Assembly: GCA_020852835.1 (NCBI GenBank)
Contig: JADZAC010000053.1
Coordinates: forward strand, 1 to 64,000
Source: Flavobacteriales bacterium
Lineage (GTDB): Bacteria; Bacteroidota; Bacteroidia; Flavobacteriales_F; PHOS-HE28
DNA length: 64,000 nt
Reading direction: 5' to 3'
The notes beneath the pieces are model-generated. The model saw only the letters and a list, made by a program, of their open reading frames with translations, had not been told where the DNA came from and ran no database searches. Below are positions 1 to 64,000 of this stretch, piece after piece. Each line of letters begins with the position of its first letter. Position 1 is the first letter of the stretch. The position numbers and the translations under genes are program-made.

Positions 1-117
1 CGCGTGAACCAGGCCGATGTGCCGCTCGCCTTCACGCCCACGCTCATCGATGCATCACTCCCCAGCGTGCCCCGCGTGGTGAAGGCGGTGAAGGAGGTGG
101 TGTACGTGGTGAAGTGA
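1..117 (+). CDS. 3' end of an unidentified gene (partial)
   Basis: An open frame runs in from the left edge and stops at TGA 115-117, giving the last 38 residues of a protein that ends in VVKAVKEVVYVVK. The codons are G/C-rich at third positions, like confirmed genes here. There is too little sequence to name a family. The 207 bases that follow hold only a small CGCCT/AGGCG hairpin (126-141) without a T run. The reading could be spurious because only one edge is visible. Confidence 0.4.
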   Translation, partial: RVNQADVPLAFTPTLIDASLPSVPRVVKAVKEVVYVVK

Positions 118-324
118 TACTGGTTCGCCTGAAAGGAGGCGCCCAATGATGCGCCGCCATAAGTTCACATGACGTACGCGGAAGTCCTTGCATGGCGGGG
201 CCTTCCAGACGAACTGTGCGGAGAACACATGCCGATGATCCTGTATCCCGCTTGCGGGAACAGCACGCAGTACCCTATCCACCAATGCGGGATCGGATGT
301 GTCCTGGATCGGTATGAGCCCTTG

Positions 325-1257
325 TCAAGGCGCCACGAAGCGTAGTGTCTTCCGGTGGTGCCCATCGGTCAAGGAGACCAGGTAGAGTCCCTTGGATGCA
401 GGGGGGAAGTTCAGGATAGCTTGCTTGGTGGTCGAGGAGGGGGTGAGCGTCCCTGAACTGAGTTCCCGTCCGCGGGGATCCAGGATCGAATACGTCAATG
501 TCATCTCACTTGCGTAGCGGATCGCCACGTTCCCTTCCGTCAGGGTGGCCACGATCGCCTCAAGAGGCTCCTCAGGCTCGATCATTCCGACCTCGAGGTT
601 GGTGAGCGCCCAGCCGTACTCGACTTCGACGTCCGCTGGTCGGAGCAGCATCAACGTGGCGCCGGTTGAGGCGTCGATCCATTTATAGCTCGTAATGGGA
701 TAGGAGAACTCCGAGGTGAAGCGCATGAGCAGCACATTCGGGTAGGTCGTCCCGGACAACAGCAGTGAACCTGAGCCGATCACCGTGTACCACGCCGTCG
801 TGCCGAAGTCCGCAGGCGATGTTCGGTATTCATCGCTGTGGGTACTACCGACCATCATCGGGTACACCCGTTCGATATAGGGGTCCGGGTAGATCCGTAC
901 CGTGGAGCCGAGTTGCCGCCCGATCTCGATATGGCTCGCGCTGGTGTGCTCCGCATAATAGTATCCGCCCGAAGCGGGGTAGTACGTGCAATGGGACGCC
1001 GAGGGGAAACTCGCGCCATTGGGGGTGTCTTCGGGATCCACGACCTGGATCATGGTGGTGGTCGAACTCAGGTCGATATCGGAAAAGTCCCATGTGATGC
1101 CAGTACCCGATGTGGTGTCCATGAACACGGGGAACATGACATCGGTTTGCACATAGCTGGATCCGATCGGGAGTTCTTCCTCCCAGGTCACTGTGTAGTC
1201 CTGTGCGTAGGTCGAGGTGATGAGGCCGAGGAAGGCGATGGGTAGGGTGGATCTCAT
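325..1257 (-). CDS. Secreted protein with T9SS type A sorting domain
   Basis: A 310-residue protein begins with a clear signal peptide (basic MRST, a hydrophobic stretch, cleavage near TYAQ). The middle is rich in Thr, Ser, Tyr and Gly and has no recognised enzyme motif. The last 75 or so residues have the beta-strand pattern of a type IX secretion C-terminal domain (short phrases such as SILDPRGRELSSG and KGLYLVSLTDG, then RKTLRFVAP). This suggests export across the outer membrane and anchoring at the surface or release. It is divergent from hppA. A weak box (ACCCTTCG on the minus strand, 1270-1277) lies 12 bases ahead of the start. The sorting tail is well supported; the function is unknown. 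Confidence 0.8.
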   Translation of the reverse strand: MRSTLPIAFLGLITSTYAQDYTVTWEEELPIGSSYVQTDVMFPVFMDTTSGTGITWDFSDIDLSSTTTMIQVVDPEDTPNGASFPSASHCTYYPASGGYYYAEHTSASHIEIGRQLGSTVRIYPDPYIERVYPMMVGSTHSDEYRTSPADFGTTAWYTVIGSGSLLLSGTTYPNVLLMRFTSEFSYPITSYKWIDASTGATLMLLRPADVEVEYGWALTNLEVGMIEPEEPLEAIVATLTEGNVAIRYASEMTLTYSILDPRGRELSSGTLTPSSTTKQAILNFPPASKGLYLVSLTDGHHRKTLRFVAP

Positions 1258-1377
1258 ACCCGTTCATCGCGAAGGGTCCCGGAATGTGAACACCCCGACC
1301 GCCTTTCCCTCTTTTAGGGTCCTCGGTGGACCTCACGTGGGGCAGCCATTCAGGCCGACGAGTTCCCTCCCGTTTGC

Positions 1378-1385
1378 TATTTTCG
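1378..1385 (+). promoter_or_regulatory. Candidate -7 box for hppA
   Basis: TATTTTCG matches the TAnnTT(T/C)G form seen ahead of several other genes here. It lies 58 bases before the hppA start. No convincing TTTG -33 element is visible, so the call is tentative. Confidence 0.35.
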
Positions 1386-1443
1386 CGCCCCCGCTGGACA
1401 TCGCTGTGATGAAAGGCGCTGAGACACAAAGACATAACACGAG

Positions 1444-3684
1444 ATGGGAAGTGAATTGATGTACTACATCCCCCTGATGGGATTGGTGGGCCTGGTGGTC
1501 ATGATCGGCAAGGCCATGTGGGTGAACAAGCAGGACGCCGGCGATGCCAATATGAAGGAGCTGGCGGGCTACATCGCCCGGGGTGCCAGTGCGTTTTTGA
1601 AGGCCGAGTGGAAAGTGCTCGGCGTGTTCGCCGTGATCGCCTCCGTGCTGCTGGCGTGGAGCGCGGAACTCTCCGCAGTGGCCGAGCATACCGATTGGGT
1701 CATCGCCATCGCCTTTTTGATCGGGGCCTTCTTCAGCGCGCTCGCCGGATGGATCGGCATGAGCATCGCCACCAAAGCCAATGTGCGCACCACACAAGCC
1801 GCCCGCACCAGCCTGGCGCAGGGGCTTCGGGTCAGTTTCACCGGGGGCACCGTGATGGGCCTCGGGGTGGCTGGCCTGGCCGTGTTGGGCCTCAGCTCGC
1901 TCTTCATCGTTTTCCTGGGCATGTACGTGACCGACGGTGGGGCTAACGGCCACCAGATGATGCAATGCCTGGAAGTACTCGCCGGTTTCAGCCTCGGGGC
2001 CGAATCCATCGCGCTCTTCGCTCGTGTGGGTGGTGGTATTTACACCAAGGCCGCCGATGTGGGCGCCGATCTCGTGGGCAAGGTGGAAGCGGGCATCCCC
2101 GAGGATGATGCGCGCAACCCCGCCACCATCGCCGATAACGTGGGCGACAACGTGGGCGACGTGGCCGGCATGGGCGCCGACCTCTTCGGCAGCTACGTGG
2201 CCACCATGCTCGCAACCATGGTGCTCGGCCGTGAGGTGGTGAGCGAAGACAATTTCGGCGGCCTGGCCCCGATCCTGCTGCCGATGGTGATCGCCGGCCT
2301 GGGGGTATTGTACTCCATCGTGGGCACCTTCTTCGTGCGCATCAACAAGGACAGCGACAGCGTGATGGCCGCGCTGAACAAGGGCAATTGGGGTTCCATG
2401 ATCCTGGTGGCCATCACCAGCTATCCCCTGATCCAGTGGATGATGCCCGAAACAATGCAGTTCGTGCGCGGCGGGGTCACCACCGAGATCACCAGCATGA
2501 ACGTGTTCTGGGCCATCATCCTGGGCCTGGTGGTGGGCACCCTGATGAGCATGGTGACCGAATACTACACCAGCATGGGCAAACGCCCGGTGCTGAGCAT
2601 CGTGCGCAAGAGCGGCACGGGCCACGGCACCAACGTGATCGGCGGCCTGGCCATGGGCATGGAAAGCACGGTGCTCCCCATCCTGATCCTGGCAGCCGGC
2701 ATCTGGGGCTCCTTCGAACTGGCCGGCATGTACGGCGTGGCCATCGCGGCCGCCGGCATGATGGCCACCACGGCCATGCAGCTCGCCATTGACGCCTTCG
2801 GCCCCATCGCCGACAATGCCGGCGGTATTGCCGAGATGAGCGGCCTGCCCAAGGAAGTGCGCGAGCGCACCGACAACCTGGACGCCGTGGGCAACACCAC
2901 CGCCGCCACGGGCAAGGGCTTTGCCATCGCCTCCGCGGCATTGACCGCATTGGCCCTCTTCGCGGCCTATGTGGGCATGTCCGGCATCTCCGGCATCGAC
3001 ATCTACAAGGCCGAAGTGCTGGCCATGTTGTTCGTGGGCGGCATGATCCCCTTCTTCTTCAGCAGCCTGGCCATCAGCGCGGTGGGCAAAGCCGCCATGG
3101 ACATGGTGAAGGAAGTGCGCCGCCAGTTCCGCGAGATCCCCGGCATCATGGAAGGCAAGGCCAAGCCGGAATACGAGAAGTGCGTGGCCATCAGCACGCA
3201 GGCTTCCATCCGCGAGATGATCGCACCGGGCGCGCTGGCGTTGCTCGCCCCGATCCTGGTCGGCTTCCTCGCCGGTCCCGAGGCCCTGGGCGGACTGCTC
3301 GCCGGCATCACCGTGAGCGGCGTGCTCATGGGCATGTTCCAGAACAACGCCGGCGGCGCTTGGGACAATGCGAAGAAGAGCTTCGAGAAGGGCGTGGACA
3401 TCGACGGCACCATGTATTACAAGCACAAGGCCGACAAGCCGAGCGCACCGCACCAAGCCGCAGTAACGGGGGATACCGTGGGTGATCCGTTCAAGGATAC
3501 CAGCGGTCCTTCGATGAACATCCTGATCAAGCTGACGTCGATCGTGGCCTTGATCATTGCGCCGCACATCAACGAGGGAGGGCACCAGCCTGCCGCCAGT
3601 ACTGCTGTGCCCCAGGTGGAGGTGACCGTGGTGGAAACTGTGCAGCCCGTACCTGCGGCCGGGATGGTCACCTCGGCCGAATAA
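1444..3684 (+). CDS. hppA: Membrane-bound ion-pumping pyrophosphatase
   Basis: This enzyme hydrolyses pyrophosphate and pumps Na+ and/or H+ across the inner membrane. The protein has 746 residues and about 16 hydrophobic segments, normal for the family. The substrate loop DVGADLVGK with IPEDD (residues 205-222) and DNVGDNVGD (231-239) carries the Asp/Lys ligands for Mg and PPi. GNTTAA at 483-488 has Ala where potassium-independent enzymes have Lys, so potassium stimulation is expected (family knowledge). The choice between Na+ and H+ cannot be settled by eye. The last 40 residues form a Pro/Val-rich tail. The gene stands alone and is followed by a perfect palindrome. The ATG fits the conserved N-terminal membrane segment ([15 protein letters not shown]). 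Confidence 0.96.
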
Positions 3685-3709
3685 GGTCCGGTCAACAACA
3701 GTCCGGCCT

Positions 3710-3737
3710 GCAGCGCCTCCCATATGGGAGGCGCTGC
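3710..3737 (+). terminator. Perfect 28-base palindrome after hppA
   Basis: GCAGCGCCTCCC pairs exactly with GGGAGGCGCTGC across the four bases ATAT. It begins 25 bases after the hppA stop. No T run follows, so if it terminates transcription it does so without the classical U tract. It could also stabilise the 3' end of the mRNA. Confidence 0.6.
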
Positions 3738-3816
3738 CCGTTCCGGGCCTTGTCGATCCTCATCAACGGACCCGGAAGGAGCAGGGAACCGTACGGCGCG
3801 GCCGTGAATAGGCGGA

Positions 3817-4512
3817 CTATTTGCTCTTGGCCAAGGCCTTCTTTTTCGGGGCGGCTTTGGCAGGAGCCTTGGCCGGCACCTTTGCCGGGGCCTCATTGGG
3901 GAACAGGCCGTGGATCTCCGCGTCGATGGCGTTGATGATCTTGCCGAGGTCCTCGGGATTGTTGTGGAAGCTGTTGGCGTCCACGTCGATCACCAGCACC
4001 TTGCCCTTGTCGTAGGTGCTGATCCAGGCTTCGTATCGCTCCTGCAGGCGCTTGAGGTAGTCGATGCTGATGCTGCTCTCGTACTCGCGGCCGCGCTCGG
4101 CGATCTGGCTCACCAGGTTGGGCACGCTGGCCCGCAGGAAGATCAGCAGGTCTGGCGGCACGATGGCGCTTTCCATGTTCTGGAACAGCCGGAAGTAGTT
4201 CTCGAAATCGCGCGTGGTCATCAGGCCCATGGCGTGCAGGTTGGGGGCGAAGATGTAGGCATCCTCGTAGATGGTGCGGTCTTGCACCACGTTGCGGCCG
4301 CTGCGGCGGATATCCAGCAATTGCTCGAAGCGCGAGTTGAGGAAGAAGATCTGGAGGTTGAAGCTCCAGCGCTGCATGTCCTTGTAGAAATCGAACAGGT
4401 AGGGGTTGTTGTCCACGGCTTCCTCCAAGCGGTCCCAATTGTAGTGCTTGGCCAGCAGCTTGGTGAGCGTGGTCTTTCCCGAGCCGATGTTCCCTGCGAT
4501 GGCGATGTGCAT
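3817..4512 (-). CDS. Deoxynucleoside kinase with basic Ala/Lys/Pro tail
   Basis: Deoxynucleoside kinases phosphorylate deoxynucleosides in nucleotide salvage. Visible motifs are the P-loop GNIGSGKTT (residues 7-15), the ENNPYL-like substrate segment ([10 protein letters not shown], 35-43), and the [12 protein letters not shown] active-site segment (77-88). The first ATG giving the family N-terminus [10 protein letters not shown] was chosen; 46 in-frame codons upstream have no family similarity. About 207 residues make up the kinase. The last 24 residues are an unusual low-complexity tail of APAK/KAP repeats ending KKKALAKSK, as in histone H1-like proteins. A TACTTTCG box lies 24 bases ahead of the start. 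Confidence 0.9.
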
Positions 4513-4536
4513 GATGATGTGCTTTCCGAAGGTTGG

Positions 4537-4544
4537 CGAAAGTA
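4537..4544 (-). promoter_or_regulatory. Candidate -7 box for the deoxynucleoside kinase
   Basis: On the minus strand this reads TACTTTCG, the same octamer as at 6971-6978 on the plus strand. The distance to the kinase ATG is 24 bases. No -33 element is evident. Confidence 0.45.
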
Positions 4545-4633
4545 CCCCTGTTGGGCGAAGCGTGCGCCGGGTGTGGATAAAGTCTTGTGATGTTGCCGCA
4601 CACGGGCGTTCCCGTGCGCTGCCGCGCCTGGCA

Positions 4634-5440
4634 CTACGGTTCGACCGCATCCACCTGTATGCCCTCCGCGGTCAAGCGGTAGAGGCGGCCGGGCTCCAAA
4701 CGGGCGTCCAGCACCGGGGCTGCCAGGGTGGCGGCCGGCCACGGGAGCTGATCCAAGGTGAAGGTGCGCAGGTTGTAGGCGAGCAAGCCGCTTGGCCCAA
4801 CGGCCCAGATCATGTTGCCGCGGACCTGCACCTGCTTTGCTCCGGTGATCGGCAGGGTGCGCAGGTAGGTGGCGAAGAGGTCGAACACGAGCACACCGTG
4901 CACGGGGTCCACCAGGTACAGGCGTCCATCGGCTTCCTCCATGTGGGTGGGTTGGGGGGCAAAGCCGAGAAGCTGGTCCAAGCGCCCGCTGGAGGAGACG
5001 GGGGAGAGGTCCTTCTCCACGTGCACCAAGGAGAGGTCGCGTTCATCAAAGAACCAGAACCTGCTTTGCACACCGGCACAGGCCAAGCTTACCCAAGGGT
5101 GGCCTTGGCGGGCCAGGGCCGTGGCGTTGCCCAGCAGGCTCAGGGTGTTGTCCAGTACGGCCAACTGCCCCTGCTCCCGGGAAAAGACCATGGGCTTCAA
5201 AGAAGAAAACGCATCAATGGATGAAATGGGCCCGAGCAACGTAAGGCTGTTGTGCGCCACGCGTTTCCCCAGGCGGTCGTAGAGCGTGATCTCGTTTCCG
5301 CTGATCACGTAGAGGTTGCCCAGCTCGTCGGTGGTGAAGCGGTCCACGGGGCCGGGCACTGCCCAAGTTCCGCCATCGGGTTGGGCATGGGCCATGGCCG
5401 GGGCCATGGTCAGCAGCAAGGCGAACAGCAGCGGCCTCAT
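4634..5440 (-). CDS. Secreted propeller-like protein of unknown function
   Basis: A 268-residue protein starts with a signal peptide (MRPLLFALLLTMAPAMAHAQ). The body has repeated short strands of the form LYLVD, ISGNEITLYD, VLVFDLF and WAVGPSGLLAYN, with about 40-residue spacing, suggesting a beta-propeller of the NHL/WD kind. I recognise no enzyme motif and no T9SS tail. Its ATG overlaps the GH3 gene's stop (ATGA), so translation is probably coupled and the pair is one transcript. The downstream kinase gene has its own promoter candidate. The function is unknown; the coupling to GH3 is the best clue. Confidence 0.75.
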   Translation of the reverse strand: MRPLLFALLLTMAPAMAHAQPDGGTWAVPGPVDRFTTDELGNLYVISGNEITLYDRLGKRVAHNSLTLLGPISSIDAFSSLKPMVFSREQGQLAVLDNTLSLLGNATALARQGHPWVSLACAGVQSRFWFFDERDLSLVHVEKDLSPVSSSGRLDQLLGFAPQPTHMEEADGRLYLVDPVHGVLVFDLFATYLRTLPITGAKQVQVRGNMIWAVGPSGLLAYNLRTFTLDQLPWPAATLAAPVLDARLEPGRLYRLTAEGIQVDAVEP

Positions 5441-6948
5441 GCCGGGATCAGTTGCAACAACTGGTCCAGGATGATGCGGTCGTTGCAAAGGCGCGGAACC
5501 TTGTGCTGGCCGCCGAGCTTGCCCCGCTGCTTGAGCCATTGGTGGAAGGTGCCGCGGGCAACAGCATGCACCAAGGGCCGTTGCAGCACAGTGTCCGTGC
5601 TGCGTTTGGCATCGTAGTCGCTGTTGAGCAGGCGCAGGTTGTTGTCAAGCTCCGAGATGAACAGCTCCAGCTGGCCGGGATCCTGCTCGAATTCGATGAT
5701 CCATTCATGCCCCCCTCGGGCCAACGCGTCCATGTAAACGGGGCCAGCGGTGTAGTCGCAGACGACTGCGCCAGTGGCATGGCAAGCGGCTTGGATGGCC
5801 CGGTCGGCATTGTCCACGATCAATTCCTCGCCGAAAGCATTGATGAAGCTGCGCGTGCGGCCGCTGACCTGGATGCGGTACGGGCTGGTGGAGGTGAAGC
5901 GCACGGTATCGCCGGGCATGTAGCGCCACAGGCCGGCATTGGTGCTGATCACCACGGCATATTCTTGCCCGGTCTCCACCTGGTGGAGCAGTTTGGTGGG
6001 CGGTTGTTCACGATGGATGTCCTTCACTGGGATGAACTCGAAGAAGATGCCATAGTCCAGCATCAGGAGCATGTCGTCGGCGCCGCGCATGTCGGTGATG
6101 CCAAAGAAGCCTTCGCTGGCGTTGTAGGCCTCCAGGTAGTTCATGGTGTCGGAAGGAAAGATGGCCATGAACTGTTCCTTGTACGGGCGGAAGCTCACGC
6201 CCCCGTGCATGAACAGCTCCAGGTCGGGCCACACTTCGAGGATGTGGCGCTTGCCGGTGAGCTCCAGCACGCGCTTGAGCACCACCAAGGTCCAGGAGGG
6301 CACGCCGGCAATGCTGCGCACGTCCTCGCGCATGGTTTCGCGCGCCATGCGTTCCACTTTCTCCTCCCAGTTCTCCATCAGCGCTGTTTCGATCACCGGG
6401 GTGCGGCGCACTTCCACCCAGATGGGCAGGTTGCGGATGATGATGGCGCTGAGGTCGCCGGTATAGGCATCTTCGCGCAGCGGCTCGGTGGCGCTGCTGC
6501 CGCCCACCACCATGCTCATGCCTTGGTACAGCCTGCTGTTGGGCCGCATGGCGAAATGCAGCGCCAGCAGGTCCTTTCCGCCTTTGTAGTGGCACTCCTC
6601 CAAGGCCTCCCGGCTGATGGGGATGAATTTGCTTTTGGCATTGGTGGTGCCGCTGCTCTTGGCGAACCAGCGGATGTCCGTGGGCCAAAGCAGGTTCTGC
6701 TCGCCGCGCCGCATGCGGTCCACCCAGGGCTTCACGTCCGTATAGTCCTGCAGGGGTACGCGCTGGCCGAATTCCTCCGGAGAGCCGATGGAGCCATAGC
6801 CGTGCAGGCGGCCCCATTCGGTGTAGCGGGCCGCTTCGATCAGTTTGTGGAACACCTCCAGCTGGGCCTCATGGGGATTGTCGCGGAACAGCTCGATCTG
6901 CTGCAGCCGTTTTTTCATCAAGAAGCCGAACAGCGCGTTCACGGGCAT
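5437..6948 (-). CDS. GH3 auxin-responsive promoter family protein (acyl-adenylating)
   Basis: This is a 503-residue, full-length member of the GH3 superfamily. In plants these enzymes adenylate carboxylic acids and conjugate them to amino acids; bacterial members are largely uncharacterised. Recognisable segments are SSGTTNAKSKFIPIS (the Ser/Thr/Gly-rich ATP-binding motif, near residue 100), YNASEGFFGI (the second adenylation motif, mid-protein) and the NAFGEELIVDNADRAI segment. The reading starts at MPVNALFGFLMKKR, which is normal for bacterial members. It is the first gene of a two-gene unit with the secreted protein downstream (ATGA overlap) and is divergent from the DUF2797 gene. The substrate is unknown. 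Confidence 0.9.
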   Translation of the reverse strand: MPVNALFGFLMKKRLQQIELFRDNPHEAQLEVFHKLIEAARYTEWGRLHGYGSIGSPEEFGQRVPLQDYTDVKPWVDRMRRGEQNLLWPTDIRWFAKSSGTTNAKSKFIPISREALEECHYKGGKDLLALHFAMRPNSRLYQGMSMVVGGSSATEPLREDAYTGDLSAIIIRNLPIWVEVRRTPVIETALMENWEEKVERMARETMREDVRSIAGVPSWTLVVLKRVLELTGKRHILEVWPDLELFMHGGVSFRPYKEQFMAIFPSDTMNYLEAYNASEGFFGITDMRGADDMLLMLDYGIFFEFIPVKDIHREQPPTKLLHQVETGQEYAVVISTNAGLWRYMPGDTVRFTSTSPYRIQVSGRTRSFINAFGEELIVDNADRAIQAACHATGAVVCDYTAGPVYMDALARGGHEWIIEFEQDPGQLELFISELDNNLRLLNSDYDAKRSTDTVLQRPLVHAVARGTFHQWLKQRGKLGGQHKVPRLCNDRIILDQLLQLIPA

Positions 6949-6970
6949 GGGATCGGGGATGGGAGCGCCC

Positions 6971-6978
6971 TACTTTCG
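6971..6978 (+). promoter_or_regulatory. Candidate -7 box for the DUF2797 gene
   Basis: TACTTTCG lies 25 bases before the start codon. A possible minus-strand counterpart for GH3 (TATCTTCC, 6982-6989) overlaps the same short divergent region, so the two promoters may exclude each other. Confidence 0.45.
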
Positions 6979-7003
6979 TGCGGAAGATACTCACTGCAAA
7001 ACA

Positions 7004-7825
7004 ATGGACGGATCGCCCCTGCGCAAAATGAAGGCCTGGTTGCCCGCCGACGGCATGCCGGAAACGGCCGGCCGGGTGCACTATGCCATGGCGTTCGCCG
7101 AAGGGGAGCACCCGCTGATGGATCGCATTTCCACCGGGTTCACCCTGCGGTTCACGGGGGTGCGCACCTGCGCGGCCTGTGGCAAGAAAGTGAAGAAGTT
7201 CTACGGACAAGGGTTGTGTTATCCTTGCCTGATGGCGGCCCCGGAAGCCAGCCCGTGCATCATCCGGCCGGAGCTGTGCGAGGCGCACCTGGGCCGCGGC
7301 CGCGATCCGCAGTGGGAGCGGGAGCATCATGATCAGGAACATTTGGTCTACCTCTCGTTCACCGGCGGGGTGAAGGTGGGAGTGACGCGCAGCGCCCAGG
7401 TGCCCGTGCGATGGATCGACCAAGGCGCCACGCTGGCCGTTCCCCTGGCCCGGGTGCCGTACAGGCAGTTGGCCGGAGCCATCGAAGTGGACCTGAAACA
7501 ACACTTTGCCGACCGTACCGATTGGCGGAAGATGTTGCTCGTATCGGGACCGGAACAGGGGGAGGAGTTGCTGCATACGGCACGCAACAAGGCGGCGGAG
7601 GTACTGGATCCGGCTTTTGCCGAGTACCTGCTACCGGCAGAACCGGTGGTGCACCTGGGCTATCCCTTGCTCCAGGTGCCGCCCAAGCTGGTGAGCGTTC
7701 AGTTGGACAAGCTTCCGGAGGTAACCGGCAAGCTGCAGGGCATCAAGGGCCAGTACTTGGTATGGGCCGATGGCCGCGTGCTGAACGTGCGCAACCACAT
7801 TGGTTACCACGTGCAAGTGGCTTGA
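7004..7825 (+). CDS. DUF2797 family protein
   Basis: A 273-residue protein matches the DUF2797 layout. It has an N-terminal beta region, then a four-cysteine cluster (C56-A-A-C59, C72-Y-P-C75) with further cysteines at 85 and 92. The second half holds the family signature VKVGVTRSAQVPVRWIDQGA followed by a DRTDWRKML segment. The Tyr-Leu and KVGVTR arrangement resembles GIY-YIG nucleases; that resemblance is my inference, not an established activity. The ATG at MDGSPLRKMKAW was chosen because it follows the promoter candidate and begins the conserved part. The gene is monocistronic and ends in a strong terminator. Confidence 0.88.
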   Translation: MDGSPLRKMKAWLPADGMPETAGRVHYAMAFAEGEHPLMDRISTGFTLRFTGVRTCAACGKKVKKFYGQGLCYPCLMAAPEASPCIIRPELCEAHLGRGRDPQWEREHHDQEHLVYLSFTGGVKVGVTRSAQVPVRWIDQGATLAVPLARVPYRQLAGAIEVDLKQHFADRTDWRKMLLVSGPEQGEELLHTARNKAAEVLDPAFAEYLLPAEPVVHLGYPLLQVPPKLVSVQLDKLPEVTGKLQGIKGQYLVWADGRVLNVRNHIGYHVQVA

Positions 7826-7889
7826 TCGAAACCTTTCCCCGGAGCACACCGTTGGAACAGGCAGGGTTTGGATTTTGGGTTATGGGTGG

Positions 7890-7921
7890 AAGGGCCTGGC
7901 GCAAGCCGGGCCTTTCTTTTT
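7890..7921 (+). terminator. Rho-independent terminator of the DUF2797 gene
   Basis: AAGGGCCTGGC pairs with GCCGGGCCTTT (two G-T pairs) across a GCAA tetraloop, followed directly by CTTTTT. The remaining 144 bases to the sppA stop show nothing recognisable. Confidence 0.85.
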
Positions 7922-8065
7922 ACGGGCCGGCCGCCTCACGGACCGGCGCTGCTGCGCGGGCAGGCCGCTGAAGTTCCTGCTTGCCCCAAGCCCGCAGTGG
8001 GCAGGCCGGCACGCAGGACCGGCAGCCCGCACGCACCGGTCGAGAACCGGGAAGTGCCGGTACTA

Positions 8066-9883
8066 CTAGTGGAATTCCACCTCGAACGGCATGCGGGCTT
8101 GCAGGCCGCTCATGCTGCGCACCCGCTGCACTTGTTCAAAACGGCGCAGCATATCGGCATCCGCGCCCAAGGTCTCCGCTGCTGCCCAGGTGCGTACCCG
8201 GGCACCAAGGCTGGCACGCAGTTCCTGGAAGAAGTCCTTTTGCTCCGGGTAGCCCACCGTGCGGTACTTGCCCGCTTCCAGGCCGGCCATCCGGGCGGCT
8301 TCGGCCAAGGCCGCCTCCAAGCCGCCAAGGGTGTCCACAAGGCCCAACCGCCGGGCATCCGTGCCGGTCCATACACGGCCTTGGCCGATGCTGTCCACCT
8401 CGGCCACGGTCAGCTTCCGTCCGTCGGCCACGCGCTGGGTGAAGGTGCTGTAGAAGTCGTCAACGTACCCTTGGATGATGCCTTTTTCCTCGGCGGTGAG
8501 CGGGCGGGTAACCGTCATCATGCCGGCGTATTTGTGGGTTTGCACCCCGTCGAAGGTGAGGCCCAGTTTATTGTTGAAGAAGCCTTGCATGTTGGGGATC
8601 ATGCCGAACACGCCGATGCTGCCGGTGATGGTGGTGGGCTCGGCGAAGATCTTGTCCGCGGCGCAACTGATGTAGTAGCCGCCGCTGGCCGCCACATCGC
8701 CCATGCTCACCACCACCGGTTTTTCCGCTTTGGCCAGTAGCACCTCGCGCCACATCACATCGCTGGCCAAGCCACTGCCGCCCGGGCTGTTCACCCGCAG
8801 CACGATCGCTTTCACGGTGCTGTCTTTGCGGGCCTTGCGGATGGCTGCGCTGATGGTGGCTCCGCCGATGCTGCCATCCATGCTTTCCCCGTCGATGATA
8901 TCCCCTTGGGCATAGACCACCGCCACCTTGGGCTGCTGCCAAGTACTGCCGGTTTCACCTTCGGCCTTGGGTTTGGCCACGTAGGCGCGGGTGTACTTGC
9001 CCAGGTCCACGGCATCGATGTCCTTGTCGGGGTCAAGGCCCATGCGCTGCTTGAGGATGTCGAGCACTTGGTCGCGGTACACCAGGCTGTCCACCAATCC
9101 TTGGGCCACGGCATCATCGGCCTTGCGCACCAGCAGGCCTGCGGCAATGGCGTTGAGCTGGGCCGTGTCCAGTCCGCGCAGCGCGCCCACATCCGTGATG
9201 TAGGTGTTCCAAATGCCGTTGAGCAGGGCGGAGGTCTGCAACTTGCTTTCCGGGCTCATGTCCTTGCGGGTGAACGCCTCTCCGAAGCTCTTGAACTTGT
9301 TGTTGCGGCCACGGATGAACTGTACCTCGATGTCCAGCTTTTCGAAGAGCCCGGCGTAATACATCATTTCGCTGCTCAGCCCGCGGAAGTCCAGGTCACC
9401 CTTGGGTACCAGGTAGACTTCATCGGCCACGGCGGCCAGGTAGTAGCTCTTCTGGGTGTACACATCGGCAAAGGCCACCACGGGCTTGCCGCTTTCCGCC
9501 TTGAATTCCACGAGCTTGTCGCGGATCTCCTTCAGGGTGCCCAAGCCGGCGTTCACCACGCTCAGATCGAGGAACACCCCGTGGATACGGTCATCACGCT
9601 TGGCCTTTTCAATGTTGTTCAGGATGTCGTTCAGCCCCAGGCTGGACATGCTGCGGAACGGGCCGAAGTCGAAGTGGAATGGATCATTGGGCCCGCGGTC
9701 GAGGATCTGCTGGTCCAAGGTGATGTGCAGTACGGAGGAGCTTTTTACGGTGGTGGCCTTGCGTTCCATGCTGAAGGCGCTGCCCAGGGCGGCCAACGAG
9801 CCGATGAACAGCATAAGCAGCACCAGGCCGATCAGCAGGGTGCCCAGCATGGAGGCGAACATGAACTTGAGGAACTGGCGCAT
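8066..9883 (-). CDS. sppA: Signal peptide peptidase SppA, 67K type
   Basis: SppA cleaves leftover signal peptides in the inner membrane with a Ser/Lys dyad. This 605-residue protein has one N-terminal membrane segment (about residues 8-36) and two tandem ClpP-like domains, the long form. The nucleophile is S400 in MGDVAASGGYY; the general base is K198 in NKFKSFGEAF from the N-terminal domain, matching the E. coli arrangement. VNSPGGSG (365-371) forms the oxyanion region. The first ATG gives the membrane anchor directly. A perfect TAGTTTTG box sits 21 bases upstream. Single gene. Confidence 0.95.
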   Translation of the reverse strand: MRQFLKFMFASMLGTLLIGLVLLMLFIGSLAALGSAFSMERKATTVKSSSVLHITLDQQILDRGPNDPFHFDFGPFRSMSSLGLNDILNNIEKAKRDDRIHGVFLDLSVVNAGLGTLKEIRDKLVEFKAESGKPVVAFADVYTQKSYYLAAVADEVYLVPKGDLDFRGLSSEMMYYAGLFEKLDIEVQFIRGRNNKFKSFGEAFTRKDMSPESKLQTSALLNGIWNTYITDVGALRGLDTAQLNAIAAGLLVRKADDAVAQGLVDSLVYRDQVLDILKQRMGLDPDKDIDAVDLGKYTRAYVAKPKAEGETGSTWQQPKVAVVYAQGDIIDGESMDGSIGGATISAAIRKARKDSTVKAIVLRVNSPGGSGLASDVMWREVLLAKAEKPVVVSMGDVAASGGYYISCAADKIFAEPTTITGSIGVFGMIPNMQGFFNNKLGLTFDGVQTHKYAGMMTVTRPLTAEEKGIIQGYVDDFYSTFTQRVADGRKLTVAEVDSIGQGRVWTGTDARRLGLVDTLGGLEAALAEAARMAGLEAGKYRTVGYPEQKDFFQELRASLGARVRTWAAAETLGADADMLRRFEQVQRVRSMSGLQARMPFEVEFH

Positions 9884-9904
9884 GGATCAGTGGCTAGGGG
9901 TGGC

Positions 9905-9912
9905 CAAAACTA
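9905..9912 (-). promoter_or_regulatory. -7 box for sppA
   Basis: Minus-strand TAGTTTTG is an exact TAnnTTTG, 21 bases before the sppA ATG. The -33 element is not obvious. Confidence 0.55.
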
Positions 9913-9993
9913 CCCGATCGCGGGCCAGGAGCGCCGATGATCACACAAGCGGCGGTGTGCGGTGCTGGCCGGGGTGGGCACCCCATCAGGGTC

Positions 9994-11250
9994 TCACGCA
10001 GTGGCCCGTGATGTCCTGTTCAGCGTGAGCACCGTGATCTCCGGCGGCATGCCCACCCTGCCCGGGAAGCCGATGAAGCCGAAGCCGCGGTTCACATGGA
10101 GCTGCAAGCCCTGCTTCTCATACAGTCCGGCCCACTCCTCATACACCCATTGCGCCGGGCTGTATGTATGGCCGTTGATGGTGATGCCGAACTGCGCGCC
10201 GTGCGTATGGCCCGCCAGCATCAGGTCAATCCCGGTGGCGCGCACCTCTGCGTCCCAGTGCGTGGGGTCGTGGCTCATCAGCAGCCGGAACTGGGCGGGA
10301 TCCGTGCCGGCCGCGGCCTTGGCCAGGCTGCCGTACTGCTGGAAGCGCGTGCCCCAGTTCTGTACGCCGATCAAGGTGAAGCGTTCACCTTCCTTCTCAA
10401 TGGGCAAGTGCTCGTCCAGCAACAGGCGGAAGCCCATGGCGCGGTGGTGGGCCTTGAGCCGCTCCAGGTTTTCGTGCTTCGCAGCGGCACTGGGCCAGTT
10501 GGAGTAATCGCCGTAGTCGTGGTTGCCGAGGATGGAAAACTTGCCCAAGGGCGCCTCCAACGAGGCTACCGTCTCGATCCAAGGCTCGGCCTCGTAGGCG
10601 AAGTTGTTCACCAGGTCCCCGGTGAAGAGGATCAGGTCCGGGCGCTGTGCGTTGATCAGCTCCATGCCGTGCCTTACCATGTCCGTGCTGGTGCTGAAGC
10701 TGCCCAAGTGCATGTCGCTGATCTGCACGATGCGCAACCCGTCGAACGCCTTGGGCAACTTGGGCGAGCGCACCTGCACCTGGGCCACATGGAAGTTGCG
10801 CCAGCCGCGCGTAAGTCCGTACAGCACGCCGGTGAACGGTATAGCCGCCAAAGCCAAGCCCATCTGCGAAAGGAAACGCAAACGCCCCGGATCGGGCTCA
10901 TGGGCGGCGCCCGGTGCCCACTTGCGCCAGACCCAGCGGAACAATTCCAGCAGGTCCTCCAGGCCGTGGAACAGGATGATGACCACCTTGGGCAGGAGGA
11001 AAAGCACGAACAGCCCGATCACCGTGAACAGGAAGGCGTGGTTGTTCGCCGAACGCAGCTCCTGCATGCGCAACATGCCGAAGGCGATCACGGCCAACAT
11101 GCCCACGCTCACCACCCAGTAGGCCATGCGCAACCCGCGCTGGAAACCCGCGGACCGCAGGCCGATGGCGGTGTGTATGCCGCGCCAGGCATACCAGTCG
11201 ATCAGGAACAACACAAGCAAGGCCAAGGCAATGCGGAACGGGACGGACAT
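9994..11250 (-). CDS. Membrane-anchored metallophosphoesterase
   Basis: A 418-residue protein with four to five N-terminal membrane segments (residues 4-30, 43-60, 73-95 and 128-147) and a calcineurin-like phosphoesterase domain from about residue 170. Metal-binding motifs are all present: D179-M-H181 (SDMHLGSF), G211-D212 (FTGDLVNN), G242-N-H-D245 (LGNHDY), H327 (MSHDPTH) and G347-HTH350 (AGHTHGAQ). Relatives include YkuE/YaeI-type enzymes, some acting on lipid phosphates; the substrate here is unknown. The start codon lies 5 bases after a CACCTTTG box whose spacer is a 12-base C tract. Two downstream catalytic features and full length argue that it is functional. Confidence 0.9.
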   Translation of the reverse strand: MSVPFRIALALLVLFLIDWYAWRGIHTAIGLRSAGFQRGLRMAYWVVSVGMLAVIAFGMLRMQELRSANNHAFLFTVIGLFVLFLLPKVVIILFHGLEDLLELFRWVWRKWAPGAAHEPDPGRLRFLSQMGLALAAIPFTGVLYGLTRGWRNFHVAQVQVRSPKLPKAFDGLRIVQISDMHLGSFSTSTDMVRHGMELINAQRPDLILFTGDLVNNFAYEAEPWIETVASLEAPLGKFSILGNHDYGDYSNWPSAAAKHENLERLKAHHRAMGFRLLLDEHLPIEKEGERFTLIGVQNWGTRFQQYGSLAKAAAGTDPAQFRLLMSHDPTHWDAEVRATGIDLMLAGHTHGAQFGITINGHTYSPAQWVYEEWAGLYEKQGLQLHVNRGFGFIGFPGRVGMPPEITVLTLNRTSRATA

Positions 11251-11255
11251 GGGGG

Positions 11256-11285
11256 CAAAGGTGGGGGGGGGGGGTATTGGGCCAA
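11256..11285 (-). promoter_or_regulatory. Promoter of the metallophosphoesterase with poly-C spacer
   Basis: On the minus strand TTGG (11285-11282) is followed by an 18-base spacer and CACCTTTG (11263-11256), then 5 bases to the ATG. TTGG with 18 bases to the -7 box is exactly the arrangement seen for the rpsL promoter. Eleven of the 18 spacer bases, plus the first base of the -7 box, are C. Confidence 0.55.
11263..11274. repeat. Homopolymer tract of 12 G (12 C on the minus strand)
   Basis: This is the longest single-base run I found in the window. It lies in the divergent region between the metallophosphoesterase and the T9SS propeller gene, inside the -33/-7 spacer of the former. Tracts of this length change by slippage in many bacteria. 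Confidence 0.9.
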
Positions 11286-11339
11286 GAAGCAGTGCTTAGG
11301 CACAGACTTGGATAACTTGCACCGGAAAACTTCAATCAA

Positions 11340-12779
11340 GTGAATTACCGGATATTGTGCTTCCTCTTTTTTGGAACCCTCTTTGGCAATGTGGACGCCC
11401 AGGCCACATGGCGGATGGCCTATGGTGCATACGGGCCGGAAGAGGGTAAAAGCGTGAAAGTTGCCTTTGACGGAGACTTTGTAGTTGCGGGTTCCACAGG
11501 GAGCTTTGGCTCAGGCACATCGGATATCTACCTGCTAAAGATTGATGGTGATGGTATGGTTCTTTGGACACGAACTATTGGCGGCCCAATGATTGAACAG
11601 GCAAACGATCTGGTGCAATTGAGTGATGGAGGCTGGCTAATAGTGGGTTCCACCAATGACTCTAACGGAAACGGTGGTTATGATGGATTGTTGGCCCGCA
11701 CGGATCCTGATGGCAATGTTCTGTGGCGGAGGGAATATGGCGGTGTTGGTTGGGATTTCCTTCACTCCGGAATTGTGTTGGCTGACGGAGGGTTTCTCAT
11801 GGTCGGACAGACCTTTAGTCAAGGGATTGGCGGAGATGCTTGGCTTGTAAGGACAACTCAAGTTGGTGACACTGTCTGGACACGGCATTTTGGAGGGACA
11901 GGGATGGATGACGGAAATGCTGTAGTGGAAACTACAGATGGCGGAGTTGCATTTGCTGGGAGCTTGACATCTGGAAATGGTGATTTAGATGCGTACGTAG
12001 TGAAGCTGAATGGGCAATTAGGCATCGAATGGGAGAACTCGTACGGTGGTGATAGTTTAGACCTGGCCCGGGACATTGTGTTGACCCAGGATGCAGGATA
12101 CTCCCTTGTTGGCACAACAAAATCCTTCTCAGAATTCACCGAACACTACCACTTCAAATTGGATATGGATGGTGCCTTGGAATGGCAGAAGCATTGGGGC
12201 CAGATCAATGACCAAGAAGCTTATTGCCATATTGAACTACCTTCAGGCGGGTTTGCCACTGCAGGTTGGACGACTACTTCCGGAGGTGGTGGAAGGGACA
12301 TGTTCATTTTTCTGTGTGACCAGCAAGGAACGTTCATTGAGCAGCACACCTTCGGAGGTACGGAAGACGATGAAGGATATTCACTTGCGAAGAGCTCGGA
12401 TGGATTCATCGTTTGCGGGGCCACGCTTTCGTATGGTGCAGGAAGTAACGATGTGTTCGTGGTCAGGACGGATAGTACAGGTAGCACGGCTTTAGAGACT
12501 GTGGCAACCTATTTTGATCCTACTTCAGTGGGAGACCTTCATAAGGAGAGAGGACAAGCGCCATTTCCAAATCCAAGTTCCGGAATAGTGCATGTGCCTG
12601 ACGCACAGAGCTATGCCAGTTTGGAACTACTTGATCCAATCGGGCGAATTCTGTTTACTTGGCGGGAACCAAATCCAGAACTCGACATAAGTGAATATTC
12701 GGGAGGAGCCTTTTACCTTCGGGCCACCGATCGCCAAGGCAACACCACCACCTTTCCGCTGGTCCTAATCAAGCCATAG
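11340..12779 (+). CDS. T9SS-secreted protein with propeller-like repeats
   Basis: A 479-residue protein with a signal peptide (MNYRILCFLFFGTLFGNVDA) starting at GTG; no ATG fits the peptide. The body has about six repeats of roughly 55 residues, each built on the pattern GG...D.......DGG...G.T.S.....D....K.D..G...W (for example LSDGGWLIVGST, TTDGGVAFAGSL, SDGFIVCGAT), like delta-60 or beta-propeller repeat families. The tail (PFPNPSSGIVHV to TTFPLVLIKP) is a type A T9SS sorting domain. The gene is visibly richer in A+T than its neighbours (one line counted: 29 of 60 G+C), suggesting acquisition. It lies 3 bases ahead of the next gene, so they are probably co-transcribed. Confidence 0.82.
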   Translation: MNYRILCFLFFGTLFGNVDAQATWRMAYGAYGPEEGKSVKVAFDGDFVVAGSTGSFGSGTSDIYLLKIDGDGMVLWTRTIGGPMIEQANDLVQLSDGGWLIVGSTNDSNGNGGYDGLLARTDPDGNVLWRREYGGVGWDFLHSGIVLADGGFLMVGQTFSQGIGGDAWLVRTTQVGDTVWTRHFGGTGMDDGNAVVETTDGGVAFAGSLTSGNGDLDAYVVKLNGQLGIEWENSYGGDSLDLARDIVLTQDAGYSLVGTTKSFSEFTEHYHFKLDMDGALEWQKHWGQINDQEAYCHIELPSGGFATAGWTTTSGGGGRDMFIFLCDQQGTFIEQHTFGGTEDDEGYSLAKSSDGFIVCGATLSYGAGSNDVFVVRTDSTGSTALETVATYFDPTSVGDLHKERGQAPFPNPSSGIVHVPDAQSYASLELLDPIGRILFTWREPNPELDISEYSGGAFYLRATDRQGNTTTFPLVLIKP

Positions 12780-12782
12780 TCC

Positions 12783-14195
12783 GTGGGCCAACCGGTCATA
12801 CATAAGGTCGTGCTCTTTTTCGGCCACGTTACCTTTTTCGCACTCCTTGTTCTCTCATTCAAGCACACAGAGATCCGAACCACCTCCGGGGATTCCGCCT
12901 ATCAGGTCTTCAAGTGGGTGAATGACACTGGCTTGAGCATTGAAGCCCATCGCTATTCAGCCATCTTTCCGGAGCTTGCGGTGAAATGCTTTAAGTACTT
13001 CCATGCCGATCTGAAGACCTTGTTGATGGTGGCATCGGTGACGCATGTACTGGTGGCTTACCTAGTCTTCCTCATCTGCCTGTTGGGCTTGAAGGCACCC
13101 CGTTCTGCCCTTGCAGCGGCCCTTGCAGCGGTTTTGTGTACCCGGTTGACATTCTACGGCCCGGTGCTGGAGGCGAACTACCTGCTATGCTATCCTTTCC
13201 TCTTCTTTGCCATGCTGGAACAGAACGGGTCAGCATCGATCAGTAGGTGCAAGTTTGCAAGCTTGGTCGTGGCAGGTGCGCTAACGCTGCTGGCCCATCC
13301 GCTTGGTTGGCTCCTGTTGCTTTACGGAATTCTGTTCCTGTGGGCCATACGGCACATCTCCGCCAAGTCGGCTGTGTTGGTTTCATCGGGTGTGGTAATT
13401 GGCGCGGGGACCGTACGTCTGTTGTTTCCACCTACTGCCTATGAGCAAGCACAGTATGGGAATTTGCTCAAGGCCTTTTCGGGCCACGGTTTGGCGGGGC
13501 CATGGAGGTCTTGGGATTTCTTAATCGGCCATACGTTCCATTTCACCACCAACTACTTGCCAGCTTTAGTATTGGTCAGCGCAGTGGTGATCGGCTACAT
13601 GGTGCGAAAGCACTGGATAGCTGCAGCAGTCATTGGTGGAGGCGTGATCAGTTTCCTGGTCTTGGAGTTGGTCACCTTCCGCGCGGGTGATGCTGCCATC
13701 ATGATGGACCGGGCCTTTTTACCGGTGGCCACCTTAATCGCCTTGCCATTCATTTGGTTGTTGTGGGGCCTGCGTGGAAGGTGGGCAATCATGGGCAACA
13801 GTTTGCTTGTGCTGGTGCTGTTCATCAAGTTGCGGGACATCTCCTTCGCCTCGCGTGAACCCCTGCGACAACTGAAACGCATTGAACAATTGTTGACGGA
13901 ACTGGACCAGCGTTCGATCAAGAAAGCCGAAGTCTCCGAAATGGAGCTGCGGTCAAGAAGTATCCAGGCAAATTGGGCACTTCCTTTCGGCACCTTGTTG
14001 ATCACCTCGATGGACGGACCTGAACATTCCAAAACGGTTCGCATGATCAACACGCAGGCCATGGCTATGGTGAGGTTGGATGCCTTTCCAGTTACACCGG
14101 ACTTGAACGGTTTCATGTCCTCTCTGAATACTTCATATTTCCAACTTCCGAAAGGCCCTTATGAAGGTCTTCCATCAACACCACCGGCTCCTTGA
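12783..14195 (+). CDS. Multi-pass membrane protein, possibly GT-C-like
   Basis: A 470-residue protein starts at GTG and has about ten hydrophobic segments, then a soluble C-terminal part of about 110 residues. The first loop (GDSAYQVFKWVND, HRYSAIFPELAVK) resembles a group of Bacteroidota membrane proteins of unknown function whose topology recalls GT-C glycosyltransferases; this link is inference. It follows the T9SS gene by 3 bases and precedes the polysaccharide cassette, which suggests a part in surface glycan assembly. Its G+C content (52-60% in lines counted) lies between that of its two neighbours. Confidence 0.7.
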   Translation: MGQPVIHKVVLFFGHVTFFALLVLSFKHTEIRTTSGDSAYQVFKWVNDTGLSIEAHRYSAIFPELAVKCFKYFHADLKTLLMVASVTHVLVAYLVFLICLLGLKAPRSALAAALAAVLCTRLTFYGPVLEANYLLCYPFLFFAMLEQNGSASISRCKFASLVVAGALTLLAHPLGWLLLLYGILFLWAIRHISAKSAVLVSSGVVIGAGTVRLLFPPTAYEQAQYGNLLKAFSGHGLAGPWRSWDFLIGHTFHFTTNYLPALVLVSAVVIGYMVRKHWIAAAVIGGGVISFLVLELVTFRAGDAAIMMDRAFLPVATLIALPFIWLLWGLRGRWAIMGNSLLVLVLFIKLRDISFASREPLRQLKRIEQLLTELDQRSIKKAEVSEMELRSRSIQANWALPFGTLLITSMDGPEHSKTVRMINTQAMAMVRLDAFPVTPDLNGFMSSLNTSYFQLPKGPYEGLPSTPPAP

Positions 14196-14250
14196 TTCAA
14201 GCAAATTACTTCGCAGCCATCCCCCCGCCCTGCATTACTTTGCCGGAAGC

Positions 14251-15108
14251 ATGCACCCCTCCGTCTTTTCCGTGGATGTGGAAGAGTGGTTCCACATCCT
14301 GGACGTGCCCTCCACGCCGCCGCTGGCGCAGTGGGCGGTGCTGCCTTCGCGGGTGGAGCCCAGCTTTCGCGCCATGTTGGAGACGTTTGCGGAGAAGAAG
14401 GTGCGCACCACGCTTTTTTTCCTGGCCTGGGTGGCGGAGCGCTACCCGCACCTGGTGCGCGAGGCGGTGGCCGGCGGGCATGAAGTGGCCTCGCACGGCT
14501 ATGCGCATGAGCTGGTGTACAAGCAGGACCGCGCTACTTTTCTGGCCGACATCACCAAGGCCAAGCAGATCATTGAGCAGGCGGGCGGCGTGGCCGTAAA
14601 GGGCTACCGGGCGCCGGGCTTCTCCGTCACCAAGGAAACGCCTTGGTTCTTTGATGCGGTGGCCGAGGCGGGCTACCGTTACGATTCCTCCGTGTTCCCC
14701 GGGGAGCGCGGCCATGGCGGACTGCCCGGCGCGTGGCCCGTTCCGCACACCATCGCAACGGGGCACGGGAACCTGGTGGAATTCCCCATTTCGCTTTCCG
14801 CCGTGTTCGGCCGGCCCATGTACTTCTTCGGCGGGGGCTACCTGCGGTTCTTTCCGTACCGCCTCATCCGTTCCAAAGCAAAAGGCGTGTTGGCGGAAAA
14901 CAGGCCGGTGGTGTTCTACCTGCATCCGCGCGAGGTGGACCCGGACCATCCGCGCTTGGCCATGAGCGCCAAGCGCCGCTTCATGACCTACCACAACCTG
15001 CGCAGCACCTTGCCCAAAATGCGCCGGCTTTTCGATGACCTGCCGATGGCCACCTTCAGCGAGCTGATGGATGCCGGGATCGCTGGATCACCCAAGGGAC
15101 AACGATGA
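14251..15108 (+). CDS. Polysaccharide deacetylase (exopolysaccharide-locus type)
   Basis: A 285-residue NodB-fold deacetylase that removes acetyl groups from an N-acetylated glycan. The catalytic/metal Asp is D9 in FSVDVEEWF; the metal histidines are H82 and H86 in SHGYAHEL. YLHPREVDPDHPR and a late YHNLRSTLPKMRRL segment match the group found in exosortase/PEP-CTERM exopolysaccharide loci (TIGR03006-like) and its relatives. ATG at MHPSVFSVDVEEWF was chosen over an upstream in-frame ATG because it begins the conserved region and sits 8 bases after ATTACTTTG, a plausible -7 box. It overlaps the next gene by ATGA. Confidence 0.9.
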   Translation: MHPSVFSVDVEEWFHILDVPSTPPLAQWAVLPSRVEPSFRAMLETFAEKKVRTTLFFLAWVAERYPHLVREAVAGGHEVASHGYAHELVYKQDRATFLADITKAKQIIEQAGGVAVKGYRAPGFSVTKETPWFFDAVAEAGYRYDSSVFPGERGHGGLPGAWPVPHTIATGHGNLVEFPISLSAVFGRPMYFFGGGYLRFFPYRLIRSKAKGVLAENRPVVFYLHPREVDPDHPRLAMSAKRRFMTYHNLRSTLPKMRRLFDDLPMATFSELMDAGIAGSPKGQR

Positions 15109-16175
15109 AGAAAGTGCTTTTCCTGTATTCGGAGATCTCGCCCTACCTGATGGCGGGCATTGACCGCTTGGCCATTGACCACGGGGTGGAGGTGCACATT
15201 GTGCGTTGGCCCATCAATCCCGAGGCACCGTTCCATTTCAAGCAGATCCCCGGCGTGAAGGTGCATGAACGCACGGCATACGATACGGCCGCCCTGCGGG
15301 CCTTTGCGAAGGAGCTGCGGCCGGACCTCATTTTCGCCAGCGGCTGGGTGGACAAGGCCTACCTGCGGGTGTGCCGCGATGCACGCGATCGCGGCGTGCC
15401 CACGGTGATGTGCAGCGATCCTTCGTGGAGGGGCGATCTGCGGCAGCACGTGGCCGTCGTGGCCGCGAAGTGCTGGTTGCCGCGCACGTTCAGCCATGCA
15501 TGGGTGCCGGGGCCGCCGCAAGCGGAATATGCGGCGCGGCTGGGCATCAGGCGCGCCAACATCAAGCACGGCTTTTACACGGCGGACACGGAACGGTTCG
15601 TGCGCATGGAAAAAGAGTATACAGCCGCCAAGGCCGTACGCTTCCCGCACCGATTCATCTTCGTGGCGCGCTACATCGGCCTCAAAGGGCACCAGTACAC
15701 GCTTTCCGCTTTCATTGAGCTGTGCGAGGCGGGCCAGGCGGGGGATTGGGAGATATGGTGCATCGGCACGGGTGAACTGCAGGGCAAGGTGCCGGAACAT
15801 CCGCGGGTCCGGCACGTGGGCTTTGTACAGTCCGGCGACATGGGCGCGTATATAGGGCAATGTGGCGTGTCCATCCTGGCCAGCATGTACGAGGCCTGGG
15901 GCGTGGTGGTGCATGAGCACGCCGCCGCCGGCCTGCCCTTGCTGCTGAGCGATGCCGTGGGGGCGCGCCACAGGTTTCTTCAGGAAGGACGGAACGGCTG
16001 GTCCTTCAAAGCCGGTGACAAGGCGGCCCTGAAGGAGGTCTTCCGCATGATGATGGCCAAGAGCGATGATGAGCTGAGGGAGATGGGCCGGGCAAGCGCC
16101 GCATTGGGCGCCTCCTGGGGTCCGGAGCAGTGGGCTGCCACGGTGATGGACCTGATCGCGGAAGGCCATGGCTAA
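15105..16175 (+). CDS. Glycosyltransferase family 4 protein
   Basis: A 356-residue GT-B glycosyltransferase that adds a sugar from a nucleotide-sugar donor at the cytoplasmic face. The C-terminal donor site shows FVARYIGLKGHQ (domain start, around residue 187), EAWGVVVHEHAAAGLPLLL (the E-x7-E-like donor motif, about 266-284) and a following D-A-V-G segment. The N-terminal acceptor domain (MKKVLFLYSEISPYLMAG) is divergent. It overlaps the deacetylase by 4 bases and the next glycosyltransferase by 8, so the products are almost certainly made together. The donor and acceptor are unknown. Confidence 0.9.
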   Translation: MKKVLFLYSEISPYLMAGIDRLAIDHGVEVHIVRWPINPEAPFHFKQIPGVKVHERTAYDTAALRAFAKELRPDLIFASGWVDKAYLRVCRDARDRGVPTVMCSDPSWRGDLRQHVAVVAAKCWLPRTFSHAWVPGPPQAEYAARLGIRRANIKHGFYTADTERFVRMEKEYTAAKAVRFPHRFIFVARYIGLKGHQYTLSAFIELCEAGQAGDWEIWCIGTGELQGKVPEHPRVRHVGFVQSGDMGAYIGQCGVSILASMYEAWGVVVHEHAAAGLPLLLSDAVGARHRFLQEGRNGWSFKAGDKAALKEVFRMMMAKSDDELREMGRASAALGASWGPEQWAATVMDLIAEGHG

Positions 16176-17307
16176 GCCGCGCGTTTTGGTCTTCATCGAT
16201 TGGTATGCGCCCGGCTACAAGGCCGGCGGCCCGGTGCGCAGCCTGGTCAATTTGGTGGACCATCTCCGGGACCGCGTGGACTTCCACATCGTGACGCGCA
16301 ACACGGACTACACGGAGAACACACCGTATGCGGGCATTACGCCGGATGCGTGGACCACCTTGCCCGGTGGTGAAAAGGTGTGGTACGCCTCTGCTGCCGC
16401 CGCCTCCCGTGCTGCATGGAAGCGTATTTTGGCCAATGGCCCGTGGGATGCACTGTACATCAACGGGCTCTATTCCTGGCGGTACAACATCCTGCCGTTG
16501 TGGCTTTCGCAGCGGATGGCCGGGCGGCGCATAGTGGCTGTGCGCGGCATGCTGGCAGCGGGCGCCATGCAGCACGGGGCGCTGAAGAAGCTGCTTTTTC
16601 TGTCCGTGGCGCGCATGCTCGACCTGTACAAGGGTGTGCGCTTTCAGGCCACCAACGGTGAAGAAGCGAAGGTTATCCGCCTGCATATCCTGAAACATGC
16701 GGAAGTGCAGGTGGTGCCGAACCTGCCCCGGAAGGTGGTTGCGGAAGTGCGGCCCATCACCAAGGATGCAGGCAGTGTGAAACTGGTGAGCATCGCGCGG
16801 ATCGCCGTGGAAAAGAACACATTGCTGGCCATTGAGAGCTTGCATGGCGTAAAGGGCCGGGTGCAATACCACCTGTACGGCCCGGTGTACGATGAGGCCT
16901 ATTGGTCAAAGTGCCAAGCGGTCATCGCGGAGTTGCCGCCAAACGTGGAGGTGAAGCATGCAGGCTCCATCCCGCCGGAGCTAGTGCCCAAGGTGCTCGC
17001 GGATCACCACGCACTATTCATGCCCAGTGCCGGCGAGAACTTCGGCCACACCATGCTGGAAGCGCTCACCGCTGGGCGCCCCCTGCTCATCAGCGACCGC
17101 ACGCCATGGCGCGGACTGGAAGCAGATCAGGCCGGATGGGACCTGCCGTTGGACAAGGTGGATGCCTGCACGCAAGCCGTGGACAACCTTTGCGCCATGG
17201 ACCAGGCGGAGTACGACCGATGGTCGCAGGGAGCCTTTGGGCGCGGGATGCGATATTTGGCCGATCCCGCTCCTGTTGAGGCCAGCTTGCAGCTGTTCCT
17301 GCCATGA
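16168..17307 (+). CDS. Glycosyltransferase family 4 protein
   Basis: A 379-residue GT-B enzyme. Visible features are the N-terminal VLVFIDWYAPGYKAGGPVRS (typical of this GT4 group, with the Gly-rich acceptor loop), VSIARIAVEKN at the start of the donor domain, and PSAGENFGHTMLEALTAGRP near the C-terminus carrying the E-x7-E pair. It overlaps both neighbours (8 bases upstream, 4 downstream), as expected of a tightly translated exopolysaccharide operon. It is unrelated in detail to the preceding GT4, so probably acts at a different step. Confidence 0.9.
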   Translation: MAKPRVLVFIDWYAPGYKAGGPVRSLVNLVDHLRDRVDFHIVTRNTDYTENTPYAGITPDAWTTLPGGEKVWYASAAAASRAAWKRILANGPWDALYINGLYSWRYNILPLWLSQRMAGRRIVAVRGMLAAGAMQHGALKKLLFLSVARMLDLYKGVRFQATNGEEAKVIRLHILKHAEVQVVPNLPRKVVAEVRPITKDAGSVKLVSIARIAVEKNTLLAIESLHGVKGRVQYHLYGPVYDEAYWSKCQAVIAELPPNVEVKHAGSIPPELVPKVLADHHALFMPSAGENFGHTMLEALTAGRPLLISDRTPWRGLEADQAGWDLPLDKVDACTQAVDNLCAMDQAEYDRWSQGAFGRGMRYLADPAPVEASLQLFLP

Positions 17308-17918
17308 ACCAAGAACGCCCCCGCGCCGACCTAAGCCGCTTCAACAATGCCGGGTTCCCCTTGGGGGCGGGCCTCATCAAGCGCACGCTTTGGTATTTCA
17401 CCAATGCGTTGTTCTTCATCAATCCGCTGTTCCCGTTCCGCTCGCCGAAGCCCGTGCTGCTGCGGCTGTTCGGCGCCAAGGTGGGCAAAGGCGTGGTGAT
17501 CCATCCCGGGGTGAACATCAAGTTCCCCTGGAAACTCACCATCGGCAGCCACGTATGGATCGGCCAGCGCGCCTGGTTGGACAACATCGACCAGCTCACC
17601 ATCCACAGCAACGTGGTGATCAGCCAAGGGGCCATGCTCATCTTGGGCAGCCACGACTATAAAAAGCCCGATTACCCCACGCTTTCCGGCCCGGTGGTGC
17701 TGGAGGAAGGCAGCTGGGTGGGGGCAGGTGCCCTGGTGTTGGGCGGCGTTACCCTGAAGAGCCATGCCCTGCTGGCCGCGGGCAGTGTGACCGGCAAGAA
17801 CCTCAAGGCTTACACCATATACCGGGGCAACCCGGCGGTGCCGGTGAAGGAAAGGCTGATGGAAGGGGAGCAAGCCAACGGGCCTGCGGCCGAGACCACC
17901 GAAGGCAGCCCGGCATGA
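17304..17918 (+). CDS. WcaF-like exopolysaccharide acetyltransferase
   Basis: A 204-residue left-handed beta-helix acetyltransferase of the WcaF (colanic acid) type. It begins with the family's DLSRFNN...GLIKRTLWYFTNALFF segment, then hexapeptide repeats (VGKGVVIHPGVNIKFPWKLTIG and on to about residue 155). GSHDY supplies H117, the expected catalytic base using acetyl-CoA. It has 4-base overlaps on both sides. Together with the deacetylase it suggests that the acetylation of the glycan is adjusted at more than one step. The target sugar is not deducible. Confidence 0.9.
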   Translation: MNQERPRADLSRFNNAGFPLGAGLIKRTLWYFTNALFFINPLFPFRSPKPVLLRLFGAKVGKGVVIHPGVNIKFPWKLTIGSHVWIGQRAWLDNIDQLTIHSNVVISQGAMLILGSHDYKKPDYPTLSGPVVLEEGSWVGAGALVLGGVTLKSHALLAAGSVTGKNLKAYTIYRGNPAVPVKERLMEGEQANGPAAETTEGSPA

Positions 17919-18679
17919 AGATCAGTGTGATCACCGTTTGTTTCAACGCCGCGCAGGAGATCGAGGAGACCATCCGCAGCGTGGTGGTGCAGGACCATCC
18001 GGACATCGAGCACATCGTGATCGACGGAGCCAGCACCGACGGCACGCAGGAACGCGTGAAGCGCTACAGCGAGTGCATCGCGCACTTCGTCAGCGAACCC
18101 GACAATGGCGTGTATGACGCCATGAACAAGGGCTTGCGTTTGGCCTCGGGTGAAGTGGTGGCCTTTGTGAACGCCGGCGACATGCTGGCCACGCGCAACA
18201 CCGTGTCGTACATGGCCAAGGCGTTTGCGGAGCACGATGCCGAAGTGATCTACGGCGATGCGCTGATGGTGGACCCAGCGGACATCACCAAGGTGAAACG
18301 CTTTTGGAAAGGCGGTGAATACAAGCGGGAGAACTTCCGCAAGGGCTGGATGCCCCCGCATCTGGGCACGTATATCCGCAAGGCGGCATACGACCGGTTG
18401 GGCCACTTCAACACGGCATTGAAAGTGAGCGCGGACTACGAGCTGATGTTCCGCTTCCTTTACAAACACAGGCTACGTGGCCACTATGTGCCCAAAGTGC
18501 TCGTGCGCTTCCGCCTGGGCGGCATGAGCAACCGGTCGCTCGGCCACATTTGGCGGGCCAACCTGGAAGTGTACAGGGCATGGCGCATCAACGGGGAGCG
18601 GGTTTCGCCGCTGATCATCCTGCGCAAGCCGCTGCGCAAGTTGGGCCAGATGCTCCGTCGGGGATCGGCTGAATTGTGA
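17915..18679 (+). CDS. Glycosyltransferase family 2 protein
   Basis: A 254-residue GT-A enzyme related to WcaA-type colanic acid transferases. ISVITVCFNA opens the nucleotide-binding fold, DGASTDGTQE and SEPDNGVYDAMNKGL follow (the latter diagnostic of this subgroup), and the DxD-like segment is NAGDML with YGDALMVD after it. The C-terminal third is basic (KPLRKLGQMLRRG), suitable for membrane contact. It is the last gene of the cassette, which contains no polymerase or flippase in this window; those steps must be encoded elsewhere, or performed by the membrane protein at 12783. Confidence 0.9.
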   Translation: MKISVITVCFNAAQEIEETIRSVVVQDHPDIEHIVIDGASTDGTQERVKRYSECIAHFVSEPDNGVYDAMNKGLRLASGEVVAFVNAGDMLATRNTVSYMAKAFAEHDAEVIYGDALMVDPADITKVKRFWKGGEYKRENFRKGWMPPHLGTYIRKAAYDRLGHFNTALKVSADYELMFRFLYKHRLRGHYVPKVLVRFRLGGMSNRSLGHIWRANLEVYRAWRINGERVSPLIILRKPLRKLGQMLRRGSAEL

Positions 18680-18710
18680 TGGGCGGTGCCCGTGCCAGCC
18701 GCGCGGAACT

Positions 18711-18718
18711 TACATTTA
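18711..18718 (+). promoter_or_regulatory. Candidate -7 box for the M16 protease
   Basis: TACATTTA differs from TAnnTTTG in its last base only. It lies 48 bases before the ATG that starts the signal peptide. Confidence 0.4.
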
Positions 18719-18766
18719 GCACCCTGCCGTCACCTGCCGGCAGCACCTAACCTGCAAGCCAACAGC

Positions 18767-21688
18767 ATGAAAACAAGAAACATCCTGTCCGTATTGCTTT
18801 TTGCGGCGGCCTTCTCTGCCAGTGCGCAGAAGAAGTACACCTACGAGGCCGTGCCGAACGATCCGATGCAAGTGCGCATCTACACCCTGGACAACGGGCT
18901 CAAGGTCTACCTGTCCAAAAATGACGACGAGCCCCGGATCCAAACCAACATCGCCGTGCGGGCCGGCAGCAAGAACGATCCTTCGGATGCCACCGGCCTG
19001 GCCCACTACCTGGAGCACATGCTGTTCAAGGGCACCCATGCGATCGCCACGCAGGACTGGTCCACCGAAAGCGCCTACCTCCAGCAGATCTCCGACCTCT
19101 ACGAGAAGCGCCGCTCGGTGACCGATGACATCGAGCGCGCCGCGATCTACGACCAGATCGACAGCCTGAGCTACCTGGCCGCGAAATACGCAGTGCCCAA
19201 CGAGTACGACAAGATGATCTCCTCCTTGGGCGCCAACGGCACCAATGCCTATACCAGCACGGAACAAACTGTTTACGTGAACGACATTCCCAGCAATGCC
19301 CAGGAGAAGTGGATGATGATCGAATCCGTGCGGTTCCAGGAGCTGGTGCTGCGCCTCTTCCACACGGAGCTGGAAACGGTGTTCGAGGAGTTCAACCGCG
19401 GGCAGGACAACGACTACCGCAAGGCCGGCGAAGCCATGAACCGCGCCCTCTACCACAACCACCCCTACGGTACGCAAACCACCATCGGCACGGGCGAGCA
19501 CCTCAAGAACCCCAGCATGGTGAAGATCCACGAATACTTCAACACCTACTACGTGCCCAACAACATGGCCATCATCATGGCCGGTGACCTGGACTATGAT
19601 GCCACCATCGCCTTGGTGGACAAATATTTCGGCGGGTGGAAGGCAAAACCGGTGCCGGCCTTCACTTTCAAGCCGGAGGCGCCGATCGCCAAGGCGGACA
19701 CCATGAGCGTATACGGCCCGATGGCCGGGTGGGTCACCATGGGCTGGCGCTTCAACGGCACCAAGAGCACCGACCCCATGATGCTCGATCTCATCAGCGG
19801 GCTGATGAGCAATGGCCAGGCGGGCCTGATCGACCTGGACCTCAAGCAGCAGCAAAAGGTGCTCGATGCCTATGCCTATTCCTCCGAACAGGCCGACTAT
19901 TCGGAATTCGCCATGGGCGGAAACCCCAAGCAGGGGCAAAGCCTCGAGGAAGTGCGTGCCTTGCTGCTCCAGGAACTCGACAAGCTTAAAAAGGGCCAGT
20001 TTGATGATTGGTTGCTGCAGGCCGTGGTGAACAACCAGCGCCAACAGCGCACGCGCTACTGGAATGAGCGCAACAACATGCGCGGGTATGCCCTCACCGA
20101 TGCGTTCATCCTGCAGAAGAATTGGAAGGACGTGGTGGACTACTACGACCGCATGGCCAAGATCACCAAGGCCGAGGTAGTGGCCTTCGCCAATGCACGC
20201 TTCAAGGACAACAGCATCACCGTGTTCAAGCGCACGGGCGAAGACAAGGGTGCCTTCCACGTGGACAAGCCGAAGATCACCCCGTTGGAGATCAACCGCG
20301 ATGCCCAAAGCGATTGGTACAAGGAATGGGCGGCCGTGCCCGAATCCCGCCTCAAGCCGCAGTTCGTTGACTACAATACGGCCATTGCCCGCCGCCAGCT
20401 GGCCAACGGGATCCCGCTGGCCGTGATCCCCAATACCAGCAACGACCTGTTCACCCTCACGCAGATCTTGGACCTGGGCAACTATGACGACCCCAAGCTC
20501 AAGATGGCGGTGAACTACCTGCCGTACCTGGGAACGGCCACCATGGGCGCGGAAGAGCTGAAGAAGGAATTCTTCAAGCTGGGCCTCCAGTTTGATGTAT
20601 TTGCCGGCCAGGACCGCATGTACGTTTCGCTCTCCGGGCTGGAAGAAAACCTGCCCCAAGGGTTGAAGCTGGTGGAGGAGCTGCTGGCGGGCCCTCAGCC
20701 CAACGCGGAAGCCTTGGCGGAACTGGTGAAGGATGCCTTGAAGGAACGCAGCGACAATGTGAAGGACAAGAACACCATCCTGTTCGGCGGCATGCTGAAC
20801 TACGCCCGCTATGGAGAGCGCTCCCCGTTCCGCAACATACTTACGGCCGAACAGCTCAAGGCCGTGGACCCGCAGGAGCTCATCGCGCTGATCAAAGGGA
20901 TCAATACCCATCAGCACCGTTTCTTCTACTACGGAAAGCGCAGCCCGGAGGCCATGGTGGACCTGCTCAACAAAGCCCACAAGGTGCCTGCCACCTTGGA
21001 GAGCTGGCCGCAGCCTGCACCTTATGTGGAGCTTCCCACGGACAAGAGCCAAGTGTACTACGTGAACTACGACATGGTGCAGACCGAGCTCATGCTGATG
21101 AGCAAGGACGGGCGCTTTGATGCGGCGAACATGCCCTATGCCTCCCTGTTCAACGAGTACTTCGGTTCCGGCCTGTCCAGCATCGTATTCCAAGAGATCC
21201 GTGAGGGCAAAGCACTGGCCTATTCGGCTTATGCCGCCTATACCACCCCGGGCAAGAAGGAAGAATCGCACTACATCCGGGCGTACGTGGGCACACAGTC
21301 GGACAAGCTGGGCCAGGCGGAAGCCGCACTGAGCGAGCTCATGAACAACATGCCCACCAATGAACGAATGTTCCAAGGCAGCAAGGATGCGGCATTGAAA
21401 AAGATCGAATCCAGCCGTACCACCAAGGAGGACATCTACTGGAGCTGGGAAGCAGCACAGCGCCGAGGATTGGCCGAGGATGTGAACAAGTTGCTCTACC
21501 CCCGGATCCAGCAGAGCACCATGGAGGGCCTGGTGGCCTTCTTCAACCAGCACATCAAGGGGAAACACTATACCTTCCTGGCCATCGGGAAAGAAGGTGC
21601 ACTGGACATGAAGGCACTGGAGAAACTGGGCCCGGTGAAACAGCTTACCATCAAGGACCTCTTTGGCTACGATGGAACCGAGCAGTGA
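18767..21688 (+). CDS. M16 family zinc metalloprotease (two-domain insulinase type)
   Basis: A 973-residue secreted protease with signal peptide MKTRNILSVLLFAAAFSASAQ. The inverted zinc motif HYLEH (residues 80-84, H80, E83, H84) is followed about 80 residues later by TVFEEFNRG, the third-ligand region. An N-terminal active half and a C-terminal inactive-like half are fused in one chain, as in pitrilysin. Such enzymes degrade peptides in the periplasm or outside the cell. The chosen ATG begins the signal peptide; 27 in-frame codons upstream are dismissed because they precede it and cross the promoter candidate. No T9SS tail is seen. It ends at a strong bidirectional terminator. Confidence 0.95.
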   Translation: MKTRNILSVLLFAAAFSASAQKKYTYEAVPNDPMQVRIYTLDNGLKVYLSKNDDEPRIQTNIAVRAGSKNDPSDATGLAHYLEHMLFKGTHAIATQDWSTESAYLQQISDLYEKRRSVTDDIERAAIYDQIDSLSYLAAKYAVPNEYDKMISSLGANGTNAYTSTEQTVYVNDIPSNAQEKWMMIESVRFQELVLRLFHTELETVFEEFNRGQDNDYRKAGEAMNRALYHNHPYGTQTTIGTGEHLKNPSMVKIHEYFNTYYVPNNMAIIMAGDLDYDATIALVDKYFGGWKAKPVPAFTFKPEAPIAKADTMSVYGPMAGWVTMGWRFNGTKSTDPMMLDLISGLMSNGQAGLIDLDLKQQQKVLDAYAYSSEQADYSEFAMGGNPKQGQSLEEVRALLLQELDKLKKGQFDDWLLQAVVNNQRQQRTRYWNERNNMRGYALTDAFILQKNWKDVVDYYDRMAKITKAEVVAFANARFKDNSITVFKRTGEDKGAFHVDKPKITPLEINRDAQSDWYKEWAAVPESRLKPQFVDYNTAIARRQLANGIPLAVIPNTSNDLFTLTQILDLGNYDDPKLKMAVNYLPYLGTATMGAEELKKEFFKLGLQFDVFAGQDRMYVSLSGLEENLPQGLKLVEELLAGPQPNAEALAELVKDALKERSDNVKDKNTILFGGMLNYARYGERSPFRNILTAEQLKAVDPQELIALIKGINTHQHRFFYYGKRSPEAMVDLLNKAHKVPATLESWPQPAPYVELPTDKSQVYYVNYDMVQTELMLMSKDGRFDAANMPYASLFNEYFGSGLSSIVFQEIREGKALAYSAYAAYTTPGKKEESHYIRAYVGTQSDKLGQAEAALSELMNNMPTNERMFQGSKDAALKKIESSRTTKEDIYWSWEAAQRRGLAEDVNKLLYPRIQQSTMEGLVAFFNQHIKGKHYTFLAIGKEGALDMKALEKLGPVKQLTIKDLFGYDGTEQ

Positions 21689-21842
21689 GGCCTGCTTCCG
21701 CCGCTTGGGGCCGCAAGATGCAAGTGCCCGCCTTGCGGCTGCGCCGGGATGCGCAACAGCCCCGGCTTGGCTCCAGGTGGTCAGGGTCCGCACCGCCGGG
21801 GCGGCAGCGGATCGGCACGGGTAGTGGCTATCGGTGGCAACA

Positions 21843-21877
21843 ACAAAGACGGCGGGCTCCAAGCCCGCCGTCTTTGT
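21843..21877. terminator. Bidirectional terminator between convergent genes
   Basis: ACAAAGACGGCGGGC pairs perfectly over 15 bases with its complement across the loop TCCAA. TTTGT on the plus strand and the matching TTTGT on the minus strand provide short U tracts both ways, serving the M16 gene and the T9SS gene that converge here. Confidence 0.88.
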
Positions 21878-21893
21878 ATCATGTCCAAGCAGT

Positions 21894-22937
21894 TCAGTGG
21901 GCTACCACCACACGTATCGGGCGCCAATGGTTGCCGGAAGGTGCAAGCAGGTAGTTGCCATTGGCGAGGGCGGCCACATCCAGCGTCAATGGGCCGGAAG
22001 CCGGAGTTTGCCCTTGCATCACGGGGCGGCCCACCATGTCATGCAGGGTCCAGCCTGCGCCTCTGGCCGAGCCTTGCGGCCAGGTCACCGTCATTTGTTC
22101 GCCGGCAGGATTGGGCGTTACCACGGCTTGTGGTGCCGTGGGGCCGTGCAGGCCGGTGGTGATCCAAGGTTCCGAAGGCGACTGGCAGGGTTGCCCGTAA
22201 TCCACGAATACTGTGTACGAGCCGGGAGCATCCGGGGTGATGCAATCCGTGGTGGCGATGGGGGTGCCCGCCAAATACCATTGGGTGGAATTGCCGGTGG
22301 GGTAGGCACAGAGCCCCCCGCTGCCGTCTTCCACAATGTCCGGCTGCATGTTCGTGGTGAAGGTGATGGCCACATCCATGCCGAGGTAGGAGATCAGGTC
22401 CGGGCATACCTCCGGCGCCCCGGAGACGGAGTAGGCGCCGGTGGAGGTAACCGTGAGCACCGGTGATGTTTCACCCGGAATGGGGATGCCGTTGTTGGTC
22501 CACACAATGTTCTGCGTGTACGGTTGGCCCAAGGTCAGTGTGGCGGTGTCCCCCTCGCAGTAATACGGTTCGCCGAACGGCCCGTAGGAGTACGGTTCAT
22601 CGCCGCCGTGGATCACATAGGGCAATAGAAAGACCCAGCTGTCCACAAGCACTGCGGCTGAAGTTTCGGTGCACCCTTCCGAGGTGGCGGCAACGGTGAA
22701 GCTCGAACCCGCATCGTTGTACTGGTCCACTGCCAGCGTTTGGCTGGTGGCGTTGGGGATCAGGGTGCCATCCTTGTACCACTGGTAGGCTTCATAGCTT
22801 TCGGTGGAGAGCGTGGCACTGCCATTGGGGCAAAGCACCAGGATCGCCGGTGTTATGGTGGGCGTGAAGGGGCATTGGCCCATTCCGTACAGGGCCGGGG
22901 CAACCATGGCCATGGCCAGGATGTAGCGTGTTTTCAT
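21894..22937 (-). CDS. T9SS-secreted protein with Ig/PKD-like domains
   Basis: A 347-residue protein with signal peptide MKTRYILAMAMVAPALYGMGQ. It contains two Ig-like stretches typical of Bacteroidota adhesin repeats, each with YQWYKDGTLIPNATSQTL or IVWTNNGIPIPGETSPVLTV followed by a strand and a Cys. The last 75 residues (VTPNPAGEQMTVTWP to WRPIRVVVAH) are a type A sorting domain. Several paired Cys suggest disulphides outside the cytoplasm. TACCTTCC lies 3 bases before the ATG. Likely surface adhesin or structural protein; ligand unknown. Confidence 0.82.
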   Translation of the reverse strand: MKTRYILAMAMVAPALYGMGQCPFTPTITPAILVLCPNGSATLSTESYEAYQWYKDGTLIPNATSQTLAVDQYNDAGSSFTVAATSEGCTETSAAVLVDSWVFLLPYVIHGGDEPYSYGPFGEPYYCEGDTATLTLGQPYTQNIVWTNNGIPIPGETSPVLTVTSTGAYSVSGAPEVCPDLISYLGMDVAITFTTNMQPDIVEDGSGGLCAYPTGNSTQWYLAGTPIATTDCITPDAPGSYTVFVDYGQPCQSPSEPWITTGLHGPTAPQAVVTPNPAGEQMTVTWPQGSARGAGWTLHDMVGRPVMQGQTPASGPLTLDVAALANGNYLLAPSGNHWRPIRVVVAH

Positions 22938-23009
22938 CAGGGAAGGTATTGGGCCATTGGAGGCCGCTCACAAGACAATGGATCCCAGTGCGGCGTTGCC
23001 CGGATCAGA

Positions 23010-24647
23010 TCAGGGCCTTGGGTCTTCCACCCGGACCAATTGGAACGCATCCCCGTCGAACAGGCCGAGGTCGCTCATCTTCAGGTGCGGGATCACCAAC
23101 AGGGCCATGAAGCTCAAGGTCATGAAAGGCGCTGCCAAGGTGGAGCCGAGGGCTTTGGACTGCGCATCGATGCGGGCGTAGTCCTTGGCCACGGCGTAGG
23201 CATCGGCATTGGTCATGATGCCCGCCACCGGCAAGGGCAAAACGGCCTTGGTATTCCCATCGGAAAGGCTGATGCCGCCATGCGCCTCGATCACTTGGTT
23301 GATCGCCGAGCAGAGGTCCTCATCATTGGTGCCCACCGCCACGATGTTGTGGCTGTCGTGCGCCACGCTGCCCGCAATGGCCCCGCGCTTAAGCCCGAAG
23401 TTCTTGATCCAGCCCAAGGCCGGTGGGGCGTCCCGGTACCGGTTCACTACGGCGATCTTCAGCAGGTCGCGCGCGGTGTCGGCAACGGCAAACCCGTTTT
23501 CAACCTTGGGGGCCATGCGCTCCTTGCCGGTGATCAGCTGCCCGTCCAGCGCGGTGATCACCAACAGGTCTTCTCCGGTTGCGGCCACTGCAAGATCTTG
23601 GGGCTGCTTGGCCGTGCAACGGAAGCGGTTCGGTGTTTCTTCCGCCGCACTGCCGATCAGGCTGCGGCCATTTTCGGCCACCAGCTTGCCGTTGAGGTAG
23701 GTCTGCCGCACGCGGAACCTCACGAGGTCCTCCACCACGATCAGGTCCGCCGCATCGCCTTCGCGCAGCCTGCCGATGGGCAGCTTGTAGTGCTCCACCG
23801 GGTTCGCACAGGCCGCCTGCAGCACGTTGAACACGTCGATGCCCTTGGCCACGGCGCGCGCGCACAGGTCGTTGATGTGCCCTTCCAGCAAACTGTCCGG
23901 GTGCTTGTCATCGCTGCAGAACATCATGCTGTCCGCATGGTCGCGCAGCAGGTCTATCAAGGCCTCGAAGTTTTTGGCGGCACTGCCCTCACGGATCAAG
24001 ATCTTCATGCCGTGCTGCAACTTGTCCAGGGCTTCTTCCGCCGTGAAGCACTCGTGGTCTGTGCTGATGCCTGCGGCGATGTAGCGGCGGGCCTCCTCGC
24101 CGCGCAGCCCGGGCGCGTGGCCGTCAACAGGTTTTCCCGACCGCTGCGCATGGGCGATCTTGGCCAGCACCTGCGCATCGCCGTTCAGCACGCCGGGGAA
24201 GTTCATCATTTCGCTCAGGTAGAGCACCTCCGGCTTTTCCAGAAGGGCGCCCACCGCAGCGGCATCGATCGTGTCGCCGGCCGTTTCGAACACGGTGGCC
24301 GGCACGCAGCTCGGCGCTCCGAAGAAGAAATGAAAGGGGGTCTTTTTCCCGTTGGCGATCATGAATTCCACGCCCTCCACGCCCAGCACATTGCCGATCT
24401 CATGCGGGTCGCTCACCGTGGCCACCGTACCATGCAACACCGCCAAGCGTGCGAATTCACTGGGGATGAGCATGCTGCTCTCCACATGCACGTGCGCATC
24501 CACGAAGCCCGGCAGGAGGAAGCCTTCTACCGGCTCGTCCAGTTCGGTGATCTGCGCGATGCGTCCATCCCGTATCGCCAGCTCGGCCGCATAGATGCGG
24601 CGTGCGGCGATGTCCACCATGTTGCCCCTGATCCGTGCCTCCGCCAT
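23010..24647 (-). CDS. ade: Adenine deaminase
   Basis: This enzyme converts adenine to hypoxanthine and ammonia in purine salvage. The 545-residue protein has the amidohydrolase metal motif DAHVHVESS (H52 and H54), then [26 protein letters not shown] and [15 protein letters not shown], all hallmarks of the AdeC family. The C-terminal part carries [16 protein letters not shown]. The start was set at [12 protein letters not shown]; 66 in-frame codons upstream show no similarity and a TACCTTTC box lies 4 bases before this ATG. It is not coupled to the T9SS gene 72 bases downstream. Confidence 0.95.
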
Positions 24648-24651
24648 GCAG

Positions 24652-24659
24652 GAAAGGTA
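24652..24659 (-). promoter_or_regulatory. Candidate -7 box for ade, leaderless spacing
   Basis: Minus-strand TACCTTTC (last base off consensus) ends 4 bases before the ade ATG. With transcription starting just after the box, the message would begin at or beside the start codon. Confidence 0.4.
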
Positions 24660-24810
24660 GTCCGCACGGCCCGAAGTGCTGCACCTCCTGAACGGTTCCC
24701 GGCACGGGAACGGCGCAAGTGCCGTGCCCAATTGCCAAATGATCGCACGGCTCCGGTGCACCCGGGCCATGCGGCATTGCAGCTCGGCCACGGGTGCGTG
24801 CCGCCGTGTG

Positions 24811-25542
24811 CTACGCTGTCTTGCGCAAGCGGATGATCCCGGCAAGGTCCAACACCTTGATCACCGGCCAAGTTGGGTCGAACTCCCACCACTTGGTGCC
24901 GAAGTTGGCGCGGGCCGCATGGGTGTGGTGGTTGTTGTGCAGGCCTTCGCCCAGCATGATCACGTCCATGGGCATCAGGTTCTTGCTGGTATTGTCCGTG
25001 GGGTAGTTCACGTACCCGTAGGTGTGCGCGTACCAGTTGATGATCATGCCGTGCAGCGGGCCCATGACGAACTGGAGCGGCAGCAGCAGCCATTGCCACC
25101 AGGCCGTGGCGAATGCGGCATAGAAGGCCGTGTAGAGCAGGCCCCAGGCAATGCGGGAAACCCAGCTCTCGCCCACCACCTCCATCAGCTTCCAGCGCGG
25201 CAGGTCGCGGGTGAAGCGCTCCTCCGCCGCCAGCTTGCCGTACAACAGCCCGTTGTAATGGCCCGCCGTCTTCCACATCATTTTGAAGGGATTCTCGTCG
25301 AATTTCGGTGAATGCGGGTCTTGCTCCGTGTCGGCATACGCATGGTGTGCACGGTGCATCATGCCGTACACGGCTGGGTTCAGGTAGCTGCTGCCCTGGG
25401 CCAGCCAGGTGAACAGGTGGAACGCCCTTTCCCAGAACGGGGACATGGTGAACATGCGATGGGCCGCGTAGCGGTGCAAGTAGAAGGTCTGCACGAAAAG
25501 CGAGAGGTACCAGTGCAGGCCGAAGAAGAGCAGAATGGCCAT
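24811..25542 (-). CDS. Acyl-CoA desaturase (delta-9 type)
   Basis: A 243-residue integral membrane di-iron enzyme that puts a double bond into fatty acyl chains, adjusting membrane fluidity. All three histidine boxes are present: HRYAAH (23-28), HRAHH (63-67) and HNNHH (202-206), with hydrophobic pairs between them. [13 protein letters not shown] follows box 2 as in Bacteroidota homologues, which are of this short length. It starts at [11 protein letters not shown], 7 bases after a TAACTTCG box. Single gene; 163 bases to ade contain only a small hairpin. Confidence 0.93.
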
Positions 25543-25549
25543 GTGGGGG

Positions 25550-25557
25550 CGAAGTTA
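25550..25557 (-). promoter_or_regulatory. Candidate -7 box for the desaturase
   Basis: Minus-strand TAACTTCG, TAnnTTCG form, ends 7 bases before the ATG. Confidence 0.45.
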
Positions 25558-25689
25558 CCATGGCACCTGGCGGGCGCCTCCCCAAGATCGGGTCCGTTGG
25601 CCATGCTGCCGGATGGTCAAGAAAAGGTCAGATCGATCGGGCCGACGAGGATTTCACATGGCCATGGTGATCACATAAGATGGAGGGGC

Positions 25690-25697
25690 TCGCTTTG
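25690..25697 (+). promoter_or_regulatory. Candidate -7 box, leaderless spacing
   Basis: TCGCTTTG differs from TAnnTTTG at the second base only and is followed by CGGC and then ATG, the recurrent 4-base spacing. Confidence 0.4.
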
Positions 25698-25701
25698 CGG
25701 C

Positions 25702-26163
25702 ATGAAGAAGCAAATGATCTTAAAGTCGGACCAGCCCAGGGGCTGGCCCTCCTGGGGCTTGACGCTGATCGCCGTGCTGGGCCTGCTGGGCCTTGCCAAG
25801 GCACAGGATAATGCGTTGGCCGATGCCGACGCGCGGTTGAGGGGCCTGGCATATGGTGTGGAACTGACCACCGCGCCTGCCGCAGGCCCTGTGCCTGCGT
25901 TTGTGCGCACCACCGATGTTGGGCGCAACGGCGGCGAACGGACCTCCACCACGCAGTTGATCTTCGCGCTCCATAGCGATCGTCAACGTTCGATCAGCGT
26001 GGAGGTCTTCAACGAGAGCGGCCTGGCCTTGCACCACCAGGTGCTGGTGGCGCGCCCGGGCAGAAATGCCATGGCCATGGACGTGGCCCACCTTCGGGAG
26101 GGCCGTTACGTGGCGCTGCTTCACGAGGGCGCGAATGCCCGTGTGGTGCGCTTCCGGCGGTGA
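25702..26163 (+). CDS. Small secreted protein dominated by a T9SS-like C-terminal domain
   Basis: A 153-residue protein. The N-terminus is basic and then hydrophobic (WGLTLIAVLGLLGLAKAQ), a signal peptide with a long n-region. About 50 residues follow with no recognisable domain. The last 65 (STTQLIFALHSDRQRSISVE to ARVVRFRR) have the strands and the GRYVALLHEG turn of a T9SS sorting domain. So most of the mature protein would be the sorting signal. Alternatives are a stand-alone domain with a different job, or an erroneous start. It faces dnaJ and may end at a hairpin just beyond. Confidence 0.65.
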   Translation: MKKQMILKSDQPRGWPSWGLTLIAVLGLLGLAKAQDNALADADARLRGLAYGVELTTAPAAGPVPAFVRTTDVGRNGGERTSTTQLIFALHSDRQRSISVEVFNESGLALHHQVLVARPGRNAMAMDVAHLREGRYVALLHEGANARVVRFRR

Positions 26164-26192
26164 AGAGCGCCTTGCGGCCACGGCACATGGAC

Positions 26193-26212
26193 GGCCGGCC
26201 GGGAGGTCGGCC
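26193..26212 (+). terminator. Candidate terminator hairpin between convergent genes
   Basis: GGCCGGCC pairs with GGTCGGCC (one G-T) across GGGA, followed by ATTTCATT. It sits between the small secreted gene and the dnaJ stop. Confidence 0.45.
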
Positions 26213-26235
26213 ATTTCATTGGCCGCCGGCACTCA

Positions 26236-27357
<1,122 letters not shown>

Positions 27358-27393
27358 CGCGGAATGGCTTCCCCAGGTCGGAGTGCTTGGCCT

Positions 27394-28023
27394 TTATTCG
27401 CCAACTACCACCTTGGCGTAGCGCAACACCTTGTCGTGGATCATGTAGCCGGTTTCCACCACCTCGAGCACCTTGCCTTTCAATGCGGCCTCCGGGGCGG
27501 GGATCTGGGTGATCGCGTCGTGCAGGTCCGGGTTGAATGGCTGGCCCTTGGCTTCCATGGCCTTTACACCGTGGTTGGCCAGGATATGGAAGAACTTTTG
27601 ATGGATCAGGCTGAATCCCTGCTTTACGGCCTCGAGGTCGTTGACCTGCGCGTTGTGCACCATCGCCCGCTCCATGTCGTCCAGCACGGGCAGTATGCTT
27701 TTGATCGTGTCGGCACCAGCGGTCATCAACAGCTCCATGCGCTCCTTGGCGTTGCGCTTGCGGAAGTTGTCGAATTCCGCATGCAGCCTGACGTATTTGT
27801 CGTGCAGGGCATCGTGTTCGGTTTGGCGTGCATCCAGCTCCGCGCGCAACCGGTCCAGCTCACGGTCCGCGCTGCCCATTGCATCCGCTGCGGTATGCTC
27901 AGCTGCCGCTTCCGCTGCTTTGCCCAGCAGTTCTTCTGCAGTTGGGGCATCGATTTTTTCCTGGGGACTGACTTCCGGTCGATCCGACATCTGCTTGCGT
28001 TGTTTTCGGAATGGATTGCGCAT
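27394..28023 (-). CDS. grpE: GrpE nucleotide exchange factor
   Basis: GrpE releases ADP from DnaK. The 209-residue protein has an Ala/Glu-rich N-terminus, a long predicted coiled coil (RELDRLRAELDARQTEHDAL through about residue 95, with LHAEFDNFRKRNAKER, the family signature) and the C-terminal beta domain ending HDKVLRYAKVVVGE. Two starts are possible: MRNPFRKQRK at 28023 or MSDRPEV 33 bases inside. The first is preferred because a TGATTTTG box ends exactly 4 bases ahead of it. It forms a grpE-dnaJ operon; dnaK is not in this window. Confidence 0.94.
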   Translation of the reverse strand: MRNPFRKQRKQMSDRPEVSPQEKIDAPTAEELLGKAAEAAAEHTAADAMGSADRELDRLRAELDARQTEHDALHDKYVRLHAEFDNFRKRNAKERMELLMTAGADTIKSILPVLDDMERAMVHNAQVNDLEAVKQGFSLIHQKFFHILANHGVKAMEAKGQPFNPDLHDAITQIPAPEAALKGKVLEVVETGYMIHDKVLRYAKVVVGE

Positions 28024-28027
28024 CGGG

Positions 28028-28035
28028 CAAAATCA
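28028..28035 (-). promoter_or_regulatory. Candidate -7 box of grpE-dnaJ, leaderless spacing
   Basis: Minus-strand TGATTTTG (one base off TAnnTTTG) is followed by CCCG and the grpE ATG. No heat-shock operator such as a CIRCE repeat is visible in the 140-base gap. Confidence 0.4.
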
Positions 28036-28135
28036 GTGCCTTGGACAATGAGGCGACATTGCGGCGCGAAGATGGGACAGATCGGCAGGATGCCGTTTCC
28101 AAGCCGCCACTTCAGCAGCCCAAATGCAGGTCCGA

Positions 28136-28154
28136 TCCTGCGGCGTTGCCGCAG
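28136..28154 (-). terminator. Hairpin after the M43 protease gene
   Basis: CCTGCGGC pairs perfectly with GCCGCAGG across three bases, 9 bases after the M43 stop on the minus strand. There is no T run, so termination is likely but not certain. Confidence 0.5.
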
Positions 28155-28163
28155 GTGTGCAGC

Positions 28164-30107
28164 TCAACGGGCGATCAGCAAGCGTTGGTGGCTTTCCAAG
28201 CCTTGGTCCACCATCCGCACCACATACATTCCGTTCTGCCAGTCGCCCACGTCCAGCACCAAGTTGTTCGAACCGTCCACGGCCGTGAGCTGTCGGCTCA
28301 GCACCGGTCGCCCTAAGGCATCGATCACCGACAGTTCCACCACACCGTCCTGCTGGGCCTCAAAGCGTACCGTAAGGGTTTCGCTGGCCGGATTGGGGAA
28401 CAATTGCAGGTTGCTCTTCAAGCCGATGCCTGCCTCCGGCCCGGGACCTGCCGTTCGGAAATCCGATGCCGAGGTGGAGGCCCGCAGGGTGTAGCACCCG
28501 TCCGGGTCGTAGGCGCCGCCATAACCCAATACGCGAATGCGGTAGGTGCCCACGGTGCTGCCATTGTACACCACTTCTTCCGCCGTGGTGCCGCCGTTGG
28601 TGCTGTTGCCGATAACGGTGCTGCCCCGCTTTACCTGCAGGTCATAATCCCCGGGCAGGCCGCTGAGGGTGACCCGGAAGTTGGGCTGGGAAACGCTGTT
28701 GGCGAACTCGAACCAGTCCTTGTCCTTCTTCACTCCGATCAAGGCGTGGTAGTCCGTATTGGCATTGATCGAGGTGGCCGTTCCGGCCGTGTTGTTCGGC
28801 TCGTACGGGTCCGAGCAGCTGGCGGAACCCATGGAGAAGGTGGCCAGGGCGGAGTAGGCTGAGGTGGAGCCATTGGAGCAATTGGCGGCCACTTGCCATT
28901 CATAGGTTTCACCGGCTGCCAAGCCGGAAAGGTTGGCGGAAGCGGCTCCGGTGCTTGCGGTGGTCCAAGTGCCGGATCCTTGGGTCCTGAAGCGGTAGCT
29001 GTAGCTGGTGGCCCCGCTCACCGCATTCCATGCCAAGGTGGCGGTGCTCGCACCAGTGACGTTGGCGGAGGTGTTGCCTGGCGTGCCGCAAGATCCCCCG
29101 CCAGGGGCGGTGCAGCCCAAGGAGCCGGTGAGGGCCTGGCGCGCGCCCCCTGGGCTGAACACCGATTGCATGCGGTCGGCCTGCCCGTCGGTGAACAAGT
29201 TCATGCACTGGTCATCGCTGTAGTCCATGTAGTTCATGAACATGTCCCCATTGGGCCCATTGCTGCAAGAAACGCGGGGGAAAGTGGGGCACCCGTAGGT
29301 TTCATCGGCCTGGTTGGGGGTGTCGGCCACTTGGTCCGAACCGTTGCAACCGCTGCCGTCATCGCCCCAGATGTGCCGCAGGTTCATCCAATGGCCCACC
29401 TCATGGGTGGCGGAGCGACCGTACTTGAAGCTTCCTCCGGTCCCCGGCACGGTTAAGCTGCCCACGGTGCTGTAATCCACCACCACCCCGTCCGTACTGG
29501 CAGCGCCCCCGGGGAACTGCGCGTATCCGAGCAGGCCGCTGCCCAAGTCGCAAGACCAAAGGTTCAGGTAGCTGTCGCGCGGCCAAGCATCCAAACCTCC
29601 ATTGTTGTAACGCTTCACGTTGTCGTTGGAAGAGAAACTGGTCACGCTGGTTTGCCTGCGTTCAATGCCGTTGGTGGCGTTGCCGTTGGGGTCGCGCTGG
29701 GCCAGGCAGAACTGGATGTCCGTGTTGGCGGCCAAGCCGGCAAAGGCTGCGGGCGTTTCGTTGGCATCGCTGTTCATGCGGGCGAAGTCGTCGTTGAGCT
29801 GTTGGACCTGTGCAATGATCCGGGCATCGCTCACATTCTCCCCGCTGGTGTTCCATACCACGTGCACCACCACCGGGATCACCACCACGCTCCGCTCCTG
29901 CTGGGCGGCACTGCTCAATGCATAGGCGGCGGCATGGTCATCGGCCTGTTGCAGGCGCAAACCCCGGCCGGGATCGGCGGCGATCTGTTCCTGCAAGTAT
30001 TCCATGGTGCCGCATACCCGCTGGGCCACGGCTTGGTGAAGGGGCAGGAAGCTGATGAGCGCGGGCAGAAGGGCCCAAAGACCGGTACGTGTGTTGGAGC
30101 AATGCAT
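28164..30107 (-). CDS. M43 family zinc metalloprotease with Fn3, PPC and T9SS domains
   Basis: A 647-residue secreted protease. The ATG chosen begins signal peptide MHCSNTRTGLWALLPALISF; 13 in-frame codons upstream are less signal-like. Domains in order: propeptide; pappalysin-type (M43) catalytic domain with HEVGHWMNLRH (235-245), where two His and Glu plus the last His act; a fibronectin type III-like domain (about 350-440, with LAWNAVSGATSYSYRF); a PPC domain starting at SCSDPYEPNNT; and a T9SS sorting tail (FPNPASETLTVRF to ESHQRLLIAR). It likely digests external protein for nutrition. A TAAAATTG box lies 40 bases ahead. Confidence 0.93.
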   Translation of the reverse strand: MHCSNTRTGLWALLPALISFLPLHQAVAQRVCGTMEYLQEQIAADPGRGLRLQQADDHAAAYALSSAAQQERSVVVIPVVVHVVWNTSGENVSDARIIAQVQQLNDDFARMNSDANETPAAFAGLAANTDIQFCLAQRDPNGNATNGIERRQTSVTSFSSNDNVKRYNNGGLDAWPRDSYLNLWSCDLGSGLLGYAQFPGGAASTDGVVVDYSTVGSLTVPGTGGSFKYGRSATHEVGHWMNLRHIWGDDGSGCNGSDQVADTPNQADETYGCPTFPRVSCSNGPNGDMFMNYMDYSDDQCMNLFTDGQADRMQSVFSPGGARQALTGSLGCTAPGGGSCGTPGNTSANVTGASTATLAWNAVSGATSYSYRFRTQGSGTWTTASTGAASANLSGLAAGETYEWQVAANCSNGSTSAYSALATFSMGSASCSDPYEPNNTAGTATSINANTDYHALIGVKKDKDWFEFANSVSQPNFRVTLSGLPGDYDLQVKRGSTVIGNSTNGGTTAEEVVYNGSTVGTYRIRVLGYGGAYDPDGCYTLRASTSASDFRTAGPGPEAGIGLKSNLQLFPNPASETLTVRFEAQQDGVVELSVIDALGRPVLSRQLTAVDGSNNLVLDVGDWQNGMYVVRMVDQGLESHQRLLIAR

Positions 30108-30147
30108 GTTGGAGGGGTTAGCGGCCAGCAGGGTATGGCCTGCCATG

Positions 30148-30155
30148 CAATTTTA
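30148..30155 (-). promoter_or_regulatory. Candidate -7 box for the M43 protease
   Basis: Minus-strand TAAAATTG, one base off TAnnTTTG. An in-frame ATG follows only one base after the box, which argues for the downstream start at 30107. Confidence 0.35.
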
Positions 30156-30339
30156 CCAAAATCATCTGCGGGGCGCGATTTTTTTTTTGGCACGGTAGCA
30201 CACGCACCACATGTGGCCCCGGCACGCAGCATACCTCCAAGCACCTGGGGTGCCGACGCTGCGCCGTACATCACCTCATGCCATGCTCAGGGAGCGATCC
30301 CCCCGGTGGACCTTCCGCACGGCAATGCGCCCGATCGCC

Positions 30340-30888
30340 TTAAAATCCTTTGATGTACATGTCCAGCGCCTTGTCGAGCTGGTCCCCGCGCAGGTCCTTG
30401 GCCACAATGATGCCGTTCGGGTCGATGAGGAAGTTCGTTGGGATGGAGTTCACCCCATAGATGCGTGCACCTTCGGAACTCCAGGCCTTCAGGTCGCTCA
30501 CGTGGTAAGGCCAAGCCAGTTTGTCCTGTTCAATGGCGCGCTTCCAAGCTTCGCGGCTTTTGTCCAGGCTCACGCTGTAGATCGTGAAGCCCTTGCCTTG
30601 CTTGAACTTGGCCTTGCGGTATTTCTCGTAGGCGCGCACCACATTGGGGTTTTCCCGCCGGCATGGACCGCACCAGCTGGCCCAAAAGTCCAGCAGCACA
30701 TACTGCCCTTTGAGCGAGGATAATTTGATGACCTTGCTGCTGTCCGGGTTATAGAAGGCCAGTTCCGGGGCTTTGTCCCCAATGGCCGTTCCCGCTTTGC
30801 CGGGTGCCATTGCCGCGTTGTTCGTGGTAAAGCCGAATGCGGCCAGCAGGATCACGCCGGCAATGAGGGCGAAGCGGGTCTTGGTCAT
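30340..30888 (-). CDS. TlpA/ResA-like thioredoxin (CGPC)
   Basis: A 182-residue exported thiol-disulphide oxidoreductase. The N-terminus MTKTRFALIAGVILLAAFGF is a signal peptide or membrane anchor. The redox site is WASWCGPCRREN (C73, C76), and the cis-proline is in VNSIPTNFLI. Such proteins reduce or rearrange disulphides in the periplasm, often for cytochrome maturation. An in-frame ATG 18 bases upstream lies only one base after a perfect TACCTTTG box and would probably not be in the transcript, so the internal ATG is used. It is 60 bases downstream of a paralogue with CRPC. Confidence 0.87.
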   Translation of the reverse strand: MTKTRFALIAGVILLAAFGFTTNNAAMAPGKAGTAIGDKAPELAFYNPDSSKVIKLSSLKGQYVLLDFWASWCGPCRRENPNVVRAYEKYRKAKFKQGKGFTIYSVSLDKSREAWKRAIEQDKLAWPYHVSDLKAWSSEGARIYGVNSIPTNFLIDPNGIIVAKDLRGDQLDKALDMYIKGF

Positions 30889-30907
30889 CTCAAGGAGAGG
30901 TTTCATG

Positions 30908-30915
30908 CAAAGGTA
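30908..30915 (-). promoter_or_regulatory. -7 box for the CGPC thioredoxin
   Basis: Minus-strand TACCTTTG is an exact TAnnTTTG in the 60-base gap between the two thioredoxin genes, 19 bases before the preferred start. It implies that the two genes can be transcribed separately. Confidence 0.5.
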
Positions 30916-30966
30916 GGAGGGTGATGTACCGGTCTTGAGCGAACTTCGTGCCGGATCGGAAACCCA

Positions 30967-31581
30967 TCAACGTCTTTGTTTCCGCTTTTGCCGTGCAGCG
31001 GCCTTTTCCTCTTTCTCCCGCTGCTTGCGTTGTTCGGACAGGCGTTCAGGGTCGTGCTCCAGCAGCCGGTCCAACGCATGGTGCAGGTCCTCGCCGTGCA
31101 GGTCCATGCCGATCACCTTGCCTTCGGCATCGAGCAGCACATTGGTGGGGATGAATTGGACTTGGTAGGTGTTGGCCGCGGTATTGATCCCGCTTTCCAC
31201 GGCGCCCACATGCCATGGCCAGTCCAACTGGTCCTGATCGATCGCTTGTTTCCAAGCGGCTGTGCCTCCCTTGCGGTCCAGGCTTACGCTGAATACACGG
31301 AAGCCTTTGGCGCCGATGAACAGCGTGTCCTTGTACGCGTGGTAGGTGGCCCGCAGCTCGGGGTTTTCCATCCGGCAGGGCCGGCACCAACTGGCCCAGA
31401 AATCCACCAGGGTGAGGTATCCGCGGAGCTGCGACAACCGCAGGGTATCTCCGCCGGGGCCGGGCATGGCAATTTCAGGGGCCTGCTGGCCGATGACCAC
31501 CCCGGTGAGGCGCACTTGGCCGTTGGCGGAATGAAAAGGCAGGGCCAGCAGGCATAGGCTGGCGGCGATCGCTGTTTTCAT
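30967..31581 (-). CDS. TlpA/ResA-like thioredoxin (CRPC)
   Basis: A 204-residue paralogue of the next gene. Signal peptide MKTAIAASLCLLALPFHSANG; redox site WASWCRPCRMENPEL (C66, C69), with Arg in place of Gly between the cysteines, which should change the redox potential. The C-terminal 35 residues are a charged, Glu/Lys/Arg/Gln-rich helix ending RQKRKQRR, absent from the paralogue. The start is 4 bases after a CACCTTTG box. Both proteins probably work in the periplasm on different partners. Confidence 0.87.
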   Translation of the reverse strand: MKTAIAASLCLLALPFHSANGQVRLTGVVIGQQAPEIAMPGPGGDTLRLSQLRGYLTLVDFWASWCRPCRMENPELRATYHAYKDTLFIGAKGFRVFSVSLDRKGGTAAWKQAIDQDQLDWPWHVGAVESGINTAANTYQVQFIPTNVLLDAEGKVIGMDLHGEDLHHALDRLLEHDPERLSEQRKQREKEEKAAARQKRKQRR

Positions 31582-31585
31582 TGGC

Positions 31586-31593
31586 CAAAGGTG
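31586..31593 (-). promoter_or_regulatory. Candidate -7 box, leaderless spacing
   Basis: Minus-strand CACCTTTG followed by GCCA and ATG. The same octamer precedes the metallophosphoesterase start. Confidence 0.45.
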
Positions 31594-31683
31594 GGGCTGA
31601 ATTCAGCTGCACATGGAGGAGGTCCCGGTGTGCGAGTTTCTTGCAGGCCTACCGGCAGGCATGCTGCGGACCTCATGGCCGCT

Positions 31684-32991
31684 TTACGGCTGGCGTTGGA
31701 TCTTCGCGCCCAAGGCATTGAGGCGCTCGGCAATGCGCTGGTAGCCGCGGTCCACCTGCTCAATGTTGTGGATCGTACTGGTGCCCTCGGCGCTCAACGC
31801 GGCGATCAACAAGGATACCCCCGCACGGATGTCGGGGCTGGTCATGGTGATGCCGCGCAGGGGCTGTTCAAAGTTCAGGCCGTTTACCTGTACGCGGTGC
31901 GGGTCGCAGAGCGTGATCTGGGCGCCCATCTCGATCAACTTGTCCACGAAGAAGAGGCGGCTCTCGAACATTTTCTGGTGGATGAGCACACTGCCTTTGG
32001 CCTGGGTGGCCGCCACGATCACGATGCTGATGAGGTCCGGTGTGAAGCCGGGCCAGGGCGCATCGCTGATGTTCATCAAGCTGCCGTCGATGAACCGCTG
32101 GATGGCGTAGTGCTCCTGTGCGGGCACGTGAATGTCATCACCTCGGCGTTCCGCTTCAATGCCCAGCCGGCGGAACACATCGGGGATCATGCCCAGATGG
32201 TCGTAGCCGGTGTCCTTGATGGTGATGTTGCTGCGGGTGAGCGCGGCCAGACCGATGAAGGAGCCGATCTCGATCATGTCCGGCAGCATGCGGTGCTCGG
32301 TGCCGCCAAGCTCCTTCACGCCGTCGATGGTGAGCAGGTTGCTGCCGATGCCCTGGATCTTCGCGCCCATGCGCACCAGCATGGCGCAGAGCTGCTGCAA
32401 GTAAGGCTCGCAGGCCGCATTGAAAATGGTGGTGCGGCCTTCGGCCAGCACGGCGGCCATCACAATGTTGGCCGTGCCGGTCACGCTGGCCTCGTCCAGC
32501 AGCATATAGGTGCCCTTGAGCTGCTTGGCCTCGGCCTTGTAAAAGCCTTCGTTGCGGTCGTAGGTGAAGGTGGCCCCGAGTTTTTCAAAACCGATGAAAT
32601 GGGTGTCCAGCCGTCGGCGCCCGATCTTGTCACCGCCGGGCGTGGGCAGGTAGCCCTTGCCGAAGCGCGCGAGCGCAGGGCCCACCACCATCACGCTGCC
32701 CCGAAGCCCGCCGCCCATCTTCTTGAATTCGGGCTTCAGGAAAAATTCCAGGTCCACGGACTTGGCCTGAAAGCGCCAATCGCCATCGCCGATCCGCTCC
32801 ACCTGCACCCCCATGGCGCGCAAGAGGTCGATCAACTTGTTCACGTCCACGATGTCGGGCACATTGCGGATGATCACCGGCTCGCAGGTGAGCAGCACGG
32901 CGCACAGCACTTGCAGCGCTTCGTTCTTGGCACCTTGGGGGATCAGTTCGCCCGCCAGGCGGTGCCCTCCTTCAATTTTGAAACTTCCCAT
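31684..32991 (-). CDS. murA: UDP-N-acetylglucosamine 1-carboxyvinyltransferase, Asp form
   Basis: MurA transfers enolpyruvate from PEP to UDP-GlcNAc, the first committed step of peptidoglycan synthesis. The 435-residue protein starts at MGSFKIEGGHRL; K22 (QGAKNEALQ) is the conserved substrate lysine. The catalytic loop, LPGGCTIGARPVD-like in E. coli, reads TPGGDKIGRRRLD here, so the Cys that fosfomycin alkylates is D121. The choice of the fifth codon as start removes four residues and leaves TTGCTTCG plus 4 bases upstream. It lies 103 bases after DUF4290, a common Bacteroidota neighbour. Confidence 0.96.
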   Translation of the reverse strand: MGSFKIEGGHRLAGELIPQGAKNEALQVLCAVLLTCEPVIIRNVPDIVDVNKLIDLLRAMGVQVERIGDGDWRFQAKSVDLEFFLKPEFKKMGGGLRGSVMVVGPALARFGKGYLPTPGGDKIGRRRLDTHFIGFEKLGATFTYDRNEGFYKAEAKQLKGTYMLLDEASVTGTANIVMAAVLAEGRTTIFNAACEPYLQQLCAMLVRMGAKIQGIGSNLLTIDGVKELGGTEHRMLPDMIEIGSFIGLAALTRSNITIKDTGYDHLGMIPDVFRRLGIEAERRGDDIHVPAQEHYAIQRFIDGSLMNISDAPWPGFTPDLISIVIVAATQAKGSVLIHQKMFESRLFFVDKLIEMGAQITLCDPHRVQVNGLNFEQPLRGITMTSPDIRAGVSLLIAALSAEGTSTIHNIEQVDRGYQRIAERLNALGAKIQRQP

Positions 32992-32995
32992 GTTG

Positions 32996-33003
32996 CGAAG
33001 CAA
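32996..33003 (-). promoter_or_regulatory. Weak -7 box for murA, leaderless spacing
   Basis: Minus-strand TTGCTTCG, one base off TAnnTTCG, followed by CAAC and ATG. It is weak on its own and supported mainly by the shared spacing. Confidence 0.3.
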
Positions 33004-33094
33004 GGAAGGGAAGTGCTGGTTCCGCCGCCCTGGGAAAGAATGCTTTCAACAAGCCGATGTAGGTGGATCCGCAGGCGGCCGATGCCTGCCAGGC

Positions 33095-33751
33095 TCAATA
33101 CCGGTTCTTCTTGCGGCGCCGCTTCTTGCCGTTGTTATTGCGCTTGCGCATGGTCTCCACCGCATTGCGCGGGCCGTTGCGCTGCGCTTGCAGCAGGGTT
33201 TCCGTATGGGTGAGCTGCTGGTCCGGTGCCAAGCGGAGCAACCCTTTGCTCAATTCCTGGAGGTCCTTGAGGATGGCCCCGTCGCCCACACTGTCGCGGT
33301 TCCACACCAGGAACTGCTTTTTCATTTGGTTGGCAATGGCCAGGGTGAACGCGGCTTTCTCCGCGCCTTCCGGCTTGGCGATGCACTCCGCGATCATGCG
33401 CTCCACCAACTTCCCGTAGTGGCCGAAGCGGATCTCGGTCTTCGGGTAGGCTACCGGTGCGGGTTTGCTGGCCCGCTCTTCGGCCGAAGGCGGCGGAAAA
33501 GGGCAATCCACGTCCAACTTATACTCCGCCATGACGTGAAGGTGGTCCCAAAGCGTTCGCTCGCTATCGCCGTTGCTGCGCAGTTGGGGGTTCAGCTTGC
33601 CGATGGTTTGTACGATGGCCCGGGCCATGCGCGTGCGTTTGGCGCGGTCCTGCTCTTCCATGCACAAGCCTACCATGCGTTGCACATGGCGGCCGTATTC
33701 GGTAATGATCAACGGGGTGCGCTGGGTGTTGTAGTCAAGCTCGGCTTGCAT
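33095..33751 (-). CDS. DUF4290 family protein
   Basis: A 218-residue helical cytoplasmic protein of a Bacteroidota-specific family. The conserved start is MQAELDYNTQRTPLIITEYGRHVQRMV; the middle has LNPQLR and LWDHLHVMAEYKLDVDCPFP, both family signatures. The C-terminal 20 residues are strongly basic (KRNNNGKKRRRKKNRY), suggesting contact with RNA or DNA. No enzymatic function is known. Position ahead of murA is conserved in Flavobacteriales as far as I recall, hinting at a link with growth or the cell wall. 64 in-frame codons upstream are dismissed because they precede the promoter candidate and family start. Confidence 0.88.
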   Translation of the reverse strand: MQAELDYNTQRTPLIITEYGRHVQRMVGLCMEEQDRAKRTRMARAIVQTIGKLNPQLRSNGDSERTLWDHLHVMAEYKLDVDCPFPPPSAEERASKPAPVAYPKTEIRFGHYGKLVERMIAECIAKPEGAEKAAFTLAIANQMKKQFLVWNRDSVGDGAILKDLQELSKGLLRLAPDQQLTHTETLLQAQRNGPRNAVETMRKRNNNGKKRRRKKNRY

Positions 33752-33820
33752 GTGCGGAACAACGGATGGAAATGGGGGGCACCTCCCTTCGCCCGGGCCG
33801 CCAAGGCGTGGGGTGCCGGA

Positions 33821-33828
33821 CAAAGGTA
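33821..33828 (-). promoter_or_regulatory. -7 box for DUF4290
   Basis: Minus-strand TACCTTTG, exact TAnnTTTG, 69 bases ahead of the ATG. Confidence 0.5.
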
Positions 33829-33906
33829 GGCAAGGGCGCCGCAAGCCGGAGGGACCCGCTGCAGGCAATGCGAGGGTCGTATATCCTTCAGCCGGGCTGG
33901 CCAACC

Positions 33907-33935
33907 TTGGTTTCGAAAAAAAACGCATATATTCA
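33907..33935 (+). promoter_or_regulatory. Candidate promoter of the T9SS lectin-like gene
   Basis: TTGG at 33907-33910 is followed after 17 bases, including an A8 run, by TATATTCA at 33928-33935. The start codon is 24 bases on. It is less close to consensus than the others, but has a visible -33 element. Confidence 0.4.
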
Positions 33936-33958
33936 GCGTCCAAACCAAAATCACTCCA

Positions 33959-34897
33959 ATGAGGAAAAACCTACTCCTTTCACTTGCCTTGGTCCCGGCA
34001 ATTGCTGGCGCGCAGACCTTCTCGGACGATTTTGAGTCCTACACGGCAGGCATGGCCATTGCGGCCAGCTCCAATGGCCTATGGACCACTTGGAGCAATG
34101 CGCCCGGCGGCAGCGAGGATGCCTTCGCATCGGATCTTTACGCCCACAGTGGAACCATCTCGGCCGAGTTCGTGACCACCAGTGGCAGTGGCGGCCCTGC
34201 GGATTTTGTGCACGATTTCGGCAACCTCACCTCCGGGCATTATGAACTGAGCATGTGGATCATGGTGCTGGACGGTTCTGGCGGCTATGTGAACCTGATG
34301 CACACGGGCGGTGCCACGGGCGTATGGGCGCTGGGCGCTTATTTCCAAGGTGATGGCAATGGCTACATCACGGCCGGCGGCACGAACTACAATTTCACCC
34401 ACACGGTGTCGGCCTGGAATGAGCTGAAGTTCGACATCAACATGGATACGGACCTGTGCGAAGCCTTCATGAACGGCACTTCGTTGGGGTCTTGGCAGTG
34501 GAGCTACGCCGAGAACGCCGTCACCGGAGGCAGCAACCAGCTGGCTTGGCTGGACATCTTCGCCTACGGCCCCACGGGTTGGTTGGGCCACTATTTCATC
34601 GATGACGTGACCTTCCAAGAGGCCGGAGGATCCGGCATTGGCGAGCTCTACCGCACTGGTGAATTGCCGGCCTGGCCCAATCCGGCCAAGGATATGCTCA
34701 ACGTGGAGCTCGGCGCCGACCTGTCCGCCCAAGCCCGTGTAGAACTGGTGGACCTCACGGGCAAGGTGCTCACCGTGCCCACGCGCCGTACCGGCCAGGT
34801 ATTGCAGATGGACATGAGCAGCCTGGTGGATGGTGTGTACTTCGTACGGGTATCCGATGGTGCCCAACAACGCGTAGGCCGGGTGGTGAAACACTGA
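33959..34897 (+). CDS. T9SS-secreted protein with lectin-like domain
   Basis: A 312-residue protein with signal peptide MRKNLLLSLALVPAIAGAQ. Residues 20-220 form a jelly-roll-like domain as in concanavalin A/LamG-type lectins found in Bacteroidota (opening TFSDDFESYTAG; later GHYELSMWIMVLDGSGGYV and HYFIDDVTFQE). The last 80 residues (LPAWPNPAKDMLNVELG to QQRVGRVVKH) are a type A sorting domain. It probably binds carbohydrate or other surface ligands. It is followed by a strong terminator. Confidence 0.87.
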   Translation: MRKNLLLSLALVPAIAGAQTFSDDFESYTAGMAIAASSNGLWTTWSNAPGGSEDAFASDLYAHSGTISAEFVTTSGSGGPADFVHDFGNLTSGHYELSMWIMVLDGSGGYVNLMHTGGATGVWALGAYFQGDGNGYITAGGTNYNFTHTVSAWNELKFDINMDTDLCEAFMNGTSLGSWQWSYAENAVTGGSNQLAWLDIFAYGPTGWLGHYFIDDVTFQEAGGSGIGELYRTGELPAWPNPAKDMLNVELGADLSAQARVELVDLTGKVLTVPTRRTGQVLQMDMSSLVDGVYFVRVSDGAQQRVGRVVKH

Positions 34898-34915
34898 GCC
34901 TTCGGGTTTCAATAG

Positions 34916-34946
34916 AAAAAGCCGCCTCCAACGGGGCGGCTTTTTT
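34916..34946. terminator. Bidirectional terminator
   Basis: AAAAAGCCGCC pairs with GGCGGCTTTTT across 8 bases, with six T after the plus-strand arm and the matching run on the minus strand. It separates the T9SS gene from the converging helicase gene. Confidence 0.9.
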
Positions 34947-34978
34947 ATGTGCCCACCGCGCCGCTTGCGGACAGGATG

Positions 34979-37366
34979 CTACTGCACCACCCGCAACTTC
35001 GCGAAGCGCAACAGCAGTTGCTTCTGACCCGCTGCGGGGAAGAAGATGGTGGCTTTCTGGTCCGGTGGGGCTCCTTCCACCTTTACCACCTTGCCCTTTC
35101 CGAATTTTTCGTGTTCCACGGTAACACCCTCCTGCAGGTCTTCCGGCGTGGCGAAGCCCAAGGTGGCCGTAGCCTCCAGAGGTTTTCCGGCCGGGGTGAT
35201 CCGCTTCAGGTTGGGCCTGCCCGCCGGGGAAGGAGCGGCCGGCGCCCGTTCCGTGAAGGAGCGTCGTTGTTGCGACGGGGCTGCTGGCCGGGGCGCAAAG
35301 CCGTTGCGCTCGGCAAATGAAGGTCCGCGGCTGAAGCTGTGCAGCTCGCTGCGGCCGGGCAGTTGCAGGTACTTCGCATCGATCTCCTGGATGAAGCGGC
35401 TGGGCTCGGCGCCTTGCAGGGTGCCCCACTTGTAGCGGCTTACGGCATAGCTCAGCGTGCAGCGTTTTTCCGCACGCGTGATGGCCACGTAGAACAAGCG
35501 GCGCTCTTCCTCCAGTTCGGCGCGGCTGTTCATGGCCATCATGTTGGGGAAGAGGTTCTCCTCCAGGCCCACGATGTATACATACGGGAACTCCAGGCCC
35601 TTGGCGCTGTGGATGGTCATCAGGCTCACGCGGTCCTGGTCGTTGGGGTCGTCGTTGTCGGCATCGGTGAGCAGGGCCACATCGATCAGGAAGTCCGGCA
35701 GGGTGCGCAGCACGGGTGCGCCGTCGGCATCGGGGTCGGCACCGGGTTCGGTGGCTCCGCCGCCACTTTCGGGGTTGCTGAATTCCTTCATGCCGTTCAG
35801 CAGGCCCTGGATGTTCTCAAACCGGCTTACGCCCTCCGGTGTCTTGTCGGCGAAGAGGTCCTGCAGCAGGCCGGTGGTGCGCGCGATGTACTCGCCCAGT
35901 TCATAGGCGCTGCGCGTGTCCAGCATGGTCTGGAAGCTGCGCACCATCATCACGAAGTTGGCCACCTTGGTCCGCAAGCCTTGGTGCAGGTCCAGTTCAC
36001 CGAGGTGCCCGATGATGGTGTCCCACAGGCTTTTTTCATGCTGTCCGGCCACCACCGTCAGCTTGTCGATGGTGCTTTGGCCGATGCCGCGCGCCGGGTA
36101 GTTGATGATGCGCTTGAGGGCCTCGTCGTCGTTGGGGTTGCAGGTGAGGCGGAAGTAGGCGATCAGGTCCTTGATCTCCTTGCGTTGGTAGAAGCTCAGC
36201 CCGCCGTAGATGCGGTAGGGGATGTTCATTTTCCGCAGGGCTTCCTCCATGCTGCGGCTCTGGGCATTGGTGCGGTACAGGATGGCGAAGTCCTTGTTGT
36301 GCAGCTGCCCGTGCATCCTGGTGCTGAAGATGTCATCCGCCACGAAGCGCCCCTCCTCGTTGTCTCCCGGGCTGCGGTTCACCACTAGCGGCGCGCCTTC
36401 CGGGTTTTCGGTCCACACGGTCTTGTCCAAGCGCTCCCGGTTTTTTTCGATCAGGCTGTTGGCGGCGCCTACGATGTTCTTGGTGCTGCGGTAGTTCTGT
36501 TCCAGCTTGAAGACACGGTGCTCCGGGTAGTCGGTCTTGAAGTTGAGGATGTTGTGGATGTTGGCGCCGCGGAAGGCGTAGATACTTTGGCTGTCGTCGC
36601 CCACCACGGTGAGGTTCTGGTGGCGTGCGGCCATGGTGCGCACAATGTTGTACTGGGCCAGGTTGGTGTCCTGGTACTCGTCCACCAAAATGTACTGGAA
36701 GCGCTGCTGGTACTTCAGCATCACGTCCGGATGGTCGCGGAAGAGGATATTGGTGAGGTAGAGCAGGTCGTCAAAATCCATGGCGCCGGCGCGGTAGCAG
36801 CGCGCGGCGTACTGCTGGTAGATGGTGCCGATGTGCGGGCGCAAGTTGGCCGCATCACTGGCCATCAACTCGGTGTTGGCCAGGTATTCCTTGGGGCCGA
36901 TCAGGTTGTTCTTGGCAATGCTGATGCGCCCGTGTACTTGGTTGGCCTTGTACAGCTTGTCGTCTAGCTGCAGCTCTTTCACAATGGCGCGGATCACCGA
37001 GCGGCTGTCGTCGGTGTCGTAGATAGTGAAGTCCTTGGGGTAGCCCAGCTTGTCGGCCTCGGCGCGCAGGATGCGTGCGAAGACACTGTGAAAAGTGCCC
37101 ATCCACAGGTTGCGGGCCTCGGTGCCCATGCCGGGCACGTCGGCGAGCAGCTTGGCGATGCGCTCCTTCATTTCCTTGGCGGCCTTGTTGGTGAAGGTGA
37201 GCGCCAGGATGCGGAAGGCGTCCACGCCCTTCTCCATCAGGCGGGCGATGCGCACGGTGAGCACCTTGGTCTTGCCGCTGCCGGCGCCGGCGATCACCAT
37301 GGTGGGGCCGTCGGTGGCTTCCACGGCGGCGCGCTGGGCGGAATTGAGTCCTTGCAGAATGTCCAT
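34979..37366 (-). CDS. UvrD/PcrA-type DNA helicase
   Basis: A 795-residue SF1A helicase that unwinds DNA 3' to 5' in repair and replication restart. Walker A GAGSGKT is at 27-33; motif Ia LTFTNKAAKEMKERI follows; motif II LVDEYQDTN; motif III VGDDSQSIYAFRGA; motif IV FKLEQNYRST; motif V VSLMTIHSAKGLEFPYVYIVG; motif VI EEERRLFYVAITRAEK. The C-terminus (HEKFGKGKVVKVEG) is the Tudor-like RNA polymerase-binding domain of PcrA/UvrD. A Pro/Ala-rich linker of about 60 residues precedes it. A TACCTTCG box lies 9 bases before the start. Confidence 0.95.
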   Translation of the reverse strand: MDILQGLNSAQRAAVEATDGPTMVIAGAGSGKTKVLTVRIARLMEKGVDAFRILALTFTNKAAKEMKERIAKLLADVPGMGTEARNLWMGTFHSVFARILRAEADKLGYPKDFTIYDTDDSRSVIRAIVKELQLDDKLYKANQVHGRISIAKNNLIGPKEYLANTELMASDAANLRPHIGTIYQQYAARCYRAGAMDFDDLLYLTNILFRDHPDVMLKYQQRFQYILVDEYQDTNLAQYNIVRTMAARHQNLTVVGDDSQSIYAFRGANIHNILNFKTDYPEHRVFKLEQNYRSTKNIVGAANSLIEKNRERLDKTVWTENPEGAPLVVNRSPGDNEEGRFVADDIFSTRMHGQLHNKDFAILYRTNAQSRSMEEALRKMNIPYRIYGGLSFYQRKEIKDLIAYFRLTCNPNDDEALKRIINYPARGIGQSTIDKLTVVAGQHEKSLWDTIIGHLGELDLHQGLRTKVANFVMMVRSFQTMLDTRSAYELGEYIARTTGLLQDLFADKTPEGVSRFENIQGLLNGMKEFSNPESGGGATEPGADPDADGAPVLRTLPDFLIDVALLTDADNDDPNDQDRVSLMTIHSAKGLEFPYVYIVGLEENLFPNMMAMNSRAELEEERRLFYVAITRAEKRCTLSYAVSRYKWGTLQGAEPSRFIQEIDAKYLQLPGRSELHSFSRGPSFAERNGFAPRPAAPSQQRRSFTERAPAAPSPAGRPNLKRITPAGKPLEATATLGFATPEDLQEGVTVEHEKFGKGKVVKVEGAPPDQKATIFFPAAGQKQLLLRFAKLRVVQ

Positions 37367-37375
37367 GGGAGGTTG

Positions 37376-37383
37376 CGAAGGTA
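37376..37383 (-). promoter_or_regulatory. Candidate -7 box for the helicase
   Basis: Minus-strand TACCTTCG, TAnnTTCG form, ends 9 bases before the ATG. Confidence 0.45.
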
Positions 37384-37505
37384 GCCCGGCCCATCGGGGT
37401 TGCCGGGGCGGATTATCAACAGATGGGGAGCGGCAGCCCGTTTGCCCGGGGGAAGGCGCGCGGGCGTGCCCGGCACGGCATCAGTCAGGATCATATTGTG
37501 GCACT

Positions 37506-37530
37506 CATAAAATATGTATCATAAAATATG
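37506..37530. repeat. Direct repeat CATAAAATATG with 14-base period
   Basis: Two exact 11-base copies (37506-37516 and 37520-37530) separated by TAT lie in an A+T-rich patch upstream of the ATPase promoter, centred about 45 bases ahead of its -7 box. They resemble a paired binding site for a regulator. No similar repeat was noticed elsewhere in the window. Confidence 0.7.
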
Positions 37531-37558
37531 AAGCATATAAGCAGCGACATAAAGCACG

Positions 37559-37566
37559 TACATTTG
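37559..37566 (+). promoter_or_regulatory. -7 box of the ATPase gene, leaderless spacing
   Basis: TACATTTG is an exact TAnnTTTG and is followed by GGCC and the ATG. The same octamer serves rpsL at 40071-40078. Confidence 0.55.
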
Positions 37567-37570
37567 GGCC

Positions 37571-38686
37571 ATGGAGGAAGACGACAACCCCTTTCTGCTC
37601 CAGGGCTATGCAGGGGCCGGTACCTTCTGCGACCGGGCGGGTGAAACGGCCGCCTTGCGGGAGGCCATGGCCAACCAGCGCAACGTCACGATCATTTCGC
37701 TGCGCCGCCTGGGCAAAACGGCCCTGCTGCGGCACTTCTTCGCCAACCAGCGCAAGTTCACCCCCGTCTTCGTGGACCTGTACCGCACCACGGACCAGCA
37801 GGGCATGGTGCTGCGCATCGTGCAGGAAGCGGTGCGCACGCTGGGCAAGCCCACGGGTTCGTTGCTGAGGGATGTGGCGCAGGCCATGCGCTCCATGGAG
37901 TTCAGTCTGGGCATCGACGCCATCACCGGCATGCCCGAGCTGGGCGTCTCCATCCGGCCGGGCAAGCCGCAGGTCGTGGCGTTGGATGAGCTTTTCCGGT
38001 ACCTGGAGCGGCAACGAAAGCCGGTTGTCATTGCGCTGGATGAATTCCAGCAGATCACCGGGTATCCGGAGCGGAACACAGAGGCCTTGCTGCGCGAACA
38101 GGTGCAGAAGCTGCGCAACGTGCAGTTCATCTTCTCAGGCAGCGACCGCCGCATGATGCAGGCCATCTTCGCCGACGGCAAGCGCCCCTTCTTCCAAGCC
38201 ACGGAGCCCATGTACCTGGGGCCGATCCCCGAAGATGCCTACACGGAGTTCATCCAGCGGCATTTCAAGGCGGGCAGGCGGCGCATCGATCAAGCCGTGG
38301 TCAGGGACGGGCTGTCCTGGTGCCGCCGCCATACCTATTACGTGCAGTACCTCTTCAACAGGATCTGGTCCACTGGCAACCGCCAAGTGGGACCGGCCGA
38401 CCTGGAGCGGACGAAGGCGAGCATCCTCAAGGAGCGCGCGCCGGAATACATGACGCTGCAACGCCTGCTCAGCCCCAACCAGGCGGCGCTGCTTACCGCG
38501 ATCGCCAAGGAGGGCGGGGTAAAGGCCCCCACGGCCATGCAGTTCGTGCAGAAACACCGGCTCAGTGCCTTGAGCACGGTGCGGCAAAGCTTGGGCGTGC
38601 TGGTGGAGAAGGAATTGGTGTACCAGGCTGAAGGGGTATACGGCGTTACCGATGTGTTCCTAGGGCACTGGCTGGCCGAAGCGTGA
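37571..38686 (+). CDS. Stand-alone AAA/STAND-like P-loop ATPase
   Basis: A 371-residue protein of the AAA_ATPase group often found as single genes in archaea and Bacteroidota. The Walker A is SLRRLGKT (43-50), of the loose SPRRxGKT type; Walker B is VVIALDEFQQI (152-162); the sensor segment is FIFSGSDRRMM (about 190-200). The C-terminal 80 residues (LSPNQAALLTAIAKEGGV to GVYGVTDVFLGHWL) form a winged helix. These proteins are suspected regulators or defence/toxin-linked ATPases, with no assigned role. Its A+T-rich upstream region, lone state and the Fic-fold neighbour suggest an accessory locus. Confidence 0.82.
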   Translation: MEEDDNPFLLQGYAGAGTFCDRAGETAALREAMANQRNVTIISLRRLGKTALLRHFFANQRKFTPVFVDLYRTTDQQGMVLRIVQEAVRTLGKPTGSLLRDVAQAMRSMEFSLGIDAITGMPELGVSIRPGKPQVVALDELFRYLERQRKPVVIALDEFQQITGYPERNTEALLREQVQKLRNVQFIFSGSDRRMMQAIFADGKRPFFQATEPMYLGPIPEDAYTEFIQRHFKAGRRRIDQAVVRDGLSWCRRHTYYVQYLFNRIWSTGNRQVGPADLERTKASILKERAPEYMTLQRLLSPNQAALLTAIAKEGGVKAPTAMQFVQKHRLSALSTVRQSLGVLVEKELVYQAEGVYGVTDVFLGHWLAEA

Positions 38687-38694
38687 CCTTTCCT

Positions 38695-38717
38695 CGCCCG
38701 CGTTTGCAACGCGGGCG
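38695..38717 (+). terminator. Hairpin terminator after the ATPase
   Basis: CGCCCGCGTT pairs with AACGCGGGCG across TGC, 8 bases after the stop, with TTTTTTT ten bases further on. Its core GTTTGCAACGCGG recurs in the palindrome at 38838. Confidence 0.7.
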
Positions 38718-38837
38718 ATCACAACCCGTTTTTTTCAACGACCATAGCTCCTTCACGCGCCTGCTTATGCACGCGTTCGGGAGTGGAACAAGCAGGCAGT
38801 GGCCCAATGTGCGTGCTGCAAGCGCGCCTCGATCTTA

Positions 38838-38858
38838 GTCCGTTTTGCAAACGCGGAC
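38838..38858. repeat. Second palindrome related to the ATPase terminator
   Basis: GTCCG...CGGAC with inner TTT/AAA pairing across TGC and a two-base bulge. It shares the core TTTGCAA-ACGCGG with the hairpin at 38695-38717. GCCTGCTT (38759-38766) pairs with AAGCAGGC (38790-38797) between them. The 192-base gap is thus almost wholly palindromic. Confidence 0.6.
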
Positions 38859-38878
38859 GAGTGTGGTTGGCCCAAGGG

Positions 38879-39865
38879 TCATTCTGCTACGGGCCAATAG
38901 CTGGCCACCCTGCCGGTACCGGCGCGGTTGATCCGTCCTTGGGCCACTGCCTCGGCCAGGTCGCGGCTGGCGGTGGCCGTGGAGAGCTCGGGGAACATGC
39001 GGCGGTAATCCTTGCGGGTGAACTGTCCGATATTCCTGGCCAGCAGGAAGACGGATATCCTGTCGGTGGCGGCGAGCATGGGCCGTTGCCGGCTGAGCAG
39101 TTCATGCAGGGCTTCATCGATGCGCTCCATCATGAAGGTGATAAAGCCGCCACAATCCTCCTGGCGGTCGGCCATGTCCAAGGCGGCATAGTAGGCAGCT
39201 TTGTGCTGCAGGATGAACCCTTCTATGGGCAGGAAGGAAAACACGGGCCACTGCTGGGTGAGCATCAGCTTCTGCCAAAGGCGCGCGATCCGGCCGTTGC
39301 CGGCGGTGAAGGGCCGTAACTGGACCAGGCCGTGGTGAAGCACGCAGCTGATGAGCAGCAGCGGGGCCTCGTCATTTTCGGCAAAGTGCAACAATTGCTC
39401 CACCTGGCTGGAGATGTTTCCGCCGACCGCCCTGCGGCGCCCCGGCCGGTCGCCATAGATCACTTCCAGGGGGCCGGTGCGGTACTGCCCAGGGTCCAAC
39501 GCCAGCCCGTGCATCAGTTCGCCGTGGGCCAGGCGGAGGTCCTGGCCGGAGAAGGGGTCCAAACGGGCGAGCAGATCATAAAGCCGGATGGTGTTCATCA
39601 CCTCGCGCTCAGCACTGTTGGAGGCATCGGGCAAGCGGCCGGCGAGCAGTTGGGCCAGGGTGTGGCGGTCCAAGGGGTTGTCTTCCAGGGCCAGGGTGGC
39701 GTGGATGGTGCTGACGCGGTGGGCGCGCCGCAGTTCGGGTGCGGGGTGATGCAGGTGGGCGGCGTTCACCTCGCCCAACCGCTCGCTGATGGAAGCCAGC
39801 AAGGAGAGGGTGCGGGGGGTAATGGAATAGGAGGTGAGGTTCACAATGATGTCATTTGATGCCAT
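38879..39865 (-). CDS. Fic-domain protein with degenerate active site
   Basis: A 328-residue protein with the full Fic architecture: N-terminal helical cap, inhibitory-helix-like segment TLALEDN (57-63), Fic core, and the neighbouring RLWQKLML and FLPIEGFI segments typical of the HPFSDGNGRTARLWQ subgroup; a winged helix ends the chain. Fic enzymes normally attach AMP (or other groups) to proteins through the His of HPFxDGNGR. Here that motif reads RPFTAGNGR (184-192): His is Arg (codon CGG) and the acid is Ala (GCC). Transfer activity is unlikely unless the chemistry is altered. The ATG abuts a TACCTTTG box with no spacing. Confidence 0.88.
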
Positions 39866-39873
39866 CAAAGGTA
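39866..39873 (-). promoter_or_regulatory. TACCTTTG box directly adjoining the Fic start
   Basis: Minus-strand TACCTTTG ends on the base before the ATG. If used, transcription would begin inside the first codons; a GTG eight codons in could then serve as start, or the box is not the real one. Confidence 0.35.
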
Positions 39874-40048
39874 TGGATCGGGAAGATGTTGGCAACTTGG
39901 GCAGCCTGCTTGTTGCGGACCCATGGCCATGGTTGGTCGGGTGAATTGTGCAGTAATACCAATGGTTTCGGAAGGTTTTGGAACGTTGTTTGACAAGGAG
40001 GTGCACGTCGGATCTTGGGGGTGCGTGGAGTATTTTGCTCAACAGGTG

Positions 40049-40078
40049 TTGGTTGAAAGGTTGGAAAAGCTACATTTG
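40049..40078 (+). promoter_or_regulatory. Promoter of the str-S10-spc-alpha cluster
   Basis: TTGG (40049-40052), 18 bases, then TACATTTG (40071-40078), an exact -7 box. It is 63 bases before rpsL. The 170 bases between the Fic promoter candidate and this point hold no other feature I can name. Confidence 0.65.
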
Positions 40079-40141
40079 CAGCCCGAATTTCGCCGCCCAG
40101 AGGAAAGCGGTTCGGCAGATAAACAGGAAAGACGGAGCTTC

Positions 40142-40540
40142 ATGCCAACGATCCAACAGTTGATCCGGAAAGGTCGCAAGACCCCCACCTTCAAGAGCAA
40201 GTCGGTTGCCTTGGCCGAGTGCCCACAACGCCGCGGTGTATGCACCAAGGTGTACACCACCACGCCGAAGAAGCCGAACTCGGCGCTTCGCAAGGTAGCC
40301 AAGGTGCGCTTGTCGAACAAGATGGAGGTGATCGCCTACATCGGTGGTGAGGGCCACAACCTGCAGGAGCACAGCATTGTGCTTGTGCGCGGGGGCAGGG
40401 TAAAGGACCTGCCCGGCGTGAAATACCACATTGTTCGCGGGGTGCTGGACACCTCCGGGGTGGAAGGCCGCAACCAGCGCCGCAGCAAATACGGCACCAA
40501 GCGCAAGAAGGAAGGAGCCAAGGGTGCCGCCAAGAAGTAA
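40142..40540 (+). CDS. rpsL: 30S ribosomal protein S12
   Basis: S12 lies in the decoding centre. The 132-residue protein begins [24 protein letters not shown] contains K43, and [15 protein letters not shown] contains K88 and D89 (the site methylthiolated in E. coli). Both lysines are the streptomycin-sensitive residues. The Lys/Ala-rich C-terminus is slightly long. The ATG is the family start; 73 open codons upstream are disregarded as they cross the promoter. First gene of the cluster. Confidence 0.98.
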
Positions 40541-40558
40541 TCGAACGGAGCAAGCCAG

Positions 40559-41023
40559 ATGCGTAAAAAAGCAGCCAAGCACACCACGCTTCCCGACCCC
40601 AAGTTCGGGGAGGTACAGGTGACCAAGTTCGTGAATAACCTGATGTACGACGGCAAGAAGAGCAAGTCGTTCGACATCTTCTACGGCGCCCTCGACCTGG
40701 TGAGCGAGAAGAGCGGGGAGGAGGGCCTGGAGGTCTTCCGCAAGGCGCTCGCCAATGTCACCCCCCAAGTGGAGGTGCGCAGCCGCCGGGTGGGCGGGGC
40801 CAACTTCCAGATCCCCCAGCCCGTGCGCGAAAACCGCAAGGAGAGCCTGGCCATGAAATGGCTGATCGGCTACAGCCGCAAGCGCAACGAGCGCAGCATG
40901 GAGCAGCGCTTGGCCAACGAGATCATGGCCGCCGCCAAGGAAGAGGGGGCCGCATTCAAAAAGAAGGAGGAAGTGCACAAGATGGCCGAGGCCAACAAGG
41001 CCTTCAGCCACTTCCGCTTCTGA
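40559..41023 (+). CDS. rpsG: 30S ribosomal protein S7
   Basis: S7 nucleates assembly of the small-subunit head and contacts E-site tRNA. Its 154 residues are of normal length, opening [17 protein letters not shown], with [16 protein letters not shown] and a C-terminal helix ending AFSHFRF. It is 18 bases after rpsL and 33 before fusA. Confidence 0.98.
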
Positions 41024-41056
41024 ACCAGGTAACGCAACGCGAAGGGAGACCCAACA

Positions 41057-43162
41057 ATGGCCCGCGACCTTAAACTCACGCGCAACATCGGCATCATGGC
41101 GCACATAGATGCCGGCAAGACGACCACGTCTGAGCGCATTCTGTATTACACCGGCCTCACCCACAAGCTGGGCGAGGTGCACGATGGCGCCGCCACCATG
41201 GACTGGATGGCCCAGGAGCAGGAGCGGGGCATCACCATCACCAGTGCTGCGACCACCACCTACTGGAACTACCGCGGCAACAAGTACAAGATCAACCTGA
41301 TCGACACGCCGGGCCACGTGGACTTCACCGTGGAGGTGGAGCGCAGCCTGCGCGTGCTGGACGGCGCCGTGGCCCTGTTCTGCGCAGTGGGCGGCGTGGA
41401 GCCCCAGAGCGAGACCGTATGGCGCCAGGCCAACAAGTACAAGGTGCCCCGCATCGGCTTCGTGAACAAGATGGACCGCAGCGGCGCCGACTTCTTCCGC
41501 GTGGTGAGCCAGATCAAGGAGCGCCTGGGTGCCAAGCCCGTGCCCTTGCAGGTGCCCATCGGCGGCGAAGCCGAATTCAAGGGCGTGGTGGACCTGGTGA
41601 ACAACCGGGGCATGGTGTGGAACGAAGCGGACCAGGGCATGACCTGGACCGAAGTGCCCATTCCCGACGACCTGAAGGACAGCGTGAAGGAATGGCGCGA
41701 CAGCTTGATCGAGGCCGTTGCCGAGAGCGACGACAAGCTGATGGAGAAGTACTTCAATGATCCCGACAGCCTCACCGAGGCCGAGATCATGAATGCCATC
41801 CGGGTCAGTACCATCAACATGACCATCACCCCGGTGCTCTGCGGCTCCTCCTTCAAGAACAAGGGCGTGCAGACCATGCTGGATGCCGTGATGGCCTATC
41901 TGCCCAGCCCGATGGACATTGAAGCCGTGGTGGGCACGGACCCGGACTCGGGCGAGGAGATCATCCGCAAGCCCAGCGTGGACGAGCCCATGGCCTCCTT
42001 GGCGTTCAAGATCGCCACGGACCCCTTCGTGGGCCGCTTGGCCTTCTTCCGCTGCTACAGCGGCAAGGTGGATGCCGGCAGCTACGTGCAGAACATGCGC
42101 ACCGGGAAGAAGGAGCGGATCAGCCGCATCTTCCAGATGCACTCCAATAAGCAGAACCCCGTGGAGGTGATCGAGGCCGGTGACATCGGTGCCGCCGTGG
42201 GCTTCAAGGACATCCGCACGGGCGATACGCTCTGCGCCGAAGACAAGCAGATCATCCTCGAGAGCATGAGCTTCCCCGAGCCGGTGATCGGCATCGCCAT
42301 TGAGCCCAAGACCCAGGCCGACCTGGACAAGATGGGCCAGGCGCTGGCCAAGCTGGCCGAAGAGGACCCCACATTCAAGGTGGCCACCGATGATGAAACG
42401 GGCCAGACCGTGATCAGCGGCATGGGCGAACTGCACTTGGAGATCCTGGTGGACCGCATGAAGCGCGAGTTCAAGGTGGAGTGCAACCAAGGCGCGCCCC
42501 AGGTGAAATACAAAGAAGCGATCACCGGCAGCGTGGAGCACCGTGAACTGTACAAAAAGCAGACCGGTGGCCGCGGTAAGTTCGCCGACATCCACGTGAA
42601 GATCGAGCCCCAGACCGATGCCGAAAAGGTGGGCCTGGAGTTCATCGACGCCATCAAGGGCGGCGTGATCCCCAAGGAATTCATCCCCTCGGTGCAGAAA
42701 GGCTTCGCCGCCTCCTTGCAGAACGGGGTGCTGGCAGGCTACCCCATGGAGAGCCTGAAGGTGACCCTGTACGACGGCAGCTTCCACAACGTGGACTCCG
42801 ATGCGTTGAGCTTCGAGATCGCCGCCAAGAGCGCCTTCCGTACGGCCGTGCCCAAGTGCAAGCCGGTGCTGATGGAGCCGATCATGAAGATCGAGGTGAT
42901 CACCCCCGAGGAGAACATGGGCGACATCGTAGGCGACCTGAACCGTCGCCGGGGCCAGATCCAAGGCATGGAGGACCGCAGCGGGGCCAAAGCCGTGAAG
43001 GGTATTGTGCCCTTGAGCGAAATGTTCGGCTACGTCACCAGCCTGCGCACCCTGAGCTCCGGCCGCGCCAGCAGCACCATGGAATTCAGCCACTACGAGC
43101 AAGCCCCCAACAACATCACCGAGGCCGTGCTGGCCAAAGTGCGTGGTAAAGTATCAGCCTAA
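41057..43162 (+). CDS. fusA: Elongation factor G
   Basis: EF-G is the GTPase that drives translocation. The 701-residue protein has G1 AHIDAGKTT (15-23), the switch region [15 protein letters not shown]3 DTPGHVDF, G4 NKMDRSGAD, and domains II to V ending at the [18 protein letters not shown] segment typical of canonical EF-G. There is no sign of the EF-G2 variants. Unlike E. coli, tuf does not follow; rpsJ starts 17 bases on, linking the str and S10 groups. Confidence 0.98.
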
Positions 43163-43179
43163 GCAGACCCCCAAGCGAG

Positions 43180-43485
43180 ATGACCCAAAAGATCAGGATC
43201 AAGCTGCGGTCTTACGATCACAACTTGGTGGACAAGAGCGCCGAGAAGATCGTGAAGACGGTGAAGAGCACCGGAGCCGTTGTGAGCGGCCCCATCCCTT
43301 TGCCCACGCACAAGCGCATTTTCACGGTGCTGCGTTCACCCCACGTGAACAAGAAGGCCCGCGAGCAGTTCCAACTGTGCAGCTACAAGCGGTTGATGGA
43401 CATCTACAGCTCCAGCAGCAAGACCATCGACGCGCTGATGAAGCTTGAGCTGCCCAGCGGCGTGGACGTGGAGATCAAGGTCTGA
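43180..43485 (+). CDS. rpsJ: 30S ribosomal protein S10
   Basis: A 101-residue protein of the small-subunit head, which also acts as NusE in antitermination with Nus[25 protein letters not shown] opens the family fold, with [10 protein letters not shown] forming the loop and [10 protein letters not shown] the C-terminal helix. Full length. It is the first gene of the classical S10 group but has no separate promoter visible here. Confidence 0.98.
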
Positions 43486-43505
43486 CCGGTTAACAAGACA
43501 AAGCG

Positions 43506-44123
43506 ATGAGCGGATTGATCGGAAAAAAGGTGGGGATGACCAGCCTCTACGATGCGGAGGGCAGCCTGTTGGGCTGCACCGTGCTGGAGGTGGGCCCCAA
43601 TGTGGTGACCCAGGTGAAGACCCTGGAGAAGGACGGCTACACGGCCGTGCAGCTCGGCTACGGCGAGCGCCGTGAGAAGAACACGCCGGCAGCGGCCATC
43701 GGCCACTTCAAGAAGGCCAATACCACCCCCAAGGTGAAGACCCACGAGTTCAAGGAATTCGAACAGGAGCTCAAGCAGGGCGACACCGTGGACATGGGGA
43801 TCTTTGAGGAGGGCAGCTACATCGCCGTTACCTCCACCAGCAAGGGCAAGGGTTTCCAGGGCGTGGTGAAGCGCCATGGCTTCTCGGGTGTGGGCGAAAG
43901 CACGCACGGCCAGCATGACCGCAGTCGCGCCCCCGGTTCCCTGGGCGGCTCCTCCACGCCTTCGCGCGTGTTCAAGGGCCTGCGCATGGCGGGCCGCACC
44001 GGTGGCGACAAGATCACCACGGAGAACCTGCGCGTGGTGAAGATCGACAAGGAAAAGAACCTCATGGTGGTCCACGGCTCCGTACCCGGCGCCAAGGGCA
44101 CCTATGTTATCCTCTGGAAGTAA
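43506..44123 (+). CDS. rplC: 50S ribosomal protein L3
   Basis: A 205-residue large-subunit assembly initiator whose long loop reaches the peptidyl transferase centre. GLIGKKVGMTSLYD at the N-terminus, KGKGFQGVVKRHGFSG and PGSLGGSSTPSRVFKGLRMAG in the loop are diagnostic. rplD follows after one base. Confidence 0.98.
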   Translation: MSGLIGKKVGMTSLYDAEGSLLGCTVLEVGPNVVTQVKTLEKDGYTAVQLGYGERREKNTPAAAIGHFKKANTTPKVKTHEFKEFEQELKQGDTVDMGIFEEGSYIAVTSTSKGKGFQGVVKRHGFSGVGESTHGQHDRSRAPGSLGGSSTPSRVFKGLRMAGRTGGDKITTENLRVVKIDKEKNLMVVHGSVPGAKGTYVILWK

Positions 44124-44124
44124 G

Positions 44125-44760
44125 ATGGAACTGGAGATCCACAGCGCGGACGGAAAGTCCACCGGCAAAAAAGCCAAGCTGAACGATGCGGTGTTCGGTG
44201 TAGAGCCGAACGACCACGCCATTTGGCTGGACGTGAAGCAGCACCTGGCGAACCGCCGCCAAGGCACGGCCAACACCTTGGAGCGCAGCGAAGTGAGCGG
44301 CTCCACCAAGAAGCTCTTCCGGCAGAAGGGCACGGGCGGCGCCCGCCGCGGCTCCATCAAGAGCCCGCTGCTCAAGGGCGGAGCCCGGGTGTTCGGCCCC
44401 AAGCCGCGCGATTACAGCTTCAAGCTGAACCGCAAGGTGAAGGACCTCGCCCGCCGCAGCGCCCTGACCTACAAGGCCAAGAGCGGTTCCATCTCCCTGC
44501 TGGACGGGCAGGGTTTCGACAGCAGCAAGACCAAGACCTACGCCGGCATGTTCAAGGCGTTCGGCCTCACCGGGCGCAAGGCGCTGGTGGTACTTGCCGG
44601 CCGCAACGAGAACATGGTGCTGGGCACGCGCAACATCCAGGGCGCCCGCGTGGTGACCGCCGCGGAGGTGAGCACCTATGACATCATGAACGCCAACCGG
44701 GTGTTGATCGCCGTGGACGCAATCGCTCCGCTGGAATCCACCCTTATCAAGCAGTCCTAA
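44125..44760 (+). CDS. rplD: 50S ribosomal protein L4
   Basis: A 211-residue protein lining the exit tunnel; in E. coli it represses the S10 operon and stimulates attenuation. It starts at MELEIHSADGKS; an upstream in-frame ATG lies inside rplC and is rejected. The extended loop HLANRRQGTANTLERSEVSG and KGTGGARRGSIKSP carry the tunnel tip. It overlaps rplW by one base (TAATG). Confidence 0.98.
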   Translation: MELEIHSADGKSTGKKAKLNDAVFGVEPNDHAIWLDVKQHLANRRQGTANTLERSEVSGSTKKLFRQKGTGGARRGSIKSPLLKGGARVFGPKPRDYSFKLNRKVKDLARRSALTYKAKSGSISLLDGQGFDSSKTKTYAGMFKAFGLTGRKALVVLAGRNENMVLGTRNIQGARVVTAAEVSTYDIMNANRVLIAVDAIAPLESTLIKQS

Positions 44761-45050
44761 TGAGCATCATCATCCGCCCCCTCATCACCGAGAAGATGAC
44801 GGCCCAGAGCGAGAAGGAAGGCCGCTACGGATTCGTGGTGGACCGCCGCAGCAACAAGGTGGAGATCCGCCAGGCCGTGGAGGCGCAGTTCAACGTGAAG
44901 GTCGTTGGTGTGCGCACCATGATCGTACGCGGCAATGAGCGCACGCGCTACACCAAGAGCAATATCCTGCGGGGCAGCACCAGCACTTGGAAGAAGGCGA
45001 TCGTCACCTTGGCCAAGGGAGAGAGCATCGATCTGTACAGCAACCTTTGA
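44760..45050 (+). CDS. rplW: 50S ribosomal protein L23
   Basis: A 96-residue protein at the tunnel exit that docks trigger factor and SRP. IIIRPLITEKMTAQSEKEGRYGF opens the family, with FNVKVVGVRTMIVRG in the middle. The stop of rplD and this ATG share one base, implying coupled translation. Confidence 0.97.
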   Translation: MSIIIRPLITEKMTAQSEKEGRYGFVVDRRSNKVEIRQAVEAQFNVKVVGVRTMIVRGNERTRYTKSNILRGSTSTWKKAIVTLAKGESIDLYSNL

Positions 45051-45070
45051 TCCCCGAAGCAGACTAGATC

Positions 45071-45907
45071 ATGGGAATCCGCAAAATGAACCCCGTAACC
45101 GCCGGCACCCGTCACAAGGTGGCCGTGGATTTCGAGGAGATCACCACCAACCGGCCCGAGCCCAGCTTGCTGCGCGGCCGCGTGAAGAAGTCCGGCGGCC
45201 GCAACAGCTCCGGGAAAATGACCATGCGCTACATCGGCGGTGGCCACAAGCAGCGCTACCGCCTGATCGATACCAAGCGCGACAAGGCGGGTATCGCGGG
45301 CACGGTGAAGACCATCGAGTATGACCCCAACCGCAGCGCCCGCATCGCCTTGGTGCAGTACCCCGACGGGGAGAAGCGCTACATCCTGGCCCCCGGTGGC
45401 CTGAAGGTGGGCCAGGTGATCATGAGCGGCAAGGGCGCGGCTCCTGAAGTGGGAAATGCCTTGCCTTTGAGCGACATTCCTTTGGGCACCTTGGTGCACA
45501 ATGTGGAACTGCAGCCCGGCAAAGGCGGTGCCTTGGCCCGCAGCGCAGGGACCTTCGCGCAGCTCAACGCCCGTGAAGGCCGCTACGCCACCCTGAAGAT
45601 GCCCAGCGGCGAAGTCCGCATGGTGCTGGTGGCCTGCATGGCCACGGTGGGCGTGGTGGGCAACGCCGAGCACATGCTGCAACGCAGCGGCAAGGCCGGC
45701 CGTACCCGTTGGCAGGGCCGCCGCCCGCGCACCCGCGCCGTGGCGATGAACCCCGTGGACCACCCGATGGGCGGTGGCGAGGGGCGCGCCTCCGGCGGCC
45801 ATCCGCGCAGCCGCAAGGGCTTGCTGGCCAAAGGCAAGAAGACGCGCGCACCCAAGCGCCTTTCCAATAAGTTCATTATCCAGCGGGCCAACCACAAGGT
45901 GGCCTGA
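45071..45907 (+). CDS. rplB: 50S ribosomal protein L2
   Basis: A 278-residue protein needed for subunit association and peptidyl transfer. [20 protein letters not shown] starts the Bacteroidota form; the strictly conserved [14 protein letters not shown] near the C-terminus contains the histidine implicated in activity. Length normal. 14 bases to rpsS. Confidence 0.98.
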
Positions 45908-45921
45908 TCACCCGAGAGCAG

Positions 45922-46191
45922 ATGAGCCGTTCACTCAAGAAACCCCCCTTCGTCCACTACAAGCTGGCCAAGCGGGTCACCGATATGCAGCAGGGCGGAA
46001 AGAAAGCCGTTCTGAAGACCTGGTCCCGGGCCAGCACCATCACGCCCGACTTCGTGGGGCTCACCTTCGCGGTGCATAACGGGAACAAGTTCATTCCGGT
46101 GTACGTCACCGAGAACATGGTAGGCCACAAGTTGGGGGAGTTCGCGCCTACGCGCACCTTCCGCGGGCATGCCGGCAACAACAAGAAATAA
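45922..46191 (+). CDS. rpsS: 30S ribosomal protein S19
   Basis: An 89-residue head protein that contacts the A-site finger bridge. [40 protein letters not shown] and [14 protein letters not shown] are the family segments. Two bases separate it from rplV. Confidence 0.98.
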
Positions 46192-46193
46192 CC

Positions 46194-46613
46194 ATGGGAT
46201 CGCGCAAGAAAATCGCCGCTGACAAGCGGAAGGAGGCCAAGAAGGCCGTTGCGGTGGCCAGCCTGAAGAAGGTTCCCACCAGCCCCCGGAAGATGCGCCA
46301 AGTGGCGGACATCATCCGCGGCGTGGAGGTGGAACGTGCCCTGGGCCTGCTGCGCTTCAGCACGCGCCATGCCAGCAAGCCGATGGAGAAGCTGCTGATG
46401 AGCGCCATCGCCAACTGGGAGGCGAAGAACGAAGGACGCAAGGCCGGCGACACCAAACTGGTGGTGAAAACGGTCATGGTGGACGAGAGCACCGGCCTCA
46501 AGCGCATGCTCCCCGCCCCCCAAGGCCGCGCCTACCGCATGGTGAAGCGCAGCAACCACGTTACCCTGATCGTGGACACCGCACCCGAGGAAACCGCCGA
46601 GAACAAAGCATAA
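46194..46613 (+). CDS. rplV: 50S ribosomal protein L22
   Basis: A 139-residue tunnel protein. [24 protein letters not shown] is the family opening and [22 protein letters not shown] is the beta-hairpin that reaches the tunnel constriction. An extra charged N-terminus of about 20 residues is normal for the phylum. Its TAA abuts the rpsC ATG. Confidence 0.97.
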
Positions 46614-47393
46614 ATGGGACAGAAAGCACACCCGATCGGCCAACGCCTGGGCTTGATCAAAGGCTGGGACAGCAACTGGTACGGCGGCAGCAACTATGCC
46701 GACAAGCTGGTGGAGGATGAAAAGATCCGCCAGTACCTGATGGCGCGCCTGAAGAAGGCGAGCGTGTCGCGGATCATCATCGAGCGCACCCTGAAGCTGG
46801 TCACCGTGACGATCAACACGGCCCGCCCGGGCGTGATCATCGGCCGGGGCGGCACCGAAGTGGACAAGCTGCGCGAGGAACTCAAGAAGTTCACGGGCAA
46901 GGAGGTGCAGATCAACATCTTCGAGATCAAGCGCCCCGAGCTGGATGCCCGCCTGGTGGCCGACAGCATCGCGCGCCAGCTGGAAGGCCGCATCAGCTTC
47001 CGCCGTGCCATGAAGATGAGCGTGGCCAGCACGATGCGCATGGGTGCCGAAGGCATCAAGGTGCAAGTGAGCGGCCGCTTGAACGGAGCGGAGATCGCCC
47101 GCACGGAGAAGTACCGCGAGGGCCGCGTACCGTTGCACACCCTGCGTGCCGACATCGACTTCGCCATTGCCGAGGCGCACACCAAAATGGGGCGCATCGG
47201 GGTGAAGTGCTGGATCATGCGCGGAGAGGTTTACGGCAAGCGCGACCTTAGCCCGAACCAAGGCCAAGTGAAGGGACCGGGCGGCATGCGTGCCGGCGGC
47301 GGAGCCGGTGAGCGCCGCGGAGGCGGTGAACGCCGCCAGGGAGGAGAGCGCCGCTCCGGGGGAAATCGTGGAGGAAACCGGACTAATAACTAA
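46614..47393 (+). CDS. rpsC: 30S ribosomal protein S3 with Gly/Arg-rich tail
   Basis: A 259-residue protein at the mRNA entrance. [22 protein letters not shown] opens it; the KH domain has [35 protein letters not shown] ends the conserved part. The last 42 residues are almost only Gly, Arg, Glu and Gln in GGERR-like repeats, an RGG-style tail that should bind RNA. It directly abuts rplV and is 5 bases before rplP. Confidence 0.98.
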
Positions 47394-47398
47394 GCAAC

Positions 47399-47818
47399 AT
47401 GTTGCAACCAAAGCGCAGTCGGCGCCGCAATATGCACAAAGGCCGCATGAAGGGCGAGTCCCAGCGCGGCCATCGGGTAGCCTTGGGCTCCTACGGCCTC
47501 AAGGCACTGGAGAGCGTATGGCTCACCTCGCGCCAGATCGAAGCGGCCCGCGTGGCCCTTACCCGCCAGATGAAGCGTGAAGGCCAGGTGTGGATCAAGG
47601 TGTTCCCGGACAAGCCGGTGACCAGCAAGCCCGCCGAAGTACGTATGGGCAAAGGCAAAGGCTCCCTGGACCACTGGGTGGCCGTGACCCGGGCCGGCCG
47701 CATCATCTTCGAGGTGGACGGCGTACCGGTGGAAACCGCCCGTGAGGCCTTGCGGCTCGCTGCGCAGAAGCTTCCGATCCGCACCAAGTTCGTGGCCCGT
47801 GAAGACCTGGATGCATAA
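47399..47818 (+). CDS. rplP: 50S ribosomal protein L16
   Basis: A 139-residue protein at the A-site. [41 protein letters not shown] (with the Arg region that is hydroxylated in E. coli) and [19 protein letters not shown] C-terminus are present. Normal length. Confidence 0.97.
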
Positions 47819-47830
47819 CAAGCCCGTGTG

Positions 47831-48043
47831 ATGAAGAAGAAACCCGATACCTTGAAGGACCTCACCGACCTGGAGCTGCAGGACAAGCTGCAGAGCGAAC
47901 GGGAGGCCCTGGGCAAGCTGCGCTTCAACCACGCCGTAAGCCCGGTGGAAAGCCCGGCCCAATTGCGCAGCACGCGCAAGGCCGTGGCCCGCGTCCTTAC
48001 CGAGATGCGCCGCCGCGCCATCGCCAACACCGCCCAAGCATGA
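47831..48043 (+). CDS. rpmC: 50S ribosomal protein L29
   Basis: A 70-residue helical protein beside the exit tunnel. The ATG ([17 protein letters not shown]) is preferred to the GTG just before it. [21 protein letters not shown] is the second helix. It overlaps rpsQ by four bases (ATGA). Confidence 0.94.
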
Positions 48044-48333
48044 GCACCGAAAGCAAAGCCATTCCCCAGGAGCTGGAGACCGCACGCAACCTCCGCAAGG
48101 AACGCGTGGGCATCGTGACCAGCGACAAGATGAACAAGAGCATCACGGTGAGCGTGGAGCGCCGCGTGATGCACCCCAAGTACGGCAAGTTCGTCAAGCG
48201 CACCAGCAAGTTCATGGCCCATGACGAGAAGGGCGAGGCGCATGTGGGCGACACGGTCCGGATCGCCGAGACCCGCCCTGTGAGCAAGCTCAAGCGCTGG
48301 CGTTTGGTGGAAGTAGTGGAACGTGCCAAGTAA
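48040..48333 (+). CDS. rpsQ: 30S ribosomal protein S17
   Basis: A 97-residue primary rRNA-binding protein. [19 protein letters not shown] opens the OB fold; [19 protein letters not shown] and [19 protein letters not shown] follow. The N-terminal 14 residues are an extension common in Bacteroidota. Coupled to rpmC by ATGA. Confidence 0.97.
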
Positions 48334-48348
48334 GAACGAGCAAGAACG

Positions 48349-48717
48349 ATGATCCAACAGGAATCCCGGCTTACAGTGGCCGACAACAGCGGAGCCCGCG
48401 AGGTGCTCGTGATCCGCGTACTTGGCGGCACGGCCCGCCGCTACGCCCGCATCGGCGATACCGTGGTGGTGACCGTGAAGGACGCCCTGCCCAACAGCGG
48501 CACCAAGAAGGGCGCCGTGAGCAAGGCCGTGGTGGTGCGCACCCGAAAGGAAACGCGCCGCAAGGACGGCAGCTACATCCGCTTCGATGACAACGCCGTG
48601 GTGCTGCTGGACGGCGCGGGCGAGATGAAGGGAACGCGCATCTTCGGCCCGGTGGCCCGTGAACTGCGCGAGAAGAAGTTCATGAAGATCATTTCACTGG
48701 CACCCGAAGTACTGTAG
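48349..48717 (+). CDS. rplN: 50S ribosomal protein L14
   Basis: A 122-residue bridge protein. [27 protein letters not shown] and [18 protein letters not shown] are the family signatures, with C-terminal [18 protein letters not shown]. Full length. 38 bases to rplX. Confidence 0.98.
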
Positions 48718-48755
48718 GACCAAAGCTCGGGCGGTGCACGCACCGCTCCTGACAG

Positions 48756-49085
48756 ATGCAGAAGAAGACACACATCAAAAAAGGCGACCTGGTGAAGGTG
48801 CTGGCCGGTGAAGACCGCGCCAAGCAGGGCCGTGTACTGGAAGTGGACCGCGTTGGCGGCACCGCCCTGGTGGAAGGCCTGCGCATGAACAAGAAGCACA
48901 GCAAGCCCTCCACCGCCGCCCCCCAGGGAGGCATCCTGGAGAAGGAAGGCCCCATCCACATCAGCAACCTGATGCTCATTGATGCCAAGACCGGCGAACC
49001 CGGCCGCGTTGGCCGCAAGATGGACAAGGAAGGCAAGCTGGAGCGCTTCGTGAAAGTGAACAACCGGAAAACCGCGAAGAAGTGA
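48756..49085 (+). CDS. rplX: 50S ribosomal protein L24
   Basis: A 109-residue assembly-initiating protein with the KOW motif ([25 protein letters not shown]). Its TGA shares the A with the rplE ATG (TGATG), a coupling signal. Confidence 0.97.
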
Positions 49086-49636
49086 TGAGCACCTACGCAC
49101 CCCGCATGCGGGCCAAATACGTGAACGAGGTGGTTCCCCAACTGCAAAAGGAGTTCAACTACAAGAGCTCCATGCAAGTGCCGCGCCTTGTGAAGATATC
49201 CCTCAACCAAGGCCTCGGATCGGCCGTGGGCGACAAGAAGATCGTGGACAGCGCCGTGGAGGAAATGACCCAGATCAGCGGCCAGCGCGCCCAGGCCACC
49301 ATGTCCCGCAAGGACATCAGCAACTTCAAGCTGCGCAAGGGCATGCCCATCGGCGCACGTGTCACCCTGCGCGGAGAGCGCATGTACGACTTCCTGGACC
49401 GCCTGATCTCGGTGGCCCTGCCCCGTACCCGCGACTTCCACGGGGTGAAAGCCTCGGGCTTCGACGGCCGCGGCAACTTCACCTTCGGGATCAAGGAGCA
49501 CATCATCTTCCCGGAGATCGACATCGACAAGACCCCGCGGATCCACGGCATGGACATCACCATGGTGACCACGGCCAAGACCGATGCGGAAGCCAAGGCA
49601 CTGTTGAACGCATTCGGATTCCCCTTCACCAAGTAA
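49085..49636 (+). CDS. rplE: 50S ribosomal protein L5
   Basis: A 183-residue central-protuberance protein that binds 5S rRNA and P-site t[28 protein letters not shown] and the loop [22 protein letters not shown] are family motifs; [20 protein letters not shown] ends it. The ATG was taken instead of the preceding GTG because it shares a base with the rplX stop. Confidence 0.97.
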
Positions 49637-49676
49637 CCACCCAACGGCGCCAAGGCACGCCCCAACAGGACATACA

Positions 49677-49946
49677 ATGGCAAAAGAATCGATGAAGGCA
49701 CGTGAGCGCAAGCGGGCCAAGATGGTGGAGAAGTACGCCGCCAAGCGCGAGGCACTGAAGGCCTCCGGCGATTGGAACGCGCTGCAAAAGCTCCCCGTGA
49801 ACGGCAGCAAGGTGCGCATGCACAACCGCTGCCTGCTCACCGGCCGCCCCAAGGGCTACATCCGTCTCTTCGGCATCAGCCGCAACACATTCCGTGCACT
49901 GGCCTTGGAAGGAAAGATCCCGGGCGTAACCAAGAGCAGCTGGTAA
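49677..49946 (+). CDS. rpsN: 30S ribosomal protein S14 (zinc-independent type)
   Basis: An 89-residue S14 of the long form without CxxC pairs, thus not needing zinc. [21 protein letters not shown] and the C-terminal [20 protein letters not shown] are typical. Only one Cys remains, in RCLLTGRP. Confidence 0.97.
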
Positions 49947-49991
49947 TAGAAATCTTCGGGCGTGCAGCCGTGCGCCCCAATGAAAACGACC

Positions 49992-50387
49992 ATGACGACC
50001 GATCCCATCGCCGATTACCTCACCCGCTTGCGCAACGCCATCCTGGCGCGCAAAAAGGTGGTGACCGTGCCCGCCAGCGGCATCAAGAAGGACATCACCC
50101 GCATCCTCTTCGACAAGGGGTACATCCTCAGCTATAAAATGGAAGAGGACGGGAAACAAGGCCTGATCAAGATCGCCTTGAAGTACGGACCCGACCGCCG
50201 CAGCGCCATCCATGAGCTCAAGCGCGTCAGCACCCCCGGCCTGCGCCAGTATGCCGGCTCCGAGGAGCTGCCCCGCGTGCTCAACGGCATGGGCGTGGCC
50301 ATCATCAGCACCAGCAAAGGCGTGATCACCGACAAGGAAGCCCGCACCCTGGGCGTGGGCGGCGAAGTGATCTGCTACGTCAGCTAA
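49992..50387 (+). CDS. rpsH: 30S ribosomal protein S8
   Basis: A 131-residue rRNA-binding protein that in E. coli represses the spc operon. [22 protein letters not shown] starts the family; an ATG four codons upstream (MKTT) and a GTG further up are possible but less conserved. [25 protein letters not shown] is the conserved end. Confidence 0.96.
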
Positions 50388-50400
50388 GCCATCCGAAGAA

Positions 50401-50955
50401 ATGAGCCGCATAGGAAAAGAACCGATCCGCATCCCCAAGGGGGTGGAAGTGGGCGTCAGCGACAAGAACGTGGTGACCGTCAAGGGCCCCAAGGGCACCC
50501 TGCAACAAACCCTCGATCCCGCCATCAAGGTGGTGGTGGAGGAGGGCGCCGTTACCTTCAGCCGCCCCACCGACCTCAAGCACCACCGCTCCATGCACGG
50601 CTTGTACCGGGCATTGGTGGCCAACATGGTGGAGGGCGTTACCAAGGGCTTCAAAACCGAGCAGGAACTGGTGGGCGTGGGTTACCGCGCCACCGCCAAA
50701 GGCCAGCAATTGCACCTCTCCCTGGGGTACTCCCACAACGTGGTGCTGGAGCTTCCTTCCGTGATCACCGTGGCCGCCGTGCAGGAAAAGGGCAAGGCGC
50801 CGGTGGTGACCATGGAGAGCATCGACAAGCAGGCCTTGGGGGCAGTGGCCGCCAAGGTGCGCAGCCTGCGCAAGCCCGAGCCGTACAAAGGCAAGGGGAT
50901 CCGCTTCGTGGGTGAGAACATCCGCCGCAAGGCAGGCAAAGCGGCCGGTAAATAA
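50401..50955 (+). CDS. rplF: 50S ribosomal protein L6
   Basis: A 184-residue protein near the sarcin-ricin loop. MSRIGKEPIRIPKGVEV at the start and PEPYKGKGIRFVGENIRRKAGK at the end are diagnostic. Length normal; 9 bases before rplR. Confidence 0.98.
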   Translation: MSRIGKEPIRIPKGVEVGVSDKNVVTVKGPKGTLQQTLDPAIKVVVEEGAVTFSRPTDLKHHRSMHGLYRALVANMVEGVTKGFKTEQELVGVGYRATAKGQQLHLSLGYSHNVVLELPSVITVAAVQEKGKAPVVTMESIDKQALGAVAAKVRSLRKPEPYKGKGIRFVGENIRRKAGKAAGK

Positions 50956-50964
50956 CATTCGACC

Positions 50965-51318
50965 ATGGCATTCAACAAGACCGCGCGCCGCGCACGCATC
51001 AAGACCAGCATCCGCAACAAGGTGCACGGCACCGCCGAGCGCCCGCGCCTTACCGTGTTCCGGAGCAACAAGGACATCTACGCCCAATTGGTGGACGACG
51101 AGCAGGGCCGCACCCTGGCCAGCGTTGGCAGCCTGAAGGACAAGCAGGCCCACGGCGCCGCCGGCGTGGAGCAGGCCAAGCTGGTGGGCAAGGCACTGGC
51201 CGAAAAGGCCAAGGCCGCCGGCATCGAAAGGGCGGTGTTCGACCGCAATGGCTACCTCTACCACGGCCGGGTGAAGGCATTGGCCGATGCCGCACGCGAA
51301 GGCGGCCTGAATTTCTGA
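50965..51318 (+). CDS. rplR: 50S ribosomal protein L18
   Basis: A 117-residue 5S rRNA-binding protein. [33 protein letters not shown] and [27 protein letters not shown] are family motifs. Confidence 0.98.
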
Positions 51319-51334
51319 ACCCCATACACGCAGC

Positions 51335-51853
51335 ATGTCAGACAACAGAACCAAATCGGTCAAAAGCAGCGACCTTGAGCTGAAGGACAAGGTTGTACAC
51401 CTGAACCGGGTGACCAAGGTGACCAAGGGCGGACGCACGTTCACCTTCGCTGCCACGGTGGTAGTGGGCGACGGCAACGGTGTGGTGGGCCACGGCCTGG
51501 GCAAATCCAAGGAAGTGCAGGAAGCCATCGCCAAGGGCATTGATGATGCGAAGAAGAACCTGGTGCGCGTACCCGTGCGCCAAGGCACCATCCCCCATGT
51601 GCAGGAGGGCCGCTTTGCCGGCGCCAAGGTGCTGCTGAAGCCTGCCGCCCATGGTACCGGTGTGATCGCCGGGGGCTCGATGCGCGCCGTGCTGGAGTCG
51701 GCCGGCATCACCGACGTGCTCGCCAAGAGCAAGGGCAGCAGCAACCCGCAGAACGTGGTGAAGGCCACCATCCAGGCCTTGGCCAACCTGCGCGACGCCG
51801 CCGCCGTGGCCCGCGAGCGCGGTGTGGAACTCGACAAGGTGTTCAACGGATAA
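51335..51853 (+). CDS. rpsE: 30S ribosomal protein S5
   Basis: A 172-residue protein at the mRNA entrance with roles in fidelity. [23 protein letters not shown] leads into the conserved [37 protein letters not shown] and [12 protein letters not shown] follow. Full length. Confidence 0.98.
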
Positions 51854-51891
51854 GCAAACCGCTGCCGCCGGCAAATTCGGCGGACCAAGCC

Positions 51892-52071
51892 ATGAGCAAG
51901 ATCATCATTACGCAGACCCGCAGCCAGATCAAGTGCCCCAAGGACCAGAAAGCCACCTTGGTAGCCTTGGGCCTGGGCCGGATCGGCAAGCAGAACGAAG
52001 TGGAAGCCACTCCGCAAGTGCGCGGCATGGTGGCCAAAGTGCAGCATTTGGTATCGGTTACCGGGGCTTGA
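51892..52071 (+). CDS. rpmD: 50S ribosomal protein L30
   Basis: A 59-residue protein, short enough to be overlooked. It reads MSKIIITQTRSQIKCPKDQK, then TLVALGLGRIGKQNEVEATP and VQHLVSVTGA. The ALGLGRIG turn and QHLV end are the family hallmarks. It lies between rpsE (38 bases) and rplO (22 bases), its normal place in the spc order. Confidence 0.95.
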   Translation: MSKIIITQTRSQIKCPKDQKATLVALGLGRIGKQNEVEATPQVRGMVAKVQHLVSVTGA

Positions 52072-52093
52072 TCCCGAACAACAAGCTAGAGCG

Positions 52094-52555
52094 ATGGAGG
52101 ACCTGAGCAAATTGAAGCCCGCCAAAGGAGCGGTGAAGAACAACAAACGCCTGGGCCGCGGCCAAGGCAGTGGCCACGGCGGCACCAGCGGCAAGGGCCA
52201 CAAGGGTCAGAAGGCCATGAGCGGCTACAACGTTCGCCGTGGTTTTGAGGGTGGCCAAACCCCCATGGTCCGCCGCCTGCCCAAATTCGGCTTCACCAAC
52301 CCCACGCGCGTGGAGTACAAGGGCATCAACCTGGACGCCATCCAGGCCTTGGCCGGCAAGGCGGGGTTGAAGATGGTGGACATCGAAGTCCTGCGCCAGC
52401 ATGGCCTGATCTCCCGCAATGACCTGGTGAAGGTGCTGGGCCGTGGGGAGGTAAAGGAGGCCATCGAGGTGAAAGCCCATGCATTCAGTGCCACGGCCAA
52501 AGCAGCCATTGAAGCCAAAGGAGGGAAAACCGAAATCGTGGATCCCCGAGGATGA
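52094..52555 (+). CDS. rplO: 50S ribosomal protein L15
   Basis: A 153-residue protein with the Gly/Lys-rich N-terminal extension GRGQGSGHGGTSGKGHKGQK and FEGGQTPMVRRLPKFGF, both diagnostic. It overlaps secY by four bases (ATGA), coupling ribosome and translocon synthesis. Confidence 0.98.
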   Translation: MEDLSKLKPAKGAVKNNKRLGRGQGSGHGGTSGKGHKGQKAMSGYNVRRGFEGGQTPMVRRLPKFGFTNPTRVEYKGINLDAIQALAGKAGLKMVDIEVLRQHGLISRNDLVKVLGRGEVKEAIEVKAHAFSATAKAAIEAKGGKTEIVDPRG

Positions 52556-53880
52556 AGAACTTCATCGAAACGGTCAAGAACATCTGGCGGATCGAGGAGC
52601 TGCGCAACCGCATCCTGATCACGCTGGGGCTCTTGCTCGTGTTCCGCATCGGCAGCTTCATCGCCTTGCCGGGCGTGGACAGCACCCGCTTGTCCAGCGG
52701 TACCGGTGCCGGCTCCGGCCTGGTGGACCTGCTGAGCATCTTCACCGGGGGGGCGTTCACGCGCGCCAGCATCTTCGCCTTGGGCGTCATGCCGTACATC
52801 AGCGCCAGCATCATCATGCAGCTGGCCGGCATTGCCGTGCCCATGGTGCAGAAAATGCAGAAGGAGGAAAGCGGCCGCCGGAAGATCAACCAGTGGACCC
52901 GCTACATGACCATCCTGATCTGCATCTTCCAGGCACCGGGCTACCTGCTGACCTACGTGGATGCAGCGGCACGGCCTGAAGGACAGTTCTGGATGATGAC
53001 GAGCATCGTGATCCTCACCACGGGCACCCTCTTTGTGATGTGGCTCGGGGAACGGATCACCGAACGCGGGCTGGGCAACGGCGTGTCACTGATCATCATG
53101 ATCGGCATTCTGGCCAACCTGCCCCAATCGTTCCTGCAGGAGTTCATCGGCCGTACCACCGGAGGCGGCGGCATGGTGGTGATCTTGCTGGAGGTGGTGA
53201 TCTGGCTGCTCATCATCGCGGGCAACGTGCTGTTGGTGCAGGGCACCCGGCGCATACCCGTGCAATTCGCCAAGCGAGTGCAGGGCAACAAGCAGTATGG
53301 GGGGGTGCGCAACTACATTCCCCTCAAGGTGAACGCCGCCGGGGTGATGCCGATCATCTTCGCGCAGGCCATCGTGCTGGTGCCGATGTACATCGCGCAG
53401 ATGCCGGTGTTCGAGGGCAACCCGCCCATGTGGCTTCAGCAGTTCAGCAACTACCAGAGCCTGCCGTACAACCTTACGCTGTTCCTGATGGTGGTGGCCT
53501 TCACCTATTTCTATACGGCCATCACGGTGAACCCCAACCAGCTCTCGGACGACCTGAAGCGCAACGGCGGCTTCATTCCCGGCGTGAAACCGGGCAAACA
53601 AACGGCCAGCCACATCGATGACCTGCTGAGCCGGATCACCCTGCCGGGTTCCATTTTCCTGGGCTTGGTGGCCATACTGCCCGCCTTCGTGGGAATGGCC
53701 GGCGTGAAGCAGGGCTTCGCCCAGTTTTTCGGAGGCACTTCGCTGTTGATCATGGTGGGGGTGTTGCTGGACACCTTGCAGCAGATCGAAAGCCATTTGT
53801 TGATGCGGCATTACGACGGCCTGATGAAATCCGGCCGGATCAAAGGAAGGACCAGTTCAGCGTTCGGCATGGCCGGCTAA
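52552..53880 (+). CDS. secY: Protein translocase subunit SecY
   Basis: The 442-residue channel of the Sec translocon, with ten membrane helices. RILITLGLLLVFRIGSFIALPGVD is helix 1; LSIFTGGAFTRASIFALGVMPYISASIIMQ contains the plug and helix 2; GERITERGLGNGVSLIIMIGI is helix 4-5. Normal length. All the T9SS cargo proteins found here need this channel for their first export step. map follows after 3 bases. Confidence 0.98.
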   Translation: MKNFIETVKNIWRIEELRNRILITLGLLLVFRIGSFIALPGVDSTRLSSGTGAGSGLVDLLSIFTGGAFTRASIFALGVMPYISASIIMQLAGIAVPMVQKMQKEESGRRKINQWTRYMTILICIFQAPGYLLTYVDAAARPEGQFWMMTSIVILTTGTLFVMWLGERITERGLGNGVSLIIMIGILANLPQSFLQEFIGRTTGGGGMVVILLEVVIWLLIIAGNVLLVQGTRRIPVQFAKRVQGNKQYGGVRNYIPLKVNAAGVMPIIFAQAIVLVPMYIAQMPVFEGNPPMWLQQFSNYQSLPYNLTLFLMVVAFTYFYTAITVNPNQLSDDLKRNGGFIPGVKPGKQTASHIDDLLSRITLPGSIFLGLVAILPAFVGMAGVKQGFAQFFGGTSLLIMVGVLLDTLQQIESHLLMRHYDGLMKSGRIKGRTSSAFGMAG

Positions 53881-53883
53881 AGC

Positions 53884-54684
53884 ATGGCTAAGCCGGGGAA
53901 CAAACTGGGCGCGGAGGAGATCGAATTGGTGAGGAGAAGTTCTTTGCTTGTTGGTAAGACCTTGGCCGAAGTGGCCCGCGTGATCGCCCCCGGGGTGACC
54001 ACCGGAACGCTCGACCGCTTGGCGGAGGAGTTCATCCGTGACAACGGCGGAATTCCCGGCTTCAAGGGCCTGTACGGCTGCCCGTCCACGTTGTTGATCA
54101 GCGTGAACGAGGAAGTAGTGCACGGCCTGCCCGGCAACCGGGTGCTGAAGGAGGGCGATATCGCCAGTGTGGATTGCGGCGTGCTGATGGAGGGTTTCTA
54201 CGGCGATAGCGCATACACCTTTGAAGTGGGCGAAGCGGCACCGGAAACGGTAACGCTGATGCGGGTAACGAAGGAGTGCCTGGCGCGCGGCATCGAACAG
54301 GCGGTGGCGAACCAGCGTACGGGCGACATCGGTTTCGCCGTGCAGCAGCACGCCGAAGCACACGGGTACGGCATCGTACGCGAGCTGGTGGGCCACGGCG
54401 TGGGCCGCAAGCTCCATGAACCGCCCGAAGTGCCCAACTACGGCCGCCGCGGGCACGGCGCCCGCCTCCACGACGGAATGGTGATCGCCATTGAACCCAT
54501 GGTGAACATGGGCCGAAAGGAGGTGCGCCAGCTGGACGACGGCTGGACCGTGGTGACCCAGGACGGCCGCCCCAGCGCCCATTTCGAGCATACGGTGGTG
54601 GTGCGCCACGGAAAAGCAGAGGTCTTGTCAACGTTCAGTTACATCGAGGATGTGCTGAAGGAAAAAGGATACACAACGGTGTGA
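53884..54684 (+). CDS. map: Type I methionine aminopeptidase
   Basis: Removes the initiator methionine from new proteins. The 266-residue protein has all five metal ligands at D97, D108, H171, E204 and E235, at the same numbers as in E. coli. GYGIVRELVGHGVGRKLHEPP and the MVIAIEPMVN loop surround the site. Position after secY without adk is usual for the phylum. Confidence 0.98.
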   Translation: MAKPGNKLGAEEIELVRRSSLLVGKTLAEVARVIAPGVTTGTLDRLAEEFIRDNGGIPGFKGLYGCPSTLLISVNEEVVHGLPGNRVLKEGDIASVDCGVLMEGFYGDSAYTFEVGEAAPETVTLMRVTKECLARGIEQAVANQRTGDIGFAVQQHAEAHGYGIVRELVGHGVGRKLHEPPEVPNYGRRGHGARLHDGMVIAIEPMVNMGRKEVRQLDDGWTVVTQDGRPSAHFEHTVVVRHGKAEVLSTFSYIEDVLKEKGYTTV

Positions 54685-54742
54685 ATGCACCGCGAAAAGA
54701 AGGAAACCGGCCCTTGGGCCAAATGAACAGGAAGGAAGATAG

Positions 54743-54964
54743 ATGAGCAGAGCAGGGAACATAGAGCAGGACGGCGTCATCAAGGAGGCGTTGAGCAATG
54801 CCATGTTCCGTGTGGAGCTGGAGAACGGGCACGTCATCGTGGCGCACATCTCGGGCAAGATGCGGATGCACTTCATCCGGATCCTTCCCGGCGACAAGGT
54901 GAAGGTGGAGATGAGCCCCTACGACCTGAGCAAGGGGCGCATCACCTTCCGCTACAAAACGTAA
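54743..54964 (+). CDS. infA: Translation initiation factor IF-1
   Basis: A 73-residue OB-fold protein that blocks the A-site during initiation. [46 protein letters not shown] and [12 protein letters not shown] are conserved. 58 bases after map, the widest gap so far in the cluster, holding no visible signal. Confidence 0.98.
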
Positions 54965-54990
54965 GGAAAAGCAGAACACAACGACCCCAA

Positions 54991-55107
54991 ATGAAGACCA
55001 GGGCCTCGATCAAGAAGCGTTCGGCGGATTGCAAATTGGTGCGCCGCAAGGGACGCTTGTACATCATCAACAAGAAGAACCCGAAGTTCAAGCAGCGTCA
55101 AGGCTGA
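54991..55107 (+). CDS. rpmJ: 50S ribosomal protein L36 (zinc-independent type)
   Basis: A 38-residue protein reading [20 protein letters not shown], then [18 protein letters not shown]. It keeps only one of the four zinc ligands (C14), so it is the C-minus form, as is usual in Flavobacteriales. It sits between infA and rpsM as expected. Confidence 0.96.
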
Positions 55108-55120
55108 TAACCGATAGACC

Positions 55121-55498
55121 ATGGCACGTATCGCAGGCATCGACCTCCCCAAGACCAAACGTGGCGCCATCGGCCTCACGTACATCTACGGCATTGGCCG
55201 CAGCACCGCCCTCTCCATCCTGGAGCAGGCCGGCATTGACCCGGACACCAAGGTGCAAGACTGGACGGACGACGAACAGTCGCGTATCCGCACGGTGATC
55301 AACGAGAACATCAAGGTGGAAGGGGCCCTGCGCAGCGAGGTGCAGTTGAGCATCAAGCGCCTGGTGGACATCAACTGCTTCCGCGGCACGCGCCACCGCC
55401 AAGGGCTTCCCCTGCGCGGCCAGCGTACCCGCACCAACGCCCGCACCCGCAAAGGCAAGCGCAAGACCGTGGCGAACAAGAAGAAGGTGACCAAGTAA
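55121..55498 (+). CDS. rpsM: 30S ribosomal protein S13
   Basis: A 125-residue head protein contacting P-site t[31 protein letters not shown] at the start and [25 protein letters not shown] at the end are diagnostic. It is followed by an unusual 74-base spacer. Confidence 0.98.
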
Positions 55499-55510
55499 AA
55501 TCAGTTGCCA

Positions 55511-55543
55511 GTTGTCAGTTGCCAGCAGGCAACCGCTGACAAC
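55511..55543 (+). other. Repeat-like hairpin spacer between rpsM and rpsK
   Basis: GTTGTCAG-TTGCC pairs with GGCAA-CTGACAAC around AGCA, with CCG bulged out. The flanks continue the same theme (CAGTTGCCA ahead, ACCGACAACGGACAACCGAC after), so the whole 55501-55565 spacer is built of GTTGTC/GACAAC units. It is not an SD region. Confidence 0.6.
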
Positions 55544-55572
55544 CGACAACGGACAACCGACAGCTGAAGACA

Positions 55573-55980
55573 ATGGCAAAGCAAGAAAAAGGCGGCGGGG
55601 CCGCAGGCAAAAAGAAGAAGAAGAACGTGGTGGTGGAGGCCTTCGGGCAGGCACACATCCGTGCAACCTTCAACAACCTGATCGTAAGCCTGACCAACAA
55701 CAAGGGTGAGGTGATCAGCTGGAGCAGCGCCGGGAAGATGGGCTTCCGCGGCAGCAAGAAGAACACTCCGTACGCCGGCCAGGTGAGCGCCGAGGAGGCC
55801 GCCCGCGAGGCCTTCGAGCTGGGCCTGCGCAAGGTGAAGGTGTTCGTGCGCGGCCCCGGGGGCGGGCGCGAAAGCGCCATCCGTGCCCTGCACAACAGCG
55901 GGGTGGAAGTGACCGAGATCCTCGACCTGACGCCCATGCCGCACAACGGCTGCCGCCCGCCCAAGAAACGCCGCGTTTGA
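55573..55980 (+). CDS. rpsK: 30S ribosomal protein S11
   Basis: A 135-residue platform protein. After a Gly/Lys-rich start ([20 protein letters not shown]) it shows [20 protein letters not shown] and [20 protein letters not shown], ending [14 protein letters not shown], the invariant tail. Confidence 0.98.
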
Positions 55981-56023
55981 TCCCCAAGAATTAACCGTAG
56001 GGGGCATAAAGCACCCCGTTGTT

Positions 56024-56040
56024 GGTGCGCAGCACGCACC
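56024..56040 (+). other. Hairpin in the leader ahead of rpsD
   Basis: GGTGCG pairs with CGCACC across CAGCA, 14 bases before the rpsD ATG; a second weak stem, GGGGGC/GCACCCC, lies just upstream. S4 is an autogenous regulator in several bacteria, so a binding site is possible. Confidence 0.4.
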
Positions 56041-56054
56041 CAAAACCAAGAAGA

Positions 56055-56663
56055 ATGGCACGATACATTGGACCCAAGACCCGGATCGCCCGCAAATTCA
56101 AGGAGCCGATCTTCGGACCCGACAAATGGATGGAGCGCAAGCCCCATTCACCCGGCCAGCACGGCCCCAACGCCCGGCGCCGCCGCACCGAGAGCGAGTA
56201 CAAGCTGCAGCTCACCGAAAAGCAGAAGGCCAAGTACACCTATGGCATCCTGGAGCGCCAGTTCCGCAAGATGTTCAGCCTTGCCGCCAGCAAGAAGGGC
56301 ATCACCGGTGCCGTGCTGCTCAGCCTGTGCGAAGCCCGCTTGGACAATACCGTTTACCGCCTGGGCATCGCCCCCACGCGCCGTGCCGCCCGGCAGCTGG
56401 TGGGCCACGGGCACATCACCGTGAACAAGAACGTGGTGAACATCGCCAGCTACTCCCTCCGTCCCGGTGATGAAGTGGCCGTGCGCGAGCGCAGCCGCAG
56501 CTTGGAGGCGATCACCAGCAGCCTCTCCACCAACACCAACCGGTTCGACTGGCTGGACTTCAACCCGGCCACCATGACCGGCAAGATGATCGCCATGCCT
56601 GAGCGTGCGCAGATCCCGGAGAACATCCGTGAGCAGCTCATCGTCGAATTGTACTCCAAGTAA
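56055..56663 (+). CDS. rpsD: 30S ribosomal protein S4
   Basis: A 202-residue assembly initiator. [21 protein letters not shown] begins the family; an upstream in-frame ATG was rejected. [20 protein letters not shown] and [23 protein letters not shown] (S4 domain) follow. In E. coli S4 represses the alpha operon. Confidence 0.98.
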
Positions 56664-56691
56664 GAACCCCCCAAACAGACCGAGCATCCCC

Positions 56692-57717
56692 ATGCCAATC
56701 CTTGATTTCCAGAGACCGGACAAGGTCTCCATGATCGAAGCTGACGACAAGCACGGAATCTTTGAGTTCCGCCCGCTGGAGCCCGGTTATGGCATCACCA
56801 TCGGCAACTCCCTGCGCCGGATCCTGCTCAGCAGCCTGGAAGGCTTCGCCATCACCAGCGTGCGCATCGACGGCGTGGAGCATGAGTTCAGCACCATCAA
56901 GGGCGTGATCGAGGACGTGACCGAGATCGTGCTCAACCTCAAGCAGGTACGCTTCCGCCGCCAGCTCGAGGATGTGAGCACCGAAAAGGTGAACTTCACC
57001 GTGGGCGGCAAGGACAGCTTCACCGCCGGCGATATCGGCAAGCATACCTCCGGCTTCCAGGTGCTCAACCCCGAGCTGGTGATCTGCCGGATGGAAAGCA
57101 GTGTGAAGCTCCAAGTGGAACTGACCATCGGCAAGGGCCGCGGCTATGTGCCGGCCGATGAGAACAAGGAAGACGGCGCCCCCATGGGCACCATCTTCAT
57201 CGATTCCATCTTCACGCCGATCAAGAACGTGCGCTACAGCGTGGACAACACCCGCGTGGAGCAGAAGACCGACTACGAGAAGCTCACGATCGAACTGACC
57301 ACCGACGGCAGCATCGACCCCAAGAGCGCCTTGCAGGAAGCAGCCAAGATCCTCATCCACCATTTCCTGCTCTTCAGCGATGAGCGCATGACCATCGAGC
57401 TCGAAGAACCGGCCGGCGTGGTGGGCGGATCCGTTGCGGCCTCCGCGGACATGGATGAAATGGACGAGTCCAGCCAGCACATGCGCCAGCTGCTCAAGTC
57501 CAAGCTCGTGGACCTGGACCTGAGCGTGCGCGCCCTGAACTGCCTGAAGGCCGCCGACATTGAAACCTTGGGCGACCTGGTGAGCTACAACAAGAACGAC
57601 CTCTTGAAGTTCCGCAACTTCGGCAAGAAGAGCCTCACCGAGCTGGAAGACCTGGTGGAGAACAAGGGCCTCTCCTTCGGCATGAGCGTGGCCAAGTACA
57701 AACTGGACCGGGACTGA
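56692..57717 (+). CDS. rpoA: RNA polymerase subunit alpha
   Basis: A 341-residue protein with N-terminal dimerisation domain ([24 protein letters not shown]; the 45-residue signature) and the C-terminal helix-hairpin-helix domain ([22 protein letters not shown] and [13 protein letters not shown]). A linker rich in Asp, Met and Ser joins them. Start [14 protein letters not shown] is the phylum's usual one; 29 open codons upstream overlap rpsD. It is the core subunit that assembles polymerase and meets upstream activators. Confidence 0.98.
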
Positions 57718-57757
57718 GCATCGGCCAAGCAGGGCAACCTGCTGCAAATAGACCAAC

Positions 57758-58267
57758 ATGAGACACGGAAACAAGAACAACGCGCTCGGGCGAAAGAAGG
57801 CCCACCGCGACAGCATGCTCAGCAACATGGCCTGTTCGCTGATCGAGCACAAGCGCATCCAAACCACCTTGGCCAAGGCGAAAGCCCTGCGGGGATTCGT
57901 GGAGCCGCTGATCACCAAGAGCAAGGAGGACAGCACCCACAGCCGCCGTGTGGTGTTCAGCTACCTGCGCAGCAAGGAGGCCACTGCGGCCCTCTTCCGC
58001 GATGTGGCGCCCAAAGTGGCCGAACGCCCCGGTGGGTACACCCGCATCATCAAACTGGGCAACCGCTTGGGCGATGCCGCCGAACTGGCCCTGATCGAGA
58101 TGGTGGACTTCAACACGCTGTATTCCGCCAAGGAAAAGGCCGGTGCCGAAGTGAAGCGCACGCGCCGCAGCCGCACCAAGGCCAAAGCCGCGGGGGACGA
58201 AGCCGCCGCAAAGCCGCGATCGAAGGCAACCGGGGAAGATGCACCGGCAGAACCCCAAGGCGAGTGA
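57758..58267 (+). CDS. rplQ: 50S ribosomal protein L17 with C-terminal extension
   Basis: L17 lies by the exit tunnel. [28 protein letters not shown] opens the family core of about 115 residues, which ends DFNTLYSA. A further 50 residues of Lys/Ala/Glu-rich sequence follow ([20 protein letters not shown]), as in other Bacteroidota. Last gene of the cluster. Confidence 0.97.
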
Positions 58268-58292
58268 ACGCTTCCATGCACTACCGATGATG

Positions 58293-58319
58293 AACGGGGC
58301 GCCTTCGGGGTGCCCCGTT
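58293..58319 (+). terminator. Terminator of the ribosomal cluster
   Basis: AACGGGGCGCC pairs over 11 bases (one G-T) with GGTGCCCCGTT around TTCGG, followed by CCATTTCAT. It lies 25 bases after rplQ. U tract is short, but the stem is strong. Confidence 0.75.
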
Positions 58320-58334
58320 CCATTTCATCACCGT

Positions 58335-58342
58335 TAGATTTG
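58335..58342 (+). promoter_or_regulatory. -7 box for carA
   Basis: TAGATTTG is an exact TAnnTTTG, 32 bases before the carA ATG and directly after the cluster terminator. Confidence 0.55.
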
Positions 58343-58374
58343 CGCCCTCCGGCCCAACGCAATACCTCCCCTTG

Positions 58375-59547
58375 ATGCTCATCAGCAAACGCCCCAAGGC
58401 CATCCTGCTGCTGCAGGACGGTACCCGCTTCGAGGGGCGCGCCATCGGCGCACGCACCACCTCGGTCGGCGAGATCTGCTTCAATACCGGCATGACCGGC
58501 TACCAGGAGATCTTCACCGACCCCAGCTACACCGGCCAGATCATGGTGATGGCCTCGCCCCACATCGGCAACTACGGCGTGCGGGAAAGTGCACGCCGGC
58601 CGTTGGACGGCGAGAGCGAAGGACCGGTGGTGAGCATTGCCGGGCTGGTGGTGAAGAAATTCAGCGAAGTGTGGAGCCGCCCGGCCGGTTCCGGATCCTT
58701 GGAGGAAATGCTCCAACACGCGGGGATCGCGGGCATCAGCGACATCGATACGCGCATGCTGGTGCGGCACATCCGCGATCGCGGGGCCCAGAACGCCATC
58801 ATTGACAGTACCGGCCTGCCCGAGGATCAGCTCCGCAAGCGCTTGGCCGAAGCACCGAACATGGCCGGCCTGGAGCTTTCCAGCCGGGTAAGTACCGCCC
58901 AAGCCTATGATGCCGGTGCGGCCGATGCGCAATGGAGGGTGGCCCTGGTGGACTTCGGCATCAAGCTCAACACCATACGCTGGCTGGTGGAACGGGGCTG
59001 TGCCGTGCGCGTGTTCCCCATGCACACCCCGGTGCCGCAGATGCTGGAATGGAACCCCGACGGCTTCCTGTTGAGCAATGGGCCCGGAGACCCGGCAGCC
59101 ATGCCGCAAGCCAAACAATTGGTGCAGGAGATCCTGGACGCGTCGCTCCCCGTGTTCGGCATCTGCTTGGGCCACCAACTGCTGGCGGAGTGCCAAGGGG
59201 TGCGCACCACCAAGATGCACCACGGCCACCGCGGCATCAACCACCCTGTGCGCAACCTCATTACGGGCAAGAACGAAGTAACCTCCCAGAACCACGGCTT
59301 CGTGGTGGACCGGGAGCAGGCCGAGCAGCGGGCGGACATGGAGATCACCCACGTGCATCTCAATGACGGCAGTGTGGCCGGCATCCGGCTCAAGGGGCGC
59401 CCGGTGTTCAGCGTGCAGCACCACCCGGAGGCCGGGCCGGGCCCCTGGGATTCCCGCTACCTCTTCGACGAGTTCGTGGAGGCCATGCAGGCACGCAAGG
59501 GCGCACCGCATGCCCGTGCGCAACACGCCGGGACCAAAGCCGTATAG
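58375..59547 (+). CDS. carA: Carbamoyl phosphate synthase small subunit
   Basis: Supplies ammonia from glutamine for carbamoyl phosphate, used for arginine and pyrimidines. The 390-residue protein has the N-terminal domain (DGTRFEGRAIG, FNTGMTGYQEIFTDPSYTGQI) and a class I glutamine amidotransferase domain with C264 in FGICLGHQLL, and H350 and E352 in VQHHPEA. ATG was chosen over the TTG before it. carB is not in the window; in many Bacteroidota the two genes are apart. It has its own promoter. eno follows after 74 bases. Confidence 0.97.
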   Translation: MLISKRPKAILLLQDGTRFEGRAIGARTTSVGEICFNTGMTGYQEIFTDPSYTGQIMVMASPHIGNYGVRESARRPLDGESEGPVVSIAGLVVKKFSEVWSRPAGSGSLEEMLQHAGIAGISDIDTRMLVRHIRDRGAQNAIIDSTGLPEDQLRKRLAEAPNMAGLELSSRVSTAQAYDAGAADAQWRVALVDFGIKLNTIRWLVERGCAVRVFPMHTPVPQMLEWNPDGFLLSNGPGDPAAMPQAKQLVQEILDASLPVFGICLGHQLLAECQGVRTTKMHHGHRGINHPVRNLITGKNEVTSQNHGFVVDREQAEQRADMEITHVHLNDGSVAGIRLKGRPVFSVQHHPEAGPGPWDSRYLFDEFVEAMQARKGAPHARAQHAGTKAV

Positions 59548-59612
59548 AGGCCCCCATGTGGCCAAAGCCGCGGCATGGCCGCCCGTCCGGAACAACCAAC
59601 CAACTAGCATAA

Positions 59613-60908
<1,296 letters not shown>

Positions 60909-60913
60909 AAGAG

Positions 60914-62767
60914 CTACTGGTCCAGGTCGATATAGCGCTCCAGCAGCTCCTGCAGCTCGGCCTTTCCCTGTTCCAGCAGCCGTGAGGCATCGCGTGTGCG
61001 GGTGCTGTCGCGCATTTCCATGGGCTGATCGCCCGTGGCGTCGAACACCACGGTTTGCGTGCTGTCGGCCAGGCCAAAGCCGTTATTGAACGTCCAAAAG
61101 GCGCTATGGGGAGTGGCCGTACTGAACAGATCGCGCCCCCAAGCGAAGGATTGGTGCGGCAAACCGAGCTGGGCCAGCAAGGTCACCGGAAAGTCCACAT
61201 GGCTCCCGAACGTGGTGTTGCGCTGCCCGCGCAGTTCATCTTTCAACGCGCCGCCCGTGATCAGGAAGGGAATTCGATGCCGTGCAGCGCTGTACGGGGC
61301 CAAGTTGTGCGGCAGGTAGTGCCCGTGGTCGGCCACGATGAAGATGAGCGTATTGGCGTACCATTCTTCCTTCTTGGCGGCATCGATGAAGTTGCCCAAG
61401 CAACGGTCGGTATAGTGGACCGTATTGCGGTAGAGCTGGGCATCACTGCCTGTGAAACCCTCCTGCACGGGGGCGTCGAAGGGTTCATGGCTGGTGGAGG
61501 TCATCAGCAGGTGGAAGAAGGGGCGCGCAGCGGACGGTGCATCCTGGAGGTAGAAGGAGAAGAGTTCTTCATCGAAGGCACCCCAGCGCGTGCGGCGCCG
61601 GATAGGGAAGGCGGACTCGTCATAGACTTTGCCGAAGCCCATGGATTCCAAGTAGGCCCGGGTGTTTGCAAAGGAAACATCGCCGGCGTAGTAGTACCGC
61701 GAGCTATAGCCGAGGCTGTCCAAGGAGCGCACCACGCTGGGCAAGCGGTCGAACTTGCCGAACATGCGGATGATGGTGGTGGACGGCTGGGAGGGGAATC
61801 CGCTCACCAGCGCACAGAGGCCCTGCTCGGTGCGGAAACCGGTGGCGTAGAAGTTGGGGAAGAGGAGCCCGTCCTTGCAGAGCCGCGTGAACTGCGGAGC
61901 TACGCCGCTATCCCCGCCAAGCGGTTCAATGATGTCCGCCGTCCAGCTTTCCAAAAGCACCACCAGCACATTGGGGCGGGTGTCTTTCAGGATCACCAGG
62001 TCGGGAGCACCGGTACGCGGCCGCCGGGCCGCAACCAGGTCCCGGGCTTGTGCCTCGGGCATGAACGCGTAGGGGTTGGTGGTGAACTGTGCGGGCTCCA
62101 CCAGCACGGCGAGCAGGTTCCACATGCTGTTCATGGCGGCAAGGTTCAGCACGGGCCGGGTGGAGAACCAGCTCCAGCTCTTGTTGATCGGATCATCCTG
62201 CGGACCTCCGCGAAGGGCCACCACGCACATCAATGGCAGCAACAAAGCGGTGCCGGCCTTTCCGGCCAGGTTGCCAGTGCGGTAGTTCCGGTGGTGGTCG
62301 ATCTTGCCCAACAGAAAAAGGAAGAGGATGCTTTGCAGCGCGGCCACCAATACGAGCATGGCCATATTGGCCGGGGAGGTTCCCCCCATCACTTCCGCCG
62401 GCCATCGCAGGTAGCTCAATGCCTTGCGGTCGATCTTCACACCCCAGGCGTCAAACAGCCCTATGTCCGCAACGTTCACCAAGGCACTGATAACGATGAA
62501 CACGGCCAAAAAGCCATGGATCGCACGGCGCAGCCAGGGCCGGTCCCGGAACATGAGGGGTATGCTCAGCAGCACCACCGCGAACAGTACATACCCCGAG
62601 GTGGAAATGTCCATGGGCAGGGCCTTCCAATGGCATCGCACGATCTCTTGCCATCCACTGTCCTGCAGGGCCTTGTGGCCAAACGCGAGGAACAGGTGCC
62701 GTTGTACGGCGAACAGGCCAAGCAGCAGCAACGCCAACGAGCCGGTATAGCGCAGCAAGTTCTTCAC
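60914..62767 (-). CDS. LTA synthase-like membrane sulfatase-fold protein
   Basis: A 617-residue inner-membrane protein of the alkaline phosphatase/sulfatase superfamily. Five hydrophobic segments fill the first 190 residues, then the catalytic domain: LVVLLESWTADIIEPLGG (metal-binding Glu), ATGFRTEQGLCALVSGFPSQ (likely Thr nucleophile in RTEQG), FHLLMTSTSHEPF and IVADHGHYLP (metal His/Asp). Such proteins move phosphoglycerol or phosphoethanolamine onto glycans or lipids; in a Gram-negative it may decorate lipids or periplasmic glucans. Start is GTG (MKNLLRYTGS), 14 bases after the aminopeptidase stop, so co-transcribed with it. Confidence 0.87.
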   Translation of the reverse strand: MKNLLRYTGSLALLLLGLFAVQRHLFLAFGHKALQDSGWQEIVRCHWKALPMDISTSGYVLFAVVLLSIPLMFRDRPWLRRAIHGFLAVFIVISALVNVADIGLFDAWGVKIDRKALSYLRWPAEVMGGTSPANMAMLVLVAALQSILFLFLLGKIDHHRNYRTGNLAGKAGTALLLPLMCVVALRGGPQDDPINKSWSWFSTRPVLNLAAMNSMWNLLAVLVEPAQFTTNPYAFMPEAQARDLVAARRPRTGAPDLVILKDTRPNVLVVLLESWTADIIEPLGGDSGVAPQFTRLCKDGLLFPNFYATGFRTEQGLCALVSGFPSQPSTTIIRMFGKFDRLPSVVRSLDSLGYSSRYYYAGDVSFANTRAYLESMGFGKVYDESAFPIRRRTRWGAFDEELFSFYLQDAPSAARPFFHLLMTSTSHEPFDAPVQEGFTGSDAQLYRNTVHYTDRCLGNFIDAAKKEEWYANTLIFIVADHGHYLPHNLAPYSAARHRIPFLITGGALKDELRGQRNTTFGSHVDFPVTLLAQLGLPHQSFAWGRDLFSTATPHSAFWTFNNGFGLADSTQTVVFDATGDQPMEMRDSTRTRDASRLLEQGKAELQELLERYIDLDQ

Positions 62768-62781
62768 GGGTCTATGGCATT

Positions 62782-64000
62782 TCAGCGGGTGATGTGCAGT
62801 TGCCCCAGGCGGATGGTACCGCCCCTGGCAGGTTGCACGGAGAGGAGGATGGTTTGCGCCCCAAACCGCACGGTGGCGATCCGGTTGAGGCCTTTGTGCA
62901 AGCGCTGTTGTGCCAATGGCCTGCCGTGCACGTCGTGCAGCAGCAGGCGCGCGTTGTGGCCTTCTGCCGGGGCGATGACCGTGACTTCATCGGTGGCGGG
63001 ATCCGGGTAGTAACGCCAGCCTGCATCGTGCTTTGAGGGGTCCGGCACGGCGGTTACCGTATTCCGCCAGGCAATGGTGTAGTCACCTGCGGCCATCCCG
63101 GGCATGTCCAACCGGGCGCTTTTGTCGGTGGCGCTGCCCGAGGTGTTCACTTGTGCGGGTTTCACTGTCCAGGGGGCATGCGGTCCCGGGCGGTACAGCA
63201 CCACCAAGCTGTCTTCATGGAAGTTCGTGCCGCCGGCATCCTGTGTCAAGCCTTGGTCGAATGCGCCGGGGAATCCTGCACGGCCGTCCACGGTGAACCG
63301 CAGGGTGATGTCCGTGCCTGCTTGTACATCGCTTTCAAGGCGCCACCAACGATCAGGCGACACGAAGAAGCCGTCAGCCTCGTCGGCGGGCACCCAGAAT
63401 TCTTCCGCGCGCACCTTGGTGGGTCCGGCCAGGTTGTCGGTGATCAGGCGCAGGTCGGTGTTGGAGAGGTACTTCTGGCCGGTGGCCGTAATGGTGGTTG
63501 TATCCCAGGTGGTGGCAAGGGCCAGCCGCTCATCGTCGTTCAAGCGGATGGTGCTTGGCGGCTGGTCGGTTGTGAGGTTCACCGTGTTCAGGGCACCGCC
63601 CAGATCGACCAACTGCCGTTGCACGCCACCTGAGGCATCCACGGCGGAAATGGTGACCGGAACATGGAGGAACAGCTCCGCGCCGCCACGCGTTTTCTGC
63701 CGGATGTACACCGTGGTTTGGAAGCCGGGGCCGTTGCTGGTGGTTTGGAAGGAGTCCACCATGAAGGCTGCTCCACCTGGCTGCAGGATCCAGTCGGCGA
63801 AAAAATCGGTGAGGTCCACGCCGGTGGCGGTGCTGAGGCTGTCCCGCAGGGCCAGGCTGCCCATGGCGGAATAGGCGTTGTTGGCGAACACTTGTTGCAT
63901 GCCGGCCCGGAACAAGCTGTCGCCCAACGTGGCCCGGAGGGTGCGGGCAATATTGGCGCCCTTGCTGTAGGAGGTAACGCCGTAAGTGATGTTCGAGGGC
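62782..64000 (-). CDS. M1 family aminopeptidase with T9SS tail (5' end beyond window)
   Basis: The last 405 or so residues of a secreted M1 aminopeptidase. The visible part starts YGVTSYSKGANIARTLRATL (the helix after the active site) and continues with AMGSLALRDSLSTATGVDLT and FFADWILQPGGAAF, the family's end of the catalytic region; the zinc motif HExxH lies outside the window. A beta-sandwich region follows, then a type A sorting domain (YYPDPATDEVTVIAP to GTIRLGQLHITR). The frame is open to the last base. It would release N-terminal residues from external peptides, matching the M43 and M16 proteases nearby. Confidence 0.88.
   Translation of the reverse strand, partial: PSNITYGVTSYSKGANIARTLRATLGDSLFRAGMQQVFANNAYSAMGSLALRDSLSTATGVDLTDFFADWILQPGGAAFMVDSFQTTSNGPGFQTTVYIRQKTRGGAELFLHVPVTISAVDASGGVQRQLVDLGGALNTVNLTTDQPPSTIRLNDDERLALATTWDTTTITATGQKYLSNTDLRLITDNLAGPTKVRAEEFWVPADEADGFFVSPDRWWRLESDVQAGTDITLRFTVDGRAGFPGAFDQGLTQDAGGTNFHEDSLVVLYRPGPHAPWTVKPAQVNTSGSATDKSARLDMPGMAAGDYTIAWRNTVTAVPDPSKHDAGWRYYPDPATDEVTVIAPAEGHNARLLLHDVHGRPLAQQRLHKGLNRIATVRFGAQTILLSVQPARGGTIRLGQLHITR

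Follow-up and report, generated by a model that had tools for sequence, protein, structure and literature searches.

A run of twelve C residues lies in the spacer of a credible promoter in the 64,000-nucleotide stretch of Flavobacteriales DNA analysed here (the window), where it precedes a gene for a membrane metallophosphoesterase. In our best explanation, to which we give about an even chance, the run is a slippage-prone spacer of a real promoter, and changes in its length would have little or only a graded effect. It would act as a mild rheostat at most, not as an on/off switch, and would not act on the divergent gene. The features concerned are as follows (window positions):

9994..11250, minus strand: membrane metallophosphoesterase, 418 aa, with a PF00149 domain at residues 172-351
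11250..11251, minus strand: inferred transcription start, on the first base of the ATG or on the base preceding it, placed on the sequence with the F. johnsoniae 4-5 nt rule (PMC6847099)
11256..11263, minus strand: -7 box CACCTTTG of the metallophosphoesterase promoter, assigned by its position on a genome-wide peak and by ortholog conservation
11263..11274, minus strand: C12 homopolymer (G12 on the plus strand), equalled at one other locus, with no longer C/G run in the genome
11282..11285, minus strand: putative -33 element TTGG, 18 bases 5' of the box, assigned from sequence
11313..11320, plus strand: candidate -7 box TAACTTGC of the divergent gene, similar to the F. psychrophilum motif SM5, TAnnTTGY (PMC9723704)
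11340..12779, plus strand: divergent gene, whose 479-aa product is a secreted beta-propeller protein with delta-60/SBBP-like repeats and a T9SS type A tail that scored below threshold

The geometry given in a preliminary description of this region was exact on checking. The 12-C run (minus strand, 11274-11263) supplies 11 spacer bases plus the first base of the -7 box, exactly 18 bases separate TTGG (11285-11282) from CACCTTTG (11263-11256), and the distance from the end of the tract to the GTG (11340) of the divergent T9SS-type gene is 65 bases, in line with the stated value of about 65. The tract is the longest homopolymer of the window. At the window's G+C content of 62%, C/G runs drop about fivefold per extra base, and the next-longest run has a length of 7. 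Nine C/G runs of at least 10, two of them of length 12, are present in the whole assembly, which comprises 3.44 Mb in 96 contigs and is 99% complete. When 2.2 Mb of the genome were analysed, the probability of extension of a C/G run was about 0.2 at lengths 4-6 and rose to 0.36 to 0.64 at lengths 8-11, and long C/G runs thus form a separate, over-represented class. With an extension probability of about 0.2, approximately 0.04 C/G runs of at least 12 are expected in these 2.2 Mb versus two present; a single A/T run of at least 10 was found there. As in promoters of the opc type, a long homopolymer is placed between promoter elements at a length beyond chance. Loss of mismatch repair was considered as the origin of the long runs and rejected, as MutS and MutL both scored above the cut-off.

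The -7 box contains the A and the TTTG of the consensus TAnnTTTG, with C replacing the first T. Only 5 bases separate its last G from the metallophosphoesterase ATG. Upstream of the start codons of 1051 candidate first genes of the same genome, the pattern xAnnTT(T/C)G was matched 47, 26, 16 and 23 times at gaps of 4, 5, 6 and 7 bases, respectively, and only 2 to 4 times at gaps of 0-3. Ahead of operon-internal genes the peak at gaps 4-7 was much weaker. CACCTTTG stands at gaps of 4-5 before start codons in seven of its 18 occurrences ahead of candidate first genes. Orthologs of the metallophosphoesterase are present in most genomes of the genus, consistent with a conserved, housekeeping-type enzyme rather than a surface antigen, and 19 of 28 such orthologs have kept a similar -7 box at a gap of 4-7. 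A preferred box position (here gap 5) combined with conservation is what characterizes boxes of the Bacteroidota primary sigma factor, and on both counts the earlier designation of CACCTTTG as the -7 box of the metallophosphoesterase promoter is credible.

Given the peak 4-7 bases before starts and the retention of the box among orthologs, transcription should begin at or beside the ATG, from which we infer that the metallophosphoesterase transcript is leaderless or nearly so. The genome-wide peak further suggests that starts at or beside the start codon are common in this genome, and its strength implies many leaderless or near-leaderless transcripts in the genus. In F. johnsoniae, leaderless-type starts are a minority, with 87% of leaders exceeding 10 nt (PMC6847099), and 5.5% of transcripts are leaderless in F. 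psychrophilum (PMC9723704).

The present tract length had been regarded as optimal, with reference to the same spacing in the rpsL promoter. The latter does have a spacing of 18 (TTGG at 40049-40052, N18, TACATTTG at 40071-40078), but an optimum at this value is not supported by the wider comparison. At 301 box sites of the same genome, TTG occurred 13, 4, 9, 7, 7, 9 and 6 times at spacers of 15 to 21, respectively, versus about 5 times per position in the flanks. This is a mild over-representation across spacers of about 15-21 without a peak at 18, and TTGG alone was not enriched among these sites. Any TTG at spacers of 15-21 was found in six of the 28 orthologs and was absent in 22. Only the nearest relative (82% protein identity) has TTG at the exact spacing of 18; it reads TTGCCGTTGACTCCCCCCGCCCCACCTTCA, with a C-rich but interrupted spacer before the box. 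In none of the other orthologs (28 from the genus) was a C run longer than 7 found at the promoter. The -33 element is also weak in F. johnsoniae promoters (PMC6847099). With TTG spacing so broad and this element weak in F. johnsoniae, the prediction that one or two C more or less would move the -33 element off register is not supported. The spacing of 18 shared by this species and its nearest relative is the strongest point in favour of a role of spacing, at which it hints on the basis of one relative.

Poly-C is not associated with -7 boxes generally: 11 matches were obtained in 39 genus genomes versus 8 for the reversed pattern. Runs of C8-C10 directly 5' of a -7 box were seen before three other ORFs, namely L262 (G060), L259 (G021) and L261 (G033). 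The genes behind these tracts encode a transketolase N-terminal-like protein (judged by eye), a lipoprotein-like protein and a small secreted protein, respectively.

According to our best explanation, the tract would be the spacer of a Bacteroidota primary-sigma promoter that probably drives synthesis of a (nearly) leaderless metallophosphoesterase mRNA. A C-rich spacer may have lost its interruptions to give the unbroken C12 of this species, and the resulting pure run would be prone to replication slippage. Recognition by the holoenzyme presumably depends above all on the -7 box and allows for various spacings; if so, one or two C gained or lost should alter transcription little or gradually, and the tract would be mainly a mutable by-product. 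This is supported by the retention of the box in 19 of the 28 orthologs whereas spacer sequence and TTG vary. The interrupted C-rich spacer of the nearest relative backs the potential for slippage but not a tuned optimum. Two observations count against this explanation: (i) the TTG at exactly 18 bases in both this species and its nearest relative; (ii) the C8-C10 runs that abut -7 boxes at three other loci of the genus.

A transcriptional switch selected for phase variation, like that of Neisseria opc, in which C12 gives the optimal spacing of 18 and other lengths lower metallophosphoesterase expression, appears somewhat unlikely. The architecture is indeed like that of opc, in which the promoter poly-C shifted from 11C to 12C or 14C (PMC6389960). 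The spacing also matches that of rpsL and of the nearest relative, and the genus seems to employ coding poly-C as contingency loci. A switch of this kind is opposed by the lack of a spacing optimum at 18 in the same genome, by the orthologs, all of which are without the tract, and by the nature of the product, a broadly conserved enzyme.

The coding runs are found in genes for secreted proteins. In the same genome, C9-C12 runs in or just behind a signal peptide put the leader in a different frame from the next long ORF at C27:1553 (L207:1553), C43:22414 (L241:2414), C75:508 (L243:508) and C39:129857 (L269:9857), which makes these four loci candidate translational contingency loci. The run is in frame at C19:8160, where it follows a lipoprotein signal, and at C32:218, where it comes immediately behind the start codon. 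At C65:30198 (L221:10198), the gene for a PKD protein of 1.7 kaa, which bears a T9SS type B tail, has a C11 run about 30 bases 5' of its first ATG. The single-contig genome G010 contains seven runs of at least 10. Four of these lie 43-90 bases from a start codon that opens a hydrophobic leader, and none of the four is in frame in the assembly; here as elsewhere, whether a run is in or out of frame is read from the homopolymer lengths of the assemblies and is not a measured state. Two of these four loci (L335, L337, L336 and L331), L335 and L337, look related and have the tract at the same place, and the product of L331 carries SprB repeats. Among homologs of the C43 protein (L318-L330), the near-start repeats differ by species and comprise C9 to C16, poly-G and a TTCC tetranucleotide array (L330), while the G006 homolog is intact and has no run. 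A C tract directly behind the start codon (MAAPPPLNLFKF..) was seen in L310 (C32:218 of the same genome), L311 (G028 C42) and L312 (G031 C30) with lengths of 10, 14 and 11, respectively; as assembled, it is in frame in L310 and out of frame with a nearby ATG in the other two.

When leaders were defined strictly, 8 of the 34 long runs qualified versus 100 of 2931 (3.4%) runs of 5-6 (Fisher p = 2e-5, with relatedness and homopolymer errors ignored). In G019 alone, the enrichment was not significant (p = 0.07). A looser signal-peptide criterion had a background of 12.9%, and the stricter one was used for the result. The pattern AQ-x-polyC gave six matches only. Products encoded 3' of the tracts have T9SS type B tails, sub-threshold type A tails, SprB repeats, PKD domains and DUF7948 domains. 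As judged from sequence, the coding poly-C runs of the genus look like contingency loci, or on-off switches, on T9SS-type cargo. Since runs of 9-16 C elsewhere in the genus resemble contingency loci, length variation of C12 is plausible as well. A wider reading is that of a genus-wide system of poly-C phase variation with mostly translational switches, located in or immediately after the signal peptides of T9SS-type cargo, and a few transcriptional ones, C12 included, that work via promoter-spacer length; as a whole, this is unlikely.

An influence of the tract on expression of the divergent T9SS-type gene had also been proposed; no such effect was found. An in-frame link is excluded, as a stop lies between tract and GTG at every tract length from 8 to 16. 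Translational contingency loci have the tract within the frame near the start, whereas C12 lies 5' of the enzyme ATG and at no length shares a frame with the divergent gene. We assign a low probability to the alternative that the tract acts on the propeller gene from a position about 50 to 60 bases 5' of its inferred start, for example by altering the distance to an upstream binding site. The divergent metallophosphoesterase/propeller pair is conserved across the genus (it was found in nearly all loci examined), and the propeller product belongs to a protein class whose genes bear poly-C tracts elsewhere. Yet the candidate TAACTTGC box is 38 bases away from the tract, the intervening stop blocks an in-frame link, and no C/G run of at least 8 was present at the orthologous loci, where the divergent neighbour is mostly the same. 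TAACTTGC fits the SM5 motif TAnnTTGY, and the propeller gene may possess an alternative-sigma promoter.

That errors in the sequencing or assembly of this metagenome-assembled genome contributed to the tract length is quite improbable. Homopolymers are error-prone, but the tract is located mid-contig (11 kb into 103.9 kb), its flanks agree with those of the orthologs, and long C runs occur in many assemblies of the genus, including one single-contig genome. A translational switch, in which the enzyme frame would be linked to TTG or GTG starts further 5' at certain tract lengths, is very improbable. At 8, 10, 11, 13, 14 or 16 C such a TTG or GTG is in frame with no intervening stop, but at 12 C none is, the MSV.. 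start and the box are conserved in relatives devoid of the tract, and the ATG is there whatever the tract length.

Among known systems, opc encodes a surface invasin and is transcribed by an RNA polymerase of the sigma-70 type, and the Bordetella fim promoter contains poly-C. The opc promoter of Neisseria meningitidis carries a poly-C run of about 12 (Sarkari et al. 1994, as presented in PMC6389960), and the tract described here is similarly a run of 12 bases in a promoter region. Unlike opc, it is placed in a Bacteroidota-type promoter with a weak -33 element and loose spacing, it precedes a gene for a membrane phosphoesterase, and variation of its length is putative. Poly-G is found in the promoter of Neisseria porA (PMC3639595). 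With porA and fim the tract has in common that it is a promoter homopolymer whose length may tune transcription; those genes, however, encode pathogen surface antigens under immune selection, and their variants have been measured. In secreted-protein genes of the genus, 5'-terminal poly-C runs break or keep the frame in the manner of the coding contingency loci of Campylobacter and Neisseria, from which the non-coding C12 of the window differs. No report of homopolymer phase variation in Flavobacteriales was found in the open-licence literature searched, and a 2025 review describes phase variation in Bacteroides as inversion without mentioning Flavobacteri- (PMC11868660). If C12 varies, it would represent phase variation by promoter-spacer length under the unusual Bacteroidota sigma factor, and would offer a direct test of how strictly the Bacteroidota polymerase measures spacing. 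The frame-breaking poly-C runs of the genus would carry contingency loci from host-adapted pathogens to environmental, uncultured, sludge-type Flavobacteriales, where switching of secreted proteins might, as a speculation, serve in defence against phage or grazers. A genus-wide poly-C system, if real, would mean simple-sequence contingency in free-living Flavobacteriales, in a phylum whose well-known phase variation is DNA inversion.
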